Of a stretch of DNA of 64,000 bases, positions 1-64,000 are shown piece by piece. Within the stretch, counting starts at the first letter, position 1. Each line of letters starts with the position of its first letter. The notes under the pieces were generated by a model. It saw only the letters and a list, made by a program, of their open reading frames with translations. It was not told the DNA's origin and searched no databases. The position numbers and the translations under genes were made by a program. The stretch is from the NCBI GenBank assembly GCA_036013505.1, contig CP107851.1, positions 5,482,001-5,546,000 on the forward strand. The letters are read 5' to 3'. This DNA is from Streptomyces sp. NBC_00510. GTDB lineage: Bacteria; Actinomycetota; Actinomycetes; Streptomycetales; Streptomycetaceae.

Positions 1-22
1 GGTCGAAGGTACATTCGAGTAA
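1..22 (+). CDS. C-terminal tail of an upstream gene (partial)
   Basis: The first bases read in one frame as Val-Glu-Gly-Thr-Phe-Glu followed by TAA. This looks like the last codons of a gene cut by the window edge, in the same direction as folB and 78 bases before it. Pterin-pathway or NTF2-like genes often precede folB in streptomycetes, but six residues cannot identify it. The call rests only on codon style and position. Confidence 0.35.
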
Positions 23-48
23 GGGCGGAGCGGCCCTCCCCTCCCGCT

Positions 49-71
49 GGGCGGGCGGACCGCGCCCGCCC
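49..71 (+). terminator. GC-rich hairpin between the truncated upstream gene and folB
   Basis: GGGCGGGC (49-56) pairs with GCCCGCCC (64-71) around a 7-base loop. No T-run follows, as is usual in this GC-rich group. It may end or attenuate transcription before folB. Confidence 0.35.
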
Positions 72-100
72 GTCCGTCCGACGACCAGCGGGAGTGAATC

Positions 101-460
101 GTGGATCGTGTCGCGCTGCGCGGCCTGAAGGCCCGCGGGCACCACGGCGTGTTCGAACACGAGCGCCGCGAGGGCCAGGACTTCTTCGTGGACCTCGTCC
201 TCGGCCTGGACACCGCACCCGCCGCCGCCACGGACGACCTGACCAGGACCGTGCACTACGGCATCGTGGCCGAGGAGGTCACCGCCGTCGTCGAGGGCGA
301 GCCCGTGGACCTGATCGAGACCTTGGCCCAGCGGATCGCCGACCAGGTCCTCAAGCACGACCTGGTCCAGGAGGTGGAGGTCACCGTGCACAAGCCACAT
401 GCCCCGATCACCGTCCCGTTCGCCGATGTGTCCGTCACCATCACCCGGAGGCGCCCGTGA
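101..460 (+). CDS. folB: Dihydroneopterin aldolase FolB
   Basis: FolB converts 7,8-dihydroneopterin to 6-hydroxymethyl-dihydropterin and glycolaldehyde in cytosolic folate synthesis. The 119-residue product has the family length. It shows the N-terminal GHHGVFEHE motif (residues 13-21), Glu73 in LIETLA, and the catalytic lysine at Lys98 in VHKPHAP. The GTG at 101 follows a GGGAGTG ribosome site and opens the conserved sequence directly. Its stop overlaps the folK start (GTGA), so the two are probably translationally coupled. Confidence 0.95.
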   Translation: MDRVALRGLKARGHHGVFEHERREGQDFFVDLVLGLDTAPAAATDDLTRTVHYGIVAEEVTAVVEGEPVDLIETLAQRIADQVLKHDLVQEVEVTVHKPHAPITVPFADVSVTITRRRP

Positions 461-1047
461 GCTACGACCCCACCGTGCAGCCGGTCCCGGCCTCCGTCGT
501 CGCGCAGGTCGACGCCGCGGACTCGACGCTGCAGAATCCGAAGTTCGCCGTCATCTCGCTGGGCAGCAACCTCGGCAACCGCCTGGAGACGCTGCAGGGC
601 GCCGTGGACGCCCTGGAGGACACCCCGGGCGTCCGGGTCAAGAAGGTCTCGCCGGTGTACGAGACGGAGCCCTGGGGCGTCGAGCCGGGCTCGCAGCCGA
701 ACTACTTCAACGCCGTCGTCCTGGTCAGGACGACGCTGCCGCCGTCCTCGCTGCTGGAACGCGGCCGGGCGATCGAGGACGCCTTCGCCCGGACCCGCAC
801 CGAGCGCTGGGGTGCGCGCACCATCGACGTCGACATCGTGGCCTACCAGGGCGTCGTCTCCGACGACCCGGAGCTGACGCTGCCGCATCCGCGGGCGCAC
901 CAGCGGGCCTTCGTACTGGCGCCGTGGCTCGACATCGACCCCGCGGCGGAGCTGCCGGGACAGGGGCCGGTGGCCGGTCTGCTGGCGGGCGTGGGCCGGG
1001 AGAGCGTGTGGGCCCGGGGCGACGTGGAACTCAGGCTGCCGGAGTAA
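457..1047 (+). CDS. folK: 2-amino-4-hydroxy-6-hydroxymethyldihydropteridine diphosphokinase FolK
   Basis: FolK transfers pyrophosphate from ATP to 6-hydroxymethyl-dihydropterin, the step after FolB. The 196-residue protein has ISLGSNLGNR near residue 32, the pyrophosphokinase signature RWGARTIDVDIV, and the closing LPHPRAHQRAFVLAPW block. About 30 non-conserved residues precede the domain, so a start further inside the gene is possible. I chose the GTG at 457 because it overlaps the folB stop (GTGA), the normal coupling in this operon. Confidence 0.95.
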   Translation: MSYDPTVQPVPASVVAQVDAADSTLQNPKFAVISLGSNLGNRLETLQGAVDALEDTPGVRVKKVSPVYETEPWGVEPGSQPNYFNAVVLVRTTLPPSSLLERGRAIEDAFARTRTERWGARTIDVDIVAYQGVVSDDPELTLPHPRAHQRAFVLAPWLDIDPAAELPGQGPVAGLLAGVGRESVWARGDVELRLPE

Positions 1048-1101
1048 TCGTTACGATCCCGTCGGTACGTTCGTCGATGTGATGTGGGGAGCGAGCACTC
1101 G

Positions 1102-1596
1102 GTGAAGGCGCTGCGCATCAGGACCCTGGTCGGACTGTTCGTGGTGGCCGGAGTGCTCTCCTGGGCCGGCGCGAAGCTCTGGGACTCGCTGGGCACCCTG
1201 CCGGGCGTGCCCGTGGCCGCGCCGATCGTGCTGGCGCTGATCGCCGCCGTGCTGGCGGCGACGGCGCTGTCGTTGCGGTCCAGGCTGCGCGCGCAGCGCG
1301 AGCGGCGTCCGGGAGCCAAGGGCGTGGACCCGCTGCTGGCCGCCCGGGCGGTGGTCTTCGGCCAGGCCAGCGCGCTGGTCGCCGCCCTGGTCGCGGGCAT
1401 GTACGGCGGTGCGTGCGTCTTCCTCGTCATGTACCAGCTGGACAACGACCCCCGCCGTGACCAGGCGATCTACGCGGGCACCGCGGTGATCGCCGGCATC
1501 GCGGTCTGCGCCGCCGCGATCTTCCTGGAGCGGGTCTGCCGCCTCCCCGAGGACGAGGACGACAACCGCACCGGCGCGGTCGGCGGCCGGGCCTAG
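1102..1596 (+). CDS. DUF3180 family membrane protein
   Basis: A 164-residue integral membrane protein with four hydrophobic stretches: two in the N-terminal third, then the segments around AAGMYGGACVFLVMY and GTAVIAGIAVCAAAIFL. It matches the actinobacterial DUF3180 family, which typically follows folK. No function is known. The GTG at 1102 is preferred because GGGGAG lies about 10 bases upstream; an in-frame GTG at 1084 would add six residues. The acidic tail (PEDEDD) is probably cytosolic. It likely belongs to the folB-folK transcription unit. Confidence 0.85.
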   Translation: MKALRIRTLVGLFVVAGVLSWAGAKLWDSLGTLPGVPVAAPIVLALIAAVLAATALSLRSRLRAQRERRPGAKGVDPLLAARAVVFGQASALVAALVAGMYGGACVFLVMYQLDNDPRRDQAIYAGTAVIAGIAVCAAAIFLERVCRLPEDEDDNRTGAVGGRA

Positions 1597-1619
1597 CAGC
1601 GCGCCGCGGCCGGGCCGTC

Positions 1620-2234
1620 TCAGTAACCGCGCCGGACGTTCTCGGCGGCGGCGTCGGCCTGCCGGCGGGAGCGCCGTCGGCGCTCGGCCGTCAGCTCGGC
1701 CAGCGCGCCGTCGAGGGCGGCCAGGACGCGGGCCTTCGCGTGGTCGGTCACGCCGGGTGCCGCGTCGGCGGCCGGGCCGCCGCGCAGGCCGAGCGCCCCG
1801 GTGAGGGCGGCGAGGACGGGCTCGTCCGCCGCCATGCGGTCGGCCGCGCGGCGCCGGGCGGGGGAGTGGCCCAGCACGGTCCGGGTGTCGCGGACCAGCC
1901 AGCTCCGGTGCCGTTCCCGTACGACCTCGCCCCCGGCCTCCAGGGCGGCCAGGTAGACGCCGGCCAGGCCGCGGCCCCTGCGCCACAGCCAGTCGCCGGG
2001 GGTCTCGTACGGCGCCCGGCGCACCAGCGCGGCGGCGGCCTCCTCCAGCAGAGGGTCGGCGATCTCCGGGTGCCCGCCCGGCACCAGGCGGTCGCCGTCC
2101 AGGGCGACGGCCCCCGCGGCGAGGAGGTCGACGGCCTCGGCCGCGGCGAGGGCGAGGGAGAGGTCGCCGGGCTCCACGGCGCGTTCGGCGGCCCGTTCCA
2201 GGGCGGTGATGATCAGGTCCCGCGGGGTGGTCAT
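1620..2234 (-). CDS. GPP34 (GOLPH3-like) family protein
   Basis: The 204-residue sequence matches the GPP34/GOLPH3-like family, whose eukaryotic members bind phosphatidylinositol-4-phosphate. Features are the N-terminal MTTPRDLIITALERA helix, the central TPGDWLWRRGRGL region and a basic, Arg-rich C-terminus. Bacterial members are common in Streptomyces and their role is unclear; membrane-lipid binding is an inference from the family. I chose the ATG at 2234 over upstream in-frame ATGs because homology starts there and it avoids overlap with the ABC gene that ends at 2248. Confidence 0.8.
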   Translation of the reverse strand: MTTPRDLIITALERAAERAVEPGDLSLALAAAEAVDLLAAGAVALDGDRLVPGGHPEIADPLLEEAAAALVRRAPYETPGDWLWRRGRGLAGVYLAALEAGGEVVRERHRSWLVRDTRTVLGHSPARRRAADRMAADEPVLAALTGALGLRGGPAADAAPGVTDHAKARVLAALDGALAELTAERRRRSRRQADAAAENVRRGY

Positions 2235-2247
2235 GGAACGCTCCGCA

Positions 2248-3438
2248 TCAGGAGGCATCGGCGTCCGGTTCGGCCCGGCGATTGTCACCCGGCCCGGTCC
2301 CGGCCGCCACCGTCCGCCCCGCGTCCTCGCCGTCGTCGCCGTCCTCGTTGACCGAACGGCGCAGCGCGGTGTGGAGCGTCGCCGGGGTCAGCACCCCGGC
2401 GAAGCGGTCGCCGTCCACGACGGCTACCCAGCCCGCGTCGTGCTGGAGCATCGCGCTGAAGGCCCGCTTGAGGGGGGCGCCCACCGGGACCCAGGCCTCC
2501 AGGCGGCGGGTGTGGTCGGCCACGGTGCCCGAGGTGAGGGTGCCCGCGGCGACGTAGCCGCGCAGCCCGCCGTCGTCGTCGAGGACGACGGCGTAGGGGT
2601 CGCCCTGCTTCGCCAGGACGGCGGCGGCCTCCGCGGCGGGGGAGCCGGCGCGCACGACGGGCGGGTGCTCCAGGTCGGCGGTCTCGACCGGCGTGACGGA
2701 CAGCCGCTTCAGACCGCGGTCGGAGCCGACGAAGTCGGCCACGTACGGGGTGGCGGGGGAGCCGAGCACGGTCGCGGGGGTGTCGTACTGCTCGATCCGG
2801 CCGGGGCCGAAGACCGCCATGCGGTCGCCGAGCCGGACCGCCTCCTCGATGTCGTGGGTGACGAACAGCACGGTCTTGCGCACCTGTTCCTGCAGCCGCA
2901 GGAACTCCGACTGCAGCCGCTCGCGCACCACCGGGTCGACGGCGCCGAAGGGCTCGTCCATCAGCAGCAGCGGCGGGTCGGCCGCCAGTGCCCGCGCCAC
3001 ACCGACCCGTTGCCGCTGCCCGCCGGAGAGCTGCTCGGGGTAGCGGGAGCCGTGCACGGACGGGTCCAGGCCGACCAGTTCCAGCAGCTCGGCGGCGCGC
3101 GCCCGGCGCTTGGCGCGGGTCCAGCCGAGCAGGTGCGGCACGGTCTCGGTGTTCTCCAGCACGGTCTTGTGGGGGAACAGCCCGACGTTCTGGATGACGT
3201 AGCCGATGCGGCGGCGCAGCCGTACCGGGTCGGTGCGGGCGATGTCCTCGCCGTCCAGCAGGATCCGGCCGGCGGTGGGCTCGATGAGCCGGTTGACCAT
3301 CTTCATCGTCGTGGTCTTGCCGCAGCCGGACGGCCCGACGAGGGTCACGAGTTCGCCCTCGCGCACTTCGAAGGACAGGTCGTCGACGGCGGTGGTGCCG
3401 TCGGGGTAGCGCTTGGTGACGTTCTCGAAGCGGATCAT
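2248..3438 (-). CDS. Glycine betaine/carnitine/choline-type ABC transporter ATP-binding protein (OpuCA/ProV-like)
   Basis: This is the ATPase of an osmoprotectant-type importer. In order it has Walker A GPSGCGKT (residues 35-42), a Q-loop in YVIQNVGLF, the signature LSGGQRQRVGVARAL, Walker B LLLMDEP and the switch histidine in VTHD. Two degenerate CBS repeats follow (about residues 235-360), as in OpuCA, where they sense ionic strength or cyclic-di-AMP. The acidic C-terminal tail is low complexity. It is transcribed away from the two permeases and binding protein starting at 3608. The ATG at 3438 opens directly into the conserved MIRFENVTKRYP. Confidence 0.93.
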   Translation of the reverse strand: MIRFENVTKRYPDGTTAVDDLSFEVREGELVTLVGPSGCGKTTTMKMVNRLIEPTAGRILLDGEDIARTDPVRLRRRIGYVIQNVGLFPHKTVLENTETVPHLLGWTRAKRRARAAELLELVGLDPSVHGSRYPEQLSGGQRQRVGVARALAADPPLLLMDEPFGAVDPVVRERLQSEFLRLQEQVRKTVLFVTHDIEEAVRLGDRMAVFGPGRIEQYDTPATVLGSPATPYVADFVGSDRGLKRLSVTPVETADLEHPPVVRAGSPAAEAAAVLAKQGDPYAVVLDDDGGLRGYVAAGTLTSGTVADHTRRLEAWVPVGAPLKRAFSAMLQHDAGWVAVVDGDRFAGVLTPATLHTALRRSVNEDGDDGEDAGRTVAAGTGPGDNRRAEPDADAS

Positions 3439-3607
3439 CGGGACCTCTCGTCGGCGCCGGGCGGTGCGGCTCACCCCCCAGCTTGGTACACGCTCGGCGA
3501 TGGTTGTGAAGGGGGTGTTGCGAGGATGTGGCGGGACGCCGGGAATGTCGGCGGGCGGGTTTACGCTCACCTGCATGATCTGAAGCGGGCGGGGGAGGTG
3601 GCATCGC
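3439..3607. promoter_or_regulatory. Divergent promoter region of the betaine-type transporter
   Basis: This 169-base gap separates the ATPase gene (leftward) from the permease operon (rightward) and must hold both promoters. I could not find a convincing -35/-10 pair or an operator palindrome. GGGGGAGGTG at 3590-3599 is the ribosome site of the first permease. Confidence 0.5.
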
Positions 3608-4288
3608 ATGGCCGGACAGGACTGCCTGGCGGCGAACGACTGGATCTGCGGTGAGTTCGTGCGCACGCGCAGCCAGGAGTTGCTGGACGCGGGTGTGCAA
3701 CATCTGTGGATCACCGTGGCGTCGGTGGCGGCGGGCGTGCTGCTCGCGCTGCCGCTGGCCCTGCTCGCCCGGCGCTGGCGGGCGGCCGCGGCGCCGGTGC
3801 TGGGGGTGACGACGGTGCTCTACACGATTCCGTCGCTGGCCCTCTTCTCGCTGCTGGTGCCGGTGTTCGGGATCTCCGCGTCGGTGGTCGTCACCGGCCT
3901 GACGCTGTACTCGCTCACCATCCTCGTCAGGAACTTCCTGGCCGGGCTGGACGCTGTGCCCGAGGACGCCCGGGAGGCCGCGCGCGGCATGGGGTACGGG
4001 CCGATACGCCTGCTGTGGGAGGTCGAGCTGCCGCTGGCGCTGCCCGCGGTGATGGCGGGCGTGCGCATCGCCACGGTCGCCACGGTCTCCCTCACCACGG
4101 TCGGCGCGATCGTCGGATACGGGGGTCTCGGCAACCTCATCAAGGACGGCATGTACAGCTTCTTCAAGGCTGAGGTCCTCACCGCGTCCGTGATCTGCGT
4201 GGTGTTCGCCCTCGTCGCCGATCTGCTGCTGCTCGGGGTGCAGCGGCTGCTCACGCCGTGGACCAGGGCCGCGAAGGCGGTGGGCTGA
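3608..4288 (+). CDS. ABC transporter permease (OpuCB/ProW-like), first of two
   Basis: The 226-residue inner-membrane permease has about five or six transmembrane helices. It carries the permease-ATPase coupling loop in EDAREAARGMGYGPIRLLWEVELPLALPAVMAGVRI (about 119-153), whose EAARGMG core is the EAA motif. It is preceded by a strong GGGGGAGGTG site. The stop overlaps the next start (ATGA at 4288), so the two permeases are coupled. With the neighbouring ATPase and lipoprotein it forms a quaternary-amine-type importer; the substrate is inferred from family. Confidence 0.92.
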   Translation: MAGQDCLAANDWICGEFVRTRSQELLDAGVQHLWITVASVAAGVLLALPLALLARRWRAAAAPVLGVTTVLYTIPSLALFSLLVPVFGISASVVVTGLTLYSLTILVRNFLAGLDAVPEDAREAARGMGYGPIRLLWEVELPLALPAVMAGVRIATVATVSLTTVGAIVGYGGLGNLIKDGMYSFFKAEVLTASVICVVFALVADLLLLGVQRLLTPWTRAAKAVG

Positions 4289-4998
4289 TGGGGACGATCC
4301 CCGGCGCGTGGGACTGGCTGACCACGGGCGCCAACTGGACCGGCACCGACGGGGCGCTGCAGCGGCTCGGCGAGCACCTCGTGCTGACCTCCGTGTCGTT
4401 GGCCATCGCCTGCCTCGTGGCCCTGCCGGTCGCGGTCCTCCTCGGGCACCTCGGCAAGGGCGGCGCGCTCGCCGTGAACCTCTCCAACGTCGGGCGGGCG
4501 GTGCCCACCTTCGCCATCCTGGTGCTGCTCATCGTCGCGACGAACTCGGCGCGCTACTGGCCCACCATCATCGCGCTGGTGCTGTTCGCCGTCCCGCCGC
4601 TGCTCACCAACACCTACGTCGGCATGCGCCAGGTCGACCGGGACGCGGTGGAGGCCGCCCGCGGCATGGGGATGACCGGCGGCCAGTTGCTGGCCCGGGT
4701 GGAGCTGCCGCTCGCGGCGCCCTTCGTCATGAGCGGGGTGCGCTCGGCCGCCGTCCAGGTCGTCGCCACCGCCACGCTCGCCGCGATTCCCGGTGAGGGC
4801 GGCCTCGGCCGCATCATCACCGCGGGCTTCGCCCAGTACGACACCCCGAAGGTCGTCGCGGGCGCGGTGCTCGTGGCCGCGTTCGCCCTGCTCGTGGAGG
4901 GAGTCTTCCTGTTGCTGCAGCGCCTGGTGTCCCCCACGCGGAAGTCCCGACCCGCCCGAAGACCTGCCCGTCCCACACATCAGATGGAGTTCTCATGA
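4288..4998 (+). CDS. ABC transporter permease (OpuCD/ProW-like), second of two
   Basis: The 236-residue membrane protein is homologous in layout to the preceding permease. It has an EAA-type loop, VEAARGMGMTGGQLLARVELPLA, and LAAIPGEGGLGRIIT near the C-terminus. Two permease genes in series are typical of OpuC-type transporters. The ATG at 4288 sits in an ATGA overlap with the first permease, and the last codons overlap the lipoprotein start (ATGA at 4995). Confidence 0.92.
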   Translation: MGTIPGAWDWLTTGANWTGTDGALQRLGEHLVLTSVSLAIACLVALPVAVLLGHLGKGGALAVNLSNVGRAVPTFAILVLLIVATNSARYWPTIIALVLFAVPPLLTNTYVGMRQVDRDAVEAARGMGMTGGQLLARVELPLAAPFVMSGVRSAAVQVVATATLAAIPGEGGLGRIITAGFAQYDTPKVVAGAVLVAAFALLVEGVFLLLQRLVSPTRKSRPARRPARPTHQMEFS

Positions 4999-5960
4999 GC
5001 AAGGCCCTTCGCACCGCCACCGCCGTGGCCGCCGTGGCGGTCCTCTCCGCCGGCCTGGCGGCCTGCGGCGGCGACAGCCTGGAGAAGAGCGGGGGAGGGG
5101 GCAGTTCGTCGGCAGGCGGCGGCAAGGGTTCCCTGACCGTCGGCTCGGCCGGGTTCACCGAGAGCACGGTCCTCGCGCAGCTGTACGCGCAGTTGCTGAC
5201 CGACACCGGCTACAAGACCACGATCAAGACGGTCGACAACCGCGAGCTGTACGAACCCGCCCTGGAGAAGGGCCAGATAGACGTCGTCCCCGAGTACGCG
5301 GCCACGCTCGCGGAATTCCTCAACGCGAAGGCGAACGGCAAGGACGCCGCGCCCGTGGCCTCCTCCGACGTCGACGCCACCGTCACGGCGCTCACCGAAC
5401 TCGCCGGCCCGCGCGGGCTGAAGGTGCTGCCGGCCGGTGAGGCGGTCGACCAGAACGCGTTCGCGGTCACCAAGGACTTCGCGGAGAAGAACAACCTCAA
5501 GACCCTCTCCGACCTCGGGAAGTCGAAGATCAAGGTCAAGCTCGCCGCGGGCGAGGAGTGCTCCATCCGCCCCTTCTGCTCGCCCGGCCTGAAGAAGACC
5601 TACGGCATAGACGTCACGTCGGTCGACACCAAGGGCGTCGGCACCGTCCAGGCCAAGCAGGCCGTCAAGGACGGCACCGACCAGCTGGTGCTCACCACGA
5701 CCACGGACGCCACCCTCGACCAGTTCGGCCTGGTGCTGCTGGAGGACGACAAGGGCCTGCAGAACGCCGACAACGTGCTGCCCGTCGTCAACGCGAAGGA
5801 GGCCGGCGGGGCGGACGTCGCCGCGGCCCTGGACAAGCTCACCCAGGTGCTGACCACGGCCGACCTCACCGAGCTGAACAAGCAGGTGGACGCGGAGCGC
5901 AAGAAGCCCGAGGACGTGGCCGCCGACTACCTGAAGTCGAAGGGCCTGCTGAAGGGCTGA
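4995..5960 (+). CDS. Glycine betaine/choline-type substrate-binding lipoprotein (ProX/OpuCC-like)
   Basis: This is the extracytoplasmic receptor of the importer. The 321-residue product has a lipoprotein signal peptide with lipobox LAAC (Cys24) and a Gly/Ser-rich linker (residues 34-47). A periplasmic-binding fold begins at LTVGSAGFTEST and contains VVPEYAATL, typical of the OpuAC family. It is the last gene of the coupled operon. No strong terminator hairpin is visible right after the stop. Confidence 0.92.
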   Translation: MSKALRTATAVAAVAVLSAGLAACGGDSLEKSGGGGSSSAGGGKGSLTVGSAGFTESTVLAQLYAQLLTDTGYKTTIKTVDNRELYEPALEKGQIDVVPEYAATLAEFLNAKANGKDAAPVASSDVDATVTALTELAGPRGLKVLPAGEAVDQNAFAVTKDFAEKNNLKTLSDLGKSKIKVKLAAGEECSIRPFCSPGLKKTYGIDVTSVDTKGVGTVQAKQAVKDGTDQLVLTTTTDATLDQFGLVLLEDDKGLQNADNVLPVVNAKEAGGADVAAALDKLTQVLTTADLTELNKQVDAERKKPEDVAADYLKSKGLLKG

Positions 5961-6136
5961 GGCCCCGGCGCCGGCGGACGGGCCCGGACGGACAAGATCG
6001 ACTAAATGGTGGCGGGAGGGCGTTCGCGTGACGTTTGGTGTACGTGCGAGCGCCCTCCGTATTTGTCGTTGTGTGTTCGGTGAGAAATCGGATGCCGCGG
6101 CCCCACACGACGCACGGGCACGCTAAGTTCCCTTCC

Positions 6137-7129
6137 ATGCCCCGTGGACGACACCGCCATTCCCAGCCGCTGCACCGGCTGCTCCCGCCCGTGACGGTCG
6201 CCGGCTCCGCCGCGGCCCTCGCCGTCGGCGCGCTGGTGATCGGTGATCCGGTGCTGCTCCGTGTGTTCGTCGTCGCGGCGGCCGGTGTCGCCGGTGGCGG
6301 TGCCTTCCTGCTGCGCAGCTGGGACCGTGCCGCCGGCAAGCAGGTCGCCGACCTCAAGACCGCGCGTGTGCGCGACGAGTGGCGTGCCGACGAGCGGATC
6401 GCGGAGCTCGAGGTGGACCTCGAGGACTCCCGCGAGCTGCGCGGCAAGCTGGAGAACAAGCTGCGCGGCAAGCGCGCCGAACTGGCCCGGCTCCGTACGG
6501 AGCACGCGGACCTGCTGCGCCGCTACGCCACCGCCGAGTCCGAGCGGGCCCGCGCCCTGGAGGACGGCCGCGTCGCCAAGAAGGCGATCGGCTCCGCGCT
6601 GCCCGTGCCCTACACCTCACCGGTCAGCCCGGCCGCGTACCTGCGGGCCGCCTCCGCGCTGCGGGACCTGTCGCGCAACGGCGCCCGCCAGCAGGCCGCG
6701 CTCACCGTCGAGGAGGCGCGCCGCCGCGACCTCGCCGACACCGACGAGCCGCAGGGCAGGCACGCGCTGGACCCGGCCGTCCGTGAGCGTCCCGCCGACG
6801 CCACCACCAGCGGCAGCGGGAACACCCCGGCGCTGCCGGTGCGCCAGCCCAAGCTCGTCCCGGCGGTCGCCGCGGCCGTGCTGCCGTACGCCAAGCCCAA
6901 CCGGCAGGCCAGCCGCGCCCAGGGCGGCTTCGACTTCTTCGGCACGAAGAACGAGAAGGCCCGCCCCCAGGAACTGGAACCGGCCGGCGAGGCGGCGCCC
7001 GCGGGAGCGGACCTCGCCGACGTCGTCGGGGACGAGGCCGTGGCCGAGCAGGCCGAGGTCATCGACCTGACCGTGCACGACGAGACCGAGCAGCTGGACC
7101 TCAGCGAGCTGCGCGCCCAGTCCTCCTGA
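6137..7129 (+). CDS. Conserved membrane protein with a coiled-coil segment, unknown function
   Basis: I do not recognise a named family. The 330-residue protein has a short basic N-terminus, two adjacent hydrophobic helices (about residues 17-60), then a charged helical stretch rich in Arg, Glu and Leu (about 75-140) that should form a coiled coil. A disordered, proline- and alanine-rich cytosolic tail ends in an acidic segment. The ATG at 6137 gives the basic MPRGRHRHS N-terminus; upstream in-frame starts would add low-quality sequence. The layout resembles a membrane-anchored scaffold, but this is only a description. Confidence 0.75.
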   Translation: MPRGRHRHSQPLHRLLPPVTVAGSAAALAVGALVIGDPVLLRVFVVAAAGVAGGGAFLLRSWDRAAGKQVADLKTARVRDEWRADERIAELEVDLEDSRELRGKLENKLRGKRAELARLRTEHADLLRRYATAESERARALEDGRVAKKAIGSALPVPYTSPVSPAAYLRAASALRDLSRNGARQQAALTVEEARRRDLADTDEPQGRHALDPAVRERPADATTSGSGNTPALPVRQPKLVPAVAAAVLPYAKPNRQASRAQGGFDFFGTKNEKARPQELEPAGEAAPAGADLADVVGDEAVAEQAEVIDLTVHDETEQLDLSELRAQSS

Positions 7130-7147
7130 CGTCCGGCCGCCTGACGT

Positions 7148-7177
7148 CCGGCGGGCCGCCCGTGGGCGCCCCGCCGG
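7148..7177. terminator. Bidirectional terminator hairpin
   Basis: CCGGCGGG (7148-7155) pairs with CCCGCCGG (7170-7177) in the 48-base gap between two converging genes. It ends one base before the nuoD2 stop codon, so it could serve both. Confidence 0.6.
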
Positions 7178-8320
7178 TCACTTGTCGATGTCGCCGACGA
7201 CGAAGAACATCGAGCCCAGGATCGCCACCATGTCGGCGATCAGCGTGCCCGGCAGCAGTACGGCGAGCGCCTGGATGTTGTTGTAGGACGCCGAGCGCAG
7301 CTTCAGCCGGTACGGCGTCTTCTCGCCCTTGGACACCAGGTAGTAGCCGTTGAGCCCGAGCGGGTTCTCGGTCCAGGCGTACGTGTGGCCCTCGGGGGCC
7401 TTGAGCACCTTCGGCAGCCGCTGGTTGACGGGTCCCGGGGGCAGCTCGGCCAGCCGGTCCAGGCACGCGTCGGCGAGGTCCAGGGCGATGTGGGTCTGCT
7501 CCAGCAGCACCTCGAAGCGGGACAGGCAGTCGCCCTCGGTGCGGGTGGGGACCTTCAGGGTGTCCGCCAGCTCCCCGTAGGCCAGGTACGGCTCGTCCCG
7601 GCGCAGGTCGAAGTCGACGCCCGAGGCGCGGGCGATCGGCCCGCTCACCCCGTACGCGTGCACGTCGCGCGCGGGGAGGACGCCGACGCCGCGGGTGCGG
7701 CCGCGGAAGATCTCGTTGCCGAGGACCAGGTCGTCGAAGGTCCCCATGCGGGAGCGCACGGCGGCGACGGCGGCGCGGACCCGGCCGTGCCAGCCGCTCG
7801 GGAGGTCCTCCTTGAGGCCGCCGACGCGGTTGAACATGTAGTGCATGCGGCCGCCGGAGACCTCCTCCATGACCGCCTGCAGGTCCTCGCGCTCGCGGAA
7901 CGCGTGGAAGATCGGGGTGATCCCGCCCAGCTCGAGGGGGTAGGAGCCGAGGAACATCAGGTGGTTGAGCACCCGGTTCAGCTCGGCGAGCAGCGTGCGG
8001 GTCCACACCGCGCGCTCGGGCACCTCCATGCCGAGCATGCGCTCCACGGCGAGCACGACACCGAGTTCGTTGGAGAAGGCGGAGAGCCAGTCGTGCCGGT
8101 TGGCCAGCATGATGATCTGGCGGTAGTCCCGGGCCTCGAAGAGCTTCTCGGCGCCGCGGTGCATGTACCCGATGACCGGTTCGGCCGAGCCGATCCGCTC
8201 GCCGTCCAGGCTCAGGCGCAGGCGCAGCACCCCGTGCGTCGAGGGGTGCTGCGGGCCGATGTTCAGCACCATGTCGGTGCCTTCGGCGGCGCCGCCGATG
8301 CCGATCGTGGTCTCCGTCAT
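7178..8320 (-). CDS. nuoD2: Orphan NADH-quinone oxidoreductase subunit D (NuoD2)
   Basis: The 380-residue protein is homologous to the complex I 49-kDa (NuoD) subunit, which with NuoB forms the quinone site. Visible family motifs are [13 protein letters not shown] (residues 21-33) with the quinone-site histidine, [10 protein letters not shown] (50-59), [11 protein letters not shown] and the C-terminal [18 protein letters not shown]. The last residue is Lys where many NuoD proteins end in Arg. No other nuo genes lie nearby, so this is a stand-alone paralogue. It reads in the same direction as, and 20 bases after, a MidA-like methyltransferase gene. Arg55 in the HRG motif aligns with the arginine dimethylated in mitochondrial NDUFS2. 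Confidence 0.92.
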
Positions 8321-8340
8321 GGCCCCAGTTTCCCATCCCT

Positions 8341-9354
8341 TTACGCGTCCCGGGGCGTGCCCCCCGGAGCTTCCCCTGCCGCCGGCACGGGCTGCTCCAG
8401 CCAGAGGAAGCCACCGAGGCCGGACGGGTCGGTGAGCTCGGCCGCCTGACCCGCGCGGGCCAGGGCGCGCACGTAGCCGGCGGGGTCGGAGGAGGCCAGG
8501 GAGAGCGGCGGCCGGGCCCCGGTGACCCCCAGGGCGCCCAGGGCCTCGCGCTGGGTGCGCAGGACCGCCCCGGGGCCCGCGCAGGCGTCCATCGCCACGT
8601 GCGCCGTGATGTCGCAGGAGCCGTCGGGCACCGGCGGTGAGACCTCGCGGCCCGCCCGGAACGCGGTGAGCGTCCCGTACGGCGGGCGGGCCCCGGCCAC
8701 GTGGCCGTAGTCGACCGCGACGGCGAGCCCGGCCTCCAGGGAGGCCACCGCGGCCGCCCAGGCGGAATCCCGCCGGCGGCCGATCTCCGCCCGGGTCCCG
8801 GCCTCCGCGCCCTCGACCGGCCACCAGCGGCGCAGCCAGGCGGCGTCCTCCCCGGCCACCGCGTCGCCGAGGCGCTCGGCGCCGTCCGAGGCGCGGACGA
8901 GGACGTGGCGGGGCACACCGTGCGCGTCGGTCTCCGCCACCGCGACCGGCACGTTGTCCAGCCACTCGTTGGCGAAGAGCAGGCCCCGCAGGCCCGGCGG
9001 GAGCTCGTCGGACCAGGTCACCCGGGCGTCCAGGCCGTCCGGTCGCGGGGCCTTCTCCACCGCGTGCGGCCGCAGGCGGGCGCGCAACGTGGCGGGAACC
9101 ACATCGAGCACCCCCGTGAGCAGTTCCCCGGCGCCCGCGCCGACGTCCACCAGGGCCAGCTCGCCGGGGTGCCCGAGGTCCGCGTCGACGCGCTCCAGGA
9201 GCCGGGCTACGGCCCCCGCGAACAGCGGCGAGGCATGCACCGAGGTGCGGAAATGGGCGGCCGGGCGCTCCCGGCGGAAGAAGCCTCCCGGGCCGTAAAG
9301 GGCCCGCTCCGTGGCCTCCCGCCACCCCGTCCACGCGGCTGTGCTGTCGATCAC
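8341..9354 (-). CDS. MidA/NDUFAF7-like SAM-dependent methyltransferase
   Basis: The 337-residue protein has a class I methyltransferase fold with motif [13 protein letters not shown], the MidA-family signature [11 protein letters not shown] and VDYGHV. It matches the DUF185/SAM-MT family, which includes mitochondrial NDUFAF7, a complex I assembly factor that symmetrically dimethylates an arginine of NDUFS2. The start is uncertain: the GTG at 9354 has GGTGGAG just upstream, while in-frame GTG at 9408 and ATG at 9405 would add 17-18 residues. It lies directly upstream of nuoD2, 20 bases away, so they probably share a transcript and this enzyme may act on NuoD2. Confidence 0.85.
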
Positions 9355-9571
9355 GTCTCCACCGTATGTGCACAACCCGGGGCTTCGGACGGTTGAGCGG
9401 TCCATCACCGGTTCCAGGTAGGGTGCCGTGGTCAGAGGTGTGTCCGCCCGTGACGGCCGCGGATGAATCGATCATGAACATTCGGCCATCGCGGGAGCGT
9501 ACGCCTATTGCCGGATGGCCCGGTACTGATAGGTGCTGTGCAAGTGACAGGCAGTGGAAGGTGAAGAGCGG

Positions 9572-10555
9572 ATGACGGCCGGCAACAACGGTGCCCCCGA
9601 GCCCGGGAGTGACGACCCCTTCGCGTACCTGTACCGCCAGGACGGCGAAGAGCCGGGTCAGGCGGCTGCTGCCCAGCCCGGTGTGCCCCGCACCTCGTAC
9701 AACCAGGTGCAGCGGGTCGGTGAGCGGCGCCAGCAGCAGCAGCCGCCGCAGCAGGGCGGCTACGGCTACCCGCAGCAGCAGCCCGCGTACGGCCAGCAGG
9801 CGCCCTCCTACGGTCAGCCGCAGCCCCAGCAGGCCCAGGCGACCCAGCAGTTCCCCCAGGGCCCCGCAGGCCCGTCAGGACCGGCCGGCGGCGGCAGCCG
9901 GCGCGCCGCGTCCCCGCGTCCCGGCGGCCCCAACAGCAAGAGCCTGCTGATCGGCGCCGTCGCCGTGGTCGCCGCCGTCGCGATCGGCATCGGCGTCGCC
10001 ATGGCGGGCGGTGACGACGACACCCCGCAGACGGGCGCCGGCTCCACGCCGACCGCGAGCAGCGACGCCGGCAAGGACAACAACTCCGGCGAGCCCTCGG
10101 CCTCGGCGAGCGCGACCGAGCCCGGTGTCGTCGACGCGGCCTCGCTGGCCAAGGCGGGCGGCGCCCGGGTCGGTTCCCAGTACAAGGGCACCCTGGCGGC
10201 GGGCGGCAAGTACGTCGAGAACATGAACGCGGTGGGCGCGTCGGTGACCTGGACGGTCGACGTGCCGAAGGACGGCTCGTACGACTTCTGGATCCGCTAC
10301 GCCAACGCGGAGAAGGACTCGGCCAGCGCCACGACCGTGGTCAACGGGACGCCCCAGAGCTACAAGCCGGATCTGAAGAACTACGGCAAGGAGGGCGACT
10401 GGAACGCGTGGTACCGCTCCTACGTCACCCTCGACCTGAAGCAGGGGAGCAACACGATCGCCCTCACCTGCGGTCAGGGCGACGCCTGCCACTTCAACCT
10501 CGACCAGGTGGCGCTCCTGGACAAGGGCCAGTCGCCCGAGGGCTGGGGCAGCTGA
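9572..10555 (+). CDS. Membrane-anchored carbohydrate-binding (CBM35-like) protein
   Basis: The 327-residue protein has a cytosolic Gln/Pro/Tyr-rich N-terminus (about residues 50-100), one transmembrane helix (about 124-146) and a Ser/Thr-rich linker. The C-terminal extracellular domain (about 195-325) has features of the CBM6/CBM35 group, such as [23 protein letters not shown] and a terminal [12 protein letters not shown]. It probably displays a sugar-binding module on the outer face of the membrane. The ATG at 9572 follows GGAAGGTGAAGAG. It sits tail-to-tail with a sugar kinase gene, consistent with a local carbohydrate theme; the ligand is unknown. Confidence 0.82.
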
Positions 10556-10557
10556 AC

Positions 10558-10593
10558 CGGCAGTGGCCCGCCGTGACCGGCGGGCTACTGCCG
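10558..10593. terminator. Bidirectional terminator hairpin
   Basis: A 16-base stem with one mismatch (10558-10573 against 10578-10593) and a TGAC loop lies between the CBM gene and the kinase. It includes the kinase stop codon and serves both converging genes. Confidence 0.7.
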
Positions 10594-11526
10594 TGAGTCG
10601 CCCTCCCGGATCACGGTGATCCGTCCCAGCAGGTCCTCGTACACCCCGCGGTCGAACTCGCCCGCGACGGGTGCCGCCACGGTGGCCGCCGAGAGGGCGA
10701 CGGCGCGGGCGAGGCGGCGCGGCCAGTCGAGGCCCTCGACGAGCCCGGAGAGCAGGGCGGCGACGGCGGAGTCGCCGGCGCCGGCGGGATTGCCGGGGAC
10801 GGGCGCCGGGGGCCGGGCGGTCCACACGGTGCCGTCCTCGGCGAGGGCGAGCATCCCGTCGGGGCCGAGCGAGGCGGCGACGGCGCGGGCGCCGCGGCGG
10901 CGGGCGTCGCGTGCGGCGCGCATGGGCTCCGTCGCGCCGGTGAGCCCGGTCAGTTCGGCGGCGTTGGGCTTGACCAGATCGGGCCGGGCGGCCAGGCCGC
11001 GCCGCAGCGGCTCGCCGCTGGTGTCCAGCAGCACCGGGACGCCCGCGGCGCGCGCGTCCCGCACGAGTTCGGCGTAGCAGCCGACCGGCAGTCCGGGCGG
11101 CAGGCTGCCGCACAGCGCCACGGCGCGCGCCGCGCCGCCGTCCAGGAACTTGCGGTACGTACCGAGGAAGGCCGCCCACTCCTGCGAAGTGATCGTCGGG
11201 CCGGGCTCGTTGAACATCGTGGTGTCGCCGCCCGACTCGTCCACGACGCCCACCGTCCGCCGGGTGCTGCCGGAGGTGGGCACGAGGGCGTCCGTGACGC
11301 CGTCGATCCCCGTCAGGTAGGCACGCAGCCGGTCACCGGACGCGCCGCCCGCGAAGCCGGTCGCGACGGCCTCGTGGCCGAGCGCGGCGAGGACGCGGGC
11401 GACGTTCAGCCCTTTGCCGCCGGGACGTTCCGCGGCCTCCGACACCCGGTGGGTGGTGTGCGGCCGCAGCCGGGGGACGCGGTAGGTCACGTCGATGGCG
11501 GCGTTCAGCGTGACGGTGACGATCAC
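10585..11526 (-). CDS. PfkB-family hexose kinase (1-phosphofructokinase / tagatose-6-phosphate kinase type)
   Basis: The 313-residue cytosolic kinase shows both PfkB signatures: GGKGLNVARVLAALG near residue 36 and GNPAGAGDSAVAALLSG near 245, with the catalytic Asp in GAGDS. The family phosphorylates sugar phosphates such as fructose-1-phosphate or tagatose-6-phosphate. Lying 88 bases downstream of nagA in the same direction, it may act on a product of amino-sugar catabolism. The start is GTG at 11526. Its ribosome site (GAAGGGA) lies inside the 3-prime arm of a perfect inverted repeat at 11528-11571. Confidence 0.88.
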   Translation of the reverse strand: MIVTVTLNAAIDVTYRVPRLRPHTTHRVSEAAERPGGKGLNVARVLAALGHEAVATGFAGGASGDRLRAYLTGIDGVTDALVPTSGSTRRTVGVVDESGGDTTMFNEPGPTITSQEWAAFLGTYRKFLDGGAARAVALCGSLPPGLPVGCYAELVRDARAAGVPVLLDTSGEPLRRGLAARPDLVKPNAAELTGLTGATEPMRAARDARRRGARAVAASLGPDGMLALAEDGTVWTARPPAPVPGNPAGAGDSAVAALLSGLVEGLDWPRRLARAVALSAATVAAPVAGEFDRGVYEDLLGRITVIREGDSRQ

Positions 11527-11527
11527 C

Positions 11528-11571
11528 GCATGATCCCTTCGAACAGCGTGTGCGATGGGAAGGGATCATGC
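11528..11571 (-). promoter_or_regulatory. Perfect 13-bp inverted repeat covering the kinase ribosome-binding site
   Basis: GCATGATCCCTTC (11528-11540) is the exact reverse complement of GAAGGGATCATGC (11559-11571), with an 18-base spacer. In the kinase mRNA the arm nearest the start holds the AGGGA ribosome site 7 bases before GTG. It could be an RNA hairpin blocking translation or a DNA operator; the sequence alone does not decide. Confidence 0.7.
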
Positions 11572-11614
11572 CAAAGGAACGCCCGGAGGCACAGACCCCG
11601 CCGCCCGGGGTCCG

Positions 11615-12754
11615 TCAGGGCTCGACGACCCAGCTGCCCTTCCGCATCACGCCCACGAGGTCGAACGACGCGTCCAGGACCACCAGGTCGGCGTCCTTCC
11701 CCGGCTCCAGGGAGCCGATCCGGTCGTACGCGCCCAGCAGCCGCGCCGGGTTGGCGCTCAGCGCGCGCACGGCGTCGCCGACGGGCAGCCCGTCCACGGT
11801 CACCGCCCGCTTGAACGCGGTGTCCAGGGTCAGCGTGGAACCCGCGATGGAGCCGCCCTCGACGAGCCGGGCGACGCCGTCGACGACGTCGACCTCCATC
11901 GGGCCCAGCAGGTAGCGGCCGTCGCCGAAGCCGGCCGCGTCCATGGCGTCGGTGATGAAGGCGACCCGGTCGGCCCCGGCGCTGCGGAACGCCATCTCCA
12001 GGACGGCCGGGTGCAGGTGGACGCCGTCGTTGATGAGCTCGACGGTGACCCGCTCGTCCTCCAGCAGCGCGGCGATCGGGCCGGGTGCGCGGTGCAGTAG
12101 CGCGGGCATGGCGTTGAACAGGTGCGTCGCCACGGTCGCGCCCGCCTCGACGGCCTGCAGGGTGGCCTCGTACGCGGCGTCGGTGTGGCCGACGGCGGCG
12201 ATGACGCCGTGTTCGGCCAGCAGCCGCACCGAGTCGAGCCCGCCGGGCAGTTCGGGGGCGAGGGTCACCATGCGCGCGGTGCCGCGGGCGGCGTCGAGCA
12301 GCTTGCGGACGTCCGAGGGGTGCGGGTCGCGCAGCAGCGAGGGCTTGTGCGCGCCGCGCCGGTGCGGGGAGATGAACGGCCCCTCGAAGTGGATGCCGGC
12401 CAGGTCGCCCTGCTCGACCAGTTCGGACAGCAGAGCGGCCTGCCGGGACAGGTCGTCCAGGTCCCCGGTGACCGTCGAGGCGAGCAGGGTGGTGGTGCCG
12501 TGCCGCCGGTGGGTCCCGACGCCGGTGAGGACGGCCTCGGCGTCACCGGAGGAGAAGGACGCGCCGCCGCCGCCGTGCACGTGGATGTCGACGAAGCCGG
12601 GGACGATCCAGTGTCCGGCCAGGTCGCGGGTGGACGCCTGGAGCGGGTCGTTCGCGACGATCGAGCGGCCCTCGACGGTCAGCCGGCCGTCTTCGACCAC
12701 GCCGTCCGGCAGCACCACACGGGCACCGGTCAGCACGCTAGTTGCCGCAGTCAA
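11615..12754 (-). CDS. nagA: N-acetylglucosamine-6-phosphate deacetylase NagA
   Basis: NagA removes acetate from GlcNAc-6-phosphate, committing it to glycolysis or cell-wall reuse. The 379-residue amidohydrolase has the metal-binding HVHGGGG motif, IHFEGPFISPHRRGAH, GHTDAAY, THLFNAM and the catalytic aspartate in ITDAMDAAG, followed by the PGKDADLVVLD end block. The start is the TTG at 12754: it overlaps the ROK kinase stop (TTGA) and has GGAGGTGA 5-6 bases upstream. This gives tight coupling with the kinase gene. Confidence 0.93.
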   Translation of the reverse strand: MTAATSVLTGARVVLPDGVVEDGRLTVEGRSIVANDPLQASTRDLAGHWIVPGFVDIHVHGGGGASFSSGDAEAVLTGVGTHRRHGTTTLLASTVTGDLDDLSRQAALLSELVEQGDLAGIHFEGPFISPHRRGAHKPSLLRDPHPSDVRKLLDAARGTARMVTLAPELPGGLDSVRLLAEHGVIAAVGHTDAAYEATLQAVEAGATVATHLFNAMPALLHRAPGPIAALLEDERVTVELINDGVHLHPAVLEMAFRSAGADRVAFITDAMDAAGFGDGRYLLGPMEVDVVDGVARLVEGGSIAGSTLTLDTAFKRAVTVDGLPVGDAVRALSANPARLLGAYDRIGSLEPGKDADLVVLDASFDLVGVMRKGSWVVEP

Positions 12755-13665
12755 GCGGTCACCTCCACGGAGAGAAGATCCCAGGCGAGCAGCCCTGCGC
12801 CCAGGCATCCGGCGGTGTCCCCGAGGGCCGCCGGCACGATGAGGGGGAGTTGCTGGAAGGTCAGCCGCCGCTCGACGGCGGCCCGCAGCGGTGCGAAGAG
12901 GGTGTCGCCGGCCTCGGCGAGCCCGCCGCCGACGATCAGCGTTCCCGGGGTCATCAGGGTGATCCCGGTGACCAGGCCGTCGGCGAGGGCGGCGACGACC
13001 TCGTCCCACACGGCCGCCGCGCGGGGGTCGCCCGCCTCGACGGCGGCGGCGCAGCCGGCGGCCCCGGCGTCCGGGCTCCCGCCCGCGGCCTGCCAGGCGC
13101 GGGCCACGGCGGCGGCGGAGGCCGCCGTCTCCAGGCAGCCCCGCTGGCCGCAGCCGCAGACCGGGCCGCCGGGGCGGACGACGACGTGCCCGAGCTCGGT
13201 GGCCTCGACACGGCCCTCGATGCCGATCGCCCCGGCGATGCCGGTGCCCAGCGCCACGAACAGGAAGCGCTCGGCGCCCCGCCCCGCGCCCAGCCGGCCC
13301 TCAGCGAGGCCGCCGGCGCGCACGTCGTGGCCGAGGGCGACGGGGGTGCCGTCGAGGCGGCGGGTGAGCAGGTCGCGCAGGGGCGCGTCGCGCCAGCCGA
13401 GGTTCGCGGAGTAGACCGCGATGCCGGCCCGCTCGTCGACCAGCCCGGGCACGGCGACCCCGGCCGCGGCGGCGGGCTCGCCGTAAGCGCTTTCGCCGTA
13501 GGTACGAAGGTCCGCGGCGAAGTCGAGCACGGAGTCGACCACGGCACCCGGGCCGCGCTCCCGGCCGGTCGGGCGGCGTGCCTCGTGCAGCAGCGTGCCG
13601 TCCGCCGCGACCAGAGCGGCCTTCATGCCGGTGCCGCCCACATCGAGGGCGATGACGTGTCTCAC
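12751..13665 (-). CDS. nagK: ROK-family sugar kinase, probable N-acetylglucosamine kinase NagK
   Basis: The 304-residue kinase starts VRHVIALDVGGTGMK, the ROK ATP-binding motif. It has GHDVRAGGLAEGRLGAG, the substrate histidine in ATELGHVVV, and the zinc site CGCGQRGCLE. The pairing with nagA matches the characterised Streptomyces nagKA operon, in which NagK makes GlcNAc-6-phosphate for NagA; glucose remains a possible substrate of the family. The GTG at 13665 opens directly into conserved sequence. A DasR-like operator lies 29 bases upstream. Confidence 0.88.
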   Translation of the reverse strand: MRHVIALDVGGTGMKAALVAADGTLLHEARRPTGRERGPGAVVDSVLDFAADLRTYGESAYGEPAAAAGVAVPGLVDERAGIAVYSANLGWRDAPLRDLLTRRLDGTPVALGHDVRAGGLAEGRLGAGRGAERFLFVALGTGIAGAIGIEGRVEATELGHVVVRPGGPVCGCGQRGCLETAASAAAVARAWQAAGGSPDAGAAGCAAAVEAGDPRAAAVWDEVVAALADGLVTGITLMTPGTLIVGGGLAEAGDTLFAPLRAAVERRLTFQQLPLIVPAALGDTAGCLGAGLLAWDLLSVEVTA

Positions 13666-13693
13666 GGGTGACAGTGTCGCGCGGGATCCGGCA

Positions 13694-13709
13694 AAAGGTC
13701 TAGTCCACT
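13694..13709. promoter_or_regulatory. DasR-responsive element (dre)-like operator upstream of nagK
   Basis: AAAGGTCTAGTCCACT matches 13 of 16 positions of the dre consensus ACTGGTCTAGACCACT. DasR is the GntR-type repressor of GlcNAc metabolism in Streptomyces, relieved by glucosamine-6-phosphate, and nagKA is an established target. Position and match make this a likely repressor site. Confidence 0.75.
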
Positions 13710-13932
13710 CGTCGAAAGAGATCGCGTGCCGCGTGCGAACGGGCGCCAGGCGGGGTTGCGGGCGCGAACCCCGAGTGGTGTAGACCTCATGAGGGGGGTC
13801 GGGATGGGGACGCCGTGTGATCGGAGGAACACCCGGCGCATCGGCCGGCCGGAGGCGAACCCTGAGCGCGATCGCCGAGGTGGAGGCGCGCGACGCGGAA
13901 CAGGGGCGACGGGGCGCGGATATGGTTGTCGG

Positions 13933-14193
13933 ATGGAACGGGACGAGACCGGGGCGGACGCCCCCGAGGACGGGCTGACGGAGCAGGACCGCGCCGTCCT
14001 CGACATCGCCCGCCGCACGTGGGCCGGACCCGGCGCGAAGGAACGTGCCGTCCGCGAACGCCTCGGCATCTCCCCCACGCGCTACTACCAGCTCCTCAAC
14101 GCCCTCCTCGACGACCCCCGCGCCCTCGCGCACGACCCCGTCACGGTCAACCGCCTCCGCCGCACCCGCGACACCCACCGCACCACCCGCTGA
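13933..14193 (+). CDS. DUF3263 family protein
   Basis: The 86-residue protein has an acidic N-terminal tail and a helical body, DRAVLDIARRTWAGPGAKERAVRERLGISPTRYYQLLNALLDDP, which is the DUF3263 domain. The segment KERAVRERLGISPTRYYQLLN reads like a helix-turn-helix, so DNA binding is plausible but unproven. The basic C-terminus (RLRRTRDTHRTTR) fits this. The ATG at 13933 begins the family sequence. It stands alone between the divergent nagK and a repeat block. Confidence 0.8.
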   Translation: MERDETGADAPEDGLTEQDRAVLDIARRTWAGPGAKERAVRERLGISPTRYYQLLNALLDDPRALAHDPVTVNRLRRTRDTHRTTR

Positions 14194-14248
14194 CGCCCGC
14201 CCCCCGCGGGGTCCCCTCCTGGCGGCGGTGTGATGGGCGTCCCTGCCG

Positions 14249-14548
14249 GTGACCGGTTGTCCGGGGTTCGGGTGGGTGGGATACCGCTCGGCGCAGGCGC
14301 AGCGGGCACCGCCGGCTCTCGCCGTGCGGGGTCCCGCCGTCGTGGGGGAGGAGCGGGTGCCCTGCGGGTGACCGGTTGTCCGGGGTTCGGGTGGGTGGGA
14401 TACCGCTCGGCGCAGGCGCCGCGGACCCGCGGGGGCACCGTCGGTCCGCGCTGTGCGGGTCCCCTCTTCGCGGCGGTGCGATGGATGCCTCTGCCGGTGA
14501 CTGGTTGTCCGGGGTATGGGCGGGTGGGTGGGAGACCGCCCGCCGCAG
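14249..14548. repeat. Three degenerate tandem copies, unit about 119-129 bases
   Basis: Copies begin at 14249, 14368 and 14497 with GTGACCGGTTGTCCGGGGT or a close variant, followed by a GGGTGGGTGGGA run and ending near CGCAGGCG. The first two are nearly identical over about 50 bases; the third is more diverged. Spacer sequences between conserved cores also share segments such as GTGCGGGTCCC. Confidence 0.85.
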
Positions 14549-14553
14549 GCGCC

Positions 14554-14659
14554 GCGGACCCGCGGGCGGCGACGGCGGGGTCCCCGCCCGGAGGGCGCCG
14601 CGCGTCGCGGACCCGCGGGCGGCGACGGCGGGGTCCCCGCCCGGAGGGTGCCGCACGCC
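14554..14659. repeat. Two tandem copies of a 53-base unit
   Basis: The units at 14554-14606 and 14607-14659 both read GCGGACCCGCGGGCGGCGAC and continue through GGGGTCCCCGCCCGGAGGG. They differ at only a few positions. Each contains strong palindromic segments, so stable RNA or DNA hairpins are expected. Confidence 0.85.
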
Positions 14660-14742
14660 GTGGGGGGCGGAGAATACCGCCGGAGGCGGGATGCTTCCGT
14701 ACGCCGGGCATGCCCCCCGCAGGGGTCGGTATGGTCGGGGGC

Positions 14743-15639
14743 ATGAGCCGCAGCCGCAGGGACGAACTGCCGGTACCCACGACGCCCGAGGGCAAGGACG
14801 GCCTGGCCGCACTGCTCGCGGAGCCCCGCAGGGCCGTGCTGGCCCTGGACTTCGACGGGACGCTGGCGCCGATCGTGCCGGATCCGGACGCCGCGCGGGC
14901 GCATCCCCGCGCGGCCGCCGCACTGGCCCGGCTGGCGCCGCGGATCGGGTCCGTCGTGGTCGTGACGGGCCGCCCCGCGGGCGTGGCCGTGCGGTACGGG
15001 GGCTTCGCCGGCGTGCCGGCCCTGGAGCACATGGTCGTGCTGGGCCACTACGGCGCCGAGCGCTGGGACGCCCGTTCCGGCGAGGTCAAGGCGCCCGGCG
15101 CGCACCCCGGGGTCAACGCGGTGCGCGCGGAACTGCCGGGCGTGCTGGACGCGATCGGGGCGTGGCACGGCACGTGGGTGGAGGACAAGGGCCGCGCGGT
15201 GGCCGTCCACACGCGCCGCACGGAGGATCCGCAGGCCGCGTTCGAGGCTTTGAGCGGACCGCTGCGCGATCTGGCCGACCGGCACGGGCTGATCGTGGAG
15301 CCGGGCCGGATGGTGCTGGAGCTGCGGCCGCCCGGGATGGACAAGGGCGTGGCCCTCAACGACTACCTGCGGGAGGTCGGCGCCGGTCCCGTGCTGTACG
15401 CCGGTGACGACCTGGGCGACCTGGCCGCCTTCGGGGCCGTGGAGAAGCGGCGCGCCGACGGCCTGCCCGGTGTGCTGGTGTGCAGCGGCAGCGCGGAGGT
15501 GGCCGAGCTGGCCGCCCGGGCGGACCTCGTCGTGGACGGCCCGGAGGGCGTCGTGGCGCTGGTCGACGCCCTCGCGGACGCCCTGGAGGAGCGGGACGGT
15601 CAGGACGGGGCCGAGAGCCAGCCGCCGGTCAGCGACTGA
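14743..15639 (+). CDS. otsB: Trehalose-6-phosphate phosphatase OtsB
   Basis: OtsB dephosphorylates trehalose-6-phosphate to trehalose. The 298-residue protein has HAD motif I LALDFDGTLAPI (about residues 36-47), VVVTGRP, GHYGAERW, EDKGRAVAVHTR and motif IV GDDLGDLAAF, all typical of the OtsB branch. The ATG at 14743 is preceded by GGTCGGGGGC and begins the conserved sequence. Its partner otsA is 7 kb away on the other strand (22370-23830). The last 40 bases overlap the converging SDR gene. Confidence 0.92.
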   Translation: MSRSRRDELPVPTTPEGKDGLAALLAEPRRAVLALDFDGTLAPIVPDPDAARAHPRAAAALARLAPRIGSVVVVTGRPAGVAVRYGGFAGVPALEHMVVLGHYGAERWDARSGEVKAPGAHPGVNAVRAELPGVLDAIGAWHGTWVEDKGRAVAVHTRRTEDPQAAFEALSGPLRDLADRHGLIVEPGRMVLELRPPGMDKGVALNDYLREVGAGPVLYAGDDLGDLAAFGAVEKRRADGLPGVLVCSGSAEVAELAARADLVVDGPEGVVALVDALADALEERDGQDGAESQPPVSD

Positions 15640-16460
15640 ACTGCGGACCCGTCGAGGTCCGCGAGCTTCACGCCCGTGAACTCCCGGGCCCGCGGGGAGG
15701 TCTGGACGCGGAAGGGCGGCCGCTCGGCGCCGAGCACCTCGACGATCGGCGCCGCGGCCTCGTCGATGGTCTGGGCGGCCGTGAACGCCTGCGTGGTCCG
15801 GTCGAGGTAGTGGGTGAACGCGGGCCGGTAGGGGCCCGCGGCCGCCGCGTACGCGGGGATGTCGATGCCGAGGTTGGCGACGAACTCGCTGCCGACCGCG
15901 CCCGGTTCCACGACGCTCACGGTGACCCCGACCGCGGCCGCCACGGGCGCGAGCGCCTCCATGTAGCCCTCGACCGCGAACTTCGCCGCGCAGTAGGCCT
16001 CGTTGAAGGGCTGCCCCACGACGCCGCCCACGCTGGTGACGGTGACCAGCCGCCCGCCGGAGGCTCGCAGGTGCGGCATCGCGGCCTTGGTGACCTCGAC
16101 GACGCCGAAGAAGTTGACCTCCATCGTGGCGCGGACGTCCGCGACCGTCTCCAGCTCGATCGTGCCGACGTGCCCGGCGCCGGCGTTGTTGACCACCGCG
16201 TCCAGGCCGCCGAACTCGACGACGACGTCCTCCACCACCGCGGCGACCAGCCGGGCGTCGGTCACGTCCAGCCGCTTCACGTGGACGTGTTCGGCGACCC
16301 CCGCCCCGGCCGCGGCCTTGCGGAGGGCGTTCGCCTTCCCGGGGTCGCGCATGGTCGCGACGACGTTCCAGTCGGCACGGGCGGCGGCCACGGCGGTGGC
16401 CAGGCCGATGCCTGAGGAGGTGCCGGTGATCAGGACGGTCCTGGGGGTGCCGGTGGTCAT
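15600..16460 (-). CDS. SDR-family NAD(P)-dependent oxidoreductase
   Basis: The 286-residue protein is a classical short-chain dehydrogenase. It has the cofactor motif TGTSSGIG (about 11-18), LDVTD, NNAGAG and the catalytic YCAAK, with serine in SVGG. The long C-terminal substrate region suggests a lipid or ketone substrate, but none can be named. The ATG at 16460 is the natural start. Its 3-prime end overlaps that of otsB by 40 bases. Confidence 0.88.
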   Translation of the reverse strand: MTTGTPRTVLITGTSSGIGLATAVAAARADWNVVATMRDPGKANALRKAAAGAGVAEHVHVKRLDVTDARLVAAVVEDVVVEFGGLDAVVNNAGAGHVGTIELETVADVRATMEVNFFGVVEVTKAAMPHLRASGGRLVTVTSVGGVVGQPFNEAYCAAKFAVEGYMEALAPVAAAVGVTVSVVEPGAVGSEFVANLGIDIPAYAAAAGPYRPAFTHYLDRTTQAFTAAQTIDEAAAPIVEVLGAERPPFRVQTSPRAREFTGVKLADLDGSAVQSLTGGWLSAPS

Positions 16461-16561
16461 GGGGTGGCTCTCGCTCTCTGCCGGGCCGTGCGGGTGCGCG
16501 GGTGCGCGGGTGCGCGCGTACTGATGACCGCACCCTAAACAGCCCGGCGGCCTCCGCCCGG

Positions 16562-17227
16562 TCAGCCCCGGCCCGCGGCGTCCGCGTCGTGGACGAGGAG
16601 GGCGATCTGGACCCGGTTGTTCAGGCCGAGCTTGCCGAGGATGCGGGAGACGTGGGTCTTCACCGTCGGCACGCTCATGTGGAGCCCGGCCGCGATGTCC
16701 GCGTTGGACCGGCCCTCCCCGATGGCGAGGGCCACCTCGTGCTCCCGCTCGCCCAGCGACGCGAGCCTGCGCCGTGCGGTGGCCCGCGCACCCCTTCCTC
16801 CGGCGCCGGAGTCGGCGACCTGAGCGATCAACTGCCGTGTCACCGCCGGGGACAGCACCGGTTCGCCGGCCGCCACCTTCCGTACCGCCTCGACGATCTC
16901 GCGCGGCGCCGTGTCCTTCAGGACGAAGCCCGCCGCGCCCGCGCGCAGCGCCCGCAGCACGTGCTCGTCGGTGTTGAAGGTGGTCAGCACGATCACCTCG
17001 GGCGCGCCCGGCCGCGCCCGCAGCGCCTCGGTGGCCGCGAGGCCGTCCACGACGGGCATGCGGATGTCCATCAGCACCACGTCGGGGGAGTGCTCCTGGA
17101 CCAGGGCCGCCACCTCGCCGCCGTCCGCCGCCTCGGCGACGACCTCGACGTCCGGCGCCCCGCCCAGCATCATCCGCAGCCCGGCCCGCACCAGCGGGTC
17201 GTCGTCCACCAGCAGCAGCCGCACCAT
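16562..17227 (-). CDS. NarL/LuxR-family response regulator
   Basis: The 221-residue regulator has a receiver domain with the acidic DDD triad (about residues 8-10), phospho-acceptor Asp in LMDIRMP, Lys in LKDTAP, and a C-terminal LuxR-type helix-turn-helix (REHEVALAIGEGRSNADIAAGLHMSVPTVKTHVSRIL). It is transcribed after the histidine kinase gene. The kinase stop overlaps an in-frame GTG at 17233, so the true start may be that GTG, two codons earlier than the ATG used here. Its targets are unknown. Confidence 0.92.
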   Translation of the reverse strand: MVRLLLVDDDPLVRAGLRMMLGGAPDVEVVAEAADGGEVAALVQEHSPDVVLMDIRMPVVDGLAATEALRARPGAPEVIVLTTFNTDEHVLRALRAGAAGFVLKDTAPREIVEAVRKVAAGEPVLSPAVTRQLIAQVADSGAGGRGARATARRRLASLGEREHEVALAIGEGRSNADIAAGLHMSVPTVKTHVSRILGKLGLNNRVQIALLVHDADAAGRG

Positions 17228-17229
17228 CG

Positions 17230-18327
17230 TCACGCCGCCCACGGTAGCCAGGCGCGCAGCCGGAAGTCCCCGCCGGCCCGGCCGTGCTCCAGGTCGCCCC
17301 CGGCGAGCGAGGCCCGCTCCGTCAGCCCGATCAGCCCCTGCCCGGCGCCGGGGATGGCCGGCACCACGGCCGCCGCGGCCGGCACCGGGTTGCTGACCTC
17401 GACGGTCAGCCCCCGCGCCGGACCGCCGGCGAGCCGCACGGTCACCTCCGTGCCGGGGGCGTGCTTGCGTGCGTTGGTCAGCGCTTCCTGCACGATCCGG
17501 TACGCCGTGCGCCCCGAGGCGGCGGGCGCCGCCGACACCGCGTCGTCGTCCGCCTCCAGCACGATCCGCATCCCGGCGTCCCGGGACTCCTCGACCAGCC
17601 GCGGCAGGTCCGCCAGCGTGGGCTGCGGCCGTCCGCCCGCGCCGTCCGCCGTACCGGAACCGTCCGGCTCGCGCAGGACGCCGATGATGCCGCGCAGGTC
17701 GTCCAGCGCCTGGTGCGCGCTCTCCCGGATCACCCCGGCGGCCCGCTCGATCTCCGCGGGGGACGCCCCCGGGTGGAACTCCAGCGCTCCCGCGTGGACG
17801 CTCAGCAGCGACAGCCGGTGCGCCAGCACGTCGTGCATCTCCCGGGCGATCTCCTCGCGCGCCTGCCGCCGTCCGCGCTCGGCGTACGAGGCCAGCAACT
17901 GGCGCCGGGAGCGCACGTAGAGCCCCCAGCCGATCGAGCCCGCCATGATCACGAAGAAGGTCGTCGCCGAGCCGGTCTCCGGCAGGTCCGGGTCGGGCCC
18001 CCGCGCCATGAAGAGCGGCAGCGGAGCGAACGCCAGGGCCGCCACCCAGGCCGTCGTGCGCAGCGGCCGGTGCGCCGCCACGGTGAAGACCGCCACCGCG
18101 GTCGGGCCGCCGACCAGGTGCGCGAACCACCCGGTCACCAGCAGCACCACCGCCAGCTGCACCGGCCACCGCCGCCGCAGGAAGAGCGCCGCGCACGCGG
18201 CCGCGCTGACCGCCTGCTCGACGGCCCCGACCGGGGCACCCACCCCGTCCACGGACAGCACGGAGAAGGCCGCCGCACCGAGGAAGACCGCGATGTCGGC
18301 GACGATGCCCTTCCGTACGCGTCGCAT
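17230..18327 (-). CDS. Two-component sensor histidine kinase (HisKA_3 type)
   Basis: The 365-residue kinase has several N-terminal transmembrane helices (about residues 8-145). A dimerisation helix carries the phospho-accepting histidine in EIAREMHDVLAHRLSLLSVHAG, and the ATPase domain has the N-box YRIVQEALTNARKHA and a G-box in GQGLIGLTERA. The missing extracellular sensor domain suggests membrane or intramembrane sensing. It is coupled to the response regulator by a GTGA overlap. The ATG at 18327 gives a short basic N-terminus before the first helix. Confidence 0.92.
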   Translation of the reverse strand: MRRVRKGIVADIAVFLGAAAFSVLSVDGVGAPVGAVEQAVSAAACAALFLRRRWPVQLAVVLLVTGWFAHLVGGPTAVAVFTVAAHRPLRTTAWVAALAFAPLPLFMARGPDPDLPETGSATTFFVIMAGSIGWGLYVRSRRQLLASYAERGRRQAREEIAREMHDVLAHRLSLLSVHAGALEFHPGASPAEIERAAGVIRESAHQALDDLRGIIGVLREPDGSGTADGAGGRPQPTLADLPRLVEESRDAGMRIVLEADDDAVSAAPAASGRTAYRIVQEALTNARKHAPGTEVTVRLAGGPARGLTVEVSNPVPAAAAVVPAIPGAGQGLIGLTERASLAGGDLEHGRAGGDFRLRAWLPWAA

Positions 18328-18461
18328 GTTCCCGAATGTACGGTCCCGGGGCGCCGGCACCACCCCCGCGCCCCAAGTCGAGACTTTCGGACGACAGCCC
18401 CCGCGCGATCGGCGACTTTCGCCGACAGCCCGCGCGGGCGCGCGCTCCCTAGCCTCGTGGC

Positions 18462-18674
18462 ATGAAGGGTTTCCTCGGTTTCCTCAGCTTCGTGCTGCTC
18501 TCCCAGGGCATCGGCGGCATCGCCTACGAGCTCACCGGCGGCTGGTTCCGCCTGTGGGCGCTGACCCACCGGATCGGCTTCCTGGACGGTTACGAGATCT
18601 ACGTGTGCGTCCTCCTGCTCGTCCTCGGCGTCGCGGTCCTCTCCGTGGCGGAGTCGGCGGGCAAGCGCTCCTGA
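18462..18674 (+). CDS. Small conserved membrane protein (70 aa), unknown function
   Basis: The product has two hydrophobic stretches: FLGFLSFVLLSQGIGGIAYELTGG near the N-terminus and EIYVCVLLLVLGVAVLSVA near the C-terminus, joined by a loop with Trp and Arg. It is probably a two-helix membrane protein. The ATG lies 134 bases from the divergent kinase start, so the gap holds both promoters. Codon use is typical of the genome. No family name is recognised. Confidence 0.7.
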   Translation: MKGFLGFLSFVLLSQGIGGIAYELTGGWFRLWALTHRIGFLDGYEIYVCVLLLVLGVAVLSVAESAGKRS

Positions 18675-18702
18675 CGCCCGGTCGCGCCCGGTCGCGCACG
18701 GC

Positions 18703-18744
18703 CCGCCCCGGTCCCCCGTTCCTGTGCGACGGGGGCCGGGGCGG
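18703..18744. terminator. Bidirectional terminator hairpin
   Basis: A 16-bp stem with a single T bulge (18703-18719 against 18729-18744) lies between two converging genes. It should terminate both. Confidence 0.7.
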
Positions 18745-18765
18745 TGGCACATGTAGGGGGTCGGG

Positions 18766-19254
18766 TCACCAGTTGTTGTTGTCGCGGACGATCGCTGCGC
18801 ACTCCACGACGGCGCGGGCGGTGGGGCTGAAGTTGGTCGACGGGGTTCCGTTGACCTTTCGGACGGTCACGGACCACCCATTGCCGGACCGCTGGCTCGT
18901 CAGTACGTGCAGGTCGCTGCTGCTGAGGACGAATCCGCCGCCGGTGACCTCGGTGCGCGAGGGGCAGCGTGCCGAGACCGTAACGGTGGACATGTCGGCC
19001 ACGACGGCGGAGACACCCAGGAACTCGGCGGTCCTCAGCCGCCCGAAGTTGTCCCGGTTGCCGCCGCCCTGGACGGGGTTCGAGGCGGCGTCGTCGGCGA
19101 CCGCGGCGGTGCGCGCGGTGGCGGAGGCGTTCGTGGGACCGGCGAATGCGGTGGTCGTGACGACCGCTGCGGCGACCGTCATGGCTCCGGCGACGCCCCA
19201 AAGCACCTTACGACGGGGTCGACCGGACATGGTCTTCTTCGCTCGTATGTTCAT
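18766..19254 (-). CDS. Secreted protein, unknown function
   Basis: The 162-residue product starts MNIRAKKTM and has a long Sec-type signal peptide (basic RPRRKVLW, then a hydrophobic core, then a likely AFA cleavage site near residue 37). The mature part has two cysteines (in SARCPS and ECAAI) that could form a disulfide, and a TVTVSARCPSRTEVTGGGF segment seen in small secreted actinobacterial proteins. The ATG at 19254 is chosen because the signal peptide begins there. Function cannot be assigned. Confidence 0.72.
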   Translation of the reverse strand: MNIRAKKTMSGRPRRKVLWGVAGAMTVAAAVVTTTAFAGPTNASATARTAAVADDAASNPVQGGGNRDNFGRLRTAEFLGVSAVVADMSTVTVSARCPSRTEVTGGGFVLSSSDLHVLTSQRSGNGWSVTVRKVNGTPSTNFSPTARAVVECAAIVRDNNNW

Positions 19255-19428
19255 CTCTCTGCCTTCGAAGATGACGGAAGGAGCTCGCTCCGGGTCGAAG
19301 CGATTGCGCTCATCGTCACCTTGTGCGAGGTGTTCCGCACTTTGGGTGACCAAAGAGGATGAACGGTGCCCGGGGCGCGATCTGACGGAGCGGCGGTACG
19401 ACGCTCGGTCAGCACGCCGGAACGGGCC

Positions 19429-20346
19429 TCAGATGGCGCCGGCGACCGCCCGCGGTTCCACGCGTGGCCGCTGCCGCACGATGCCCGCGCGGACCAGCGA
19501 GGCGCCGCGCGGAGCACCCGACGGGGCGTCGGATGCGGGGGCGTCGGATGCGGGGGCGGCGGTGGCGCAGGGCGGGCAGGGGCCGGTCCGGCCGGGGGGC
19601 AGCGGGTCGCCGCAGCCGGGGCATTCGGGGAGCGGGGCCGCCGGGGCGGCGGGGTCGCGGGCGGGGCGCGGTGCGGGGAGCTTGTCGCGCAGGCGCCGGG
19701 CGATGAAGCCGGCGGGGGAGTGCACGGCGGGCGGCAGTCCGCAGGACAGGGCGGTGCCCAGCTCCAGCTCGCTCGCGCCGTGTGCCAGCCAGCGGGCGGC
19801 GAGCGGGGCCAGCCGGGCCGCCTCGGCGACGCCCAGGGCGAGCCTGGCCTCCCGCCGCCCGAGGCGGTGCAGCGCGGCCGCCGCGCGGGCGACCAGCGGC
19901 GCGTCGGCGGGGGGCCCGGGGTGGGAGGTGTTCTCCTTCTCCCTGTTCTCCCCCTTGGGGGATGCGCCGACGGCCCGTACGGACGGCGCACCGGCGGTCG
20001 GGATGCTGCCACCCGGAGCCGCGAAGGCCGCCTCGATCTCCGCGGGGTCGCGCAGGGGCACGTTGGAGACGAGCACCTGGGTGGTCCAGCGGCCGGTCTC
20101 GCGGCTCTGTGTGCGGCGGGTGTGCACATAGCCCTCGGCCTCCAGCTGCTGCCGGGCCCGGCGCAGGGCGATGCGCCCCTCGGGCATCTTCTCGCCGATG
20201 GACTGCAGGGTCTCCCGGGACCCCTCCGGCAGGGAGAGCGCCCACTGCAACAGCCGTACGGCGGTGCCGTTCAGGCGCGGATGGCGGATGAGGTCGTTCG
20301 GCGTCTGGGAGAAGAAACGGGTCGGCGGGATAGCATGGCGGATCAT
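19429..20346 (-). CDS. Helix-turn-helix protein with C-terminal zinc-ribbon-like segment
   Basis: The first 90 residues form a winged-helix-like domain (HPRLNGTAVRLLQWALSLPEGSRETLQSIGEKM, then ARQQLEAEGYVHTRR), resembling streptomycete helix-turn-helix proteins related to replication initiators. The middle is alanine-rich and helical. Near the C-terminus, CPGCGDPLPPGRTGPCPPC has two CxxC pairs that could bind zinc, followed by a short ASDAP tandem repeat. DNA binding is likely; the target is unknown. The length of 305 residues starts at ATG 20346. Confidence 0.75.
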   Translation of the reverse strand: MIRHAIPPTRFFSQTPNDLIRHPRLNGTAVRLLQWALSLPEGSRETLQSIGEKMPEGRIALRRARQQLEAEGYVHTRRTQSRETGRWTTQVLVSNVPLRDPAEIEAAFAAPGGSIPTAGAPSVRAVGASPKGENREKENTSHPGPPADAPLVARAAAALHRLGRREARLALGVAEAARLAPLAARWLAHGASELELGTALSCGLPPAVHSPAGFIARRLRDKLPAPRPARDPAAPAAPLPECPGCGDPLPPGRTGPCPPCATAAPASDAPASDAPSGAPRGASLVRAGIVRQRPRVEPRAVAGAI

Positions 20347-20454
20347 TTGCGGGGCTCCTCGACGGATCAGGCCTCGTAGGTGTAGGCCCCCGGCCGGTGT
20401 TGGCGCACCACTGGGGGCCGCTTCATGCGCTGGGCACGAAGGGTGATCGGCCGA

Positions 20455-20655
20455 TTACTCTACCGGTGTCCCGGTGCTGTCGGCGACGAAGGCGACGAAC
20501 GCCGTCCACGCTTCGCCGGTGAAGGCCAGCGCGGGCCCGGCGGGGTCCTTGGAGTCCCGCACGTGTACGGCGCCCGGGGCATGGGCCACCTCGACGCACT
20601 GGCCGCCCTCGCTGCCGCTGTAACTGCTCTTGTACCAGGCGAGTTGGGACGTCAT
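20455..20655 (-). CDS. DUF397 family protein
   Basis: The 66-residue protein shows the DUF397 pattern: WYKSSYSGSEGGQCVEVA, VHVRDSKDP and AWTAFVAFV. In Streptomyces these proteins are encoded next to XRE(DUF5753) regulators and are implicated in developmental control, as partners of the BldB/WhiJ-type systems. The ATG at 20655 overlaps the regulator stop (ATGA), so the two are coupled. Confidence 0.9.
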   Translation of the reverse strand: MTSQLAWYKSSYSGSEGGQCVEVAHAPGAVHVRDSKDPAGPALAFTGEAWTAFVAFVADSTGTPVE

Positions 20656-21467
20656 AGCTCCCCCGCAATCTGCTCGATCACTCTGGCGGAGTCCCCCACG
20701 CTGAGGGCCTGTGAGCGGATCATCGCATAGCGCTGGTGGAGTTTGCTGACCTCGTCCCGGCCGTCCACCAGCACGCTGCGGCCCTGGACTTCGAGATAGG
20801 CGAGCAGCCGCAGATCGTGGGTCTCCAGCAGCGACATGGGGCCGTCGAAGCCCGCGTGGGCCTCGTGCGAGAGCGGCATCACCTGGACCGTCACATGACG
20901 CAGCGCCGCGGCCTCCACCAGCCGCTCCAACTGGCGCCGGTGCACCGCCCGTCCGCCGACCGGGCGGCGCAGCACCCACTCCTCGATGACGAAGGCGAGC
21001 TGCGGCGCCGGGGCGCGGGTCAGCAGTGCCTGCCGGGCCAGCCGGGCCCGCACCCGGCGCTCGACCTCCTCCGTCTCCAGCGTCGGGCAGTAGGCGCCGA
21101 GCACGACGCGGGCGTACTCCTCGGTCTGCAGCAGGCCGTTGATGACCTGCGTGTCGTAGGTGTAGAGGCTCACCACCGCCCGCTCCAGCTCCGCGTACTC
21201 CTCGAACCAGGAGGGGAACTCAGCCCGTTCGAGATGGCGCGCCGCGGACCGCAGCACCCCGCCGCCGTCGCCCAGCAGGGTTCCCGCCCTCTCCACGAAC
21301 GCCGGAGGCGGCATCCGCTCGCCGCGCTCGATCTTGACCACCAGCGACTTCGAATAGCCGACGTGCGCGGCCAGTTCGTCGGTCGACACCCCACGCGCCT
21401 CCCGCAGGGACCGCGCCACGGAACCGAACATCCGCATGCTGGCCGAGCCCTCGCCCTTCGCGGACAC
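20652..21467 (-). CDS. XRE-family regulator with DUF5753 domain (WhiJ-like)
   Basis: The 271-residue protein has an N-terminal helix-turn-helix (SVARSLREARGVSTDELAAHVGYSKSLVVKIERGERMP). The long DUF5753 domain follows (FEEYAELERAVVSLYTYDTQVINGLLQTEEYARV and VTVQVMPL). The family regulates development and antibiotics in Streptomyces; a small-molecule ligand for DUF5753 is suspected. The GTG at 21467 has GGGAGGTGG a few bases upstream. It is coupled to the DUF397 gene and divergent from an anti-sigma-like ATPase, the usual trio. Confidence 0.9.
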   Translation of the reverse strand: MSAKGEGSASMRMFGSVARSLREARGVSTDELAAHVGYSKSLVVKIERGERMPPPAFVERAGTLLGDGGGVLRSAARHLERAEFPSWFEEYAELERAVVSLYTYDTQVINGLLQTEEYARVVLGAYCPTLETEEVERRVRARLARQALLTRAPAPQLAFVIEEWVLRRPVGGRAVHRRQLERLVEAAALRHVTVQVMPLSHEAHAGFDGPMSLLETHDLRLLAYLEVQGRSVLVDGRDEVSKLHQRYAMIRSQALSVGDSARVIEQIAGEL

Positions 21468-21582
21468 GGGACCACCTCCCCGGTACACACGCCGTACACA
21501 GCCGCGGACCGGTCCCGACACAACTGATCCGGGGTCAGGTCCGCCCTGGTCAGGCTAGCCACGGCACGGAACCGTTGGACCC

Positions 21583-21975
21583 ATGACGCAGGAATCTCCA
21601 CCCGCGGCGGCGATGCGCGTCGTCGCCGAGCCCGCCCGCATCGCCGAGGTCCGCCGGGCCGTACGCGAACAGCTCCGCGCCTGGGGGCGCGAGGACCTGG
21701 CGCCCGCCGCCGCGCTGTGCGTCACGGAGATACTCGCCAACGTGCACCGGCACGCGGGCTCCCCGGAGTGCGAGCTGACCCTGGACGACCTGGCCGCGGA
21801 GGGCGTGCGGGCCACGGTCAGCGACCGCTCCCCCGTCCTGCCGGTCCCGGCCCCCGGGCCGCCGGACTGGGCGGCCGAACGCGGGCGCGGCCTGCACCTG
21901 ATCGCGGCGGCGGCGCACCGGTGGGGCGTATGGCCGACCCCCGACGGCAAGCAGGTGTGGGTGGTGCTGCGGTGA
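21583..21975 (+). CDS. Anti-sigma-factor-like ATP-binding protein (RsbW/SpoIIAB fold)
   Basis: The 130-residue GHKL ATPase has the N-box CVTEILANVHRHAG and a G2-type box in ERGRGLHLIAAAAHRWG. Such small kinases are frequent partners of XRE(DUF5753)/DUF397 gene pairs and may phosphorylate or sequester a regulator. It is divergent from that pair and overlaps the following gene (GTGA at 21972). No cognate sigma factor is nearby. Confidence 0.88.
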   Translation: MTQESPPAAAMRVVAEPARIAEVRRAVREQLRAWGREDLAPAAALCVTEILANVHRHAGSPECELTLDDLAAEGVRATVSDRSPVLPVPAPGPPDWAAERGRGLHLIAAAAHRWGVWPTPDGKQVWVVLR

Positions 21976-22369
21976 GGCCCGCCTCGTGGACCTGGCTGGA
22001 CGACACGGCCTTCGGGCCGGTGGCGTTCCTGCTGCTGGCCCATCCGCACGGGAGCGGGACGGAGGAACTCGCCGTGTTCCTCGGGCTGGCCGAGCCCGGG
22101 CGGCGGCTGCCGGAGCTCGGCGAGCGGATCACCGTCCCCCGTCCCGGGCGGGCGACGGTGCGCGGCGCGGACGGCGGCCCGCTGCTGGAGGTCGCGGCCG
22201 GGGACCGGTGGGCCGCCTTCGTCGCGGGCGGCGGACCGGTCGCGCTCGTCGTGGGGCTGGACCCGCTCGCCCGCCGCGCACCGCTGCCGCAGGTGGAGAC
22301 CTACCTCGCCCTGGGCACGACCGCCGGACGCATCCGGCTGGGGATCAGCCGGCGGGCGCCCTCACCTTC

Positions 22370-22373
<4 letters not shown>
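21972..22373 (+). CDS. Hypothetical protein coupled to the anti-sigma-like ATPase
   Basis: The 133-residue product has no recognised family. It is acidic and hydrophobic-rich with beta-strand-like stretches (FGPVAFLLLAHPHG, VALVVGLDPLA) and no membrane helix or cysteine. The GTG at 21972 overlaps the ATPase stop, so the two are probably co-translated. Its TAG lies within a CTAG tetramer whose other strand is the otsA stop. A role with the XRE/DUF397/ATPase set is an inference from linkage. Confidence 0.7.
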
Positions 22374-23830
<1,457 letters not shown>

Positions 23831-24088
23831 GCGGCCAGCCTAGCCACGCATCCCCGACCGCAAACGTACGAGCTAGCCCAGCCGGGGGTTCCAGCCAGGT
23901 TGTGGGCAGGCGGTCCGCCGCCAGGCGTGGGGGCACCCCCAGCGGAGCTGGGGGAGGGTGGGCACAACCTGGCCACGGCGCCGCACCTGTGCGGTACCGC
24001 GGGTTGCGTCGGCGTGTGCACCCCGGTGGGTGGGGTGCGCCCACCCGTCCCGCCCAGCGGGACGACTGCCCGCTACCGGGCCGGAGGC
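23831..24088. repeat. Palindromic intergenic repeat, copy A
   Basis: The gap between gpgS and otsA contains a palindromic element of about 160 bases. CCAGGTTGTG (23895-23904) pairs with CACAACCTGG (23963-23972). The segment 23,931-24,050, including GGCGCCGCACCTGTGCGG at 23977-23994, recurs in the opposite orientation at about 42,190-42,310. No gene is apparent. Confidence 0.8.
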
Positions 24089-25138
24089 CTACGCCACCGC
24101 GCGGTGGGCGTATTCGGGGACCGTCCGCATCGGGGGGCGCTCTTCCGTCGCGACCTCGTGGACGCGGGGCTCGAAACCGCCGTCCGGGGACCGGTCGAAC
24201 TGTGTGAGGACGGGCCGCACGAGATGGCCCCGGGCCAAGCGGATCTGCGCCGTCCGGTAGATCGCCGCGGCCATGCGGCCCAGCGCCTGGCCGTCCTGGT
24301 GCCGGTGGTGCCGGACCCCCACGTCGACCTGGGCCAGCGCGTCGAGCCCGACCGTGTTGAGCGCGTCCACCAGCAGCCCGAGCTCGACCCCGTACCCGAC
24401 GGGGAACGGCAGCCGCTCCAGCAGCGAGCGGCGCGCCGCGTACTCGCCGCCCAGCGGCTGGACGAACCCCGCCAGCTGCGGCCAGTGCAGGTTGAGCAGC
24501 GGCCGCGCGACCAGCTCCGTCACCCGGCCCCCGCCGGCCGGGACCACCGTGCCGCCGGTCTCCAGGGGCCGGTCGTACATCGCCTTGACCAGCTGCACGT
24601 CCGGGTCCGTGAGCAGCGGCCCGACGATCCCCGACACGAACCGCGCGTCGAACTCGCGCAGGTCGGAGTCGACGAAGCAGACGATCTCCCCGCGCGTCAC
24701 GAGCAGCGAGCGCCACAGGACCTCGCCCTTGCCGGGCAGGGCGGGCAGCCGCGGGAGCACCTCGTCCCGGTGGACGACGACCGCGCCCGCGGCCGCGGCG
24801 ACCTCGGCCGTGCGGTCGGTCGACCCGGAGTCCAGCACGACGAGTTCGTCGACCAGCGGCACCGCCTCGCTCATCAGCTCGCGGCGGATCGTCCCGACGA
24901 TCGCCCCGACCGTGGCCTCCTCGTCGAGGGCGGGCAGCACGACGCTGACCGTGCCGCGCGCGCCCGCGGCGCGCTTGGCGGCGAGCAGTTGCGGCAGCGG
25001 CCTGTGGTCGGCGGTCCAGGACCGCCGTTGCAGCCAGCCGGCCACCTCGTCGAGCACCGGGTTGCTCCGTTTCTGCCCGTCTCGCAGGACGGACGGCCCA
25101 TGACCAGGTTCGAGGTCGTCGGTTACAGTCTTGAACAC
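24089..25138 (-). CDS. gpgS: Glucosyl-3-phosphoglycerate synthase GpgS-like glycosyltransferase
   Basis: The 349-residue GT-A fold enzyme transfers glucose from a nucleotide sugar to 3-phosphoglycerate, making the precursor of glucosylglycerate, a compatible solute. It has VVLPALDEEATVG, DSGSTDRT, the metal-binding DSD in FVDSDLREF, FVQPLGGEYAARR and the family motif VGVRHHRHQD. The start is the GTG at 25138. Lying between otsA and thrC, it fits an osmolyte role with the trehalose genes. Substrate assignment is by family, not proven. Confidence 0.85.
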   Translation of the reverse strand: MFKTVTDDLEPGHGPSVLRDGQKRSNPVLDEVAGWLQRRSWTADHRPLPQLLAAKRAAGARGTVSVVLPALDEEATVGAIVGTIRRELMSEAVPLVDELVVLDSGSTDRTAEVAAAAGAVVVHRDEVLPRLPALPGKGEVLWRSLLVTRGEIVCFVDSDLREFDARFVSGIVGPLLTDPDVQLVKAMYDRPLETGGTVVPAGGGRVTELVARPLLNLHWPQLAGFVQPLGGEYAARRSLLERLPFPVGYGVELGLLVDALNTVGLDALAQVDVGVRHHRHQDGQALGRMAAAIYRTAQIRLARGHLVRPVLTQFDRSPDGGFEPRVHEVATEERPPMRTVPEYAHRAVA

Positions 25139-25216
25139 GAGGCATGACCATCGTATGTCCGCGGTGATCGCGCCCCGTCAGACAAATGCCCGGGCCCTGC
25201 GCCCGGCGCCATACCG

Positions 25217-25340
25217 CTCATCCAGAGGGGCAGAGGGAACGGCCCGTTGAAGCCCCGGCAACCCTCCCGCCGACCGCGAGGTCCAGGTGGGGAAGGTGCC
25301 AATTCCGTCTCGCGGCGAAATGCGCCGTGAGGAAGATGAG
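25217..25340 (+). promoter_or_regulatory. SAM-I (S-box) riboswitch upstream of thrC
   Basis: The closing P1 helix is CTCATC (25217-25222) with GATGAG (25335-25340). The core shows the S-box landmarks AGAGGGGCAGAGGGA, CCGGCAACC and GGTGCCAATTCC (25295-25306) in the right order and spacing. It senses S-adenosylmethionine. The P1 strand abuts the GGAGAAAGGG ribosome site, so SAM binding could hinder translation of thrC. No terminator T-run follows, which favours control of translation. Confidence 0.85.
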
Positions 25341-25360
25341 GAGAAAGGGCCTCGCCTGAC

Positions 25361-26647
25361 ATGGCTGCGCAGACCGTTGCACCCGCGTCCACCGATTCCG
25401 CCTTCGGCCCCGCGTCCGCGCTCTCCTGCCGCGAGTGCGGTGAGCGCTTCCCGCTGGAACCCATCTTCGCCTGCGAGGTCTGTTTCGGGCCGCTCGAAGT
25501 GGCGTACGACCTCCCGGGCGGCGACCCCGAGACCCTCCGCAAGCGGATCGAGTCCGGGCCGGACAACATCTGGCGCTACGCGCCGCTGCTGCCCGTCCCC
25601 GCGGACGTGGCCTCCAAGCCCAACCTCAACCCGGGCTTCACCAAGCTGGTCAAGGCCGACAACCTCGCCCGCGAACTGGGCGTCACCGGCGGCCTGCACA
25701 TCAAGGACGACTCCGGCAACCCGACCCACTCCTTCAAGGACCGGGTCGTCGCCATCGCCCTGGAGGCCGCCCGCACCTTCGGCCTCACCACCCTGTCCTG
25801 CTCCTCCACCGGCAACCTGGCCGGCGCCGTGGGCGCCGCGGCCGCCCGGGCCGGCTTCCGCTCGTGCGTGTTCATCCCGCACGACCTGGAGGAGGGCAAG
25901 GTCGTCATGGCCGCGGTCTACGGCGGCGAGCTGGTCGGCATCGAGGGCACCTACGACGACGTCAACCGCTTCTGCAGCGAGCTGATCGGCGACCCGATCG
26001 GCGAGGGCTGGGGCTTCGTCAACGTCAACCTGCGCCCGTACTACGGCGAGGGCTCCAAGACGCTCGCGTACGAGATCTGCGAGCAGCTGGGCTGGCGCCT
26101 GCCGGACAACATCGTCATCCCGATCGCCTCGGGCTCGCAGCTGACGAAGATCGACAAGGGGCTGCGGGAGCTGATCAAGCTCGGCCTGGTGGAGGAGAAG
26201 CCCTACCGCATCTACGGCGCGCAGGCCGCGGGCTGCTCCCCGGTCTCGACCGCCTTCAAGGCCGGCCACGACGTGGTGCGCCCGCAGAAGCCGAACACGA
26301 TCGCCAAGTCGCTCGCCATCGGCAACCCGGCCGACGGCCCGTACGTGCTGGACATCGCCCGCCGCACGGGCGGCGCCGTCGAGGACGTCACCGACGAGCA
26401 GGTGGTGGACGCCATCAAGCTGCTCGCCCGGACCGAGGGGATCTTCGCCGAGACGGCCGGCGGCGTGACGGTCGGCGTGCTGCGCAAGCTCATCGAGAAC
26501 GGGCAGCTCGACCCGGCCGGTGAGACCGTCGTCCTCAACACCGGCGACGGCCTCAAGACGCTGGACGCCGTCGCCCCGACCTCCCGCCCCACGGCCACCA
26601 TCCGCCCGAGCCTCGACGCGTTCCGCGCCGCCGGCCTGGCCGGCTGA
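25361..26647 (+). CDS. thrC: Threonine synthase ThrC
   Basis: ThrC turns O-phosphohomoserine into threonine using PLP. The 428-residue protein begins with a small zinc-ribbon-like segment (CRECGERFPLEPIFACEVC). The PLP-lysine motif is NPTHSFKDRV (about residues 122-131), and SSTGNLAGAVGAAAARAG binds the phosphate. SAM control is logical because threonine and methionine synthesis compete for phosphohomoserine. The ATG at 25361 follows GGAGAAAGGG. A sulfur-carrier gene follows 45 bases later. Confidence 0.93.
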   Translation: MAAQTVAPASTDSAFGPASALSCRECGERFPLEPIFACEVCFGPLEVAYDLPGGDPETLRKRIESGPDNIWRYAPLLPVPADVASKPNLNPGFTKLVKADNLARELGVTGGLHIKDDSGNPTHSFKDRVVAIALEAARTFGLTTLSCSSTGNLAGAVGAAAARAGFRSCVFIPHDLEEGKVVMAAVYGGELVGIEGTYDDVNRFCSELIGDPIGEGWGFVNVNLRPYYGEGSKTLAYEICEQLGWRLPDNIVIPIASGSQLTKIDKGLRELIKLGLVEEKPYRIYGAQAAGCSPVSTAFKAGHDVVRPQKPNTIAKSLAIGNPADGPYVLDIARRTGGAVEDVTDEQVVDAIKLLARTEGIFAETAGGVTVGVLRKLIENGQLDPAGETVVLNTGDGLKTLDAVAPTSRPTATIRPSLDAFRAAGLAG

Positions 26648-26692
26648 CCCCGACCGCACCGGCCGACCCAGACTGAAGGTGAACCCAGCATC

Positions 26693-26971
26693 ATGAGCGC
26701 TACCGTCCGCATCCCGACCATCCTCCGCACCTACACCGGCGGCCGTGCCGAGGTCCCCGCCGAGGGCGGCACCCTGTCCGAGGTCATCGACTCGCTGGAG
26801 CAGAGCCACCCCGGCATCTCCGCGCGGGTCCTGGACGACACGGGCAAGCTGCGCCGTTTCGTGAACGTCTACGTCAACGACGACGACGTCCGCTTCTCCG
26901 AGGGTCTGCAGACCACGGTGGGCGAGGGCGCGTCCGTCTCGATCATCCCGGCGGTCGCCGGAGGCTGCTGA
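26693..26971 (+). CDS. MoaD/ThiS-family sulfur carrier (CysO-like)
   Basis: The 92-residue ubiquitin-fold protein begins IPTILRTYTGG and ends IIPAVAGGC. Sulfur carriers are adenylated and thiocarboxylated on a terminal Gly-Gly, delivering sulfur for cysteine, thiamine, molybdopterin or secondary metabolites. Here one cysteine follows the Gly-Gly, so it needs trimming or another mechanism. Linkage to thrC matches actinobacteria where a CysO-type carrier sits near amino-acid synthesis genes. The ribosome site is GAAGGTGA. No cysM or mec gene lies in the window. Confidence 0.85.
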   Translation: MSATVRIPTILRTYTGGRAEVPAEGGTLSEVIDSLEQSHPGISARVLDDTGKLRRFVNVYVNDDDVRFSEGLQTTVGEGASVSIIPAVAGGC

Positions 26972-26990
26972 GCCGCACGGCCCGCGGGCG

Positions 26991-27023
26991 ACAGGGGTGC
27001 CGGGGACGACCCGGCACCCCTGT
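26991..27023 (+). terminator. Terminator of the thrC-sulfur carrier operon
   Basis: A perfect 14-bp stem (26991-27004 against 27010-27023) with a 5-base loop starts 20 bases after the stop codon. There is no T-run, but the stem is very stable. Confidence 0.8.
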
Positions 27024-27394
27024 GTGCCGAGCGGTAGTTGAAGGCCTGTACAGTTGCCTCCGACGGCTCGCAACTCCCTGCAACGCTCTGCGCAACCCCT
27101 CTTCTCCGGGGTGGCCTTGTCGACGATTTATCGCCAAATTCACGTCGCGTTTGTCGCGTTGGCCGCTTATGTCCGGTCCGAGTTGCCCCGGATTATTCGC
27201 CGATCAGGCTCTTCTTCCGATTCTCTGTGCCCGGAATTCTCGTCCGATTGACCTGTTGCAGACAGCGTCCGGGCAGATACATTCAGCCGCGGTCGACGCG
27301 TTCCGGCGCACGCCCCCTTGGCTGTAGGGGGTGAGGTCTGACCCGGGTCCGCGAGGTGCGGGTCTGCGAAGGGCCAGCAATAGGGGAGTTAGGA
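27024..27394 (+). promoter_or_regulatory. Long, relatively AT-rich leader region of the cold-shock gene
   Basis: This 371-base gap has visibly lower GC content than its surroundings and no gene with normal codon bias. Overlapping short frames look accidental. Cold-shock genes commonly have long structured leaders, so promoter and mRNA leader probably lie here. A TTGACC at about 27,248 lacks a well-spaced -10 box. The ribosome site is GGGGAGTTAGGA. Confidence 0.5.
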
Positions 27395-27601
27395 ATGGCT
27401 CAGGGCACCGTCAAGTGGTTCAACGCGGAGAAGGGCTACGGCTTCATCGCGGTCGACGGTGGTGCGGACGTCTTCGTGCACTACAGCGCGATCCAGATGG
27501 ACGGCTACCGCACCCTCGAGGAAGGTCAGCGGGTCGAGTTCGAGATCTCGCAGGGCCAGAAGGGGCCGCAGGCGGACATGGTCCGTCTCGCAGCCGGCTG
27601 A
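27395..27601 (+). CDS. Cold-shock protein (CspA family)
   Basis: The 68-residue OB-fold RNA-binding protein has the canonical motifs [12 protein letters not shown] (RNP1) and DVFVHYSAI (RNP2). It acts as an RNA chaperone; the family is often abundant during normal growth in Streptomyces. The ATG at 27395 follows GGGGAGTTAGGA. A second cold-shock gene lies at 44,282. A terminator hairpin follows at 27661. Confidence 0.95.
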
Positions 27602-27660
27602 CGCGCCGCGCATCGGCCACGGAGCACTTTCGCGTACGGCCGCTCAAACGTACGCGTCGA

Positions 27661-27687
27661 GGCCCGCCCCCCACACGGGGGCGGGCC
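27661..27687 (+). terminator. Terminator after the cold-shock gene
   Basis: GGCCCGCCCCC (27661-27671) pairs perfectly with GGGGGCGGGCC (27677-27687), followed by TTC. It lies 60 bases after the stop codon. Confidence 0.8.
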
Positions 27688-27750
27688 TTCGTGCTGTCCG
27701 GGGCGGCCGCAGAGCCGACCTGCGGGTTGTCCACGGTCCCGGCCGAGCGG

Positions 27751-27777
27751 CTTGCACTCTCCTGGGGCGAGTGCTAA
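27751..27777. promoter_or_regulatory. CIRCE operator 1 (HrcA site)
   Basis: CTTGCACTC, nine bases, then GAGTGCTAA matches the CIRCE pattern TTAGCACTC-N9-GAGTGCTAA with two mismatches in the left arm. It overlaps the probable promoter of groEL. HrcA represses through CIRCE under normal growth. Confidence 0.9.
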
Positions 27778-27780
27778 TCA
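27752..27780 (+). promoter_or_regulatory. Probable groEL promoter
   Basis: TTGCAC (27752-27757) and TAATCA (27775-27780) are spaced by 17 bases, fitting a vegetative promoter. The first CIRCE operator overlaps both boxes, as expected for HrcA repression. Confidence 0.55.
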
Positions 27781-27786
27781 TTGGCG

Positions 27787-27813
27787 TTAGCACTCTGACG
27801 TTGAGAGTGACAA
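27787..27813. promoter_or_regulatory. CIRCE operator 2 (HrcA site)
   Basis: TTAGCACTC, nine bases, then GAGTGACAA matches CIRCE with two mismatches in the right arm. It starts 9 bases after operator 1. The inner arms of the two operators form another palindrome (GAGTGCTAA-N9-TTAGCACTC). Confidence 0.9.
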
Positions 27814-27906
27814 AGGACCGAGTGGGTGAGGCCCGCTCCACCGCCGTAAAGGAACCGGCGGGAGGGCAGGCCGTCCGTCGCGGGCGCCGGCACGGTCCTG
27901 GAGTAA

Positions 27907-29586
<1,680 letters not shown>

Positions 29587-29622
29587 TCCTCCGGGATCAG
29601 GACTCCGCACCACGGCAGAAGA

Positions 29623-29658
29623 CCGAGGGCGGTACCCCACGCGGGGTACCGCCCTCGG
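29623..29658 (+). terminator. Terminator after groEL
   Basis: A perfect 16-bp stem (29623-29638 against 29643-29658) with a 4-base loop lies 37 bases after the groEL stop. Being symmetric, it can also stop transcription of the converging cutC gene. Confidence 0.85.
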
Positions 29659-29679
29659 GCGTTTCCGGCTGCCGCCCGG

Positions 29680-30381
29680 TCACGGGACGGCGACCGGTGC
29701 GTCGAGCAGATCGCGCCAGGTGCGCACCGCCTCCGCGTCGACCGGCCCGGCCCAGCCGCCGGGGCGGACCGCGCCCCCGACGTGGAAGGCGTCGATGCCG
29801 CCCGCGAGGAGCCGCGGCAGGTGCTCCGCGCGGAGCCCGCCGCCCACCATGAGCTGGGGGTCGCCGGGACGGCCCGCCTCCGCCAGCAGATGGCCGAGCC
29901 CGGCGTCCACCCCGCGCGCGGAGCCCGCCGTGAGGAAGGTGTCCAGCCCGGGCAGCCCGCGCACCGCCGAGCGCACGGCCTCCCGGTCGGCGGAGTGGTC
30001 GATGGCACGGTGGAAGGTCCAGCGGGCACCGGAACCGATCGCGTCGACCAGCAGGCGCACGGCGGCCAGGTCCGGCGCGCCCGACGCGTCGAGGAACCCG
30101 AGCACGAACTCGTCGGCGCCCTCGCCGCGCAGCGCCGCCGCGGCGGCGCACAGCGCGTCCGTCCCGCGGGTGCCGCCCACGGCGAAGTCGGCGCGGGCCC
30201 GCAGCATCACCCGGACCGGGATGTCCACCGCGGCCCGGACGGCGGCGAAGGTCTCCCGGGACGGCGTCAGGCCATCCGCGGCCATGTCCGTGACCAGTTC
30301 GAGGCGGTCCGCGCCGCCCGTCCGGGCCGCGAGGGCGTCGTCGGCGTCGAGCGCGATCACTTCGAAAATTGGTCTAGACAT
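29680..30381 (-). CDS. cutC: CutC family protein
   Basis: The 233-residue TIM-barrel protein matches CutC: FEVIALDADDALAARTGGADRLELV, GGLTPS-like ADGLTPS, RVMLRAR, EFVLGFLD, TFHRAID and the LMVGGGLRAEHLP end region. The copper-homeostasis name comes from E. coli and is disputed; the true reaction is unsettled. The start is ATG 30381. A DasR-like palindrome covers the start codon. Confidence 0.85.
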   Translation of the reverse strand: MSRPIFEVIALDADDALAARTGGADRLELVTDMAADGLTPSRETFAAVRAAVDIPVRVMLRARADFAVGGTRGTDALCAAAAALRGEGADEFVLGFLDASGAPDLAAVRLLVDAIGSGARWTFHRAIDHSADREAVRSAVRGLPGLDTFLTAGSARGVDAGLGHLLAEAGRPGDPQLMVGGGLRAEHLPRLLAGGIDAFHVGGAVRPGGWAGPVDAEAVRTWRDLLDAPVAVP

Positions 30382-30383
30382 AT
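30368..30383. promoter_or_regulatory. dre-like palindrome on the cutC start codon
   Basis: ATTGGTCTAGACATAT matches about 12 of 16 positions of the DasR site, with the GGTCTAGAC core complete. It overlaps codons 1-2 of cutC. The site is weaker than the one before nagK; binding is an inference. Confidence 0.4.
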
Positions 30384-30442
30384 CTCTAGGGTGTCACATG
30401 CCCGCACGTGCCCGCGACCCCCCGTACCGCACAATGACCTTC

Positions 30443-31120
30443 ATGGCTGACACCGCACCCGAAACCGGCTCCGCCCTCCTCGCCCGCTGGTGCGACCTGC
30501 TGCGCCGCTGCCAGACGGAGTCCGTCGACCCGGTGCCGTACGGCAAGGACCTGATCGCCCGCTGGGCCGAGCCGCACCGCCGCTACCACACCACCACCCA
30601 CCTCACCGCCGTCCTCGACCACGTCGAGGCCCTCGCCGGGCACGCCGAGGACCCGGACGCCGTGCTGCTCGCCGCCTGGTTCCACGACGCCGTCTACCGG
30701 CCCGACCGCTCGGAGAACGAGGAGCGCAGCGCCCGGCTCGCCGAACGCGCGCTCCCCGAGGCCGGGGTCCCCGACGCGGTCACCGCCGAGGTCGCCCGCC
30801 TGGTCCGGCTCACCGTCACCCACCACCCCGCCGAGGGCGACCGGGACGGCGAGGTCCTCAGCGACGCCGACCTGGCCGTCCTCGCCGGCGACCCCACCGC
30901 CTACGCCGAGTACGCGGCCGCCGTCCGCGAGGAGTACGGCTTCGTCCCCGACGACGCCTTCCGCGCCGGCCGCGCCGACGTCTTGCGCCAACTCCTGCGG
31001 CTGCCCCGGCTGTTCCGCACCCCGGAGGCGTACGGGCGCTGGGAGGCCACCGCCCGGCGCAACCTCACCACCGAGCTGGAACTGCTCGCCCCCGGCGACG
31101 TGGACGACGCCCGTCGATGA
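30443..31120 (+). CDS. Predicted metal-dependent HD-superfamily phosphohydrolase
   Basis: The 225-residue protein has HRRYHTTTHLTAVLDHVEAL (about 44-63) and LAAWFHDAVYRPDRSENEERSARLA (about 75-99). The HD pair in WFHDAVY marks the family of uncharacterised HD-domain hydrolases seen across actinobacteria. The substrate is unknown. The ATG at 30443 is used; an in-frame ATG three codons earlier (30434) is possible. It is divergent from cutC, with about 60 bases of shared promoter. Confidence 0.82.
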   Translation: MADTAPETGSALLARWCDLLRRCQTESVDPVPYGKDLIARWAEPHRRYHTTTHLTAVLDHVEALAGHAEDPDAVLLAAWFHDAVYRPDRSENEERSARLAERALPEAGVPDAVTAEVARLVRLTVTHHPAEGDRDGEVLSDADLAVLAGDPTAYAEYAAAVREEYGFVPDDAFRAGRADVLRQLLRLPRLFRTPEAYGRWEATARRNLTTELELLAPGDVDDARR

Positions 31121-31212
31121 CTGCGGCGCCCACCGATGACTCCGGTGCGCGCGGGCGGTCCTTGTCCGTGCGGGGAGCCGCCCGCGGCACGCGACGAAGG
31201 GGTACGACAGCG

Positions 31213-31824
31213 ATGACCGACGACACCGAGGTGCAGGCCGCCGTCGCGGCCGGGTTCCGGGACCTGGCCGACCTGCTCGACGGGGCCCCCGCCGCCTGGT
31301 GGGACACCCCCTCGCTCTGCGAGGGCTGGCGGGTGCGCGAGGTCGTGGCGCACATGACGATGGCGGCGCGCTACTCGCAGGAGGCGTTCATGGCGCTCCT
31401 CGCCGAGCACGGCTTCGACTTCACCCGGCTGTCCGACGCCGTCGCCGAGCGGGACGGCGCACTGCCCACCGGGGAACTGGTCGGCTGTCTGCGCTCCGAG
31501 GTGATGGGGCGGTGGCAGCCACCGGGCGGCGGTGCCCACGGCGCGCTCAACCATGTGGTGATCCACGGGCTGGACATCACCGTGCCGCTCGGCACGGGGC
31601 GCCGCGTCCCGGGGGAGACCCTCGGCATCCTCCTCGACGACCTCACCGCGGGCGGTGGGCACGCGCACTTCGGCGTCGCCGTCGCGGGCCGGCTGCTGCG
31701 GGCCACCGACCTGGACTGGTCGTACGGTTCCGGCCCGGAACTGCGGGGCACCGGCGAGGACCTGGCCCTGGCGATGTGCGGGCGCAGGCTCCCCGCCGGG
31801 CGGTTGGAGGGGGATCCGCTCTGA
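31213..31824 (+). CDS. Maleylpyruvate isomerase family mycothiol-dependent enzyme (DinB fold)
   Basis: The 203-residue protein has the family N-terminus (GFRDLADLLDGAPAAWWDTPSLCEGWRVREVVAHMTMAARYS) and the conserved HVVIHGLDITVPLG. Members bind metal through histidines and may use mycothiol, the actinobacterial thiol. The exact reaction is unknown. The ATG at 31213 is preceded by GAAGGGGTACGACAGCG. A 20-bp terminator hairpin follows. Confidence 0.82.
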   Translation: MTDDTEVQAAVAAGFRDLADLLDGAPAAWWDTPSLCEGWRVREVVAHMTMAARYSQEAFMALLAEHGFDFTRLSDAVAERDGALPTGELVGCLRSEVMGRWQPPGGGAHGALNHVVIHGLDITVPLGTGRRVPGETLGILLDDLTAGGGHAHFGVAVAGRLLRATDLDWSYGSGPELRGTGEDLALAMCGRRLPAGRLEGDPL

Positions 31825-31827
31825 GCC

Positions 31828-31877
31828 GCCGGGCCGTAGGCGGCGGAGCGCGCCCGCCCGCCGCCTACGGCCCGGCG
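31828..31877. terminator. Very strong bidirectional terminator hairpin
   Basis: A 20-bp stem (31828-31847 region against 31858-31877) is complementary without mismatch around an 11-base loop. It sits between converging genes and includes the last codons of the DUF4239 gene, so its coding end doubles as its terminator. Confidence 0.85.
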
Positions 31878-32662
31878 ACGAAGAAGCCGGACCGCAGGTC
31901 CCTGATGATGACGTCGAGCGGATGCCCGCTCACGATGAACGGCCCGCTCCAGGGCGCGCTGAGGGCGAAGAGCAGCGCCAGGCTCAGTCCGACCACACTC
32001 GCCACGCCCACGATCAGCAGTGACGTTCGCAGGCTGCTGCGGAAGACCAGGGCGCCGGCGTTCACGATCAAGGCCAGTCCGCTCGCCACGAGCGTGACGA
32101 TGTAGAGGGCGGGGACGTCGCGCGAGGCGGCCGCGATGCGGGCGCGACGGCTATTGGTGACGCTGTCCAGGGACACCAGCAGCTCCGTGCCGGTCGGGGT
32201 TCCCAGCTCGGGCCTGGCCGCCTCGGAGCGCACGGTCCGCTCCAGCTGTGCGATCGCGTGAGCGGTGGCCCGGTCATCCCCGGACGCCGCCGCCGCGCCC
32301 TCCCATTCCCCGTCGCGCGTGGTTCGCAGGTAGTCCAGCAATGCCGCGTGGATCGGCTCCGACCGGACCTGCGGAGTCGTCGCCGCCCAGGCCAGGCGGG
32401 AGGCCGCGGCCGCCTCGTCGCTCACGAGGGCCTCTGCCGCGCGCAGGTAGCCGGCCTCACTGGCCAGCGAGAGTGCCGCGAAGATCGCGAAGGCGGCACC
32501 GAGCGTCGGCATCAGGGGCATGGCGATCTGCGGCACCCGGTCCTGTTCCGCCGCCGGTACGAGCGCCCGGACGCCGACCCGTGCCACGGCCGCGACCAGC
32601 AGGGCGAGAGCGAGCCAGCCCACGATCAGCGCCATCGCCGGCAGGGAGGTCAACCAGTCCAC
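31865..32662 (-). CDS. DUF4239 (bestrophin-like) membrane protein
   Basis: The 265-residue protein has two N-terminal helices (LPAMALIVGWLALALLVAAVA and MPTLGAAFAIFAALSLA), a soluble middle and two C-terminal helices (VTLVASGLALIVNAGALVF, SLLIVGVASVVGLSLALLFAL). The final PWSGPFIVSGHPLDVII motif is typical of DUF4239. A channel role is suggested only by the bestrophin-like label. Two adjacent GTG codons (32665 and 32662) follow GGAGGTGAC; the second has better spacing. Confidence 0.75.
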   Translation of the reverse strand: MDWLTSLPAMALIVGWLALALLVAAVARVGVRALVPAAEQDRVPQIAMPLMPTLGAAFAIFAALSLASEAGYLRAAEALVSDEAAAASRLAWAATTPQVRSEPIHAALLDYLRTTRDGEWEGAAAASGDDRATAHAIAQLERTVRSEAARPELGTPTGTELLVSLDSVTNSRRARIAAASRDVPALYIVTLVASGLALIVNAGALVFRSSLRTSLLIVGVASVVGLSLALLFALSAPWSGPFIVSGHPLDVIIRDLRSGFFVAGP

Positions 32663-32758
32663 CACGTCACCTCCAGAGCGTTCCCGCGAGGGTCGCACAG
32701 CGGCGGCACGACGGCCCTCGTGACACTCCTCATCCGCCCAAAGACGCGAGACGCGGAG

Positions 32759-33025
32759 CTAGCTCGCGCGCCCCTTGGGGCGGCGCAGGCCGGCCGCGGT
32801 GAGCCGGCGCAGCAGTTCCTTGCTGCCGACCTCGACGGCGCCCGCGGCGACGGCCGAGGCGTAGCGCTCGCTGGGGACGTCGTAGTGGTCGGCGTCGAAG
32901 GCGCGGCGGGGGGCGCCGATGGCGGCGGCGAAGGCGTGGAGCTCCTCGTACGAGGTGTCGCTCACCATGTGGGACCACATGCGGCCGTGGCCCGGCCAGG
33001 TCGGCGGGTCGATGTAGACGGTCAC
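32759..33025 (-). CDS. DUF4031 family protein
   Basis: The 88-residue protein begins VTVYIDPPTWPGHGRMWSHMVSD and contains YEELHAFAAAIGAPRRAFDADHYDVP, the DUF4031 signature. It has conserved Asp, His and Trp residues but no assigned activity. The GTG at 33025 lies one base after the stop of the upstream gene, so the two are probably one operon. Confidence 0.8.
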   Translation of the reverse strand: MTVYIDPPTWPGHGRMWSHMVSDTSYEELHAFAAAIGAPRRAFDADHYDVPSERYASAVAAGAVEVGSKELLRRLTAAGLRRPKGRAS

Positions 33026-33026
33026 G

Positions 33027-33413
33027 TCAGCGGGGCCCGCCGAGGGTCGCGGACAGGCCGCCCACGGGGGCGACGGCCTCGCCGAGCGACTCGCACACCC
33101 AGTGCGGGTCGGGCCCGAGTTCGGGCTCCACGTCGAGGGCGTGCGGGTCGGTGCAGCGAGGGCAGAGCGGCCAGCGGCCCATGCGTTCGAGCAGGGCGTC
33201 CTTGACGTCCTGGGCGACCAGCCCCGCGACGAACGCGGCGCCGTCGGGCCACTGCTCCACCCACCAGCGGCGCTGGGAGACGGCGTCCTCGACGAGCGAG
33301 ACGATGTGTGCGTCGGCGACGCCGGTCGCGGTCAGGTCGGCGAGGACGAGCGCGCGGGCGCTGTGCAGGGCCGCCTCCAGGCCGGCGGAGGAACCGGGTG
33401 CGTCAGGATCCAT
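33027..33413 (-). CDS. Hypothetical protein with a CxxC pair
   Basis: The 128-residue product has no recognised family. A helical first half (LEAALHSARALVLADLTATGVADAHIVSLVEDAVSQRRWWVEQ) is followed by LCPRCTDP and a later HWVCES, which may form a metal site. The ATG at 33413 is preferred; one at 33422 would add three residues. It is one base from the DUF4031 gene and ends near the murR region, from which it diverges. Confidence 0.7.
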   Translation of the reverse strand: MDPDAPGSSAGLEAALHSARALVLADLTATGVADAHIVSLVEDAVSQRRWWVEQWPDGAAFVAGLVAQDVKDALLERMGRWPLCPRCTDPHALDVEPELGPDPHWVCESLGEAVAPVGGLSATLGGPR

Positions 33414-33467
33414 GGCCCCCATTGTGGACCAACCGCCGCGCAGGCGTCCTTGACGTCGTCAGGAGGT

Positions 33468-33480
33468 GAAAATAGCTTTC
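33468..33480. promoter_or_regulatory. Palindrome GAAA-N5-TTTC before murR
   Basis: The sequence GAAAATAGCTTTC lies 5 bases before the murR start, between it and the divergent gene. RpiR-type regulators often bind GAAA/TTTC inverted repeats, so autoregulation is plausible. The identity of the binding protein is inferred. Confidence 0.5.
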
Positions 33481-33484
33481 GTCC

Positions 33485-34393
33485 GTGGCCGAGAAGATGA
33501 AGGAAACCTTCAACACCGGTGGGCTGGCCGCCAAGGTCAGGACCATGGCCCCGTCCATGACCCGGTCGATGCAGCGGGTCGCGGAGGCCGTGGCCGCGGA
33601 CCCGGCGGGCTGCTCCCGGCTGACCGTGACGGCGCTCGCGGCCCGTACGGGGACGAGCGAGGCCACCGTGGTGCGCACCGCGCGCGTGCTGGGCTACCCC
33701 GGCTACCGGGACCTGCGGCTCGCGCTGGCCGCACTGGCCGCCCGCGTGGAGGCGGGGGCACCGCCCGCCGTCACCCCGGACATCGCGGTGGACGACCCGC
33801 TGGCCGACGTGGTCACCAAACTCGCGCTGGACGAGCAGCGGTGCCTGGCCGACACCGCCGCCCAGCTGGACGTGGCCCAGCTGGAGGCGGCCGTGGCCGC
33901 GCTGGCCGCCGCCCGCCGCATCGACGTCTACGGGATCGGGGCGTCCAGCCTGGTCGCCCAGGACCTGGTGCAGAAGCTGCTGCGGATCGGCCTGGTCGCG
34001 CACGCCCTGGGGGACCCGCACCTCACCCTCACCAACGCGGTCCAGCTGCGCCAGGGCGACGTCGCCGTGGCCATCACGCACTCCGGCCACACCCACGACG
34101 TGGTCGAGCCGCTGCGCGCCGCCTTCGACCGGGGCGCCACCACCATCGCCGTGACCGGCCGGGTGGACGGCACCGTCACCCAGTACGCCGACCACGTGCT
34201 GCTCACCTCCAGCGGCCGGGAGAGCGAACTGCGCCCGGCCGCCATGGCCAGCCGCACCAGCCAGCTGCTGGTGGTGGACTGCCTGTTCGTCGGGGTCGCC
34301 CAGCGCACGTACGACACCGCGGCCCCGGCCCTGTCCGCCTCGTACGAAGCCCTCGCCCACCGCCACAGCCCGCGAAGGAACCACCCGCAATGA
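33485..34393 (+). CDS. murR: MurR/RpiR-family regulator with SIS domain
   Basis: The 302-residue regulator has an N-terminal HTH_6 domain (QRVAEAVAADPAGCSRLTVTALAARTGTSEATVVRTARVLGYPGY) and a sugar-isomerase (SIS) sensor domain (RIDVYGIGASSLVAQDLVQKLLRIG, AITHSGHTHDVVEPLRAA). In related systems it senses MurNAc-6-phosphate. The GTG at 33485 is the family start. Its stop overlaps the murQ ATG (ATGA), so the pair is co-expressed. Confidence 0.9.
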   Translation: MAEKMKETFNTGGLAAKVRTMAPSMTRSMQRVAEAVAADPAGCSRLTVTALAARTGTSEATVVRTARVLGYPGYRDLRLALAALAARVEAGAPPAVTPDIAVDDPLADVVTKLALDEQRCLADTAAQLDVAQLEAAVAALAAARRIDVYGIGASSLVAQDLVQKLLRIGLVAHALGDPHLTLTNAVQLRQGDVAVAITHSGHTHDVVEPLRAAFDRGATTIAVTGRVDGTVTQYADHVLLTSSGRESELRPAAMASRTSQLLVVDCLFVGVAQRTYDTAAPALSASYEALAHRHSPRRNHPQ

Positions 34394-35325
34394 CGCACGC
34401 CGAGCTCCGTCGCGAGCTGGACCACCTCGGAACCGAGGCCTTCCGAGCCGAGCTCGCCGAGGTCGACCGGCTCCCGACGCTCGACATCGCCCGGCTGATG
34501 AACGCCGAGGACGGCACCGTGCCGGCCGCCGTCGCGGAGCAACTGCCCGTCATCGCCGCCGCCGTCGACGGCATCGCCGCGCGCATGGCCCGCGGCGGCC
34601 GCCTGGTCTACGCGGGCGCGGGCACCGCGGGACGGCTCGGCGTGCTCGACGCCAGCGAGTGCCCGCCGACCTTCAACACCGCGCCGGGCCAGGTCAGCGG
34701 GCTCATCGCGGGCGGGCCCACGGCGATCGTGGACGCGGTCGAGGGCGCCGAGGACAGCGGGGAACTGGCCGCCGCCGACCTGGACGCCCTCGGGATCGGC
34801 CCGGACGACACCGTGGTCGGCGTCTCCGCCTCCGGCCGCACCCCGTACGCCGTCGGCGCCGTGGAGCACGCCCGCGCCCTCGGCGCCCTGACCGTCGGAC
34901 TGTCCTGCAACCCGGGCTCCGCGCTGGCCGCCGCGGCCGACCACGGCATCGAGGTCCTCACCGGCCCGGAGTTCCTCACCGGCTCCACCCGGCTGAAGGC
35001 GGGCACGGCGCAGAAACTCGTCCTCAACATGCTGTCGACGATCACGATGATCAGGCTGGGCAAGACCTACGGGAACCTGATGGTCGACGTGCGCGCCTCC
35101 AACGACAAGCTGCGCGCCCGGTCCCGGCGGATCGTGGCCCTGGCCACCGGCGCGCCCGACGACGAGATCGAGGCCGCCCTCACCGCCGCCGGCGGCGAGG
35201 TCAAGAACGCCGTCCTCGTCGTCCTCGGCGGCGTGGACGCCCCGACGGCCGCCCGGCTCCTGGCGGAGGCGGACGGCCATCTGCGCGCGGCACTGCTCGC
35301 GGCCGTCACCGACGACACGGCCTAG
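34390..35325 (+). CDS. murQ: N-acetylmuramic acid 6-phosphate etherase MurQ
   Basis: MurQ cleaves the lactyl ether of MurNAc-6-phosphate, giving GlcNAc-6-phosphate, the substrate of NagA. The 311-residue protein has an SIS domain with YAGAGTAGRLGVLDASECPPTF carrying the catalytic glutamate, VSASGRTPYAVGA and GSTRLKAGTAQKLVLNML. It is coupled to murR by ATGA and ends two bases before the converging helD-like gene. With nagA and nagK it completes cell-wall sugar recycling in this window. Confidence 0.94.
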   Translation: MTHAELRRELDHLGTEAFRAELAEVDRLPTLDIARLMNAEDGTVPAAVAEQLPVIAAAVDGIAARMARGGRLVYAGAGTAGRLGVLDASECPPTFNTAPGQVSGLIAGGPTAIVDAVEGAEDSGELAAADLDALGIGPDDTVVGVSASGRTPYAVGAVEHARALGALTVGLSCNPGSALAAAADHGIEVLTGPEFLTGSTRLKAGTAQKLVLNMLSTITMIRLGKTYGNLMVDVRASNDKLRARSRRIVALATGAPDDEIEAALTAAGGEVKNAVLVVLGGVDAPTAARLLAEADGHLRAALLAAVTDDTA

Positions 35326-35327
35326 GG

Positions 35328-37373
35328 TCACGCCGCGCGGAGCGCCTGCGGGAGGGGCGCCGCGTGGAGGACCGCGAGGCCGGAGACGGCGCGGGTCAGC
35401 GAGACGTACAGGCGGCGCAGGCCGGTGCGCTCGTCGGGCTCGCCGTCGACGACCGCGGCGGGCTCGTCCAGCACGACGTAGTCGTACTCCAGACCCTTGG
35501 CCAGGGAGGCAGGGACGAGCGTGAGGCGGACCTCGGGCGTGGTCTCCGCACCGGGTGACAGGTACGGCAGGCCGGCCGCCGCCAACGCCTCGGCCAGTGC
35601 GGGCACGCGCGCGTCGGCGGCGATCAGGCCGATGGACCCCTCGCGGTCCAGGGCCTGCCGGCAGGCTGCGAGCACGGCCGGGGTCAGCCCGCCCGCCGGG
35701 ACCTCGGTCACCGAGAAGGCGCCCGGGTTCTCCCGGACGGAGGTCGCCTCCTTCAGGCCGGGTGCGATCTCGGGCAGCAGCCGGGAAGCGTAGGCGATGA
35801 CCTCCAGCGGGACGCGGAAGCCCTGGGTCAGCTCCTCGACCCGCGAACCCGGCTTCCCGAGGTGCTCCAGCGCCTCCTCCCAGGTCCCCGTCGCCCACGG
35901 GGTGGTGCCCTGGGCGAGGTCGCCCAGCACGGTCGCGGAGCCGGTGGAGCAGCGGCGGCCCACCGCCCGGTACTGCATGGGGGAGAGGTCCTGGGCCTCG
36001 TCCAGCACGACGTGGCCGAGCGAGGCCGTGCGGTGCACCAGGTCGTGGGCCTCGTCGACCAGCACGGCGTCGGCGGCCGACCACTTGGCGGAGGCGGCCG
36101 AGCGGGCGGGCTTCTCCCAGAGGATCTCCTTCTGCTCCTCCTCGGTCAGCACGCCCTCCGCGCACGCGGCCAGGAACTCCGGGTCGGACAGCAGCCGCAG
36201 CACCGTCTTCGCCGGGTCCACCGGCGGCCACGCCTCCTTCACGGCCGCCTTGACCGCCGCGTTGCGCGCGACCGCGTCCTGCACCCGGTCGTCGGGGGCC
36301 TCCCCGGCCGCCTCCATCCGGACCAGCACGGCGTGCGCGATCCGCTGCGGCAGCGCCTCGCGGGCGGCGCCGTAGCGGATGTCACGCTCCATCAGCTCGC
36401 GGACCAGCTCCTCCAGTTCGTACGCCGGGACGCGCCAGCGGCGCGAGCCGCGCACCACGACCACCGGCTCGGTGGGCATCCGGATGCCGGAGCGGACCGC
36501 GCGCCGCAGCACCTCGGCCATGCGCGCGTCGCCCTTGACGCCGGCGGCGGCCGCCGAGTCGGTGCCCTTGACCGGGACGTGGGCGACCAGGTCGTCGACG
36601 GTGGCCTGCTTGACGCTCAGCTCGCCCAGGGCGGGCAGCACCTGCTCGATGTAGTGCAGGAAGGACGCGTTGGGGCCGATGACGAGGGTGCCGGTGCGGG
36701 CCAGCCGTTCGCGGTGCGCGTAGAGCAGGTACGCCACCCGGTGCAGGCCGACGGCGGTCTTCCCGGTGCCGGGCGCCCCCTGCACGCAGACCGTGCCGCC
36801 GACCCCGGCGCGGACGATCTCGTCCTGCTCGGGCTGGATGGTGGCGACGATGTCGCGCATCGGGCCGACGCGCGGCCGCTCGATCTCCTGCTGGAGCAGC
36901 TTGCTGGAGGTCTGCGCCTCGTCCGGGTCGGTGAGGTGCTCGTCCTCGTACGCGGTCAGCTCCCCGCCGGTGTAGCCGAAGCGGCGACGCAGCGCGACGT
37001 CCTGCGGGTCGGTGCGGGAGGCCCGGTAGAAGGGCTGGGAGACCGGCGCGCGCCAGTCGACGACCATGGGGTCGCCGTCCGCGTCGTGCACGTGGCGGCG
37101 GCCGATGTAGAAGCGGTGACCGGCTTCGGCGCCGTCCGCGTAGTCGAGACGGCCGAAGAACAGCGGGGTGTGGGCGAGGTCCGCGAGCGCCTTGATGCGG
37201 GCGGTGATCTCCGACTGCAGCACTTCCGCGTTCACCCAGTTGGCGGTCACGTCCCGGATGTCGAGGGCCTCGACGTCGGCGCGCATCGCGCGCAGGGCGG
37301 AACGGGACGAGGCGAGGTGGGAGCGTTCGCGGTCGAGCGGATTGTCGGTGGTGAGGGACTGTTCCCCTGGCAC
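35328..37373 (-). CDS. HelD-like superfamily 1 helicase
   Basis: The 681-residue protein has an N-terminal coiled-coil arm, Walker A GAPGTGKTAVGLHR, HVVLDEAQDLSPMQ (motif II) and the C-terminal motif LTLVPASLAKGLEYDYVVLDEP. HelD proteins bind RNA polymerase and pull it off nucleic acid; some in Streptomyces (HelR) protect against rifamycins. This one lacks a visible rifamycin-associated element upstream. The GTG at 37373 has GGAGG nine bases upstream. Other starts upstream give unlike sequence. Confidence 0.88.
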   Translation of the reverse strand: MPGEQSLTTDNPLDRERSHLASSRSALRAMRADVEALDIRDVTANWVNAEVLQSEITARIKALADLAHTPLFFGRLDYADGAEAGHRFYIGRRHVHDADGDPMVVDWRAPVSQPFYRASRTDPQDVALRRRFGYTGGELTAYEDEHLTDPDEAQTSSKLLQQEIERPRVGPMRDIVATIQPEQDEIVRAGVGGTVCVQGAPGTGKTAVGLHRVAYLLYAHRERLARTGTLVIGPNASFLHYIEQVLPALGELSVKQATVDDLVAHVPVKGTDSAAAAGVKGDARMAEVLRRAVRSGIRMPTEPVVVVRGSRRWRVPAYELEELVRELMERDIRYGAAREALPQRIAHAVLVRMEAAGEAPDDRVQDAVARNAAVKAAVKEAWPPVDPAKTVLRLLSDPEFLAACAEGVLTEEEQKEILWEKPARSAASAKWSAADAVLVDEAHDLVHRTASLGHVVLDEAQDLSPMQYRAVGRRCSTGSATVLGDLAQGTTPWATGTWEEALEHLGKPGSRVEELTQGFRVPLEVIAYASRLLPEIAPGLKEATSVRENPGAFSVTEVPAGGLTPAVLAACRQALDREGSIGLIAADARVPALAEALAAAGLPYLSPGAETTPEVRLTLVPASLAKGLEYDYVVLDEPAAVVDGEPDERTGLRRLYVSLTRAVSGLAVLHAAPLPQALRAA

Positions 37374-37634
37374 GGGTTGCCTCCGGCGGCACGTAGGGCA
37401 TGGCTCAGCCGGCCCCTGACCGGCGCGCACGGGGGCGCGGGGCGGGGCGCTGTCCTGATACGGATCACGACTCGGGCCGACCGGTTTCCGTCCGGCCGGT
37501 GGCGCCGTCCCTCAAGGGGGCGGGCGGCAAGACGCAGGATCTTACGCCTCGGCGACGGCAGGTGCTAACCGTTTTTCCCCCCACCGGTAGCCGGAACCTC
37601 TGCCCAAAGCGTCACGTATGCGTACATTGGGGGC

Positions 37635-37808
37635 ATGGCACGACCAGTGGTCTCCCGCGTCCGCGGCAGCACCGCCATCGCCGAGGACCCCGGGCACCGG
37701 CATCCGGTCCACCCCGTCGGGGACGCCCTGCGGGCGGTCCGGGTCTACGTCGCCACGGCGGTCCGCGTCGTGGTGCTGGGCCAGGACGGCTCCGCCGCGC
37801 GCGACTGA
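37635..37808 (+). CDS. Small conserved-looking protein (57 aa)
   Basis: A short open frame from ATG 37635 to TGA 37808 has typical genome codon bias, with nearly all third positions G or C. It encodes a basic, His/Pro-containing N-terminal half and a hydrophobic beta-like half (ALRAVRVYVATAVRVVVLG). TACATT lies about 11 bases upstream, resembling a -10 box, so the message may have a very short leader. No function is known. It diverges from the HelD-like gene. Confidence 0.55.
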   Translation: MARPVVSRVRGSTAIAEDPGHRHPVHPVGDALRAVRVYVATAVRVVVLGQDGSAARD

Positions 37809-37812
37809 CGCG

Positions 37813-37835
37813 GCGGGCCTCCCGGCACGGCCCGC
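37813..37835. terminator. Terminator hairpin
   Basis: GCGGGCC (37813-37819) pairs with GGCCCGC (37829-37835) between the small gene and the XPB gene, which converge. Confidence 0.6.
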
Positions 37836-37842
37836 AGACGGG

Positions 37843-39474
37843 TCAGAGCAGCTCGTCCGCGTCGACGATGCGGTACGCGTACCCCTGCTCGGCCAGGAAC
37901 CGCTGGCGGTGCGCGGCGAAGTCCTGGTCGATGGTGTCGCGGGCGACCACGGAGTAGAAGCGGGCCTCGTGACCGTCCGCCTTCGGCCGCAGCACCCGGC
38001 CGAGGCGCTGCGCCTCCTCCTGACGGGAACCGAAGGTGCCCGAGACCTGGATGGCGACCGTCGCCTCCGGCAGGTCGATCGAGAAGTTGGCCACCTTGGA
38101 GACCACGAGCACCGAGATCTCCCCCTGCCGGAAGGCGTCGAAGAGCTTCTCGCGCTGCGCGTTCGTCGTCTCGCCCTTGATCACCGGCGCCCCGAGGTGC
38201 TCGCCCAGCTCGTCGAGCTGGTCGATGTACTGGCCGATCACCAGCGTCTGCTGTCCGCGGTGCTTGGCGACCAGCGCCTCGGCGACCTTGCGCTTGGTCG
38301 CGGTCGTCGCGCAGTAGCGGTACTTCTCCTCCGGCTCGGCGGTCGCGTACGCCAGCCGCTCGGAGTCGGTCAGGTTGACCCGCACCTCCACGCAGTCGGC
38401 GGGCGCGATGTAGCCCTGCGCCTCGATCTCCTTCCACGGCGCGTCGAAGCGCTTGGGACCGATCAGCGAGAAGACGTCCGACTCACGGCCGTCCTCGCGC
38501 ACCAGCGTCGCCGTCAGGCCGAGCCGGCGGCGGGCCTGGAGGTCCGCGGTGAACTTGAAGACCGGCGCCGGGAGCAGGTGCACCTCGTCGTAGACGATCA
38601 GGCCCCAGTCACGGGAGTCGAAGAGCTCCAGGTGCGCGTAGACGCCCTTCCGCTTGGTCGTCAGCACCTGGTACGTGGCGATGGTGACCGGACGGATCTC
38701 CTTGCGGGTGCCGCTGTACTCGCCGATCTCGTCCTCGGTCAGCGAGGTCCGCTTCACCAGCTCGTGCTTCCACTGCCGGGCCGAGACCGTGTTCGTCACC
38801 AGGATCAGCGTCGTCGCCTTCGCCTGCGCCATCGCGCCCGCGCCCACCAGCGTCTTGCCGGCGCCGCAGGGCAGCACGACCACGCCCGAGCCGCCGTGCC
38901 AGAAGCCCTCCACCGCCTGCTCCTGGTAGGGGCGGAGCTTCCAGCCGTCCTGGTCCAGCTCGATCGGGTGCGCCTCGCCGTCCACGTAACCGGCCAGGTC
39001 CTCCGCCGGCCAGCCCAGCTTGAGCAGCACCTGCTTGATCTGGCCGCGCTCGGAGGGGTGGACGACCACCGTGTCGGGGCCGAGCCGGGCGCCCACCAGC
39101 GGCGTGATCTTCTTCGAGCGGAGGATCTCCTCCAGCACCGGACGGTCCGTGGAGGTCAGCACCAGGCCGTGCGCCGGGTGCTTGCTCAGCGTCAGCCGGC
39201 CGTAGCGGGCCATCGTCTCGGCGACGTCCACCAGCAGCGCGTGCGGCACCGGGTAGCGGGAGTACTGCACGAGCGCGTCCACGACCTGCTCCGCGTCGTG
39301 CCCGGCGGCGCGGGCGTTCCACAGCCCCAGCGGGGTGATCCGGTAGGTGTGGATGTGCTCGGGCGCCCGCTCCAGTTCGGCGAAGGGGGCGATGGCACGC
39401 CGGCACTCGTCGGCGAGCTCGTGGTCGACCTCCAGCAGCAGGGTCTTGTCGCTCTGGACGATCAGGCAGGACAC
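37843..39474 (-). CDS. DNA repair helicase XPB (bacterial)
   Basis: The 543-residue superfamily 2 helicase has Walker A LPCGAGKTLVGAG, the DEVH box VYDEVHLLP, SAT-like LTATLVRED containing the XPB-specific RED motif, and motif VI EAQRLGRVLRP. An N-terminal DRD-like domain (residues 1-150) precedes the motor. Bacterial XPBs unwind and anneal DNA with a 3-prime to 5-prime polarity. The GTG at 39474 has GGAGG five bases upstream. A large helicase-associated gene lies immediately upstream on the same strand. Confidence 0.93.
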   Translation of the reverse strand: MSCLIVQSDKTLLLEVDHELADECRRAIAPFAELERAPEHIHTYRITPLGLWNARAAGHDAEQVVDALVQYSRYPVPHALLVDVAETMARYGRLTLSKHPAHGLVLTSTDRPVLEEILRSKKITPLVGARLGPDTVVVHPSERGQIKQVLLKLGWPAEDLAGYVDGEAHPIELDQDGWKLRPYQEQAVEGFWHGGSGVVVLPCGAGKTLVGAGAMAQAKATTLILVTNTVSARQWKHELVKRTSLTEDEIGEYSGTRKEIRPVTIATYQVLTTKRKGVYAHLELFDSRDWGLIVYDEVHLLPAPVFKFTADLQARRRLGLTATLVREDGRESDVFSLIGPKRFDAPWKEIEAQGYIAPADCVEVRVNLTDSERLAYATAEPEEKYRYCATTATKRKVAEALVAKHRGQQTLVIGQYIDQLDELGEHLGAPVIKGETTNAQREKLFDAFRQGEISVLVVSKVANFSIDLPEATVAIQVSGTFGSRQEEAQRLGRVLRPKADGHEARFYSVVARDTIDQDFAAHRQRFLAEQGYAYRIVDADELL

Positions 39475-39625
39475 GCAAACCTCCGCGAATGGGCGGGCCG
39501 GGACCGGGAAGGGGGCCGGGCTGAACTATCCATGGTCCCCCATCCCCGAGGGGAAACGTCCCGGTCCTCCGGATCGATACCGCGCCCCGCCCCGGCCGGC
39601 ACCCCGTGCCCGCCCCGCGACAGGG

Positions 39626-42043
39626 TCACGCCAGGTCGTCGGCGAGCTCGGCGACACCGGTTATCCGGTGCAGCGCGAAGGTGCGGACCTCGTCGGCGGT
39701 GTGGTCGTACGCGGTGACGAACCCGCCCTCCACCCGCATCGGGCCGATCACGCGCTGGCTCGCCGCGCCCTCCGCGTTGACGTAGCCGATCCACACCGAC
39801 TCGCCGGTCAGCACCGCCGCCTGCATCGTCGCCAGCGTCTCGGCCGCCGCCGTGCGCGGCAGCCGGCCGTCGCCGTGGCCGCCCGGGCGCTCCGCGGGCT
39901 CCCTGCGGACCGCGGTCGAGGCCCGGTCACCGGCCCGGATCGCCTTGACGGCCGCCCCGAGCAGTGTCCCGTCCGGGGTCGGCGGCCCGTCCACCACGGG
40001 TACCGGCGCGCTGCGCGGCGGGGTGCGCCGGGCGTCCGCGCGGGTGATCAGCACATCGCCCTCGGCGGACTCGGCCGCCGGCGCGTGGCCCAGCGCGCGC
40101 AGCCGCTCCAGCAGCGTCGCCGGATCGCTCTGCGCCGCGAGCACCGTCGGCGCGAGGCGGCGCAGCCCGAGGCCGGCCGCCCGGCGGTCGGCCAGCAGCT
40201 CGCTGAGCAGCGCGTCGTCGTCGCAGCGCACGTACGCCGAGGCCGCGCCCACGCGCAACCGGCCGTGCCGGCGGGCGACGTCGTCCACGAGGTAGCTCAG
40301 CGGCTGCGGCACGGGCGTGCGCGAGTGCGCGGAGAGGAAGGCGTGCAGGTCGGCGGCGGTGCGGCCGGCGTCCAGCGCCCGGCGCACCGACTCCTGGGTG
40401 AAGCGGAAGACGGTCGCGCCGCCCTTGGACTCCACGTCCGCCAGGACGTGCAGGGTCTCGGCGAGGTGCGGCTGCAGAGGGCCCGGCGCGACCGCCGTCA
40501 GATCGGCCTGGAGCAGCACGTGGTCCAGCGGCTCCGGCAGCAGCGGCCCGAGCAGCAGGGCCGCCGCGTCCCCGGAACGCCGCAGCAGCGCGCGGCCGTG
40601 CGCCGCCAGCGCGCCACGGCCGGTGACCCCCAGCATTTCCGCCTCCGTCACCGTCCAGCGCACCAGGTCGGCGCGGAGCGGGTCCATCGCGGCGCCGCCC
40701 CGCAGCGGGCGCTCCCAGCGCAGCCGGGCCAGCAGCGCGTCCTGGTCCGCCGAGGCGCCCTCGGGGAGCGCGGCCAGCAGCTCCAGCGTCCGGCGGCGCA
40801 CCTCAGGGGCGAGTGAACGGTCCAGGTCGGGGCCGAGCGCCGCCAGCGCGCGGCCCTTCACGTCCCGCGTGCCGACGACACCCGGTACGCGGGTGGCGGC
40901 CAGCCACGCCGTGACCAGGGCCGCCCAGCGGTCCTCGGCGGGCAGCGTCAGCCACCCGTCGGCCGCGGGGGTCGGCGCGTACGCCTCGTCCAGCTCCCCG
41001 TCCGCGGCGACCAGGCCCGCGGCGTACGCCACCTCCACCCAGAACGCGGCCAGCGGATCCGGCACGTCCAGCGCCGTGGCCACCCGCTTCAGGTCCCGCA
41101 CGCTCAGCCCGCCCGCACGCAGCACCGACGGACCGCCGGTCTCCCACTGCTTCAGCAGCTCCTCGACCGTACGGACCGCTGTGAAGGCCTGACCCGCGGC
41201 GGTCCTGTCCACAGCCTGTGGATCGTGCTGCTTCGGCTCCACGGCCGGCGCGACCGGCTCCGGGGCGCGGTGCGCCCTGCCGCCGCGCAGATGCAGGGCC
41301 ACCTCGCGGGGGAGCACGACGTTGCGCGCCCCGGCCGGCAGCAGCAGCCCGCGCTCCAGCAGCCAGGCCACCGGGGGCGGCGGCACCGTCACGTCCGCCA
41401 CCTCCCCGTACGGCGGGCCCCACGCCAGCCTGCGCAGCACCGCCCCGGCCTCCGGGGGCGCGCCGTCGAGCAGTGCCGCCATCCGCACGCGGTCGGCGAA
41501 CAGCGAGGTCAACTCCCCCGCCGCGCTCACCGGGTCGTGCGTGGGCGGCAGCCCGGCCACCGTGAGGATCTGCTGCAACCGCGTCGGGGACATGCCGGAG
41601 GTCGCCTCGGCCACGGTCGGCCCGAGGCCGGTCGGGGACGGGGTCCCCGCGGCCGGGGCCAGGATGTCGCGCGCGGTGCGCACCAGGCGCAGCCGGTCGT
41701 CCCCGCCCCACAGCAGTGCCTGCGCCCGCAGCGTCGCCACCGCGCCGGGCAGCGCCTCCGCCGACTCCGGGCCCATCAGCGCGGCGAGCGCGTCGTGTCC
41801 GGCGCCGTCCGGCGCGACGGCCAGGGCCTCGGCGGTCTGCAGCGTGAACCGGTCCAGGCGTTCGAGGGCGCGGACGACGGAGGCACGGGTGCCGGCGCGG
41901 GTCGCCAGCTGCGAGAGGTCGTTCGGGACCGGGTTCAGCAGGTCCGGGCGCGCCCGGAGCAGTGCGGACAGCGCGTCGTCGCCGCGGGCGCGCAGATCCT
42001 CCGCGAGCGTACGCGGCGCCGCCGCGGGGCCGTCAGTGCTCAT
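39626..42043 (-). CDS. Large helicase-associated protein with C-terminal WYL-like domain
   Basis: The 805-residue protein matches the Helicase_C_3 type actinobacterial family found beside XPB genes. Its N-terminal region (RARGDDALSALLRARPDLLNPVPNDLSQLATRAGTRASVVRALERLDRFTLQTAEALAV) is helical. The C-terminal ~120 residues (ESVWIGYVNAEGAASQRVIGPMRVEGGFVTAYDHTADEVRTFALHRITGVAELAD) read as a WYL domain, a ligand or nucleic-acid sensor. No helicase motor motifs are visible. It is transcribed 151 bases before XPB and may work with it. The ATG at 42043 is preceded by GGGGGAG. Confidence 0.85.
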   Translation of the reverse strand: MSTDGPAAAPRTLAEDLRARGDDALSALLRARPDLLNPVPNDLSQLATRAGTRASVVRALERLDRFTLQTAEALAVAPDGAGHDALAALMGPESAEALPGAVATLRAQALLWGGDDRLRLVRTARDILAPAAGTPSPTGLGPTVAEATSGMSPTRLQQILTVAGLPPTHDPVSAAGELTSLFADRVRMAALLDGAPPEAGAVLRRLAWGPPYGEVADVTVPPPPVAWLLERGLLLPAGARNVVLPREVALHLRGGRAHRAPEPVAPAVEPKQHDPQAVDRTAAGQAFTAVRTVEELLKQWETGGPSVLRAGGLSVRDLKRVATALDVPDPLAAFWVEVAYAAGLVAADGELDEAYAPTPAADGWLTLPAEDRWAALVTAWLAATRVPGVVGTRDVKGRALAALGPDLDRSLAPEVRRRTLELLAALPEGASADQDALLARLRWERPLRGGAAMDPLRADLVRWTVTEAEMLGVTGRGALAAHGRALLRRSGDAAALLLGPLLPEPLDHVLLQADLTAVAPGPLQPHLAETLHVLADVESKGGATVFRFTQESVRRALDAGRTAADLHAFLSAHSRTPVPQPLSYLVDDVARRHGRLRVGAASAYVRCDDDALLSELLADRRAAGLGLRRLAPTVLAAQSDPATLLERLRALGHAPAAESAEGDVLITRADARRTPPRSAPVPVVDGPPTPDGTLLGAAVKAIRAGDRASTAVRREPAERPGGHGDGRLPRTAAAETLATMQAAVLTGESVWIGYVNAEGAASQRVIGPMRVEGGFVTAYDHTADEVRTFALHRITGVAELADDLA

Positions 42044-42379
42044 CTCCCCCACATTAGCCCTGGCGGGTCCGCCTGAGACCCGTGGGCGCACGGCACCGTG
42101 CCGTGCCGGGGGTCGTGGGAGGTCGTTCCTCCCCCAGCTACCGCTGGGAGGTGCCCCCAGCATGGGGGTCCCCCCGGCCGCAGGCTGGGGGAGGGTTGGC
42201 ACACCCCCCACCACCGGCGTGCAGACGCCGGAGCAACCCGCGGTGCCGCACAGGTGCGGCGCCGTCGTGGGGTTGCGCCAGCCCTCCCCCAGCTACCGCT
42301 GGGGGTGCCCCCGGCCTCCGGCGAGCGGCCGACCCTCAACCATGCCCGGGGGCGGCCCGGGGGGCGGTAGCGTCGGAGC
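42044..42379. repeat. Palindromic intergenic repeat, copy B (inverted, expanded)
   Basis: This gap holds an inverted copy of the element at 23.9-24.05 kb. CCGCACAGGTGCGG (42246-42259) is the reverse of its core, and about 115 bases around it match closely. Extra hairpins surround it: the motif CTCCCCCAGCTACCGCTGGG occurs at about 42,128 and again at about 42,284. No gene is apparent; the promoter of the next gene should be near 42,330-42,370. Confidence 0.8.
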
Positions 42380-43225
42380 ATGGGTGCGGAGGAGAGCGAC
42401 CGGCTGGTACTGGACTACCTCAGCAAGGTGGGGGACCTGGCACAGACCGCCCTCCCGGCCGACCGGCGGCGGGACCTCGTGGCACGCCTGCGCAAGGACA
42501 TCGACCGGGAGCGGCACGGCAGCGACAACCCCGCCGTGGTGCGGCGGATCCTGGGCCGGCTGGGCGCCCCGGACGCGGTGGTGCAGGGGGAGGCCGCCGC
42601 CGCGGTGCCCGCGCCCCGCACCCCGGTGGAGCCCGCACCGGCGGAACCGCAGTGGTGGCGGCTGCCCGACCAGCGGACCCAGTCGCCGTTGCCGTCGCCC
42701 TCGCGGACGTTCCTGCCCGGTGACGAACTCGCCGGGCTGCCCGGCATGACCGGAGGCCTGCTCATCCCGCTGACCCCCGAGGAGGAGCCTGAGGCCGCCC
42801 CGGACGCCGTTAAGGAGGACCCCGAGGCCGCGGCCGAGCCGGACGCCGCCCCGGCCGAGCGCCGTGGGCGGCGGCGGTGGCGGGCCGGTCTCCTGGAGTC
42901 CGTCGCCGCGCTCCTGCTGCTGACCGGCGCCGTCCTCGGCTCCTGGATCGCCCTCCTCGCCGGGTGGGCCGTGGCGTACGGCTCGCGCCGGCTGTCCCGC
43001 CGCGCGTCCCGGTTCGCGGCGCTGGGCCTGCCGGGGCTGACCGCCGCGGCCGCGCTGATCTGGATCTGGGGCCGCTTCGCCGGACGGTGGGGCGAGCCGA
43101 TCCCCGAGGGCGGCCTGGACTCCGCCATCGCCGACGCGCTGCCCACGGTCGTGCGGATCGCGGCCGTCGCCTCCGCCGCCTTCCTGCTCTGGCGGGGGAG
43201 CAGGGCCGGCCGGCGGCCTCGTTAG
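42380..43225 (+). CDS. Hypothetical membrane protein with helical N-terminal domain
   Basis: The 281-residue protein has an N-terminal HAAS-like segment (LVLDYLSKVGDLAQTALPADRRRDLVARLRKDIDRER and RRILGRLGAPDAVVQGE), found in some sigma-factor-associated or signalling membrane proteins. An acidic Pro/Glu-rich linker follows, then three or four transmembrane helices (about 175-275). The linkage gives no clue to function. The ATG at 42380 follows GTCGGAGC. Confidence 0.7.
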   Translation: MGAEESDRLVLDYLSKVGDLAQTALPADRRRDLVARLRKDIDRERHGSDNPAVVRRILGRLGAPDAVVQGEAAAAVPAPRTPVEPAPAEPQWWRLPDQRTQSPLPSPSRTFLPGDELAGLPGMTGGLLIPLTPEEEPEAAPDAVKEDPEAAAEPDAAPAERRGRRRWRAGLLESVAALLLLTGAVLGSWIALLAGWAVAYGSRRLSRRASRFAALGLPGLTAAAALIWIWGRFAGRWGEPIPEGGLDSAIADALPTVVRIAAVASAAFLLWRGSRAGRRPR

Positions 43226-43235
43226 AGTGGCTGCC

Positions 43236-43880
43236 ATGCCCGCTTCCCAGCCGACGTCCCCGATAACGGTCGGTTTCGACCTCGACATGACCCTGATCGA
43301 CTCACGGCCCGGCATCAAGGCCACGTACGAGCGCCTCGCCGAGGAGACCGGCGTCTTCGTCGACGCCGCGCTCGCCGTCACCCGCCTCGGACCGCCGCTC
43401 GACTGGGAGCTGGCGCACTGGTTCCCCGCGGAGGACATCCCCGCGGTCGCCGACCGCTACCGGGCGCTGTACCCCGAGTTCGCCGTCGCCCCGACCCCGG
43501 CCATGCCCGGGGCGCGCGAGGCCGTCGCCGCCGTGCACGCGGCGGGCGGGCGGGCCGTCGTGGTCACCGCGAAGCACGAGCCGAACGCCAAGCTGCACCT
43601 CACGCACCTGGGCCTGGAGGTCGACGAGGTGCGCGGCTGGCTGTGGGCCGAGGCGAAGGCCGAGGCGCTGACCGAGTACGGGGCGGCGGTCTACGTCGGG
43701 GACCACGTGGGGGACGTCGTCGGGGCCCGCACGGCCGGCGCGCTGTCCGTGGCGGTGGCGACGGGCCCGGTCACGGCGGACGAACTGCGCGCCGCGGGGG
43801 CGGACGTCGTACTGGCCGACCTGACGGAGTTCCCCGCCTGGTTCGCCTCCTACGCCCCGGACCCCGACGCCGTCGCCTGA
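43236..43880 (+). CDS. HAD-family hydrolase
   Basis: The 214-residue enzyme has motif [11 protein letters not shown] (with Met replacing the common Gly), VVVTAKHE with motif II Thr, and motif [15 protein letters not shown]. It resembles phosphoglycolate-phosphatase-like HADs; the substrate is unknown. The ATG at 43236 is 10 bases after the previous stop, so these two may be an operon. Its last 31 bases overlap a converging small membrane gene. Confidence 0.88.
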
Positions 43881-44095
43881 CGGCTCTGCGCCCGCGCGGA
43901 GCGCAGCAGCCCGGCCAGGGCCAGCGCGAAGCCGACGCCCATGAGCATCGACACCAGGTAGGCGGCGGTCGGCAGCGGGTCGGATCCCAGGAAGAGCGGG
44001 GCCACGGTGGCCAGAGTGCCGAGCGCGCCAACGACGAAGACGGCGGCGCCGGCGCGCACGAGGAGATCGCCGGGTTTCCGGGTTTCGGTGGTCAC
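43850..44095 (-). CDS. Small membrane protein (81 aa), unknown function
   Basis: Two hydrophobic helices ([26 protein letters not shown] and [22 protein letters not shown]) and a Ser/Gln-rich tail suggest a two-span membrane protein. The start is GTG 44095. The last 31 bases overlap the HAD gene end. No family is recognised, though similar small genes are common near HAD and cold-shock genes in streptomycetes. Confidence 0.65.
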
Positions 44096-44205
44096 CGGAC
44101 CAGGGTAGATCGCCCGGGGAAGTCGCAGCGCACCGGCCGGACGGTGGCCGGGGCAGGAAGACCACGGAGTCTTGTCACACGCCCCTGGGCCATTAGCCTT
44201 ATGGG

Positions 44206-44255
44206 CAGCGGGTCTGCCAAGGGGCCCGCTGTCTTGCTATCCAAGAGCTTTTTTC
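44206..44255 (+). promoter_or_regulatory. Structured leader of the second cold-shock gene
   Basis: CAGCGGG (44206-44212) pairs with CCCGCTG (44225-44231), and a run of six T lies at about 44,250-44,255, unusual in this genome. The stretch lies 27-76 bases before the start codon. It may be a cold-responsive leader; the hairpin and T-run are not adjacent, so a simple terminator is unlikely. Confidence 0.45.
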
Positions 44256-44281
44256 TGTCTACAGCGAGGACGAGGTCGGAC

Positions 44282-44665
44282 GTGCCTACCGGCAAGGTCA
44301 AGTGGTTCAACAGCGAGAAGGGCTTCGGCTTCCTCTCCCGCGACGACGGCGGCGACGTCTTCGTGCACTCCTCCGTCCTGCCGGACGGCGTGGCCACGCT
44401 GAAGCCGGGGCAACGAGTCGAGTTCGGGGTGGTCGCCGGACAGCGCGGTGACCAGGCCCTGTCGGTGACCCTGTTGGAGCCGGCGCCGTCCGTGGCGGCC
44501 GCGCAGCGACGCAAGCCCGACGAACTGCTGCCCATCGTCCAGGACCTCACCACGCTGCTGGAGGACGTCGCGCGCTCGCTGCAGCGCGGCCGTTACCCGG
44601 ACAAGGCCCACGGCCACAAGATCGCGTCCGTCCTGCGCGTCGTCGCCGACCAGTTGGACGTCTGA
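44282..44665 (+). CDS. Cold-shock domain protein with C-terminal helical extension
   Basis: The 127-residue protein has an N-terminal cold-shock domain with RNP1 [12 protein letters not shown] and RNP2 DVFVHSSVL, then about 60 extra residues ([48 protein letters not shown]) forming helices. The extension may mediate dimerisation or protein contacts. This two-part form is known in Streptomyces. The start is GTG 44282; the ribosome site is weak (GAGGACGAGG). Confidence 0.92.
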
Positions 44666-44685
44666 CCCCCCGCCCGGGCGCGGGC

Positions 44686-45546
44686 TCACGACTCGAGCGC
44701 GTGCGGACCGAGGGGCGGCACCAGTCCCTCGGCCGCGGCCCGGGTGAGCAGCCCGCGGACCGCCGCGTAGCCCTCCTCGCCGAGCGCCGAGGTGAACTCG
44801 TTCACGTACAGCCCGATGTGCTGGTCCGCCACCTTCGGGTCCATCTCCTGCGCGTGCTCCATGACGTAGCCGCGTGAGGCCTCGGGCTCGTCCCAGGCCA
44901 TGTGGACGGAGGTGCGGGCCGCGGCCGCCAGTTCGCGCAGACGCTCCTCGCCCAGGGAGCGCTTGGCGATGATCGCGCCGAGCGGGATGGGCAGCGTGGT
45001 GGTCTGCTCCCAGTGCTCGCCCATGTCCGCGAGTTTGTGCAGCCCGTAGTCCTGGTAGGTGAAGCGCGCCTCGTGGATGACGAGCCCCGCGTCCACCCGG
45101 CCGTCCCGCACCGCCGGCATGATCTCGTGGAACGGCAGGACGACGATCTCCCCGACGCCGCCCGGCACTTCGGCGGCCGCCCACAGCCGGAAGAGCAGGT
45201 ACGCCGTCGAGCGCTCGCTCGGCACCGCCACCGTGCGCCCGCTCAGGTCGGCGCCCTTGCCGGTGCCCTCGTCCCTGGTCAGGACGAGCGGGCCGCAGCC
45301 GCGGCCCAGCGCGCCGCCGCAGGGCAGCAGCGCGTACTCGTCGAGCACGTAGGGGAGCACCGCGTACGAGACCTTCAGGACGTCGAACTCGCCGCGCTCG
45401 GCCATCCCGTTGGTGACGTCGATGTCCGCGAAGGTCACGTCGATCGCCGGTGCGCCCGGGACCAGACCGTGCGCCCAGGCGTGGAAGACGAAGGTGTCGT
45501 TGGGGCACGGGGAGTAGGCGATCCGCAGTGCGCGCTCTTGGCTCAT
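44686..45546 (-). CDS. mqnD: 1,4-dihydroxy-6-naphthoate synthase MqnD
   Basis: MqnD converts cyclic dehypoxanthine futalosine to 1,4-dihydroxy-6-naphthoate in the futalosine route to menaquinone. The 286-residue protein has the family start RIAYSPCPNDTFVFHAWAHG, then KVSYAVLPYVL, VAVPSERSTAYLLFRLW and ARFTYQDYGL. It overlaps the mqnB stop (ATGA at 45546), so the two enzymes are coupled although not consecutive in the pathway. mqnA, C and E are elsewhere. Confidence 0.93.
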   Translation of the reverse strand: MSQERALRIAYSPCPNDTFVFHAWAHGLVPGAPAIDVTFADIDVTNGMAERGEFDVLKVSYAVLPYVLDEYALLPCGGALGRGCGPLVLTRDEGTGKGADLSGRTVAVPSERSTAYLLFRLWAAAEVPGGVGEIVVLPFHEIMPAVRDGRVDAGLVIHEARFTYQDYGLHKLADMGEHWEQTTTLPIPLGAIIAKRSLGEERLRELAAAARTSVHMAWDEPEASRGYVMEHAQEMDPKVADQHIGLYVNEFTSALGEEGYAAVRGLLTRAAAEGLVPPLGPHALES

Positions 45547-46244
45547 GTCCGATCTCCAACGTCGAGTACGGCGGGTTGCTTCCCGAGCCGGGCGAAGGCG
45601 TCGGCGAGCGCGTCGAGCGCCTCCCCGATCCGCCACGCCGCGCGGTCGCGCGGGCCCACCGGATTGGACACCGTACGGATCTCCAGGACGGGCAGCCCGT
45701 GCGCCGCGGCCGCCTCCGCGACGCCGAAACCCTCCATGGCCTCGGCCGGCGCCCCCGGATGACGGCGCGTCAGCTCTGCGCTCCGCCCGGCCGTCCCGGT
45801 CACCGTCGACACCGTCAGGACCGGCCCGTACGCCGCGCCGAGCACGTCGGCGACCCGGCGGGACAGCGGTCCCGGCGGACGGTGCTCGGAGGTGCCGAAG
45901 CCCAGCTCGGCGACCGGGAGGAAGCCCTCCGGGCCCTCCGCGCCCAGGTCGGCGGCGACGATCGCGTCGGCGACGACCACCGAGCCGACCGGTGCGAGGG
46001 GCTGGAAGCCGCCGGCGATCCCGGCCGAGACGACGAGCCCGTACCGCGCCGCGGTGAGCGCCGCCGCCGTGCCCGCCGCCGCGGCGGCGGGGCCGACGCC
46101 CGCGGCCAGCACGTCCGCGAGGGCGGTGCGCAGCAACACGCGGCCACCCGGTACGGGCTGCTCGGCTGCCGTGCCGCCGAGTCCGCGGACGACCGCGTCG
46201 CGTTCCGCCGGGACGGCGGTGACGACGAGGAGGCGGGGCGTCAT
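45543..46244 (-). CDS. mqnB: Futalosine hydrolase MqnB
   Basis: MqnB removes hypoxanthine from futalosine in menaquinone synthesis. The 233-residue nucleoside-phosphorylase-fold protein has LLVVTAVPAERDAV, SAGIAGGFQPLAPVGSVVVAD and EAMEGFGVAEAAAAHGLPVLEIRTVSNPVG with the catalytic Asp/Glu positions typical of the family. The start is ATG 46244. Linkage to mqnD confirms the assignment. Confidence 0.92.
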   Translation of the reverse strand: MTPRLLVVTAVPAERDAVVRGLGGTAAEQPVPGGRVLLRTALADVLAAGVGPAAAAAGTAAALTAARYGLVVSAGIAGGFQPLAPVGSVVVADAIVAADLGAEGPEGFLPVAELGFGTSEHRPPGPLSRRVADVLGAAYGPVLTVSTVTGTAGRSAELTRRHPGAPAEAMEGFGVAEAAAAHGLPVLEIRTVSNPVGPRDRAAWRIGEALDALADAFARLGKQPAVLDVGDRT

Positions 46245-46261
46245 GACGTCAGCGGACGGTT

Positions 46262-46732
46262 TCAGCCCGCCGACTTCAGCTTGAACTGCCAGACGCCGAG
46301 GTAGTCCTGGGCGCCGGCGGTCTCGATGATGTTGAGGGTCACCTCGCTGGCCGCGGCACCGGTCTGCGCGTCGGAGAGCAGGGTCTCGGCGTCGAAGGAG
46401 CGGTAGGTGGTGTCCTTCAGCAGCCCCGACTTGCCGGAGGTGCCGGCGGCCACGACCCAGCCCTTCTCGGCGATCGCGGGGTCGACGCCGATCCGCACCT
46501 TGTCACCGGGCCGGACCGTGATGGTCTTCTCGGGCTTGCCCTGCAGGCAGGCCAGGAAGACCTGCTCCGAAAGCTTCTTCCCGTCGAGGTAGCACTTGCT
46601 GGTGGCCTCGGTGGTCACGGTCCTGTCGCCGACGGTGACGGTCGCCAGGGGGGTCGGCTTCTCGCAGGCGGAGAGGGCGATCAGCCCGAGGGACACGGCA
46701 CCGAGGGCGGCGGCACGGCGGCGATTGCTCAT
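46262..46732 (-). CDS. DUF2771 lipoprotein
   Basis: The 156-residue product has a lipoprotein signal with lipobox LSAC (Cys23) and a mature domain with two further cysteines (KCYLDG, ACLQGK) that could pair, matching DUF2771. It is anchored to the outer membrane face. The function is unknown. The ATG at 46732 opens the signal peptide. It lies 17 bases upstream of mqnB and may share its transcript. Confidence 0.8.
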   Translation of the reverse strand: MSNRRRAAALGAVSLGLIALSACEKPTPLATVTVGDRTVTTEATSKCYLDGKKLSEQVFLACLQGKPEKTITVRPGDKVRIGVDPAIAEKGWVVAAGTSGKSGLLKDTTYRSFDAETLLSDAQTGAAASEVTLNIIETAGAQDYLGVWQFKLKSAG

Positions 46733-46804
46733 GAAGGTGAGGCTACCGGGCGGTCGCGCTCCCGCTACGCGGGGGGCCCGCTCGTGTCCCCGGGCCACCC
46801 CCGC

Positions 46805-48184
46805 TCACACGGTGCGCGGACGTGTCGCCCGTCCCCGGGCACCCGTCATCAGGCCGCGGACCGAGAAGATGACGCCGAGCGCCACCAGGGCCGCCCCCAC
46901 CGCCATCCCGAGCGTGCCGTTGAGCGGCAGGACGATGCCGATGGCGCCGCCGATCACCCACGCCAGCTGGAGGGCGGTCTCCGAGCGGGCGAACGCCGAG
47001 GTGCGCACCTCCTCCGGCACGTCGCGCTGGATCAGGGCGTCCAGCGAGAGCTTGCCCAGCGCCTGCGCGATGCCCGCCGCGGCCGCGACGACGGCGATGG
47101 TCAGCACGCCGTACCAGGCCGCCGCCACGCACGTCGCCGCCAGGGCGGCGGCCAGCGCGCTGATGATGATCCGCTCCGGTCCGCGGTCGCGCAGCCAGGA
47201 GCCCAGCGCGGTGCCGAAGGCGTTGCCGGTGCCCGCCGCCACGGCGACCAGGCCCAGCGACACCGGCCCCGACAGGCCGCCCAGCGGATGCTCGCGCAGC
47301 AGGAACGCGAGGAAGAGGGTCAGGAATCCGGACAGCGCCCGCAGCGCGGCGTTGGCCTGCAGGGCGTGCAGCACCGGACCGCCGACGCTCCGCAGCCCCG
47401 GCCGCTTCTCCCGCCACTGCCGGCCCAGGCGGCGGTGCTCGACCTCCTCACCCGAGGTCAGCTCGGCGCGCGCCTCCCCCTTGGCGGAGTCCACCTTGTG
47501 CGGGAGGGAGAAGGAGAGCAGCGTCCCGCAGACGAAGACGACGAACGCCCCGTACAGCGGCACGCCCGGCCCGATCAGGTGGAGCAGCCCGCCGATCGGC
47601 GCCGCCACGGCGGTGGCCAGCAGGCCCGTCAGGCTCACCCGGGAGTTCGCCTTCACCAGCGTCGTACGGGCCGGCAGCAGCCGTGGCATCACCGCGCTGC
47701 GCACCACGCCGTACGCCTTCGACGCCACGAGCACGCCCAAGGCGGCCGGATACAGCTCCAGTCCGGCGGTCGCCACCACCCCGGCCATCGTCCAGGCCAG
47801 GATCGCCCGGGCCAGCATCGACATCGCCATCGCGGCGCGCCGGCCGTGCGGGATGCGGTCCAGCAGCGGCCCGATCACCGGGGCCAGCAGCGCGAACGGG
47901 GCCATCGTGACCAGCAGGTAGAGCGCCACGCGGCCGCGCGCCTCACCGGTCGGCACGGAGAAGAAGATCGTGCTGGCGAGCGCGACGGTGATCAGCATGT
48001 CGCCGGCCGAGTTCACCGCGTGCAGCTCGATCAGCTTCGCCAGACCCGACTCGCCCGCCCCGCCCGAGTGCGTGTGACGCCGGACGCGCCGCACCACGGC
48101 GGACGACGTACGCTGCGTGGCGCGCGCGACGGCGTTCCCCGCCCTGCGAACCGGTCCCGGGCCGGACGTCACTGTGCGTGCCAC
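46805..48184 (-). CDS. MFS transporter
   Basis: The 459-residue membrane protein has about 12 hydrophobic segments and an MFS-like A-motif GPLLDRIPHGRRAAM between helices 2 and 3. A polar basic N-terminus of about 45 residues and an Arg-rich C-terminus are cytosolic. The substrate is unknown. The start is GTG 48184. It is divergent from the DUF3027 gene. Confidence 0.85.
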   Translation of the reverse strand: MARTVTSGPGPVRRAGNAVARATQRTSSAVVRRVRRHTHSGGAGESGLAKLIELHAVNSAGDMLITVALASTIFFSVPTGEARGRVALYLLVTMAPFALLAPVIGPLLDRIPHGRRAAMAMSMLARAILAWTMAGVVATAGLELYPAALGVLVASKAYGVVRSAVMPRLLPARTTLVKANSRVSLTGLLATAVAAPIGGLLHLIGPGVPLYGAFVVFVCGTLLSFSLPHKVDSAKGEARAELTSGEEVEHRRLGRQWREKRPGLRSVGGPVLHALQANAALRALSGFLTLFLAFLLREHPLGGLSGPVSLGLVAVAAGTGNAFGTALGSWLRDRGPERIIISALAAALAATCVAAAWYGVLTIAVVAAAAGIAQALGKLSLDALIQRDVPEEVRTSAFARSETALQLAWVIGGAIGIVLPLNGTLGMAVGAALVALGVIFSVRGLMTGARGRATRPRTV

Positions 48185-48386
48185 GCTCGCCAGTCTGCCC
48201 TACCGGGCGGCTTTCCGAACGGGGCGCGCACCGATAGCGTGCGATCGCGCAGAATGGAGTCATCAGGTGCGCCCGTGGACGTACGGGCAGGCAGCGTTTG
48301 AAGCGGTCCTCCGGTCCGCTCCGCCACCGCCCCGCCCGACCCTCGGCGGCGCACGCGTAAGACGGCGTAGGAGAGAATCGATTCTT

Positions 48387-49301
48387 GTGAGTGCTGCGAT
48401 GCGAAGCCGTACCCCTGACCGCCTGTGCGCCGAGGCGGTCGACCTCGCCCTCGAAGCCGCCGTCGAGGCCTTCGGCGAGAAAGCGGTCGGCGAGCACCTC
48501 GGGGCGGTCGCCGAGGGCGACCGCGTCGTGACGCACCTGTTCGACTGCCGCGAGGCCTCGTACCGCGGCTGGCGCTGGGCGGTCACGCTCACCCGCGCCT
48601 CCCGCGCCAAGGCCATCACCTTGGACGAGACGGTCCTCGTGCCCGGGCCCGAGGCCGTCCTCGCGCCCGAATGGGTGCCGTGGAGCGAGCGCCTGCGCCC
48701 CGGCGACCTCGGCCCCGGCGACCTGCTGCCCACCGAGGCGGAGGACCTGCGCCTGGAGACCGGCTTCTCCGGGGAGGACGTCCCGCCGCCGAACTCGCCG
48801 GTCTCCGAGGAGATGGCCGAGCTCGTCGAGGCCGAGGACGCGGACGTCTCCGGCGGCCCCCCGGCGACCCTGCCGATGGCGCCCACGGTCGGCACGATCG
48901 CCGCGGTCGCGGAGGAGATCGGCATGGCCCGGCCGCGCGTGCTGTCCCGCTACGGGCTGCACGTCGCCGCGGACCGCTGGGAGGACGAGTACGGCCCCAA
49001 GGCCCCGATGGCCCAGGCCGCCCCCGCCCAGTGCGTCTCCTGCGGCTTCCTCGTCCCGATCGCGGGCTCCCTGCGGCAGGCCTTCGGCGTCTGCGCGAAC
49101 GAGTTCTCCCCAGCCGACGGGCGCGTCGTCTCCCTCGCCTACGGGTGCGGCGCGCACTCCGAGGCCGCGGTCATGCCGAAGACGCCCCGGCCCGCGCCGC
49201 CCGTCCTCGACGAGACCGCGATCGAGCCGCTCCCCCTCCACCCCGACCGCCAGGGCTCCGTCGAGGACACCACCCCGGCCGAGGAACTTGGCCACAGCTG
49301 A
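48387..49301 (+). CDS. DUF3027 family protein
   Basis: The 304-residue protein matches DUF3027, found in most actinobacteria near cold-shock and MFS genes. It has a conserved helical first half (AVDLALEAAVEAFGEKAVGEHLGAVAEGDRVVTHLFDC), an acidic Pro-rich middle, and a C-terminal CVSCGFLVP, VCANEF and YGCGAH set of cysteines that may bind zinc. No function is known. The GTG at 48387 is preceded by GGAGAG; ATG 48399 is an alternative. Confidence 0.85.
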   Translation: MSAAMRSRTPDRLCAEAVDLALEAAVEAFGEKAVGEHLGAVAEGDRVVTHLFDCREASYRGWRWAVTLTRASRAKAITLDETVLVPGPEAVLAPEWVPWSERLRPGDLGPGDLLPTEAEDLRLETGFSGEDVPPPNSPVSEEMAELVEAEDADVSGGPPATLPMAPTVGTIAAVAEEIGMARPRVLSRYGLHVAADRWEDEYGPKAPMAQAAPAQCVSCGFLVPIAGSLRQAFGVCANEFSPADGRVVSLAYGCGAHSEAAVMPKTPRPAPPVLDETAIEPLPLHPDRQGSVEDTTPAEELGHS

Positions 49302-50472
49302 CGGCTCCGCCGCGGCCCACGCCCGGCCCGGCGCGCCTCGGGGCCGGTGAGGCGCCGGTGAGGCGCCGGTAAGGCCGCCATCCCGGCCGGGTAACCCGGC
49401 CCCGGTCGACGGCTCCGCCGGCGGCCCGCCGCCGGGACCAGGTTGCGCTGGGCGTGCCTCGGGCGTCCACGTGGGCTCCGCCCACGCCCGGCCCGGCCCG
49501 GGACCCCGGTGGGGGGTCTCTCCACCGGGGCCGCTGTGCGCCGGTCGTCCCGGCTGGGTAACCCGGCCACGGCCGGCGCCGACGCCCGCGCCCGGGTCGC
49601 GCGGGCTGCCGCCCAGGTCGAGGGGTGGGTCATCGGTGACGGCTGCTGTTCGCGGTCAGGTGGGGTGCCCCCAGGCCCGCCCCGGGTGGGGGCCCGGGGC
49701 TGAGTCGCTTGCCCCCACCGGGGCCGCTCTGCGCCGGTCGTCTCGGTTGGGTAACCCGGCCACGCTGCCGGCTCCGCCGGCGCCGACGCCCGCGCCCGGG
49801 TCGCGCGGGCTGCCGCCCCCCAGGCACTCCGGTTGAGGAACCGGGCCCCAGTTGACGGCTGCCGTCCGCGGACGGTGCGCCTCAGGGCCAGGTGGGGTGC
49901 CCCTGCGCCCGGCCTGGCTCGGGTCGGGTTTCTCTCCACCGCGGCCGCTGTGCGCGGGCGAGGGTGCCATCCCGGTCGGGCCAACCCAGGCCCGGCCCGG
50001 CCCCGGACGACGAGCAGTCCCCCACGCCCTGTCCCAGCCTGGGCCTGGGCGCAGCCCACATGGCCCCTAGGCACGCCCGGCGAACCCGGCGCCGTGCGTC
50101 GGCCGCCGGCGGAGCCGGCGATCGTGGCCGAGTTCCCCGGCCGCGAACGGCAGCCGTCACCGGTGACCCACCGCCCTTCGACCGGAGTGCCCGGACGGCA
50201 GCCCGCGCAACCCCGCCCCGGTCGTCGGCCGCCGGCGGAGCCGGCAACGTGGCCGAACCCCCACCGCGGGGGCGCCGGATCGCGCGGGGCACCTTGGGCC
50301 GCCGGGTATTCGAGGCTCGCGAGCGGTGTGCGCGCCTTCCACGCCCCGGCCCGACCCGCGCGGGGCGGCGTCCCCGGGTGCGGGCGCGTGCGGGACGACC
50401 GGGCGACAGCCCACGCGGTAGCGTCACTCGCACAGGGCAGGGCATGCGACACCGCGTGAGGGAGAAGACGAC
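49302..50472. repeat. 1.2 kb GC-rich interval with degenerate repeats and no convincing gene
   Basis: Several frames stay open on both strands, but their translations are Arg/Pro/Gly-rich and inconsistent with each other. The DNA is built of degenerate repeats. A unit beginning CCACCGGGGCCGCTSTGCGC recurs at 49522 and 49715 (period 193) and, more diverged, at about 49,935. A second motif, GTCGGCCGCCGGCGGAGCCG, occurs at about 50,099 and 50,222. The promoter of the next gene is presumably near 50,400-50,460. Confidence 0.75.
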
Positions 50473-53400
50473 GTGAGCGGGACCGCGATGGACCGGGGCG
50501 CAGATCCGTTCGGGACCGCACGGCTGCGGCGGGCCGTGCTGGACGCGTGGGCCGCGTCGCCCGCCCGGTTCCGGGAGGACGCCAACGCGGAGGAGGACCT
50601 CGCGCTCGGCGGCTACCGCGACCGTCTCGTCGTCGAGCTGGCCCAGAACGCCGCCGACGCGGCGACCCGCGCCGGGGTGACCGGCCGCCTGCGGCTGACC
50701 CTGCGCGAGGGGGTGCTCGCCGCCGCGAACACCGGGGCCCACCTGGACGCCGCGGGCGTGGAGTCCCTGTCGACGCTGCGCGCCAGCTCCAAGCGCGAGG
50801 AGGGCGACCTGGCCGTCGGCCGCTTCGGCGTCGGATTCTCCGCGGTGCTCGCGGTCAGCGACGAGCCCGCGATCCTCAGCCGCAGCGGCGGCGTCCGCTG
50901 GTCGCTGGCCGAGGCCCGCGACCTCGCGCGGGAGACCGGTGGGCACTCCCCGGGGCTCACCGACGAACTGCGCCGCCGGGACGGCCACGTACCGCTGCTG
51001 CGGCTGCCGCTGCCCGCCGAGGGCACCGCCCCGGACGGCTACGACACGTGCGTCGTGCTGCCGCTGCGCGACGGCGCCGCCGCGGACCTCGCGGCGAGCC
51101 TGCTCGCCGCGATCGACGACGCGCTGCTGCTGTCCCTGCCCGGCCTGACCGAGGTGGTCGTGGAGACGCCGGAGGGCGTACGGACCCTGGCCCGGCGTCA
51201 GGAGGACGGCCTGACCGTCGTCGTGGACAGCGCCGGCGGCACCACCCGCTGGCGCACCGTGAGCGACGCGGGCCCGCTGGAGGCGGCGCTGCTGACCGAC
51301 CGCCCGGTCGAGGAGCGGCTGCGCCCGGTGTGGTCGGTGACCTGGGCCGTCCCGGTGGGCCAGGACGGCACGCCCGAGCGGCCGCGGACGGCGCCCTTCG
51401 TGCACGCCCCGACGCCGACGGACGAGCCGCTGGGGCTGCCCGCGCTGCTCATCGCCTCGCTGCCGCTGGACCCGAGCCGGCGCCACGCCGCGCCCGGCGC
51501 CCTCACCGACTTCCTGGTCGCGCGGGCGGCCGAGCTCTACGTACGGCTGCTGGCGGACTGGCGGCCGGTGACCGCGGGCATCGTGGACCTGGTGCCCGGC
51601 CCGCTCGGCAAGGGCGAGCTGGACGCCCAACTGCGCCGCCACGTGCAGGAGCGGCTGCCGCGCACCGCCTTCCTGCCGCGCGCCGCCGACGTCACGGGCA
51701 CGGACGGGGAGGACGAACTGCCGCCCGCGCTGCGCCCGGTGGAGGCCGAGGTCGTCGAGGGCACCGGCGCGGAGACCGTCCGCGTGCTGGCGGAGGTCTT
51801 CCCGACGCTGCTGCCCCCCGGGCTGGAGCGCCGCCCCGAACTGCGCGTCCTCGGGGTGGCCCGGCTGCCGCTGGGCGACGCGATCGACCGGCTCGCCGGG
51901 GTGGAGCGCCCCGCGGACTGGTGGCACCGCCTGTACGACTCGCTGGCCGGCACCGACCCGGACCGGCTGAGCGGGCTGCCCGTGCCGCTGGCCGACCGGC
52001 GTACGGTCGTCGGACCGCGCCAGGTGCTGCTCCCGCTCCCCGAGATGGACAGCGTCTACGCCGAGGAGTCCGCCCCGGTCAGCACCGGGCTGCCCGCCGC
52101 CTCCGAGCTGGCCCGGCTGGGCCTGAAGGTCGCCGACCCGGCGGCCGCGCACCCGCTGCTGGAGAAGCTCGGGGCCACCCCGGCGACCCCGCGCGCCGTC
52201 CTCACCACCCCTCAGGTGCGCGCGGCGGTGGCCGCGTCCCTGGACGCCGACGAGGCCTGGGACGAGGACGCGCCCGCGCTGGACGCGGAGGAACTGGCCG
52301 AGGTCGTGCTGGGCCTGGTCCGGGCCGCGAACCTCGCCCCCGGCGACGAGCCGTGGCTGGCCGCCCTCGCCCTCACCGACGACGAGGGCGAGCTCGCCCC
52401 CGCCGGTGAACTGGTGCTGCCGGGCAGCGCCTTCGAGCAGGTCATCCGGGAGGGGGAGCTCGGGTCCGTCGACGAGGACCTGGCCGCCCGCTGGGGCGAG
52501 CAGCCGCTGACCGCGGTCGGCGTGCTCGCCACCTTCGCCCTGGTCCGGGCCACCGACGTGGTGCTCGACCCGGACGAGCTGGAGCCGCGCGAGAGCGACT
52601 GGGCCGAGCCGGACGACGCCGGGCTGCTCGACGCGGTCGACGTGTGGTGCGAGGACGTCCTCGACCAGCTGCCGGACACCGACGTGCCGCCGGTCGCCAC
52701 CGAGATCGTCGCCGTGCGCGACCTCGACCTCGTCGCCGACGACGCCTGGCCGCAGGCGCTGGCCATGCTCTCCGTGCCGCCGCTGCGCGACGCGGTCACC
52801 CAGCCGGTGCGGGTCCTGCTGCCGGACGGCACCACGGAGTCCGTGCGGCCCTACACCGCCTGGTGGCTGCGCGACCACCCGGTCCTCGACGGCCGCCGCC
52901 CGGTCGGCCTGCGCGCGGCCGGTGGCGACCCGCTGCTCGATGGGCTGTACGAGGACGCCGAGGCCGGGGCCGTGGACGACCAGGTGCTGCGCGCCCTGGG
53001 CGTGCGCACGTCCGTCACGGCCCTGCTGGACGAGCCGGGCGGCGCCGCCGAGCTGCTCGCCCGGCTCGCCGACCCGGACTCCACGGTCACCCCGGCCCAG
53101 CTGCACCGGCTCTACTCCGAACTGGGCACCCTCGAACCCGAGCAGGTCACCCTCCCCGACGAGCTGCGGGCCGTCGTCGACGGCCACGAGCCGCGCGTGG
53201 TCGACGCCGGGGACGCCCTCGTCGCGGACGCGCCCGACCTGCTCCCGCTCACCGCAGGACTGCCCCTGCTCCCGGTGCCGCCGGTCCACGCGGCGGCGCT
53301 GGCCGAGCTGTTCCAGGTGCGCCGGCTCAGCGAGGCCCTCGACGCCCCGGTCGTCTCCGAGGGCGAGCCGCACGACGTCGCGGACGCGGTCCGCGAGCTG

Positions 53401-53643
53401 CTTCCGGGCGCCCCCCTGTCGTACGTCGAGCACGAGGAACTGCTGGTCAGGGCGGCCGACGGCAGCACCGTCGAGCTGGACTGGCGGTGGGTCGACGGCA
53501 CGCTGCACGCCGCCACGCTGGAGGGCGTCGCCGCCGGCCTGTCGTGGGCGGCCGGCGCCTGGCAGCGCCGCTTCGAGGTGGCCGCGCTGCTGGAGGACCC
53601 GACCCGCACGGAGGAGCTGGCCCGAGACCGCTGGTTCGACTGA
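50473..53643 (+). CDS. Giant protein with N-terminal sacsin/Hsp90-like ATPase domain
   Basis: The 1056-residue protein has a GHKL ATPase domain: N-box VELAQNAADAATRAG (about 54-68), ANTGAHLD (G1-like) and the glycine-rich GRFGVGFSAVLAV (about 117-129). This is the sacsin N-terminal/histidine-kinase-like ATPase family of actinobacteria. The remaining 850 residues are acidic, repeat-free and of unknown fold. It may be a chaperone-like or signalling protein. The GTG at 50473 follows GGGAGAAGACGAC. Confidence 0.88.
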   Translation: MSGTAMDRGADPFGTARLRRAVLDAWAASPARFREDANAEEDLALGGYRDRLVVELAQNAADAATRAGVTGRLRLTLREGVLAAANTGAHLDAAGVESLSTLRASSKREEGDLAVGRFGVGFSAVLAVSDEPAILSRSGGVRWSLAEARDLARETGGHSPGLTDELRRRDGHVPLLRLPLPAEGTAPDGYDTCVVLPLRDGAAADLAASLLAAIDDALLLSLPGLTEVVVETPEGVRTLARRQEDGLTVVVDSAGGTTRWRTVSDAGPLEAALLTDRPVEERLRPVWSVTWAVPVGQDGTPERPRTAPFVHAPTPTDEPLGLPALLIASLPLDPSRRHAAPGALTDFLVARAAELYVRLLADWRPVTAGIVDLVPGPLGKGELDAQLRRHVQERLPRTAFLPRAADVTGTDGEDELPPALRPVEAEVVEGTGAETVRVLAEVFPTLLPPGLERRPELRVLGVARLPLGDAIDRLAGVERPADWWHRLYDSLAGTDPDRLSGLPVPLADRRTVVGPRQVLLPLPEMDSVYAEESAPVSTGLPAASELARLGLKVADPAAAHPLLEKLGATPATPRAVLTTPQVRAAVAASLDADEAWDEDAPALDAEELAEVVLGLVRAANLAPGDEPWLAALALTDDEGELAPAGELVLPGSAFEQVIREGELGSVDEDLAARWGEQPLTAVGVLATFALVRATDVVLDPDELEPRESDWAEPDDAGLLDAVDVWCEDVLDQLPDTDVPPVATEIVAVRDLDLVADDAWPQALAMLSVPPLRDAVTQPVRVLLPDGTTESVRPYTAWWLRDHPVLDGRRPVGLRAAGGDPLLDGLYEDAEAGAVDDQVLRALGVRTSVTALLDEPGGAAELLARLADPDSTVTPAQLHRLYSELGTLEPEQVTLPDELRAVVDGHEPRVVDAGDALVADAPDLLPLTAGLPLLPVPPVHAAALAELFQVRRLSEALDAPVVSEGEPHDVADAVRELLPGAPLSYVEHEELLVRAADGSTVELDWRWVDGTLHAATLEGVAAGLSWAAGAWQRRFEVAALLEDPTRTEELARDRWFD

Positions 53644-53800
53644 GCGGCGACGGACCGAGTGTCCGTCGTCACACAGGGAGATATGTCGAAAGCGTTTCCG
53701 CTGGATGACTGTTCGCGCGTACGCTCTTCCTCTCACCATTCGAGACGCCACGTCCGGGGGAGTTCGACGGGCGTCCTCTTCATCTGGGGGATTCTCAAGC

Positions 53801-54637
53801 ATGCGTATTCGCGCCACCGTGGCCGCTGTTTCCGGCGCCCTGGCCCTCGCTTCGCTGGCAGTCCCGGCCGCGCAGGCCTCCGACAAGCCGGCGGTCACCG
53901 CCCTGTCGACCTTCGCCGCCAAGGCGGGAGCGGCCGACTCCGTGGGTGACACCAAGATCACCAAGGTCGTCGTGAACGGCGGCAAGGACATCGTCCTCGG
54001 GACGGGCGGCAAGAAGACGGTCTCCGTCGCGGTGACCGCCACCGACCCGGCGGGCATCGACGGCGGCGCCGCGTTCCTCTGGCACGGCGCGTCGTTCACC
54101 GACGACGGCATCGACGGCGGCCTTTTCCCGGCCACGGACTACGCCGCCTGCACCGTGGTCAACGCCACCACCTCCACCTGCAAGGTCAGCATCACCATCG
54201 ACCCCCAGGCGGACCTGTACAAGAACGCGCTCGCCGGTTCCTGGAAGGTGTACGCCTTGGTCGGGGGCAAGGACGGCGACTACGTCGAGAAGGAGATCGC
54301 CGGCACCGCGAAGATCAAGCGCAACACCGTGGTGACGGTCAACGCCACGCCGGAGCCGGTGAAGAAGGGCAAGACCATCACCGTCACCGGCAAGCTCACC
54401 CGGGCCAACTGGGAGACCCACAAGTACGCCGGCTACACGGGCCAGTCCGTGCAGCTGCAGTTCCGCAAGAAGGGCACCACCGCGTACAAGACGGTCAAGA
54501 CCGTCAAGTCCAGCAGCACCGGTGCCCTGAAGACCACCGTCAAGGCGTCCGTGGACGGCTACTGGCGCTACAACTTCGTCACCACTTCGCTCAGCGGCGC
54601 GTCCGTCTCCACGGCCGACTTCGTCGACGTGAAGTAA
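53801..54637 (+). CDS. Secreted protein with Ig-like repeats
   Basis: The 278-residue product has a Sec signal peptide (MRIRATVAAVSGALALASLAVPAAQA, about 26 residues) and a mature part rich in Lys, Thr and Val, predicted to be beta-sandwich domains. The C-terminal TVTVNATPEPVKKGKTITVTGKLTRANW resembles bacterial Ig-like modules. Two cysteines (ACTVV, TCKVS) could form a disulfide. Function is unknown; a wall or surface structural role is possible. Confidence 0.78.
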   Translation: MRIRATVAAVSGALALASLAVPAAQASDKPAVTALSTFAAKAGAADSVGDTKITKVVVNGGKDIVLGTGGKKTVSVAVTATDPAGIDGGAAFLWHGASFTDDGIDGGLFPATDYAACTVVNATTSTCKVSITIDPQADLYKNALAGSWKVYALVGGKDGDYVEKEIAGTAKIKRNTVVTVNATPEPVKKGKTITVTGKLTRANWETHKYAGYTGQSVQLQFRKKGTTAYKTVKTVKSSSTGALKTTVKASVDGYWRYNFVTTSLSGASVSTADFVDVK

Positions 54638-54653
54638 CCCCACCCGCACCACC

Positions 54654-54697
54654 CACCGGGCGCCGGGCCCCCCTCAGCGGGGGCCCGGCGCCCGGTG
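54654..54697. terminator. Strong bidirectional terminator
   Basis: A perfect 19-bp stem (54654-54672 against 54679-54697) with a 6-base loop lies between converging genes and contains the P-type ATPase stop codon. Confidence 0.85.
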
Positions 54698-57097
54698 TCG
54701 TTCCGGCGGGGCGTCGTCGTCCAGGCGGCGGACGCGGCGCCAGACCAGCTCCAGCAGCGCCGAGGCCGCCACCGCCACGGCGACGGCCGTCCAGGGGCCC
54801 TGCGTGCCGACCAGCCGGAGCGCGAAGAACTCCTGCAGCCACGGGGTGACCAGGACGACCAGGAAACCCGCGCCCATGGTGAGGACCAGGGCGATCCGCC
54901 ACCAGGTGTAGGGACGCGCGACGAGCGCCAGCACCCACATCGCGACCAGGAAGAGGGTCAGCGTCGCGGCGCTGGTCTCCGCCTCCAGCGCGCCGGCGCC
55001 GCGGTAGTGGTGGCGGGCGAGCATGTACGTCACGAAGGTGGCGACGCCCGCGATCACCCCGGCGGGCAGGGAGTAGCGCATGACCCGGCGCACGAAGAGC
55101 GGCTTGGCCCGCTCCTTGTTGGGGGCCAGGGCGAGGAAGAAGGCGGGGACGCCGATGGTCAGCGTGGACAGCAGCGTCAGGTGCCGGGGGAGGAACGGGT
55201 AGGGCGCGTGCCAGATGATCACCAGCAGGGCGAGCAGCACCGAGTAGACGGTCTTGGTGAGGAAGAGGGTCGCGACGCGGGTGATGTTGCCGATGACCCG
55301 GCGGCCCTCGGCCACGACCGACGGGAGCGCCGAGAAGCTGTTGTCGAGCAGCACGATCTGCGCGACCGCCCGGGTCGCCTCGGAGCCGGAGCCCATGGCG
55401 ACGCCGATGTCGGCGTCCTTGAGGGCGAGGACGTCGTTGACGCCGTCCCCGGTCATCGCCACGTTGTGGCCGCCGGACTGGAGCGCGCCCACCATCTCCC
55501 GCTTCTGCTGCGGGGTGACCCGGCCGAAGACCGTGCCCCGGTCGAGCTCGGCCGCCATCTGCGTGCGTTCGGCCGGCAGCCTGCGGGCGTCGACCGTCCG
55601 CTCGGCCCCCGCCAGCCCCAGCTTCCCGGCGACGGCGCCGACGGAGACCGCGTTGTCGCCGGAGATGACCTTGGCGTGCACGTCCTGCTCGGCGAAGTAG
55701 CGCAGGGTGTCGGCGGCGTCGGGGCGCAGCCGCTGCTCCAGGACGACCAGCGCTGCCGGGGTGGCCGAGGCGCCCACCGCCGGGTCGCCCAGCTCCTTCC
55801 CCGTCCGGGCGAGCAGCAGCACCCGCAGGCCCTGGGCGTTGAGGCCGTCGATCGCGCCGAGCGCCCGGTCGCCCGCGGGGAGCAGTACGTCGGGGGCGCC
55901 GAGCAGCCAGGCGCTGCGCTCCCCGCCGGGCTCGGTGAAGGCCGCGCCGCTGTACTTGCGGGCGGAGGAGAAGGGCAGCGCGTCGGTGACGTGCCAGCCG
56001 CCGTCCGGGGCGGGGAAGGCCGCGGCGACGGCGGCCAGGGTGGGGTTGGGGCGCGGGTCGGCGGAACTGACCGCGCCGAGCACCTGCCGGATGTACGCCT
56101 CGGGGACACCGTCCAGCATCCGCAGCTCCGCGACGTCCATCCCGCCCTCGGTGAGGGTGCCGGTCTTGTCCAGGCACACCACGTCCACCCGGGCCAGCCC
56201 CTCGATCGCGGGCAGCTCCTGGACGAGGCACTGCTTGCGGCCCAGCCGGATCACGCCGATCGCGAAGGCCACCGAGGTGAGCAGGACCAGCCCCTCGGGC
56301 ACCATCGGGACGATGCCGCCCACCATGCGGCGGACCGCCTCGCGCCAGTCGTCGCCCTCCAGGACGAGCTGGCTGACGATCAGGCCGATCGCCGTGGGGA
56401 CCATCATCCACGTGACGTACTTGAGGATCTGGCTGATGCCGCTGCGCAGTTCGGAGTGGACGAGGGTGAAGCGGCTGGCCTCCTCGGCGAGTTGCGCCGC
56501 GTAGGCCTCCCGGCCGACCTTGGTCGCGGTGAAGGACCCGCCGCCCGCGACGACGAAGCTGCCGGACATCACGGGGTCGCCGGGGCGCTTGACGACGGGG
56601 TCGGCCTCGCCGGTGAGCAGCGACTCGTCGACCTCCAGGCTGTCGGCCTCGGCCACCTCGCCGTCGACCACCACCTTGTCCCCCGGCCCGAGTTCGATGA
56701 GGTCGCCGAGGACGATCCCGGAGGTGGAGACCTGGGTGGCGACCCCGTCGCGGCGCACGGTGGGTTTCGCCTCGCCGATCACGGCGAGTCCGTCCAGGGT
56801 CTTCTTGGCGCGCCACTCCTGGAAGATGCCGATGCCGGTGTTCGCGATGATGACGAAGCCGAAGAGGCCGTCCTGGATCGGGCCGACCACCAGGATGATC
56901 AGGAACAGCACGCCGATGATCGCGTTGAAGCGGGTGAACACGTTCGCGCTGACGATCTCGGCCAAGGAACGCGAGGAACGCACCGGGACGTCGTTGACCT
57001 CGCCCCGCGCGATCCGCTCCGCCACCTGGACAGCGGTCAGTCCGCCGGGCGTCGCCGGTCGCACCCCGGCCGCCTCCCGCTGCGTGCGTTCCGTCAT
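54674..57097 (-). CDS. P-type cation-transporting ATPase (CtpE-like)
   Basis: The 807-residue pump has the phosphorylation motif DKTGTLTEGG, the TM4 motif VPEGLVLLTS, the hinge MTGDGVNDVLALKDADIGVAMGSG and about ten membrane helices. The PEGL-type TM4 motif resembles CtpE of mycobacteria, a calcium P-type ATPase, rather than copper pumps (no CPC motif). Ion choice is inferred. The ATG at 57097 is chosen; the upstream DUF2530 gene is also leftward. Confidence 0.9.
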   Translation of the reverse strand: MTERTQREAAGVRPATPGGLTAVQVAERIARGEVNDVPVRSSRSLAEIVSANVFTRFNAIIGVLFLIILVVGPIQDGLFGFVIIANTGIGIFQEWRAKKTLDGLAVIGEAKPTVRRDGVATQVSTSGIVLGDLIELGPGDKVVVDGEVAEADSLEVDESLLTGEADPVVKRPGDPVMSGSFVVAGGGSFTATKVGREAYAAQLAEEASRFTLVHSELRSGISQILKYVTWMMVPTAIGLIVSQLVLEGDDWREAVRRMVGGIVPMVPEGLVLLTSVAFAIGVIRLGRKQCLVQELPAIEGLARVDVVCLDKTGTLTEGGMDVAELRMLDGVPEAYIRQVLGAVSSADPRPNPTLAAVAAAFPAPDGGWHVTDALPFSSARKYSGAAFTEPGGERSAWLLGAPDVLLPAGDRALGAIDGLNAQGLRVLLLARTGKELGDPAVGASATPAALVVLEQRLRPDAADTLRYFAEQDVHAKVISGDNAVSVGAVAGKLGLAGAERTVDARRLPAERTQMAAELDRGTVFGRVTPQQKREMVGALQSGGHNVAMTGDGVNDVLALKDADIGVAMGSGSEATRAVAQIVLLDNSFSALPSVVAEGRRVIGNITRVATLFLTKTVYSVLLALLVIIWHAPYPFLPRHLTLLSTLTIGVPAFFLALAPNKERAKPLFVRRVMRYSLPAGVIAGVATFVTYMLARHHYRGAGALEAETSAATLTLFLVAMWVLALVARPYTWWRIALVLTMGAGFLVVLVTPWLQEFFALRLVGTQGPWTAVAVAVAASALLELVWRRVRRLDDDAPPERHRAPGPR

Positions 57098-57263
57098 GGC
57101 TTCGACGGTACGTGGGGGGCGGCGCCGACGGCGCGGCGAGCCGTCGCTCTCGGGGACATCTCCGGGGCGCCGTACGACCGGGGGCGTAGCCGCCGGGGCA
57201 CGGACCCGGGGCCGGGGGTCGGGGGCCGCGGATCCGGGGGCCGCGGAACCCGCGGGCCTCGGC

Positions 57264-57548
57264 TCAGTCCTGTGCGGCGTCCTCCGCGGCGCGGGACCGC
57301 CGGATGGCGTCCCGGCGGGCGCGCACGTACCAGAGGCCGATGAGTCCGAGGCCGCCGCCGGCCAGGCAGGTCCAGATCCACCAGGCGTGGCCGTGGTCGG
57401 CGTACCAGCCGTAGAAGGGGAGCTGGACGAGGAAGAGCGCGAACCAGATGACCGTCCCGACGGTGACGGTCGCGACGTCGTTCGCCTCCAGAGGTGCCGG
57501 CGCCTCGCGCAACCCGGTCGTCCCCTTGCTGTGGCTGCTGCTGCTCAT
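57264..57548 (-). CDS. DUF2530 membrane protein
   Basis: The 94-residue protein has two hydrophobic helices (VATVTVGTVIWFALFLVQLPFY and WWIWTCLAGGGLGLIGLWYV) and a charged C-terminal tail with RARRDAIRRSRAAE. It matches DUF2530. The ATG at 57548 gives a Ser-rich leader. It precedes the P-type ATPase by 166 bases and may be co-transcribed with it. Confidence 0.8.
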   Translation of the reverse strand: MSSSSHSKGTTGLREAPAPLEANDVATVTVGTVIWFALFLVQLPFYGWYADHGHAWWIWTCLAGGGLGLIGLWYVRARRDAIRRSRAAEDAAQD

Positions 57549-57620
57549 ACCGCACAGCGTACCCAGTGGCCCCGGGGGGTCTACGCGCGGAGATAGCGTT
57601 TGGGACGCTCATATGTTCAT

Positions 57621-57652
57621 ACTGAAACGGTCTGAGACTGACCGGTTTCAGT
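57621..57652. promoter_or_regulatory. Inverted repeat ACTGAAAC-N16-GTTTCAGT
   Basis: The perfect 8-bp arms extend inward (GGTC/GACC with one bulged G). The repeat lies 45 bases before the nucleobase permease start and close to a possible CATACT promoter box. It could be an operator or a leader hairpin for the permease. Confidence 0.6.
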
Positions 57653-57696
57653 CGTAGGAACCTCTAAAAGCTCCCGCCCCCCACGCAAGGACCCGC

Positions 57697-59157
57697 ATGT
57701 CCCCGTCGACCACCGCCAAGGTCGTGCCCAGTTCCCCGACCCCGCCCCCGGCGGCCGCCCACGGCGCGCTCGACCGGTTCTTCCGGATCACCGAGCGGGG
57801 GTCCTCGGTCCCCCGGGAGATCCGCGGAGGTCTGGCCACCTTCTTCGCGATGGCCTACATCATCGTCCTGAACCCGATCATCCTCAGCTCGGGCGTGGAC
57901 AAGTACGGCCACCACCTCGACGGCGGCCAGCTGGTCACCGCCACCGTCGTGACCGCCGCCTTCACCACCCTGCTCATGGGCGTCATCGGCAACGTGCCGA
58001 TCGCGCTGGCGGCGGGTCTGGGCGTGAACAGCATCGTCGCGCTCCAGCTCGCCCCGAAGATGAGCTGGCCGGACGCGATGGGCATGGTGGTCCTCGCCGG
58101 TCTCGCGATCATGGTGCTGGTCGCCACGGGCCTGCGGGAGCGGGTGATGAGCGCGGTGCCGCTCGGCCTGCGCAAGGCGATCGCCATCGGCATCGGCCTG
58201 TTCATCGTGCTGATCGGCCTGGTCGACTCCGGCTTCGTGACCCGCATCCCGGACGCCGCGCACACCACCGTCCCGCTGCAGCTGGGGGCGGGCGGCCACC
58301 TGACCGGCTGGCCGGTGCTGATCTTCATCCTCGGCGTGCTGCTGACCCTCGGGCTGATCATCCGCAAGGTGCCCGGAGCCATCCTGATCAGCATCGTCGC
58401 GATGACCGTTCTCGCGCTCGTCGTCGACGCGGTGGCGAACGTCAAGGACGCCGCCTGGGGCCTGACCGTCCCGCAGTGGCCCGGCAATCCGGTCGCGAGC
58501 CCAGACTTCGGGCTGATCGGCAAGGTGAGCCTGTTCGGCGGCTTCCAGGAGGTCGGTGTGCTCACCGGCATCCTCTTCGTCTTCACCGTGCTGCTGAGCT
58601 GCTTCTTCGACGCGATGGGCACCATCCTCGGCGTCAGCGACGAGGCGCACCTGCTGGACTCCAAGGGCGACCTGCCCGGGATGAGCCCGGTCCTGATGGT
58701 CGACGGCATCGCGACCGCGGCAGGCGGCTTCACCTCCTGCTCGGCCAACACCTGCTACGCGGAGTCCACCGCGGGCGCCGGCGAGGGCGCGCGCACCGGC
58801 CTCGCCTCGATCGCCACCGGTCTGCTCTTCGTCGTCGCGCTGTTCTTCGCGCCGCTGGCCACGATGGTCCCGGCCCAGGCGGCCACCCCCGCGCTCGTCG
58901 CGGTGGGCTTCCTGATCATGGCGGGCAGCATCCGGGAGATCGACTGGAGCGACTACACGATCTCCATCCCGGCGTTCCTGACGATGCTGCTCATGCCGTT
59001 CACCTACTCGATCACCAACGGCATCGGCATCGGGTTCATCACCTTCTGCGTGCTGCGGCTGGTGGCGGGGCGCGGCCGTGAGGTGCCGTCCGCGCTCTAC
59101 GCGGTGTCGGCGGTCTTCGCCTTCTACTACCTGATGCCGGCGCTCGGCCTGACGTAA
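57697..59157 (+). CDS. NCS2-family nucleobase permease (AzgA/GhxP-like)
   Basis: The 486-residue membrane protein has the NCS2 N-terminus EIRGGLATFFAMAYIIVLNPIIL, GVNSIVALQLAP, FFDAMGTILGVSD and the GFTSCSANTCYAESTAGAGEGARTGLASI motif of AzgA-type guanine/hypoxanthine/adenine importers. About 12-14 helices are expected. A palindromic operator lies upstream. The last 31 bases overlap the converging ribbon-helix-helix gene. Confidence 0.9.
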   Translation: MSPSTTAKVVPSSPTPPPAAAHGALDRFFRITERGSSVPREIRGGLATFFAMAYIIVLNPIILSSGVDKYGHHLDGGQLVTATVVTAAFTTLLMGVIGNVPIALAAGLGVNSIVALQLAPKMSWPDAMGMVVLAGLAIMVLVATGLRERVMSAVPLGLRKAIAIGIGLFIVLIGLVDSGFVTRIPDAAHTTVPLQLGAGGHLTGWPVLIFILGVLLTLGLIIRKVPGAILISIVAMTVLALVVDAVANVKDAAWGLTVPQWPGNPVASPDFGLIGKVSLFGGFQEVGVLTGILFVFTVLLSCFFDAMGTILGVSDEAHLLDSKGDLPGMSPVLMVDGIATAAGGFTSCSANTCYAESTAGAGEGARTGLASIATGLLFVVALFFAPLATMVPAQAATPALVAVGFLIMAGSIREIDWSDYTISIPAFLTMLLMPFTYSITNGIGIGFITFCVLRLVAGRGREVPSALYAVSAVFAFYYLMPALGLT

Positions 59158-59336
59158 CCGGCCGTGTAGAACTGCTCGGTCTCGTCGACGGAGGCCTTGA
59201 GCCTCTCGTCGAAGTCATCGCGGATGAGCGTCCGGACGATGTAGTCCTGGACGCTCATCCCGCGTTTCGCGGCGTGAGCCTGGAGACGGTCCAGCAGGTC
59301 CCCGTCTATGCGCATGCTGAGCACTCTCGAAGCCAT
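59127..59336 (-). CDS. Orphan ribbon-helix-helix (antitoxin-like) protein
   Basis: The 69-residue protein begins MASRVLSMRIDGDLLDRLQAHAAKRGMSVQDYIVRTLIRDD, a classical ribbon-helix-helix fold (beta strand, two helices) used by antitoxins and small repressors. No toxin gene is next to it. The start at 59336 is selected because the fold begins there. It overlaps the permease gene end by 31 bases and diverges from the MarR gene. Confidence 0.72.
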   Translation of the reverse strand: MASRVLSMRIDGDLLDRLQAHAAKRGMSVQDYIVRTLIRDDFDERLKASVDETEQFYTAGYVRPSAGIR

Positions 59337-59449
59337 GGCCCAAGGGTCCGGCGGGCCCCTCGGGGCATGCGTCGTTTTCGGGGCGCAACTCACCCGGATG
59401 GGTGACTTCCTTGACGAATGTGTTTGGACGCGGCACGGCTGCGGCAATT

Positions 59450-59466
59450 TTACTTAGCATAGGTAA
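59450..59466. promoter_or_regulatory. Operator TTACTTA-N3-TAGGTAA before marR
   Basis: The arms match at 6 of 7 positions (TTACTTA against the reverse of TAGGTAA). The site lies 19 bases before the marR start in an unusually AT-rich stretch and is a good candidate MarR autoregulatory site. Confidence 0.65.
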
Positions 59467-59484
59467 TGAGCTAATCTAACGAAC

Positions 59485-59934
59485 GTGACCGAACTGTCCG
59501 AGGACGACCGCTCAGCGGTGAACACGCTGCGCGGTGCCGTGATGCGGCTCTCCCGCCGACTGCGCCACCACCGGGTCGACGAGTCGCTGAGCCCGACGGA
59601 GATGTCCGTGCTGGGCACCCTCGCGCGCTGCGGATCCGCCACCCCCGGGGAGCTGGCCCGCAAGGAGCACGTGCAGCCGCCGTCCATGACGAGGATCGTC
59701 GCCATGCTCGAGTCCAAGGGCCTGGTGCACCGGGACCCGCATCCGGACGACCGGCGCCAGGTCGTCGTCCGGCAGACCGAGCAGGCGGAGGCGATGCTCG
59801 AGGAGAGCCGGGCCCGGCGCAACGCGTTCCTGGCCGAACTCATGGCCACCCTCACGGAGGAGGAACGCGCCGTGCTCCGGGAGGCGGCGCCCGTCCTGGA
59901 GAAGCTCGCTCACGCCGACACAAGGACCCGATGA
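59485..59934 (+). CDS. MarR-family regulator
   Basis: The 149-residue winged-helix regulator has the MarR core (LSPTEMSVLGTLARCGSATPGELARKEHVQPPSMTRIVAMLESKGLVHRDPHPDDRRQVVV), where the DDRR wing contacts DNA. A flanking C-terminal helix mediates dimerisation. The GTG at 59485 follows the operator closely. It precedes an MFS gene by 18 bases and probably controls it. Confidence 0.92.
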   Translation: MTELSEDDRSAVNTLRGAVMRLSRRLRHHRVDESLSPTEMSVLGTLARCGSATPGELARKEHVQPPSMTRIVAMLESKGLVHRDPHPDDRRQVVVRQTEQAEAMLEESRARRNAFLAELMATLTEEERAVLREAAPVLEKLAHADTRTR

Positions 59935-59952
59935 CGAGGAGGCGAGACCGGA

Positions 59953-61410
59953 TTGAGTTCGGCAGCCGCATCAGACGCCGCACCCGAACCGAACATCCCT
60001 GAGGGGACCGGACCGGGCGGTACCGCCGACCCGGCCGATCTGCCCACCCCGGCGGGCGCCGACGCCGCCGCGGGGGCCGCCGGACCGTCCGGGACCCCCG
60101 GCACCGGCCGCCCCGCCGCGCCGCCGGCGCCCGGCGGCATGTTCAGCTCGCTCCGCAACCGCAACTACCGGCTCTTCGCCGGTGGGGCGATCGTCTCCAA
60201 CACCGGCACCTGGATGTCGCGCATCGCGCAGGACTGGCTGGTGCTGAGCCTCACCGGGTCCTCCTTCGCCGTCGGCATCACGACCGCGCTGCAGTTCCTG
60301 CCCATGCTGCTCTTCGGGCTCTACGGCGGCGTCATCGCCGACCGCTACCCCAAGCGCCGCACCCTGCTGGCCACCCAGGCCGCCATGGGCCTGCTGGGCC
60401 TCGCCCTGGCCGCGCTGACCCTCAGCGGAGCCGTCCAGGTCTGGCACGTGTACGCCATCGCCTTCGGGCTCGGCATGGTCACCGTCGTCGACAACCCCAG
60501 CCGGCAGGCGTTCGTCGTCGAGATGGTCGGCCCGGCCGACGTCCGCAACGCGGTCTCCCTGAACTCCGCCAACTTCCAGAGCGCCCGCCTCATCGGTCCC
60601 GCCGTCGCGGGCGCGCTGATCACCGCGGTCGGCAGCGGCTGGGCCTTCCTCTTCAACGGCCTGTCCTTCCTGGCGCCGCTCGCCGGACTGCTGCTCATGC
60701 GCCGTTCCGAGCTCTACGAGGTGCCCACCGCGCCGCGCGGCAAGGGCCAGCTGCGCGAGGGCCTGCGCTACGTCGCCGGACGGCCCGAGCTGATCTGGCC
60801 CATCGTGCTGGTCGGCTTCATCGGCACCTTCGCGTACAACTTCCCGATCTGGCTCACCGCCTTCGCCGACCACGTCTTCCACGGCGACGCCGGGATGTAC
60901 GGCCTGTTCAACTCGGTGCTCGCGGTCGGCTCCGTCGTCGGCGCGCTGCTGGCGGCCCGGCGCGGCAGCACCCGGCTGCGGCTGCTGGTCGGCGCGGCGC
61001 TCGGGTTCGGCCTGCTGGAGGTCGTGGCGGCACTGGCGCCGACGTACTGGATCTTCCTGGCGCTCATGCTGCCGATCGGCATCTTCGGCCTGACCTTCAA
61101 CACCACCGCCAACGCCAGCGTCCAGCTCGCGACCGACCCCGCCATGCGGGGCCGCGTCATGAGCCTGTTCATGATGGTCTTCGTGGGCGGCACACCGCTG
61201 GGCGGCCCGCTCGTCGGCTGGATCACCGACGTCTTCGGGGCCCGGACCGGCTTCCTGGCCGGCGGCCTGGTCGCCGCGGTGGCGGCGGCCTGCGTCGGAC
61301 TCGTCCTGGCCCGGCTCGGCGGACTGCGGCTCAAGATCGACCTGCACCGCGGCAAGGACCACAAGCTGATCGAGTTCGTGCCGCGGGAGTCGGAGTCGGT
61401 GGCCGCCTGA
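59953..61410 (+). CDS. MFS exporter (DHA3/enterobactin-exporter type)
   Basis: The 485-residue protein has a disordered Ala/Pro-rich N-terminus of about 60 residues and 12 membrane helices beginning at FSSLRNRNYRLFAGGAIVSNTG. NRNYRLFAGG and YGGVIADRYPKRR are typical of the drug and siderophore exporter branch. The start used is TTG 59953, with GAGGAGG about 10 bases upstream; a shorter protein could start at ATG 60139. It is probably repressed by the adjacent MarR. Confidence 0.85.
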   Translation: MSSAAASDAAPEPNIPEGTGPGGTADPADLPTPAGADAAAGAAGPSGTPGTGRPAAPPAPGGMFSSLRNRNYRLFAGGAIVSNTGTWMSRIAQDWLVLSLTGSSFAVGITTALQFLPMLLFGLYGGVIADRYPKRRTLLATQAAMGLLGLALAALTLSGAVQVWHVYAIAFGLGMVTVVDNPSRQAFVVEMVGPADVRNAVSLNSANFQSARLIGPAVAGALITAVGSGWAFLFNGLSFLAPLAGLLLMRRSELYEVPTAPRGKGQLREGLRYVAGRPELIWPIVLVGFIGTFAYNFPIWLTAFADHVFHGDAGMYGLFNSVLAVGSVVGALLAARRGSTRLRLLVGAALGFGLLEVVAALAPTYWIFLALMLPIGIFGLTFNTTANASVQLATDPAMRGRVMSLFMMVFVGGTPLGGPLVGWITDVFGARTGFLAGGLVAAVAAACVGLVLARLGGLRLKIDLHRGKDHKLIEFVPRESESVAA

Positions 61411-61474
61411 GCGCGGCCACGGCCCGGGCGAGCGGTCAGGCGGTCCCGGGGACCGGCCCGGGCGGCGGGCGCGG

Positions 61475-61897
61475 TCAGGCGACGGCGGGTCGGCGCCGGT
61501 TGCGGAACTGCCGCATCAGCTCGGCCCACACCAGCAGGCCGGTCACCGGGGCGGTGGCCGCGAAGAGCATGTGCACGTAGTCCTCGCCCAGGCTCGACGA
61601 GGCCCACAGGCTCCACGCCAGCGCGGCCACCACGCCCACCGCGGTCAGGAACCACGAGGGCAGTTCGCGGCGGTCGTCGACGATCGCCGCGGCCGTGCCC
61701 AGCCCGCCGCCGATCACCAGTCCCATGACCAGGACGGCGCGGGTCCAGTCCGGGGCGCCGATGACGTCCTGCAGCACGGGTTTCGTGTGCAGCCGGCGGT
61801 AGGTGATCAGCAGGCTGGCGACGTAGACGGTCACCAGCGTCCCCAGGCTGAGCGCTCTCACCAGCTGACCGAGCGCACCGCGCTCTCCACCGGGCAT
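61475..61897 (-). CDS. Conserved membrane protein (140 aa), unknown function
   Basis: Four hydrophobic helices (LSLGTLVTVYVASLLITYRR, VLVMGLVIGGGLGTAAAIV, FLTAVGVVAALAWSLWASS, MLFAATAPVTGLLVWAELM) suggest a small multi-span protein. The C-terminal RQFRNRRRPAVA is basic. No family is recognised. The ATG at 61897 is clear. It converges with the MFS gene. Confidence 0.75.
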   Translation of the reverse strand: MPGGERGALGQLVRALSLGTLVTVYVASLLITYRRLHTKPVLQDVIGAPDWTRAVLVMGLVIGGGLGTAAAIVDDRRELPSWFLTAVGVVAALAWSLWASSSLGEDYVHMLFAATAPVTGLLVWAELMRQFRNRRRPAVA

Positions 61898-62012
61898 GAT
61901 GTCCCCCCGCTGCCGGAAGTAGGCCGAAACGGCCGGTAACGGCTCTACGGAATGCCCGAAAACGGATGAACGGCACAGGGGATCGGTGAAACCGGGGCGG
62001 CCCCGGGCCGCC

Positions 62013-62420
62013 TCAGGACGTGCCCGCTCCGGCGTCGTAGCGCTCGCGGGCCTCGACGACCTCCTCGATGTGCTCCTCCGCCCAGTCCTTCACGGCGGAG
62101 AACAGCACGGCCAGGCTCTCGCCCAGCGGCGTCAGCGCGTAGTCCACCCGCACGGGCACGGACGGCGTGACGGTCCGCTCGACCAGTCCGTCCCGCTCCA
62201 GGGTACGCAGCGTCTGCGTGAGCATCTTCTGGCTGACGCCCGCGATGCGGCGGCCCAGGTCGCTGTAACGCTGCGGGCCGTCCTTGAGCGCGGCCATGAG
62301 CAGGCCGGCCCACTTGTCGCTGATCCGGATGAGCAACTGGTTCGTCGGGCAGCCCTTCATGAACGCGTTGTAGGCCGCGCGGGCCTCCTCGCGCCGCTGG
62401 GACGCGGTGGTCGTCGCCAT
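62013..62420 (-). CDS. HxlR-family transcriptional regulator
   Basis: The 135-residue winged-helix protein has the HxlR core: NQLLIRISDKWAGLLMAALKDGPQRYSDLGRRIAGVSQKMLTQTLRTLERDGLVER. It lacks the usual N-terminal cysteine-rich form but has one cysteine (Cys24). HxlR proteins often sense reactive aldehydes or quinones. It is divergent from an oxidoreductase gene, its likely target, across a 136-base promoter region. Confidence 0.9.
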   Translation of the reverse strand: MATTTASQRREEARAAYNAFMKGCPTNQLLIRISDKWAGLLMAALKDGPQRYSDLGRRIAGVSQKMLTQTLRTLERDGLVERTVTPSVPVRVDYALTPLGESLAVLFSAVKDWAEEHIEEVVEARERYDAGAGTS

Positions 62421-62556
62421 GGGGGCTCCCCTCCGGACTCCTCGGTTCGGTACGCACTTCCAGGTACGTACTTAGCCGGAGAGAGTAACTCTCCCTAGGT
62501 TTGTGATGACGGCGGGACCAGTCGCCGCACATCCTCAGGAACAGGGAGCTTCTGCC
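62421..62556. promoter_or_regulatory. Shared promoter of HxlR regulator and oxidoreductase
   Basis: Candidate operators are the direct pair GTACGCACTT / GTACGTACTT (about 62,450-62,473) and the palindrome GGAGAG-AGTAA-CTCTCC (62478-62494). Both lie between the divergent genes. One may be the HxlR site controlling both directions. Confidence 0.6.
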
Positions 62557-63459
62557 ATGCGTGCTGTCGTGATCAGGGAATTCGGCGGGCCCGAGGTGCT
62601 GGAGGTCGCCGAGGTGCCGCTGCCCGAGCCGGGCCCGGGCGAGGTCCGGGTGCGGGTGGCCGCGGCCGGGGTCAACCCCGCCGACCTCGCCGTACGGGCC
62701 GGTCTGCTCGGGGCCGGGGCACTGGTGCCCGGCAGCTTCCTCGGGCTGGGCTGGGACGTCGCGGGGACCGTGGACGCGGTCGGCGCCGGGGTCTCCGTCC
62801 CCGTGCCGGGCACGGCCGTCGTGGGTGCGGTGGGCGGGTTCGGGCAGCGGACCAAGGCGCACGCCGAGTACGTCGTGCTGGGCGCGGACGCCCTCGCCGC
62901 GGCCCCCTCGTCCGTCGACCCCGTCCACGCCGCCACCCTCCCGACCAACGCCCTCACCGCCGACCAGGCGCTCGGCCTGCTGGCCGCCCGCCCCGGCGAC
63001 CGCGTGCTGGTCACCGGCGCCGCGGGCGCGGTCGGGGGCTACGCCGTCCAGCTGGCCCGCCACGCGGGGCTGCACGTCGTCGCACTGGCCCGCCCCGCCG
63101 ACCTCCCGCTGCTGCGGGAACTGGGCGCCGACGAGGCCGTGTCGTCCCTGGACGGCGTCCGGGTCGACGCCGCCCTCGACGCGGCGGCGCTCGGCGCCCC
63201 CGTCCTCGCGGCCGTACCGGACGGCGGCGGCTACGTCACCGTCCGGCCCGACGCGGTGCCCGCCGCCGTGCGCGGCATCCGGGTCGCCGCCGTGCAGGTC
63301 CAGCCGGACGGCGGGCGCCTCGCGGAACTCGTGGCCCTGCTGGACCGGGGCGTGCTCACCACGCGGGTGGCCGACACCTACCCGCTGGAGGAGGCCGCGA
63401 AGGCCCACGCGCGCCTCGCGGAGGGGGGCGTGCGGGGGAGGCTCGTGCTGGTGCCGTGA
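62557..63459 (+). CDS. NADP-dependent zinc-less quinone-type oxidoreductase (MDR superfamily)
   Basis: The 300-residue protein has the MDR N-terminal GroES-like domain (MRAVVIREFGGPEVLEVAEVPLPEPGPGEVRVRV) and a Rossmann fold with VLVTGAAGAVGGYAVQLARHAG. Structural and catalytic zinc ligands are absent, as in quinone reductases and enoyl reductases. The gene is divergent from HxlR, suggesting induction by electrophiles. The ATG at 62557 follows GGGAG. Confidence 0.88.
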   Translation: MRAVVIREFGGPEVLEVAEVPLPEPGPGEVRVRVAAAGVNPADLAVRAGLLGAGALVPGSFLGLGWDVAGTVDAVGAGVSVPVPGTAVVGAVGGFGQRTKAHAEYVVLGADALAAAPSSVDPVHAATLPTNALTADQALGLLAARPGDRVLVTGAAGAVGGYAVQLARHAGLHVVALARPADLPLLRELGADEAVSSLDGVRVDAALDAAALGAPVLAAVPDGGGYVTVRPDAVPAAVRGIRVAAVQVQPDGGRLAELVALLDRGVLTTRVADTYPLEEAAKAHARLAEGGVRGRLVLVP

Positions 63460-63589
63460 CCCTGGTGCCGGCGACCGGAGGCGCTTCATCGTTTCGAGTG
63501 AATGTGCGATCGGGGCGCCCCGGACGGGCGGCGGCTGCGTGAGAATCGGAGCTGTCGTCAGTCGCGTGTGCGGAGCCCCTGGAGGACCG

Positions 63590-64000
63590 ATGAGCTCACA
63601 GCCCCACTGGGCGCCTCGGGCGGCCGCCGGTTCGTACGCGCCGGACGACCCGGAAACCGCGCTCAAGTACGCGATCCGGCACCACGGGGGGGACCGGGTG
63701 CAGATCGTCGAGGGGGTCATCCAGCAAGTGGTGCCACCTACGTGGGGGCATGAGAAGGCCGCAGCCATGATCCGTCGGCAGATCGACCCCGTCGTGAAGA
63801 AGATGGGCTGCCTCTCGGGCTCGGGGAACCTGGACCTTCCCGGCAGTGGCAACTGGTACGTGCCGGACCTGGCCGTCGTGCCGGAAGACCTGGCGGAAGC
63901 CGACGCTCTCGTCCCCCACCAGACCTTGCTGGTGGTGGAAGTCACCTCCGAGTCCAACGGCGACACCGACCGGATCGTCAAACGCCGCCGCTACGCCGAG
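63590..64000 (+). CDS. Uma2-family (DUF820) nuclease-like protein, partial
   Basis: The frame is open to the window edge (137 codons). It shows the Uma2/DUF820 restriction-endonuclease-like core: EGVIQQVVP, PDLAVVPEDL and VVEVTSESNGDTDRIVKRRRYAE, with the catalytic Asp, Glu and Lys pattern. These proteins are very common in streptomycetes and cyanobacteria; their role is unproven. The ATG at 63590 has GGAGGA six bases upstream. Confidence 0.82.
   Translation, partial: MSSQPHWAPRAAAGSYAPDDPETALKYAIRHHGGDRVQIVEGVIQQVVPPTWGHEKAAAMIRRQIDPVVKKMGCLSGSGNLDLPGSGNWYVPDLAVVPEDLAEADALVPHQTLLVVEVTSESNGDTDRIVKRRRYAE

Follow-up and report, generated by a model that had tools for sequence, protein, structure and literature searches.

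The window, that is, the whole stretch of 64,000 nucleotides of Streptomyces sp. NBC_00510 that was analysed, carries a gene for a predicted sacsin-type GHKL ATPase downstream of a gene for a DUF3027 protein, with the following features at the locus:

46805-48184, minus strand: MFS transporter (PF07690), a frequent divergent neighbour
48117-49301, plus strand: DUF3027 protein, upstream partner gene, start uncertain (PF11228, 1.7e-79)
49302-50472, no strand: repeat-rich gap between the DUF3027 and ATPase genes
50460-50464, plus strand: GGGAG, ribosome-binding-like site ahead of the GTG start, found by eye
50473-53643, plus strand: sacsin-type GHKL ATPase, GTG start, 1056 aa, stop

Also identified among the neighbours (part of the nearby genes having been scanned) were a futalosine hydrolase, a weak DUF2771 match, a P-type ATPase and a permease. 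A longer antisense ORF of 1417 aa (49882-54135) overlaps the ATPase gene.

The reading frame proposed by the sequence-only reading proved to be real: we consider it a genuine gene and not a GC artefact because it has a protein-level match in all 101 genomes of the family, in 17/17 genera (the family being Streptomycetaceae, as judged by its named relatives). A pseudogene is likewise ruled out, the frame being open, the protein conserved over its full length and the catalytic residues invariant in the 32 relatives aligned. The 112-kDa product is as acidic as had been supposed, with a pI of 4.43 and 179 Asp plus Glu against 93 Lys plus Arg computed from the translation, and the pI stays at 4.4-5.1 across 32/32 aligned relatives. 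The epithet giant is a relative one, 1056 aa here standing against the 4579 aa of sacsin (PMC3629688), and the protein may still be called uncharacterised, no characterisation of it having been found among the literature matches listed.

The ATPase gene is present once in its own genome and, judged from sequence comparison, is a core gene of the Streptomycetaceae with a largely conserved place. The class sample gave a match in 125/246 genomes, a tally that pools partial and weak matches (e.g. 8e-42 and 4e-20), and a phylum sample of 198 genomes gave zero full-length matches outside the class. Carriage as phage or plasmid cargo was considered and rejected: no match was found in phages, and of 278 pattern matches in viral contigs none was confirmed as a relative. 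Seventeen plasmid records matched. The two with the best coverage are replicons of 2.7 and 11.9 Mb, and the third is a 413-kb Tsukamurella record carrying apparent core genes; 13/17 match at most 34% of the ATPase, in its head part, and one (H9) contributes just 97 residues from the margin of a 23-kb record.

That the protein begins with a GHKL head is borne out by the NCBIfam model NF047352, which matches residues 50-134 with 74.4 bits (cut-off 50) and has a domain match in 32/32 aligned relatives. The elements of the head and of the domain that follows it are:

50500-51042, plus strand: GHKL (Bergerat) ATP-binding domain, residues ~10-190, limits approximate (NF047352 and fold match)
50635-50664, plus strand: N-box E55-L-x-x-N59-x-x-D62-A-A64, with catalytic Glu and Mg-binding Asn; E55, N59 and D62 invariant in 32/32
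50728-50736, plus strand: G1 box N86-T-G88, with Asn at the position of Hsp90 Asp79, a trait of each of the three sacsin units
50785-50793, plus strand: lid S105-x-K107, invariant in 32/32, with the spacing of sacsin S178/K180
50818-50838, plus strand: G2 box GRFGVGF, residues 116-122, Arg117 corresponding to sacsin Arg189
51040-51672, plus strand: S5-like transducer/middle domain, residues ~190-400, limits approximate (VIA-align rows 27-401, Z up to 11.7; secondary structure)
51478-51483, plus strand: Arg336-Arg337, within a strand-loop-long helix element; Arg336 occupies the position of Hsp90 Arg380 and sacsin Arg474

The N-box keeps the spacing of sacsin E116/N120/D123. The ATP-site residues given for sacsin are Glu116, Asn120, Asp123, Asn160, Lys180, Arg189, Gly191 and Gly193 (PMC9880540), and the corresponding set in the alignment (E55, N59, D62, N86, K107, R117, G119 and G121) is found in 32/32 relatives. 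In its sacsin table that source likewise gives Asn at the Asp79 position and Arg at the Gln119 position; Asn86 is present in 32/32 relatives, the adenine-binding Asp of Hsp90 being absent. The description of the protein as a sacsin/Hsp90-like ATPase thus gains support at the level of residues, being sacsin-like at two positions, but these positions do not single out sacsin because most Tiamat-like paralogues share them (Asn in 10/10, Arg in 8/10 of the TmtA-like paralogues), and the lid Lys is also present in the HSP90-family protein of the same genome. Arg336 and Arg337 are found in 32/32 relatives, and Arg336 also in 10/10 paralogues and in that HSP90-family protein; in the model it sits in the loop that links strand 325-329 to helix 343-361. 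It is a candidate counterpart of the catalytic Arg474 of sacsin, an assignment based on alignment with the paralogues and the HSP90-family protein and not on superposition with sacsin. As predicted from alignment and model, residues ~10-400 comprise a GHKL ATPase and an S5-like transducer with a candidate gamma-phosphate Arg, and show the broad features of this class.

In spite of these likenesses, the protein differs from sacsin and Hsp90 alike. (i) With a repeat (SIRPT/SRR) of vertebrate sacsin it shares the Asn for Asp79, the lid Lys, the G2-box Arg, the downstream candidate catalytic Arg and the layout of a single ATPase followed by a long body. Sacsin, however, has three tandem SIRPT, spanning about 1000-1385 residues each (PMC3629688), and also UBL, DnaJ and HEPN domains, whereas over its 1056 aa the window protein shows a single match to an ATPase domain, Pfam scans of it and its 32 relatives gave none of those three domains, and with Pfam SACS it scores 23.7 bits, under the cut-off of 32.8. 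(ii) With Hsp90/HtpG it has in common the GHKL head (37% identity over 86 columns with the own-genome HSP90-family protein), the middle-domain Arg and the transducer fold; but Hsp90 has Asp at the adenine site where the ATPase has Asn86, PF00183 (HSP90) is unlisted at E up to 1, and the body is longer than that of Hsp90/HtpG, with no PDB match found for it.

In structure prediction the head fold is shared with Hsp90 and with TopoVI-B, GyrB and MutL. The body is modelled at pLDDT 90 and the GHKL domain only weakly, its residues 98-130 having pLDDT <50. Foldseek matched HtpG with an E of 2e-6, while the best 50 rows listed by VIA-align had Z of 9.8-11.7 over residues ~27-401, with TopoVI-B at 11.7, GyrB and Hsp90 both at 11.3, and MutL also among the fold matches. 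Made on a predicted model, this comparison does not separate Hsp90-type from DNA-acting clamps. The tie would suit a DNA- or RNA-acting clamp, following the logic of MutL, GyrB or MORC-like proteins and brought to nucleic acid by the DUF3027 protein, in which conserved C306, C309, C326, C344 and H347 have a zinc-site-like arrangement. We nevertheless judge a nucleic-acid clamp unlikely. In gyrase and MutL the transducer residue is a lysine, whereas here it is Arg336, as in sacsin and Hsp90; the low pI of all 32 relatives makes it less likely that the ATPase itself binds nucleic acid; and scanning the window protein and its 32 relatives with Pfam gave no nuclease, topoisomerase or helicase domain.

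A second comparison concerns Tiamat, since the PADLOC profiles of TmtA match the window protein (6.2e-39) and 20/20 relatives scanned. A defence protein of this kind, directed against phages, would sense infection through its GHKL head and act on the cell or phage through its body. Consistent with it, the family has paralogues (L185-L194, frames of 1548-1823 aa) with the same head and a helicase-type tail, four of the five scanned having a helicase-type domain and one being a full-length TmtA; the equivalents of Asn86 and Arg336 are present in 10/10; the GHKL plus S5-like module is common to TmtA, these paralogues and the ATPase (HHalign, residues ~18-394, probability 99.9%); and a plasmid-borne, head-only relative (H5) adjoins a DNA methyltransferase and a PD-(D/E)XK protein. 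However, the TmtA profile aligns only residues 20-359 of the ATPase, to 18-350 of 1538 positions, whereas one paralogue (L190) matches 12-1656 of the 1782 positions of PDLC03971, and the paralogue tails give 1.5-1.8% by HHalign against the ATPase body alone, the full-length alignment running to residue 969. Membership of Tiamat was rejected on this head-only match, and a defence role of the Tiamat kind seems to us very unlikely: a patchy, accessory distribution would be expected, whereas the ATPase is a single-copy core gene, syntenic at 80/99 family loci and matched in about half of the class sample; the two best-covered plasmid matches are Mb-scale replicons and most of the others head pieces, with no match in phages; and the same Pfam scans recognised no effector domain.

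Behind the head, the sequence-only reading had placed an unrecognisable body of 850 residues. Some 200 of these belong to the S5-like transducer, and ~650 remain without a PDB match:

51670-53640, plus strand: alpha/beta body of ~650 aa; searches gave no solved relative
51793-51969, plus strand: body repeat unit 1, residues 441-499
52930-53148, plus strand: body repeat unit 2, residues 820-892

Residues 376-1056, modelled separately, gave a pLDDT of 90 and a pTM of 0.76. Against the PDB, Foldseek returned nothing at E<=0.001 (best E 0.36), the best VIA-align Z was 2.1 among 719 chains, and a PDB sequence search with the body had no match up to E 10; this null is not proof of a new fold because a model of 681 residues is long enough for a match to one of its domains to escape notice. 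The two repeat units align to each other by HHalign with a probability of 62.7% (E 7.2e-5), which falls to just 8.6-11.4% in a whole-body self-comparison, and the other 20 of the 21 within-protein segment pairs, from hand-cut segments, reach at most 2.3%. A regular solenoid is therefore not established.

The genomic neighbourhood is the point at which the first interpretation has to be revised. It had allowed the ATPase no partner gene other than DUF3027, and no operon link to it, the gap being filled by repeats. Such repeats are indeed present, but the wide gap is a local feature: among relatives the genes mostly lie near each other and, outside the family, frequently abut. Elsewhere in the genome the repeats have only short matches, and in plasmids none, so a dispersed element was rejected. 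A promoter and terminator scan of the gap found none, such a scan being uninformative at this GC content. Within the family, 80 of the 99 loci of at least 9 kb have DUF3027 upstream in the same orientation, and 72 have it together with the MFS gene; in the 19 beyond those 80, no DUF3027 appears upstream within the available stretch. Outside it, DUF3027 is directly upstream of the ATPase in 57/71 genomes tabulated and in 21/23 loci fetched, and 12 of these 21 adjacent pairs are <=10 bp apart or overlap (start codons were scripted as those nearest to the expected start, and single gap lengths may be off). For the wider family, then, the absence of an operon link does not hold. In Streptomycetaceae the genes abut in 0/109 loci measured, and with gaps of 79-5760 bp (seven >1500 bp) their co-transcription there is at most possible. 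From these comparisons of gene order, DUF3027 and the ATPase are a conserved gene pair across many families, at least 17 numbered ones outside Streptomycetaceae.

In 14/71 genomes the genes are not adjacent: five pairs are inverted within ~5.5 kb, two are far apart and seven lie on different contigs, some of them perhaps through contig breaks; these last nine all come from one numbered family (f18). DUF3027 is near-universal in the class sample (243/246 genomes) and far commoner than the ATPase, which argues that it can do without it. The genomes of f18 would fit a stress chaperone of general scope that serves many clients, in the way described for sacsin and Hsp90, and to which DUF3027 is merely a conserved neighbour; so would the sacsin-type signature, sacsin having been described as chaperone-like (PMC3629688, PMC9880540). 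That reading we hold to be improbable, however, since the retention of the pair in so many outside families points to a dedicated partner, no chaperone was identified among the window neighbours in the part of the nearby genes scanned, and the sacsin J and UBL domains are missing from the Pfam scans.

SCO4331, which by gene order we take to be the S. coelicolor orthologue of the ATPase gene, has no mention in the papers found by our literature search. In a set of mutants making less actinorhodin or none, transposon insertions in SCO4330, the DUF3027 gene, turned up more than five times (PMC6585502); this phenotype belongs to DUF3027, and a polar effect of the insertions is possible. SCO4330 is also tabulated among the actinobacterial signature genes (PMC4255298), and the tags SCO4331 and SCO4332 are absent from the main text of that paper.

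Taken together, sequence and prediction show an intact sacsin-type ATP site, an S5-like transducer with the candidate Arg336 and a confidently folded body. Our preferred reading, still a tentative one at somewhat less than an even chance, is that the gene encodes an ATP-driven clamp of the sacsin type, with a housekeeping function in actinomycetes, whose partner is the zinc-site-like DUF3027 product. ATP binding would close the lid and dock the transducer, the motion would be passed on to the body, which would hold or remodel a client, and hydrolysis would reset the clamp. As client or adaptor, DUF3027 itself or whatever DUF3027 binds would be the likeliest candidate; more weakly, the pair may influence physiological processes connected with specialised metabolism in Streptomyces. 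A chaperone role of the ATPase is no more than a possibility. The stronger proposal, that the two proteins form a dedicated machine, driven by ATP and confined to Actinomycetes, in which the body has a fold new to the PDB, as a single-unit counterpart of the sacsin repeat that controls physiology including antibiotic production through its zinc-binding partner, is possible but rather doubtful.

Sacsin, a human protein associated with ataxia, is hard to study, with its 4579 residues and three repeated units, and a single-unit bacterial relative of 112 kDa with a predicted intact ATP site would be a more tractable model for a sacsin-type ATPase driving a long body. The body, a confident prediction for which no solved relative was found, makes a structure probably informative. 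For actinomycete biology, the near-universal signature protein DUF3027, reportedly linked to actinorhodin production, gains a candidate partner, and the conserved DUF3027-ATPase pair would be a testable, unexplored bacterial machine.

The ATPase gene is a long, uninterrupted reading frame lying downstream of a DUF3027 gene, and the two are separated by a gap of 1171 bp:

48117-49301, forward strand: DUF3027 protein
49310-50460: repeat stretch (1.15 kb) in the gap, GC-rich imperfect direct and inverted repeats
50473-53643, forward strand: sacsin-type ATPase, 1056 aa

The product (112 kDa, computed pI 4.43) is the single match to itself in the 10.1-Mb genome. NCBIfam assigns its head to the sacsin N-terminal ATP-binding-like domain (7.2e-21; 74.4 bits, cut-off 50), the Pfam SACS match falling under its cut-off; since the domain carries a database name, the head is already known. 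Among the matches listed in our literature search, mainly outside subscription journals, nothing dealt with this ATPase or its DUF3027 pairing.

The gene is core in the Streptomycetaceae. Within the genus, 34 of 35 genomes gave a match (33/33 of good quality); so did all 101 genomes and 17 genera of the family and, at E<=1e-10, 125 of 246 genomes sampled from the class Actinomycetes (116/221 of good quality), a few of the class matches being partial or weak. In the phylum sample (E<=1e-20) 11 of 198 genomes matched: ten belong to the family or class and match at full or near-full length, while the remaining one, from another part of the phylum, covers only positions 19-257 of 1003. The body profile by itself recovered the same ten genomes, and from these counts the architecture looks specific to the class. 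The 80 named loci used come mostly from Streptomyces and its kin, and a named relative with 96% identity is from Actinacidiphila glaucinigra, which puts the family in the Streptomycetaceae. Judged from presence and genomic place, the gene has probably been inherited vertically.

The place is largely conserved too. Among 99 family loci of at least 9 kb, DUF3027 lies upstream on the same strand in 80, and the whole order futalosine hydrolase-DUF2771-MFS / DUF3027-ATPase is kept in 70 (the window DUF2771 match is under the Pfam cut-off); the other 19 have no DUF3027 upstream in the available stretch, in some because it ends early. Gap length varies widely among relatives, from 79 to 5760 bp in the 109 of 130 loci where it could be measured (<=300 bp in 47, >1500 bp in 7), some of these loci being one gene in two records. 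The window repeats have only short matches elsewhere in their own genome, and a search of plasmids gave no match. Just downstream of the ATPase, at 53936-54637, some relatives share a small protein that matches DUF5707 weakly, under the cut-off.

Outside the family, DUF3027 is directly upstream on the same strand in 21 of 23 fetched loci, with gaps of -115 to 204 bp, and 12 of these pairs overlap or lie <=10 bp apart; of the other two loci, one has DUF3027 inverted and one lacks it. An annotated Tsukamurella record places the genes 1 bp apart. In the 71 genomes tabulated, of 103 non-family genomes with an ATPase match, the pair is adjacent in 57, inverted within about 5.5 kb in 5, far apart on one contig in 2 and on different contigs in 7; adjacency extends over at least 17 numbered families, the gene's own not counted. 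All nine separated cases belong to one family, f18, of which another genome (L177) keeps the pair together. In f18 genomes such as L176 the ATPase gene is enlarged (1227 aa in L176) and, in the nine tabulated, away from DUF3027; in L176 it is located some 0.12 Mb short of the end of its contig.

DUF3027 was found in 243 of 246 class genomes, and is therefore the constant member of the pair, the ATPase being the optional one. In 31 DUF3027 proteins C306, C309, C326, C344 and H347 (window numbering) are kept in at least 95%, a zinc-site-like pattern suggesting that the protein may bind zinc. The S. coelicolor gene, SCO4330, appears in a signature-gene table (PMC4255298), and more than five transposon insertions in it are reported from mutants that made less actinorhodin or none, in a passage that leaves polarity onto the next gene undiscussed (PMC6585502). 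The DUF3027 gene Rv0877 is described as frameshifted in one BCG isolate (PMC7781554), and can thus be lost there.

Across 32 aligned relatives (36-83% identity to the window protein), E55, N59, D62, N86, G88, S105, K107, G116, R117, G119 and G121 are invariant. The sacsin ATP-site residues listed in a passage of PMC9880540 are Glu116, Asn120, Asp123, Asn160 (Hsp90 Asp79), Ser178, Lys180, Gly188, Arg189 (Hsp90 Gln119), Gly191 and Gly193, and spacing inside each motif is identical in the two proteins. Two sacsin departures from Hsp90, Asn160 and Arg189, are present in 32/32 relatives, whereas an HSP90-family protein of the same genome has Asp and Gln; Lys107 does not discriminate, since that protein also has Lys. 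Its gene is one of two, in both of which Pfam HSP90 matches only partially, over about 107-121 middle-part positions:

C1:3071777 of the same genome: HSP90-family gene (L204/L206, used for the residue comparison)
C1:8071574 of the same genome: HSP90-family gene (L203/L207)

Arg336 aligns with Arg in this HSP90-family protein and in 10/10 longer TmtA-like paralogues, in the strand-loop-long-helix setting described for sacsin Arg474 and Hsp90 Arg380. Because the ATP-site residues and Arg336 are conserved, we expect an active ATPase.

The full-length model (mean pLDDT 78.9, pTM 0.57; poorest in head and lid) matches Hsp90 in Foldseek (E 2e-6). About residues 27-401 align with TopoVI-B, GyrB, MutL and Hsp90 at Z 9.8-11.7 (VIA-align), the best Z per kind lying within about one unit of each other. 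Residues 376-1056, modelled separately from 29 rows (pLDDT 90.0, pTM 0.76), matched nothing in Foldseek at E<=0.001 and reached Z 2.1 at most in VIA-align, and the body profile had no match among PDB sequences up to E 10. Support for an internal repeat comes from one pair of segments, residues 441-499 and 820-892 (HHalign probability 62.7%, E 7.2e-5), although the pair drops to 8.6-11.4% in whole-body self-comparison. We tentatively favour, at slightly short of an even chance, an ATP-driven clamp: ATP binding would close the lid and dock the transducer arginine, steps that follow established GHKL biochemistry and the residues described, and transducer motion would then pass to the long body, which we infer may grip or remodel a client, DUF3027 being the likeliest adaptor or client. 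A general chaperone and a clamp on nucleic acid are rival readings, each given the same low probability.

Some family genomes carry additional longer proteins with the same head (ten were retrieved, L185-L194, their open frames running to 1548-1823 aa), which share head and transducer with the window protein (residues about 18-394, HHalign) and have other tails beyond. These paralogues have Asn in 10/10 and Arg in 8/10 at the sacsin positions, so the signature marks a wider sacsin/Tiamat-type module, not sacsin alone. Of five scanned, one is full-length TmtA, the Tiamat anti-phage protein, and four (1548-1688 aa) carry a helicase-type domain towards their C-terminal end:

L186, 6722-11443: head and helicase-tailed protein
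L191, 6789-11435: head and helicase-tailed protein
L192, 5704-10770: head and helicase-tailed protein
L193, 5949-10895: head and helicase-tailed protein

PADLOC finds TmtA at their heads and PbeA, DpdF or restriction-enzyme profiles at their tails, and they are possibly a separate defence family. On an Arthrobacter plasmid, p2MP (L184, 7977-16920), a same-head gene sits amid DNA methyltransferase, ATP-binding, PD-(D/E)XK and Z1-domain proteins, in what looks like a defence island. That the window protein itself serves in defence is the least probable of the readings weighed here. With head and transducer shared, it is a branch, with no recognised effector domain, of a broad set built on one ATPase-transducer module. 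The PADLOC TmtA profile scores this core and largely syntenic gene at 6e-39 through the head alone, so genome surveys run without a coverage filter could count the ATPase as Tiamat.
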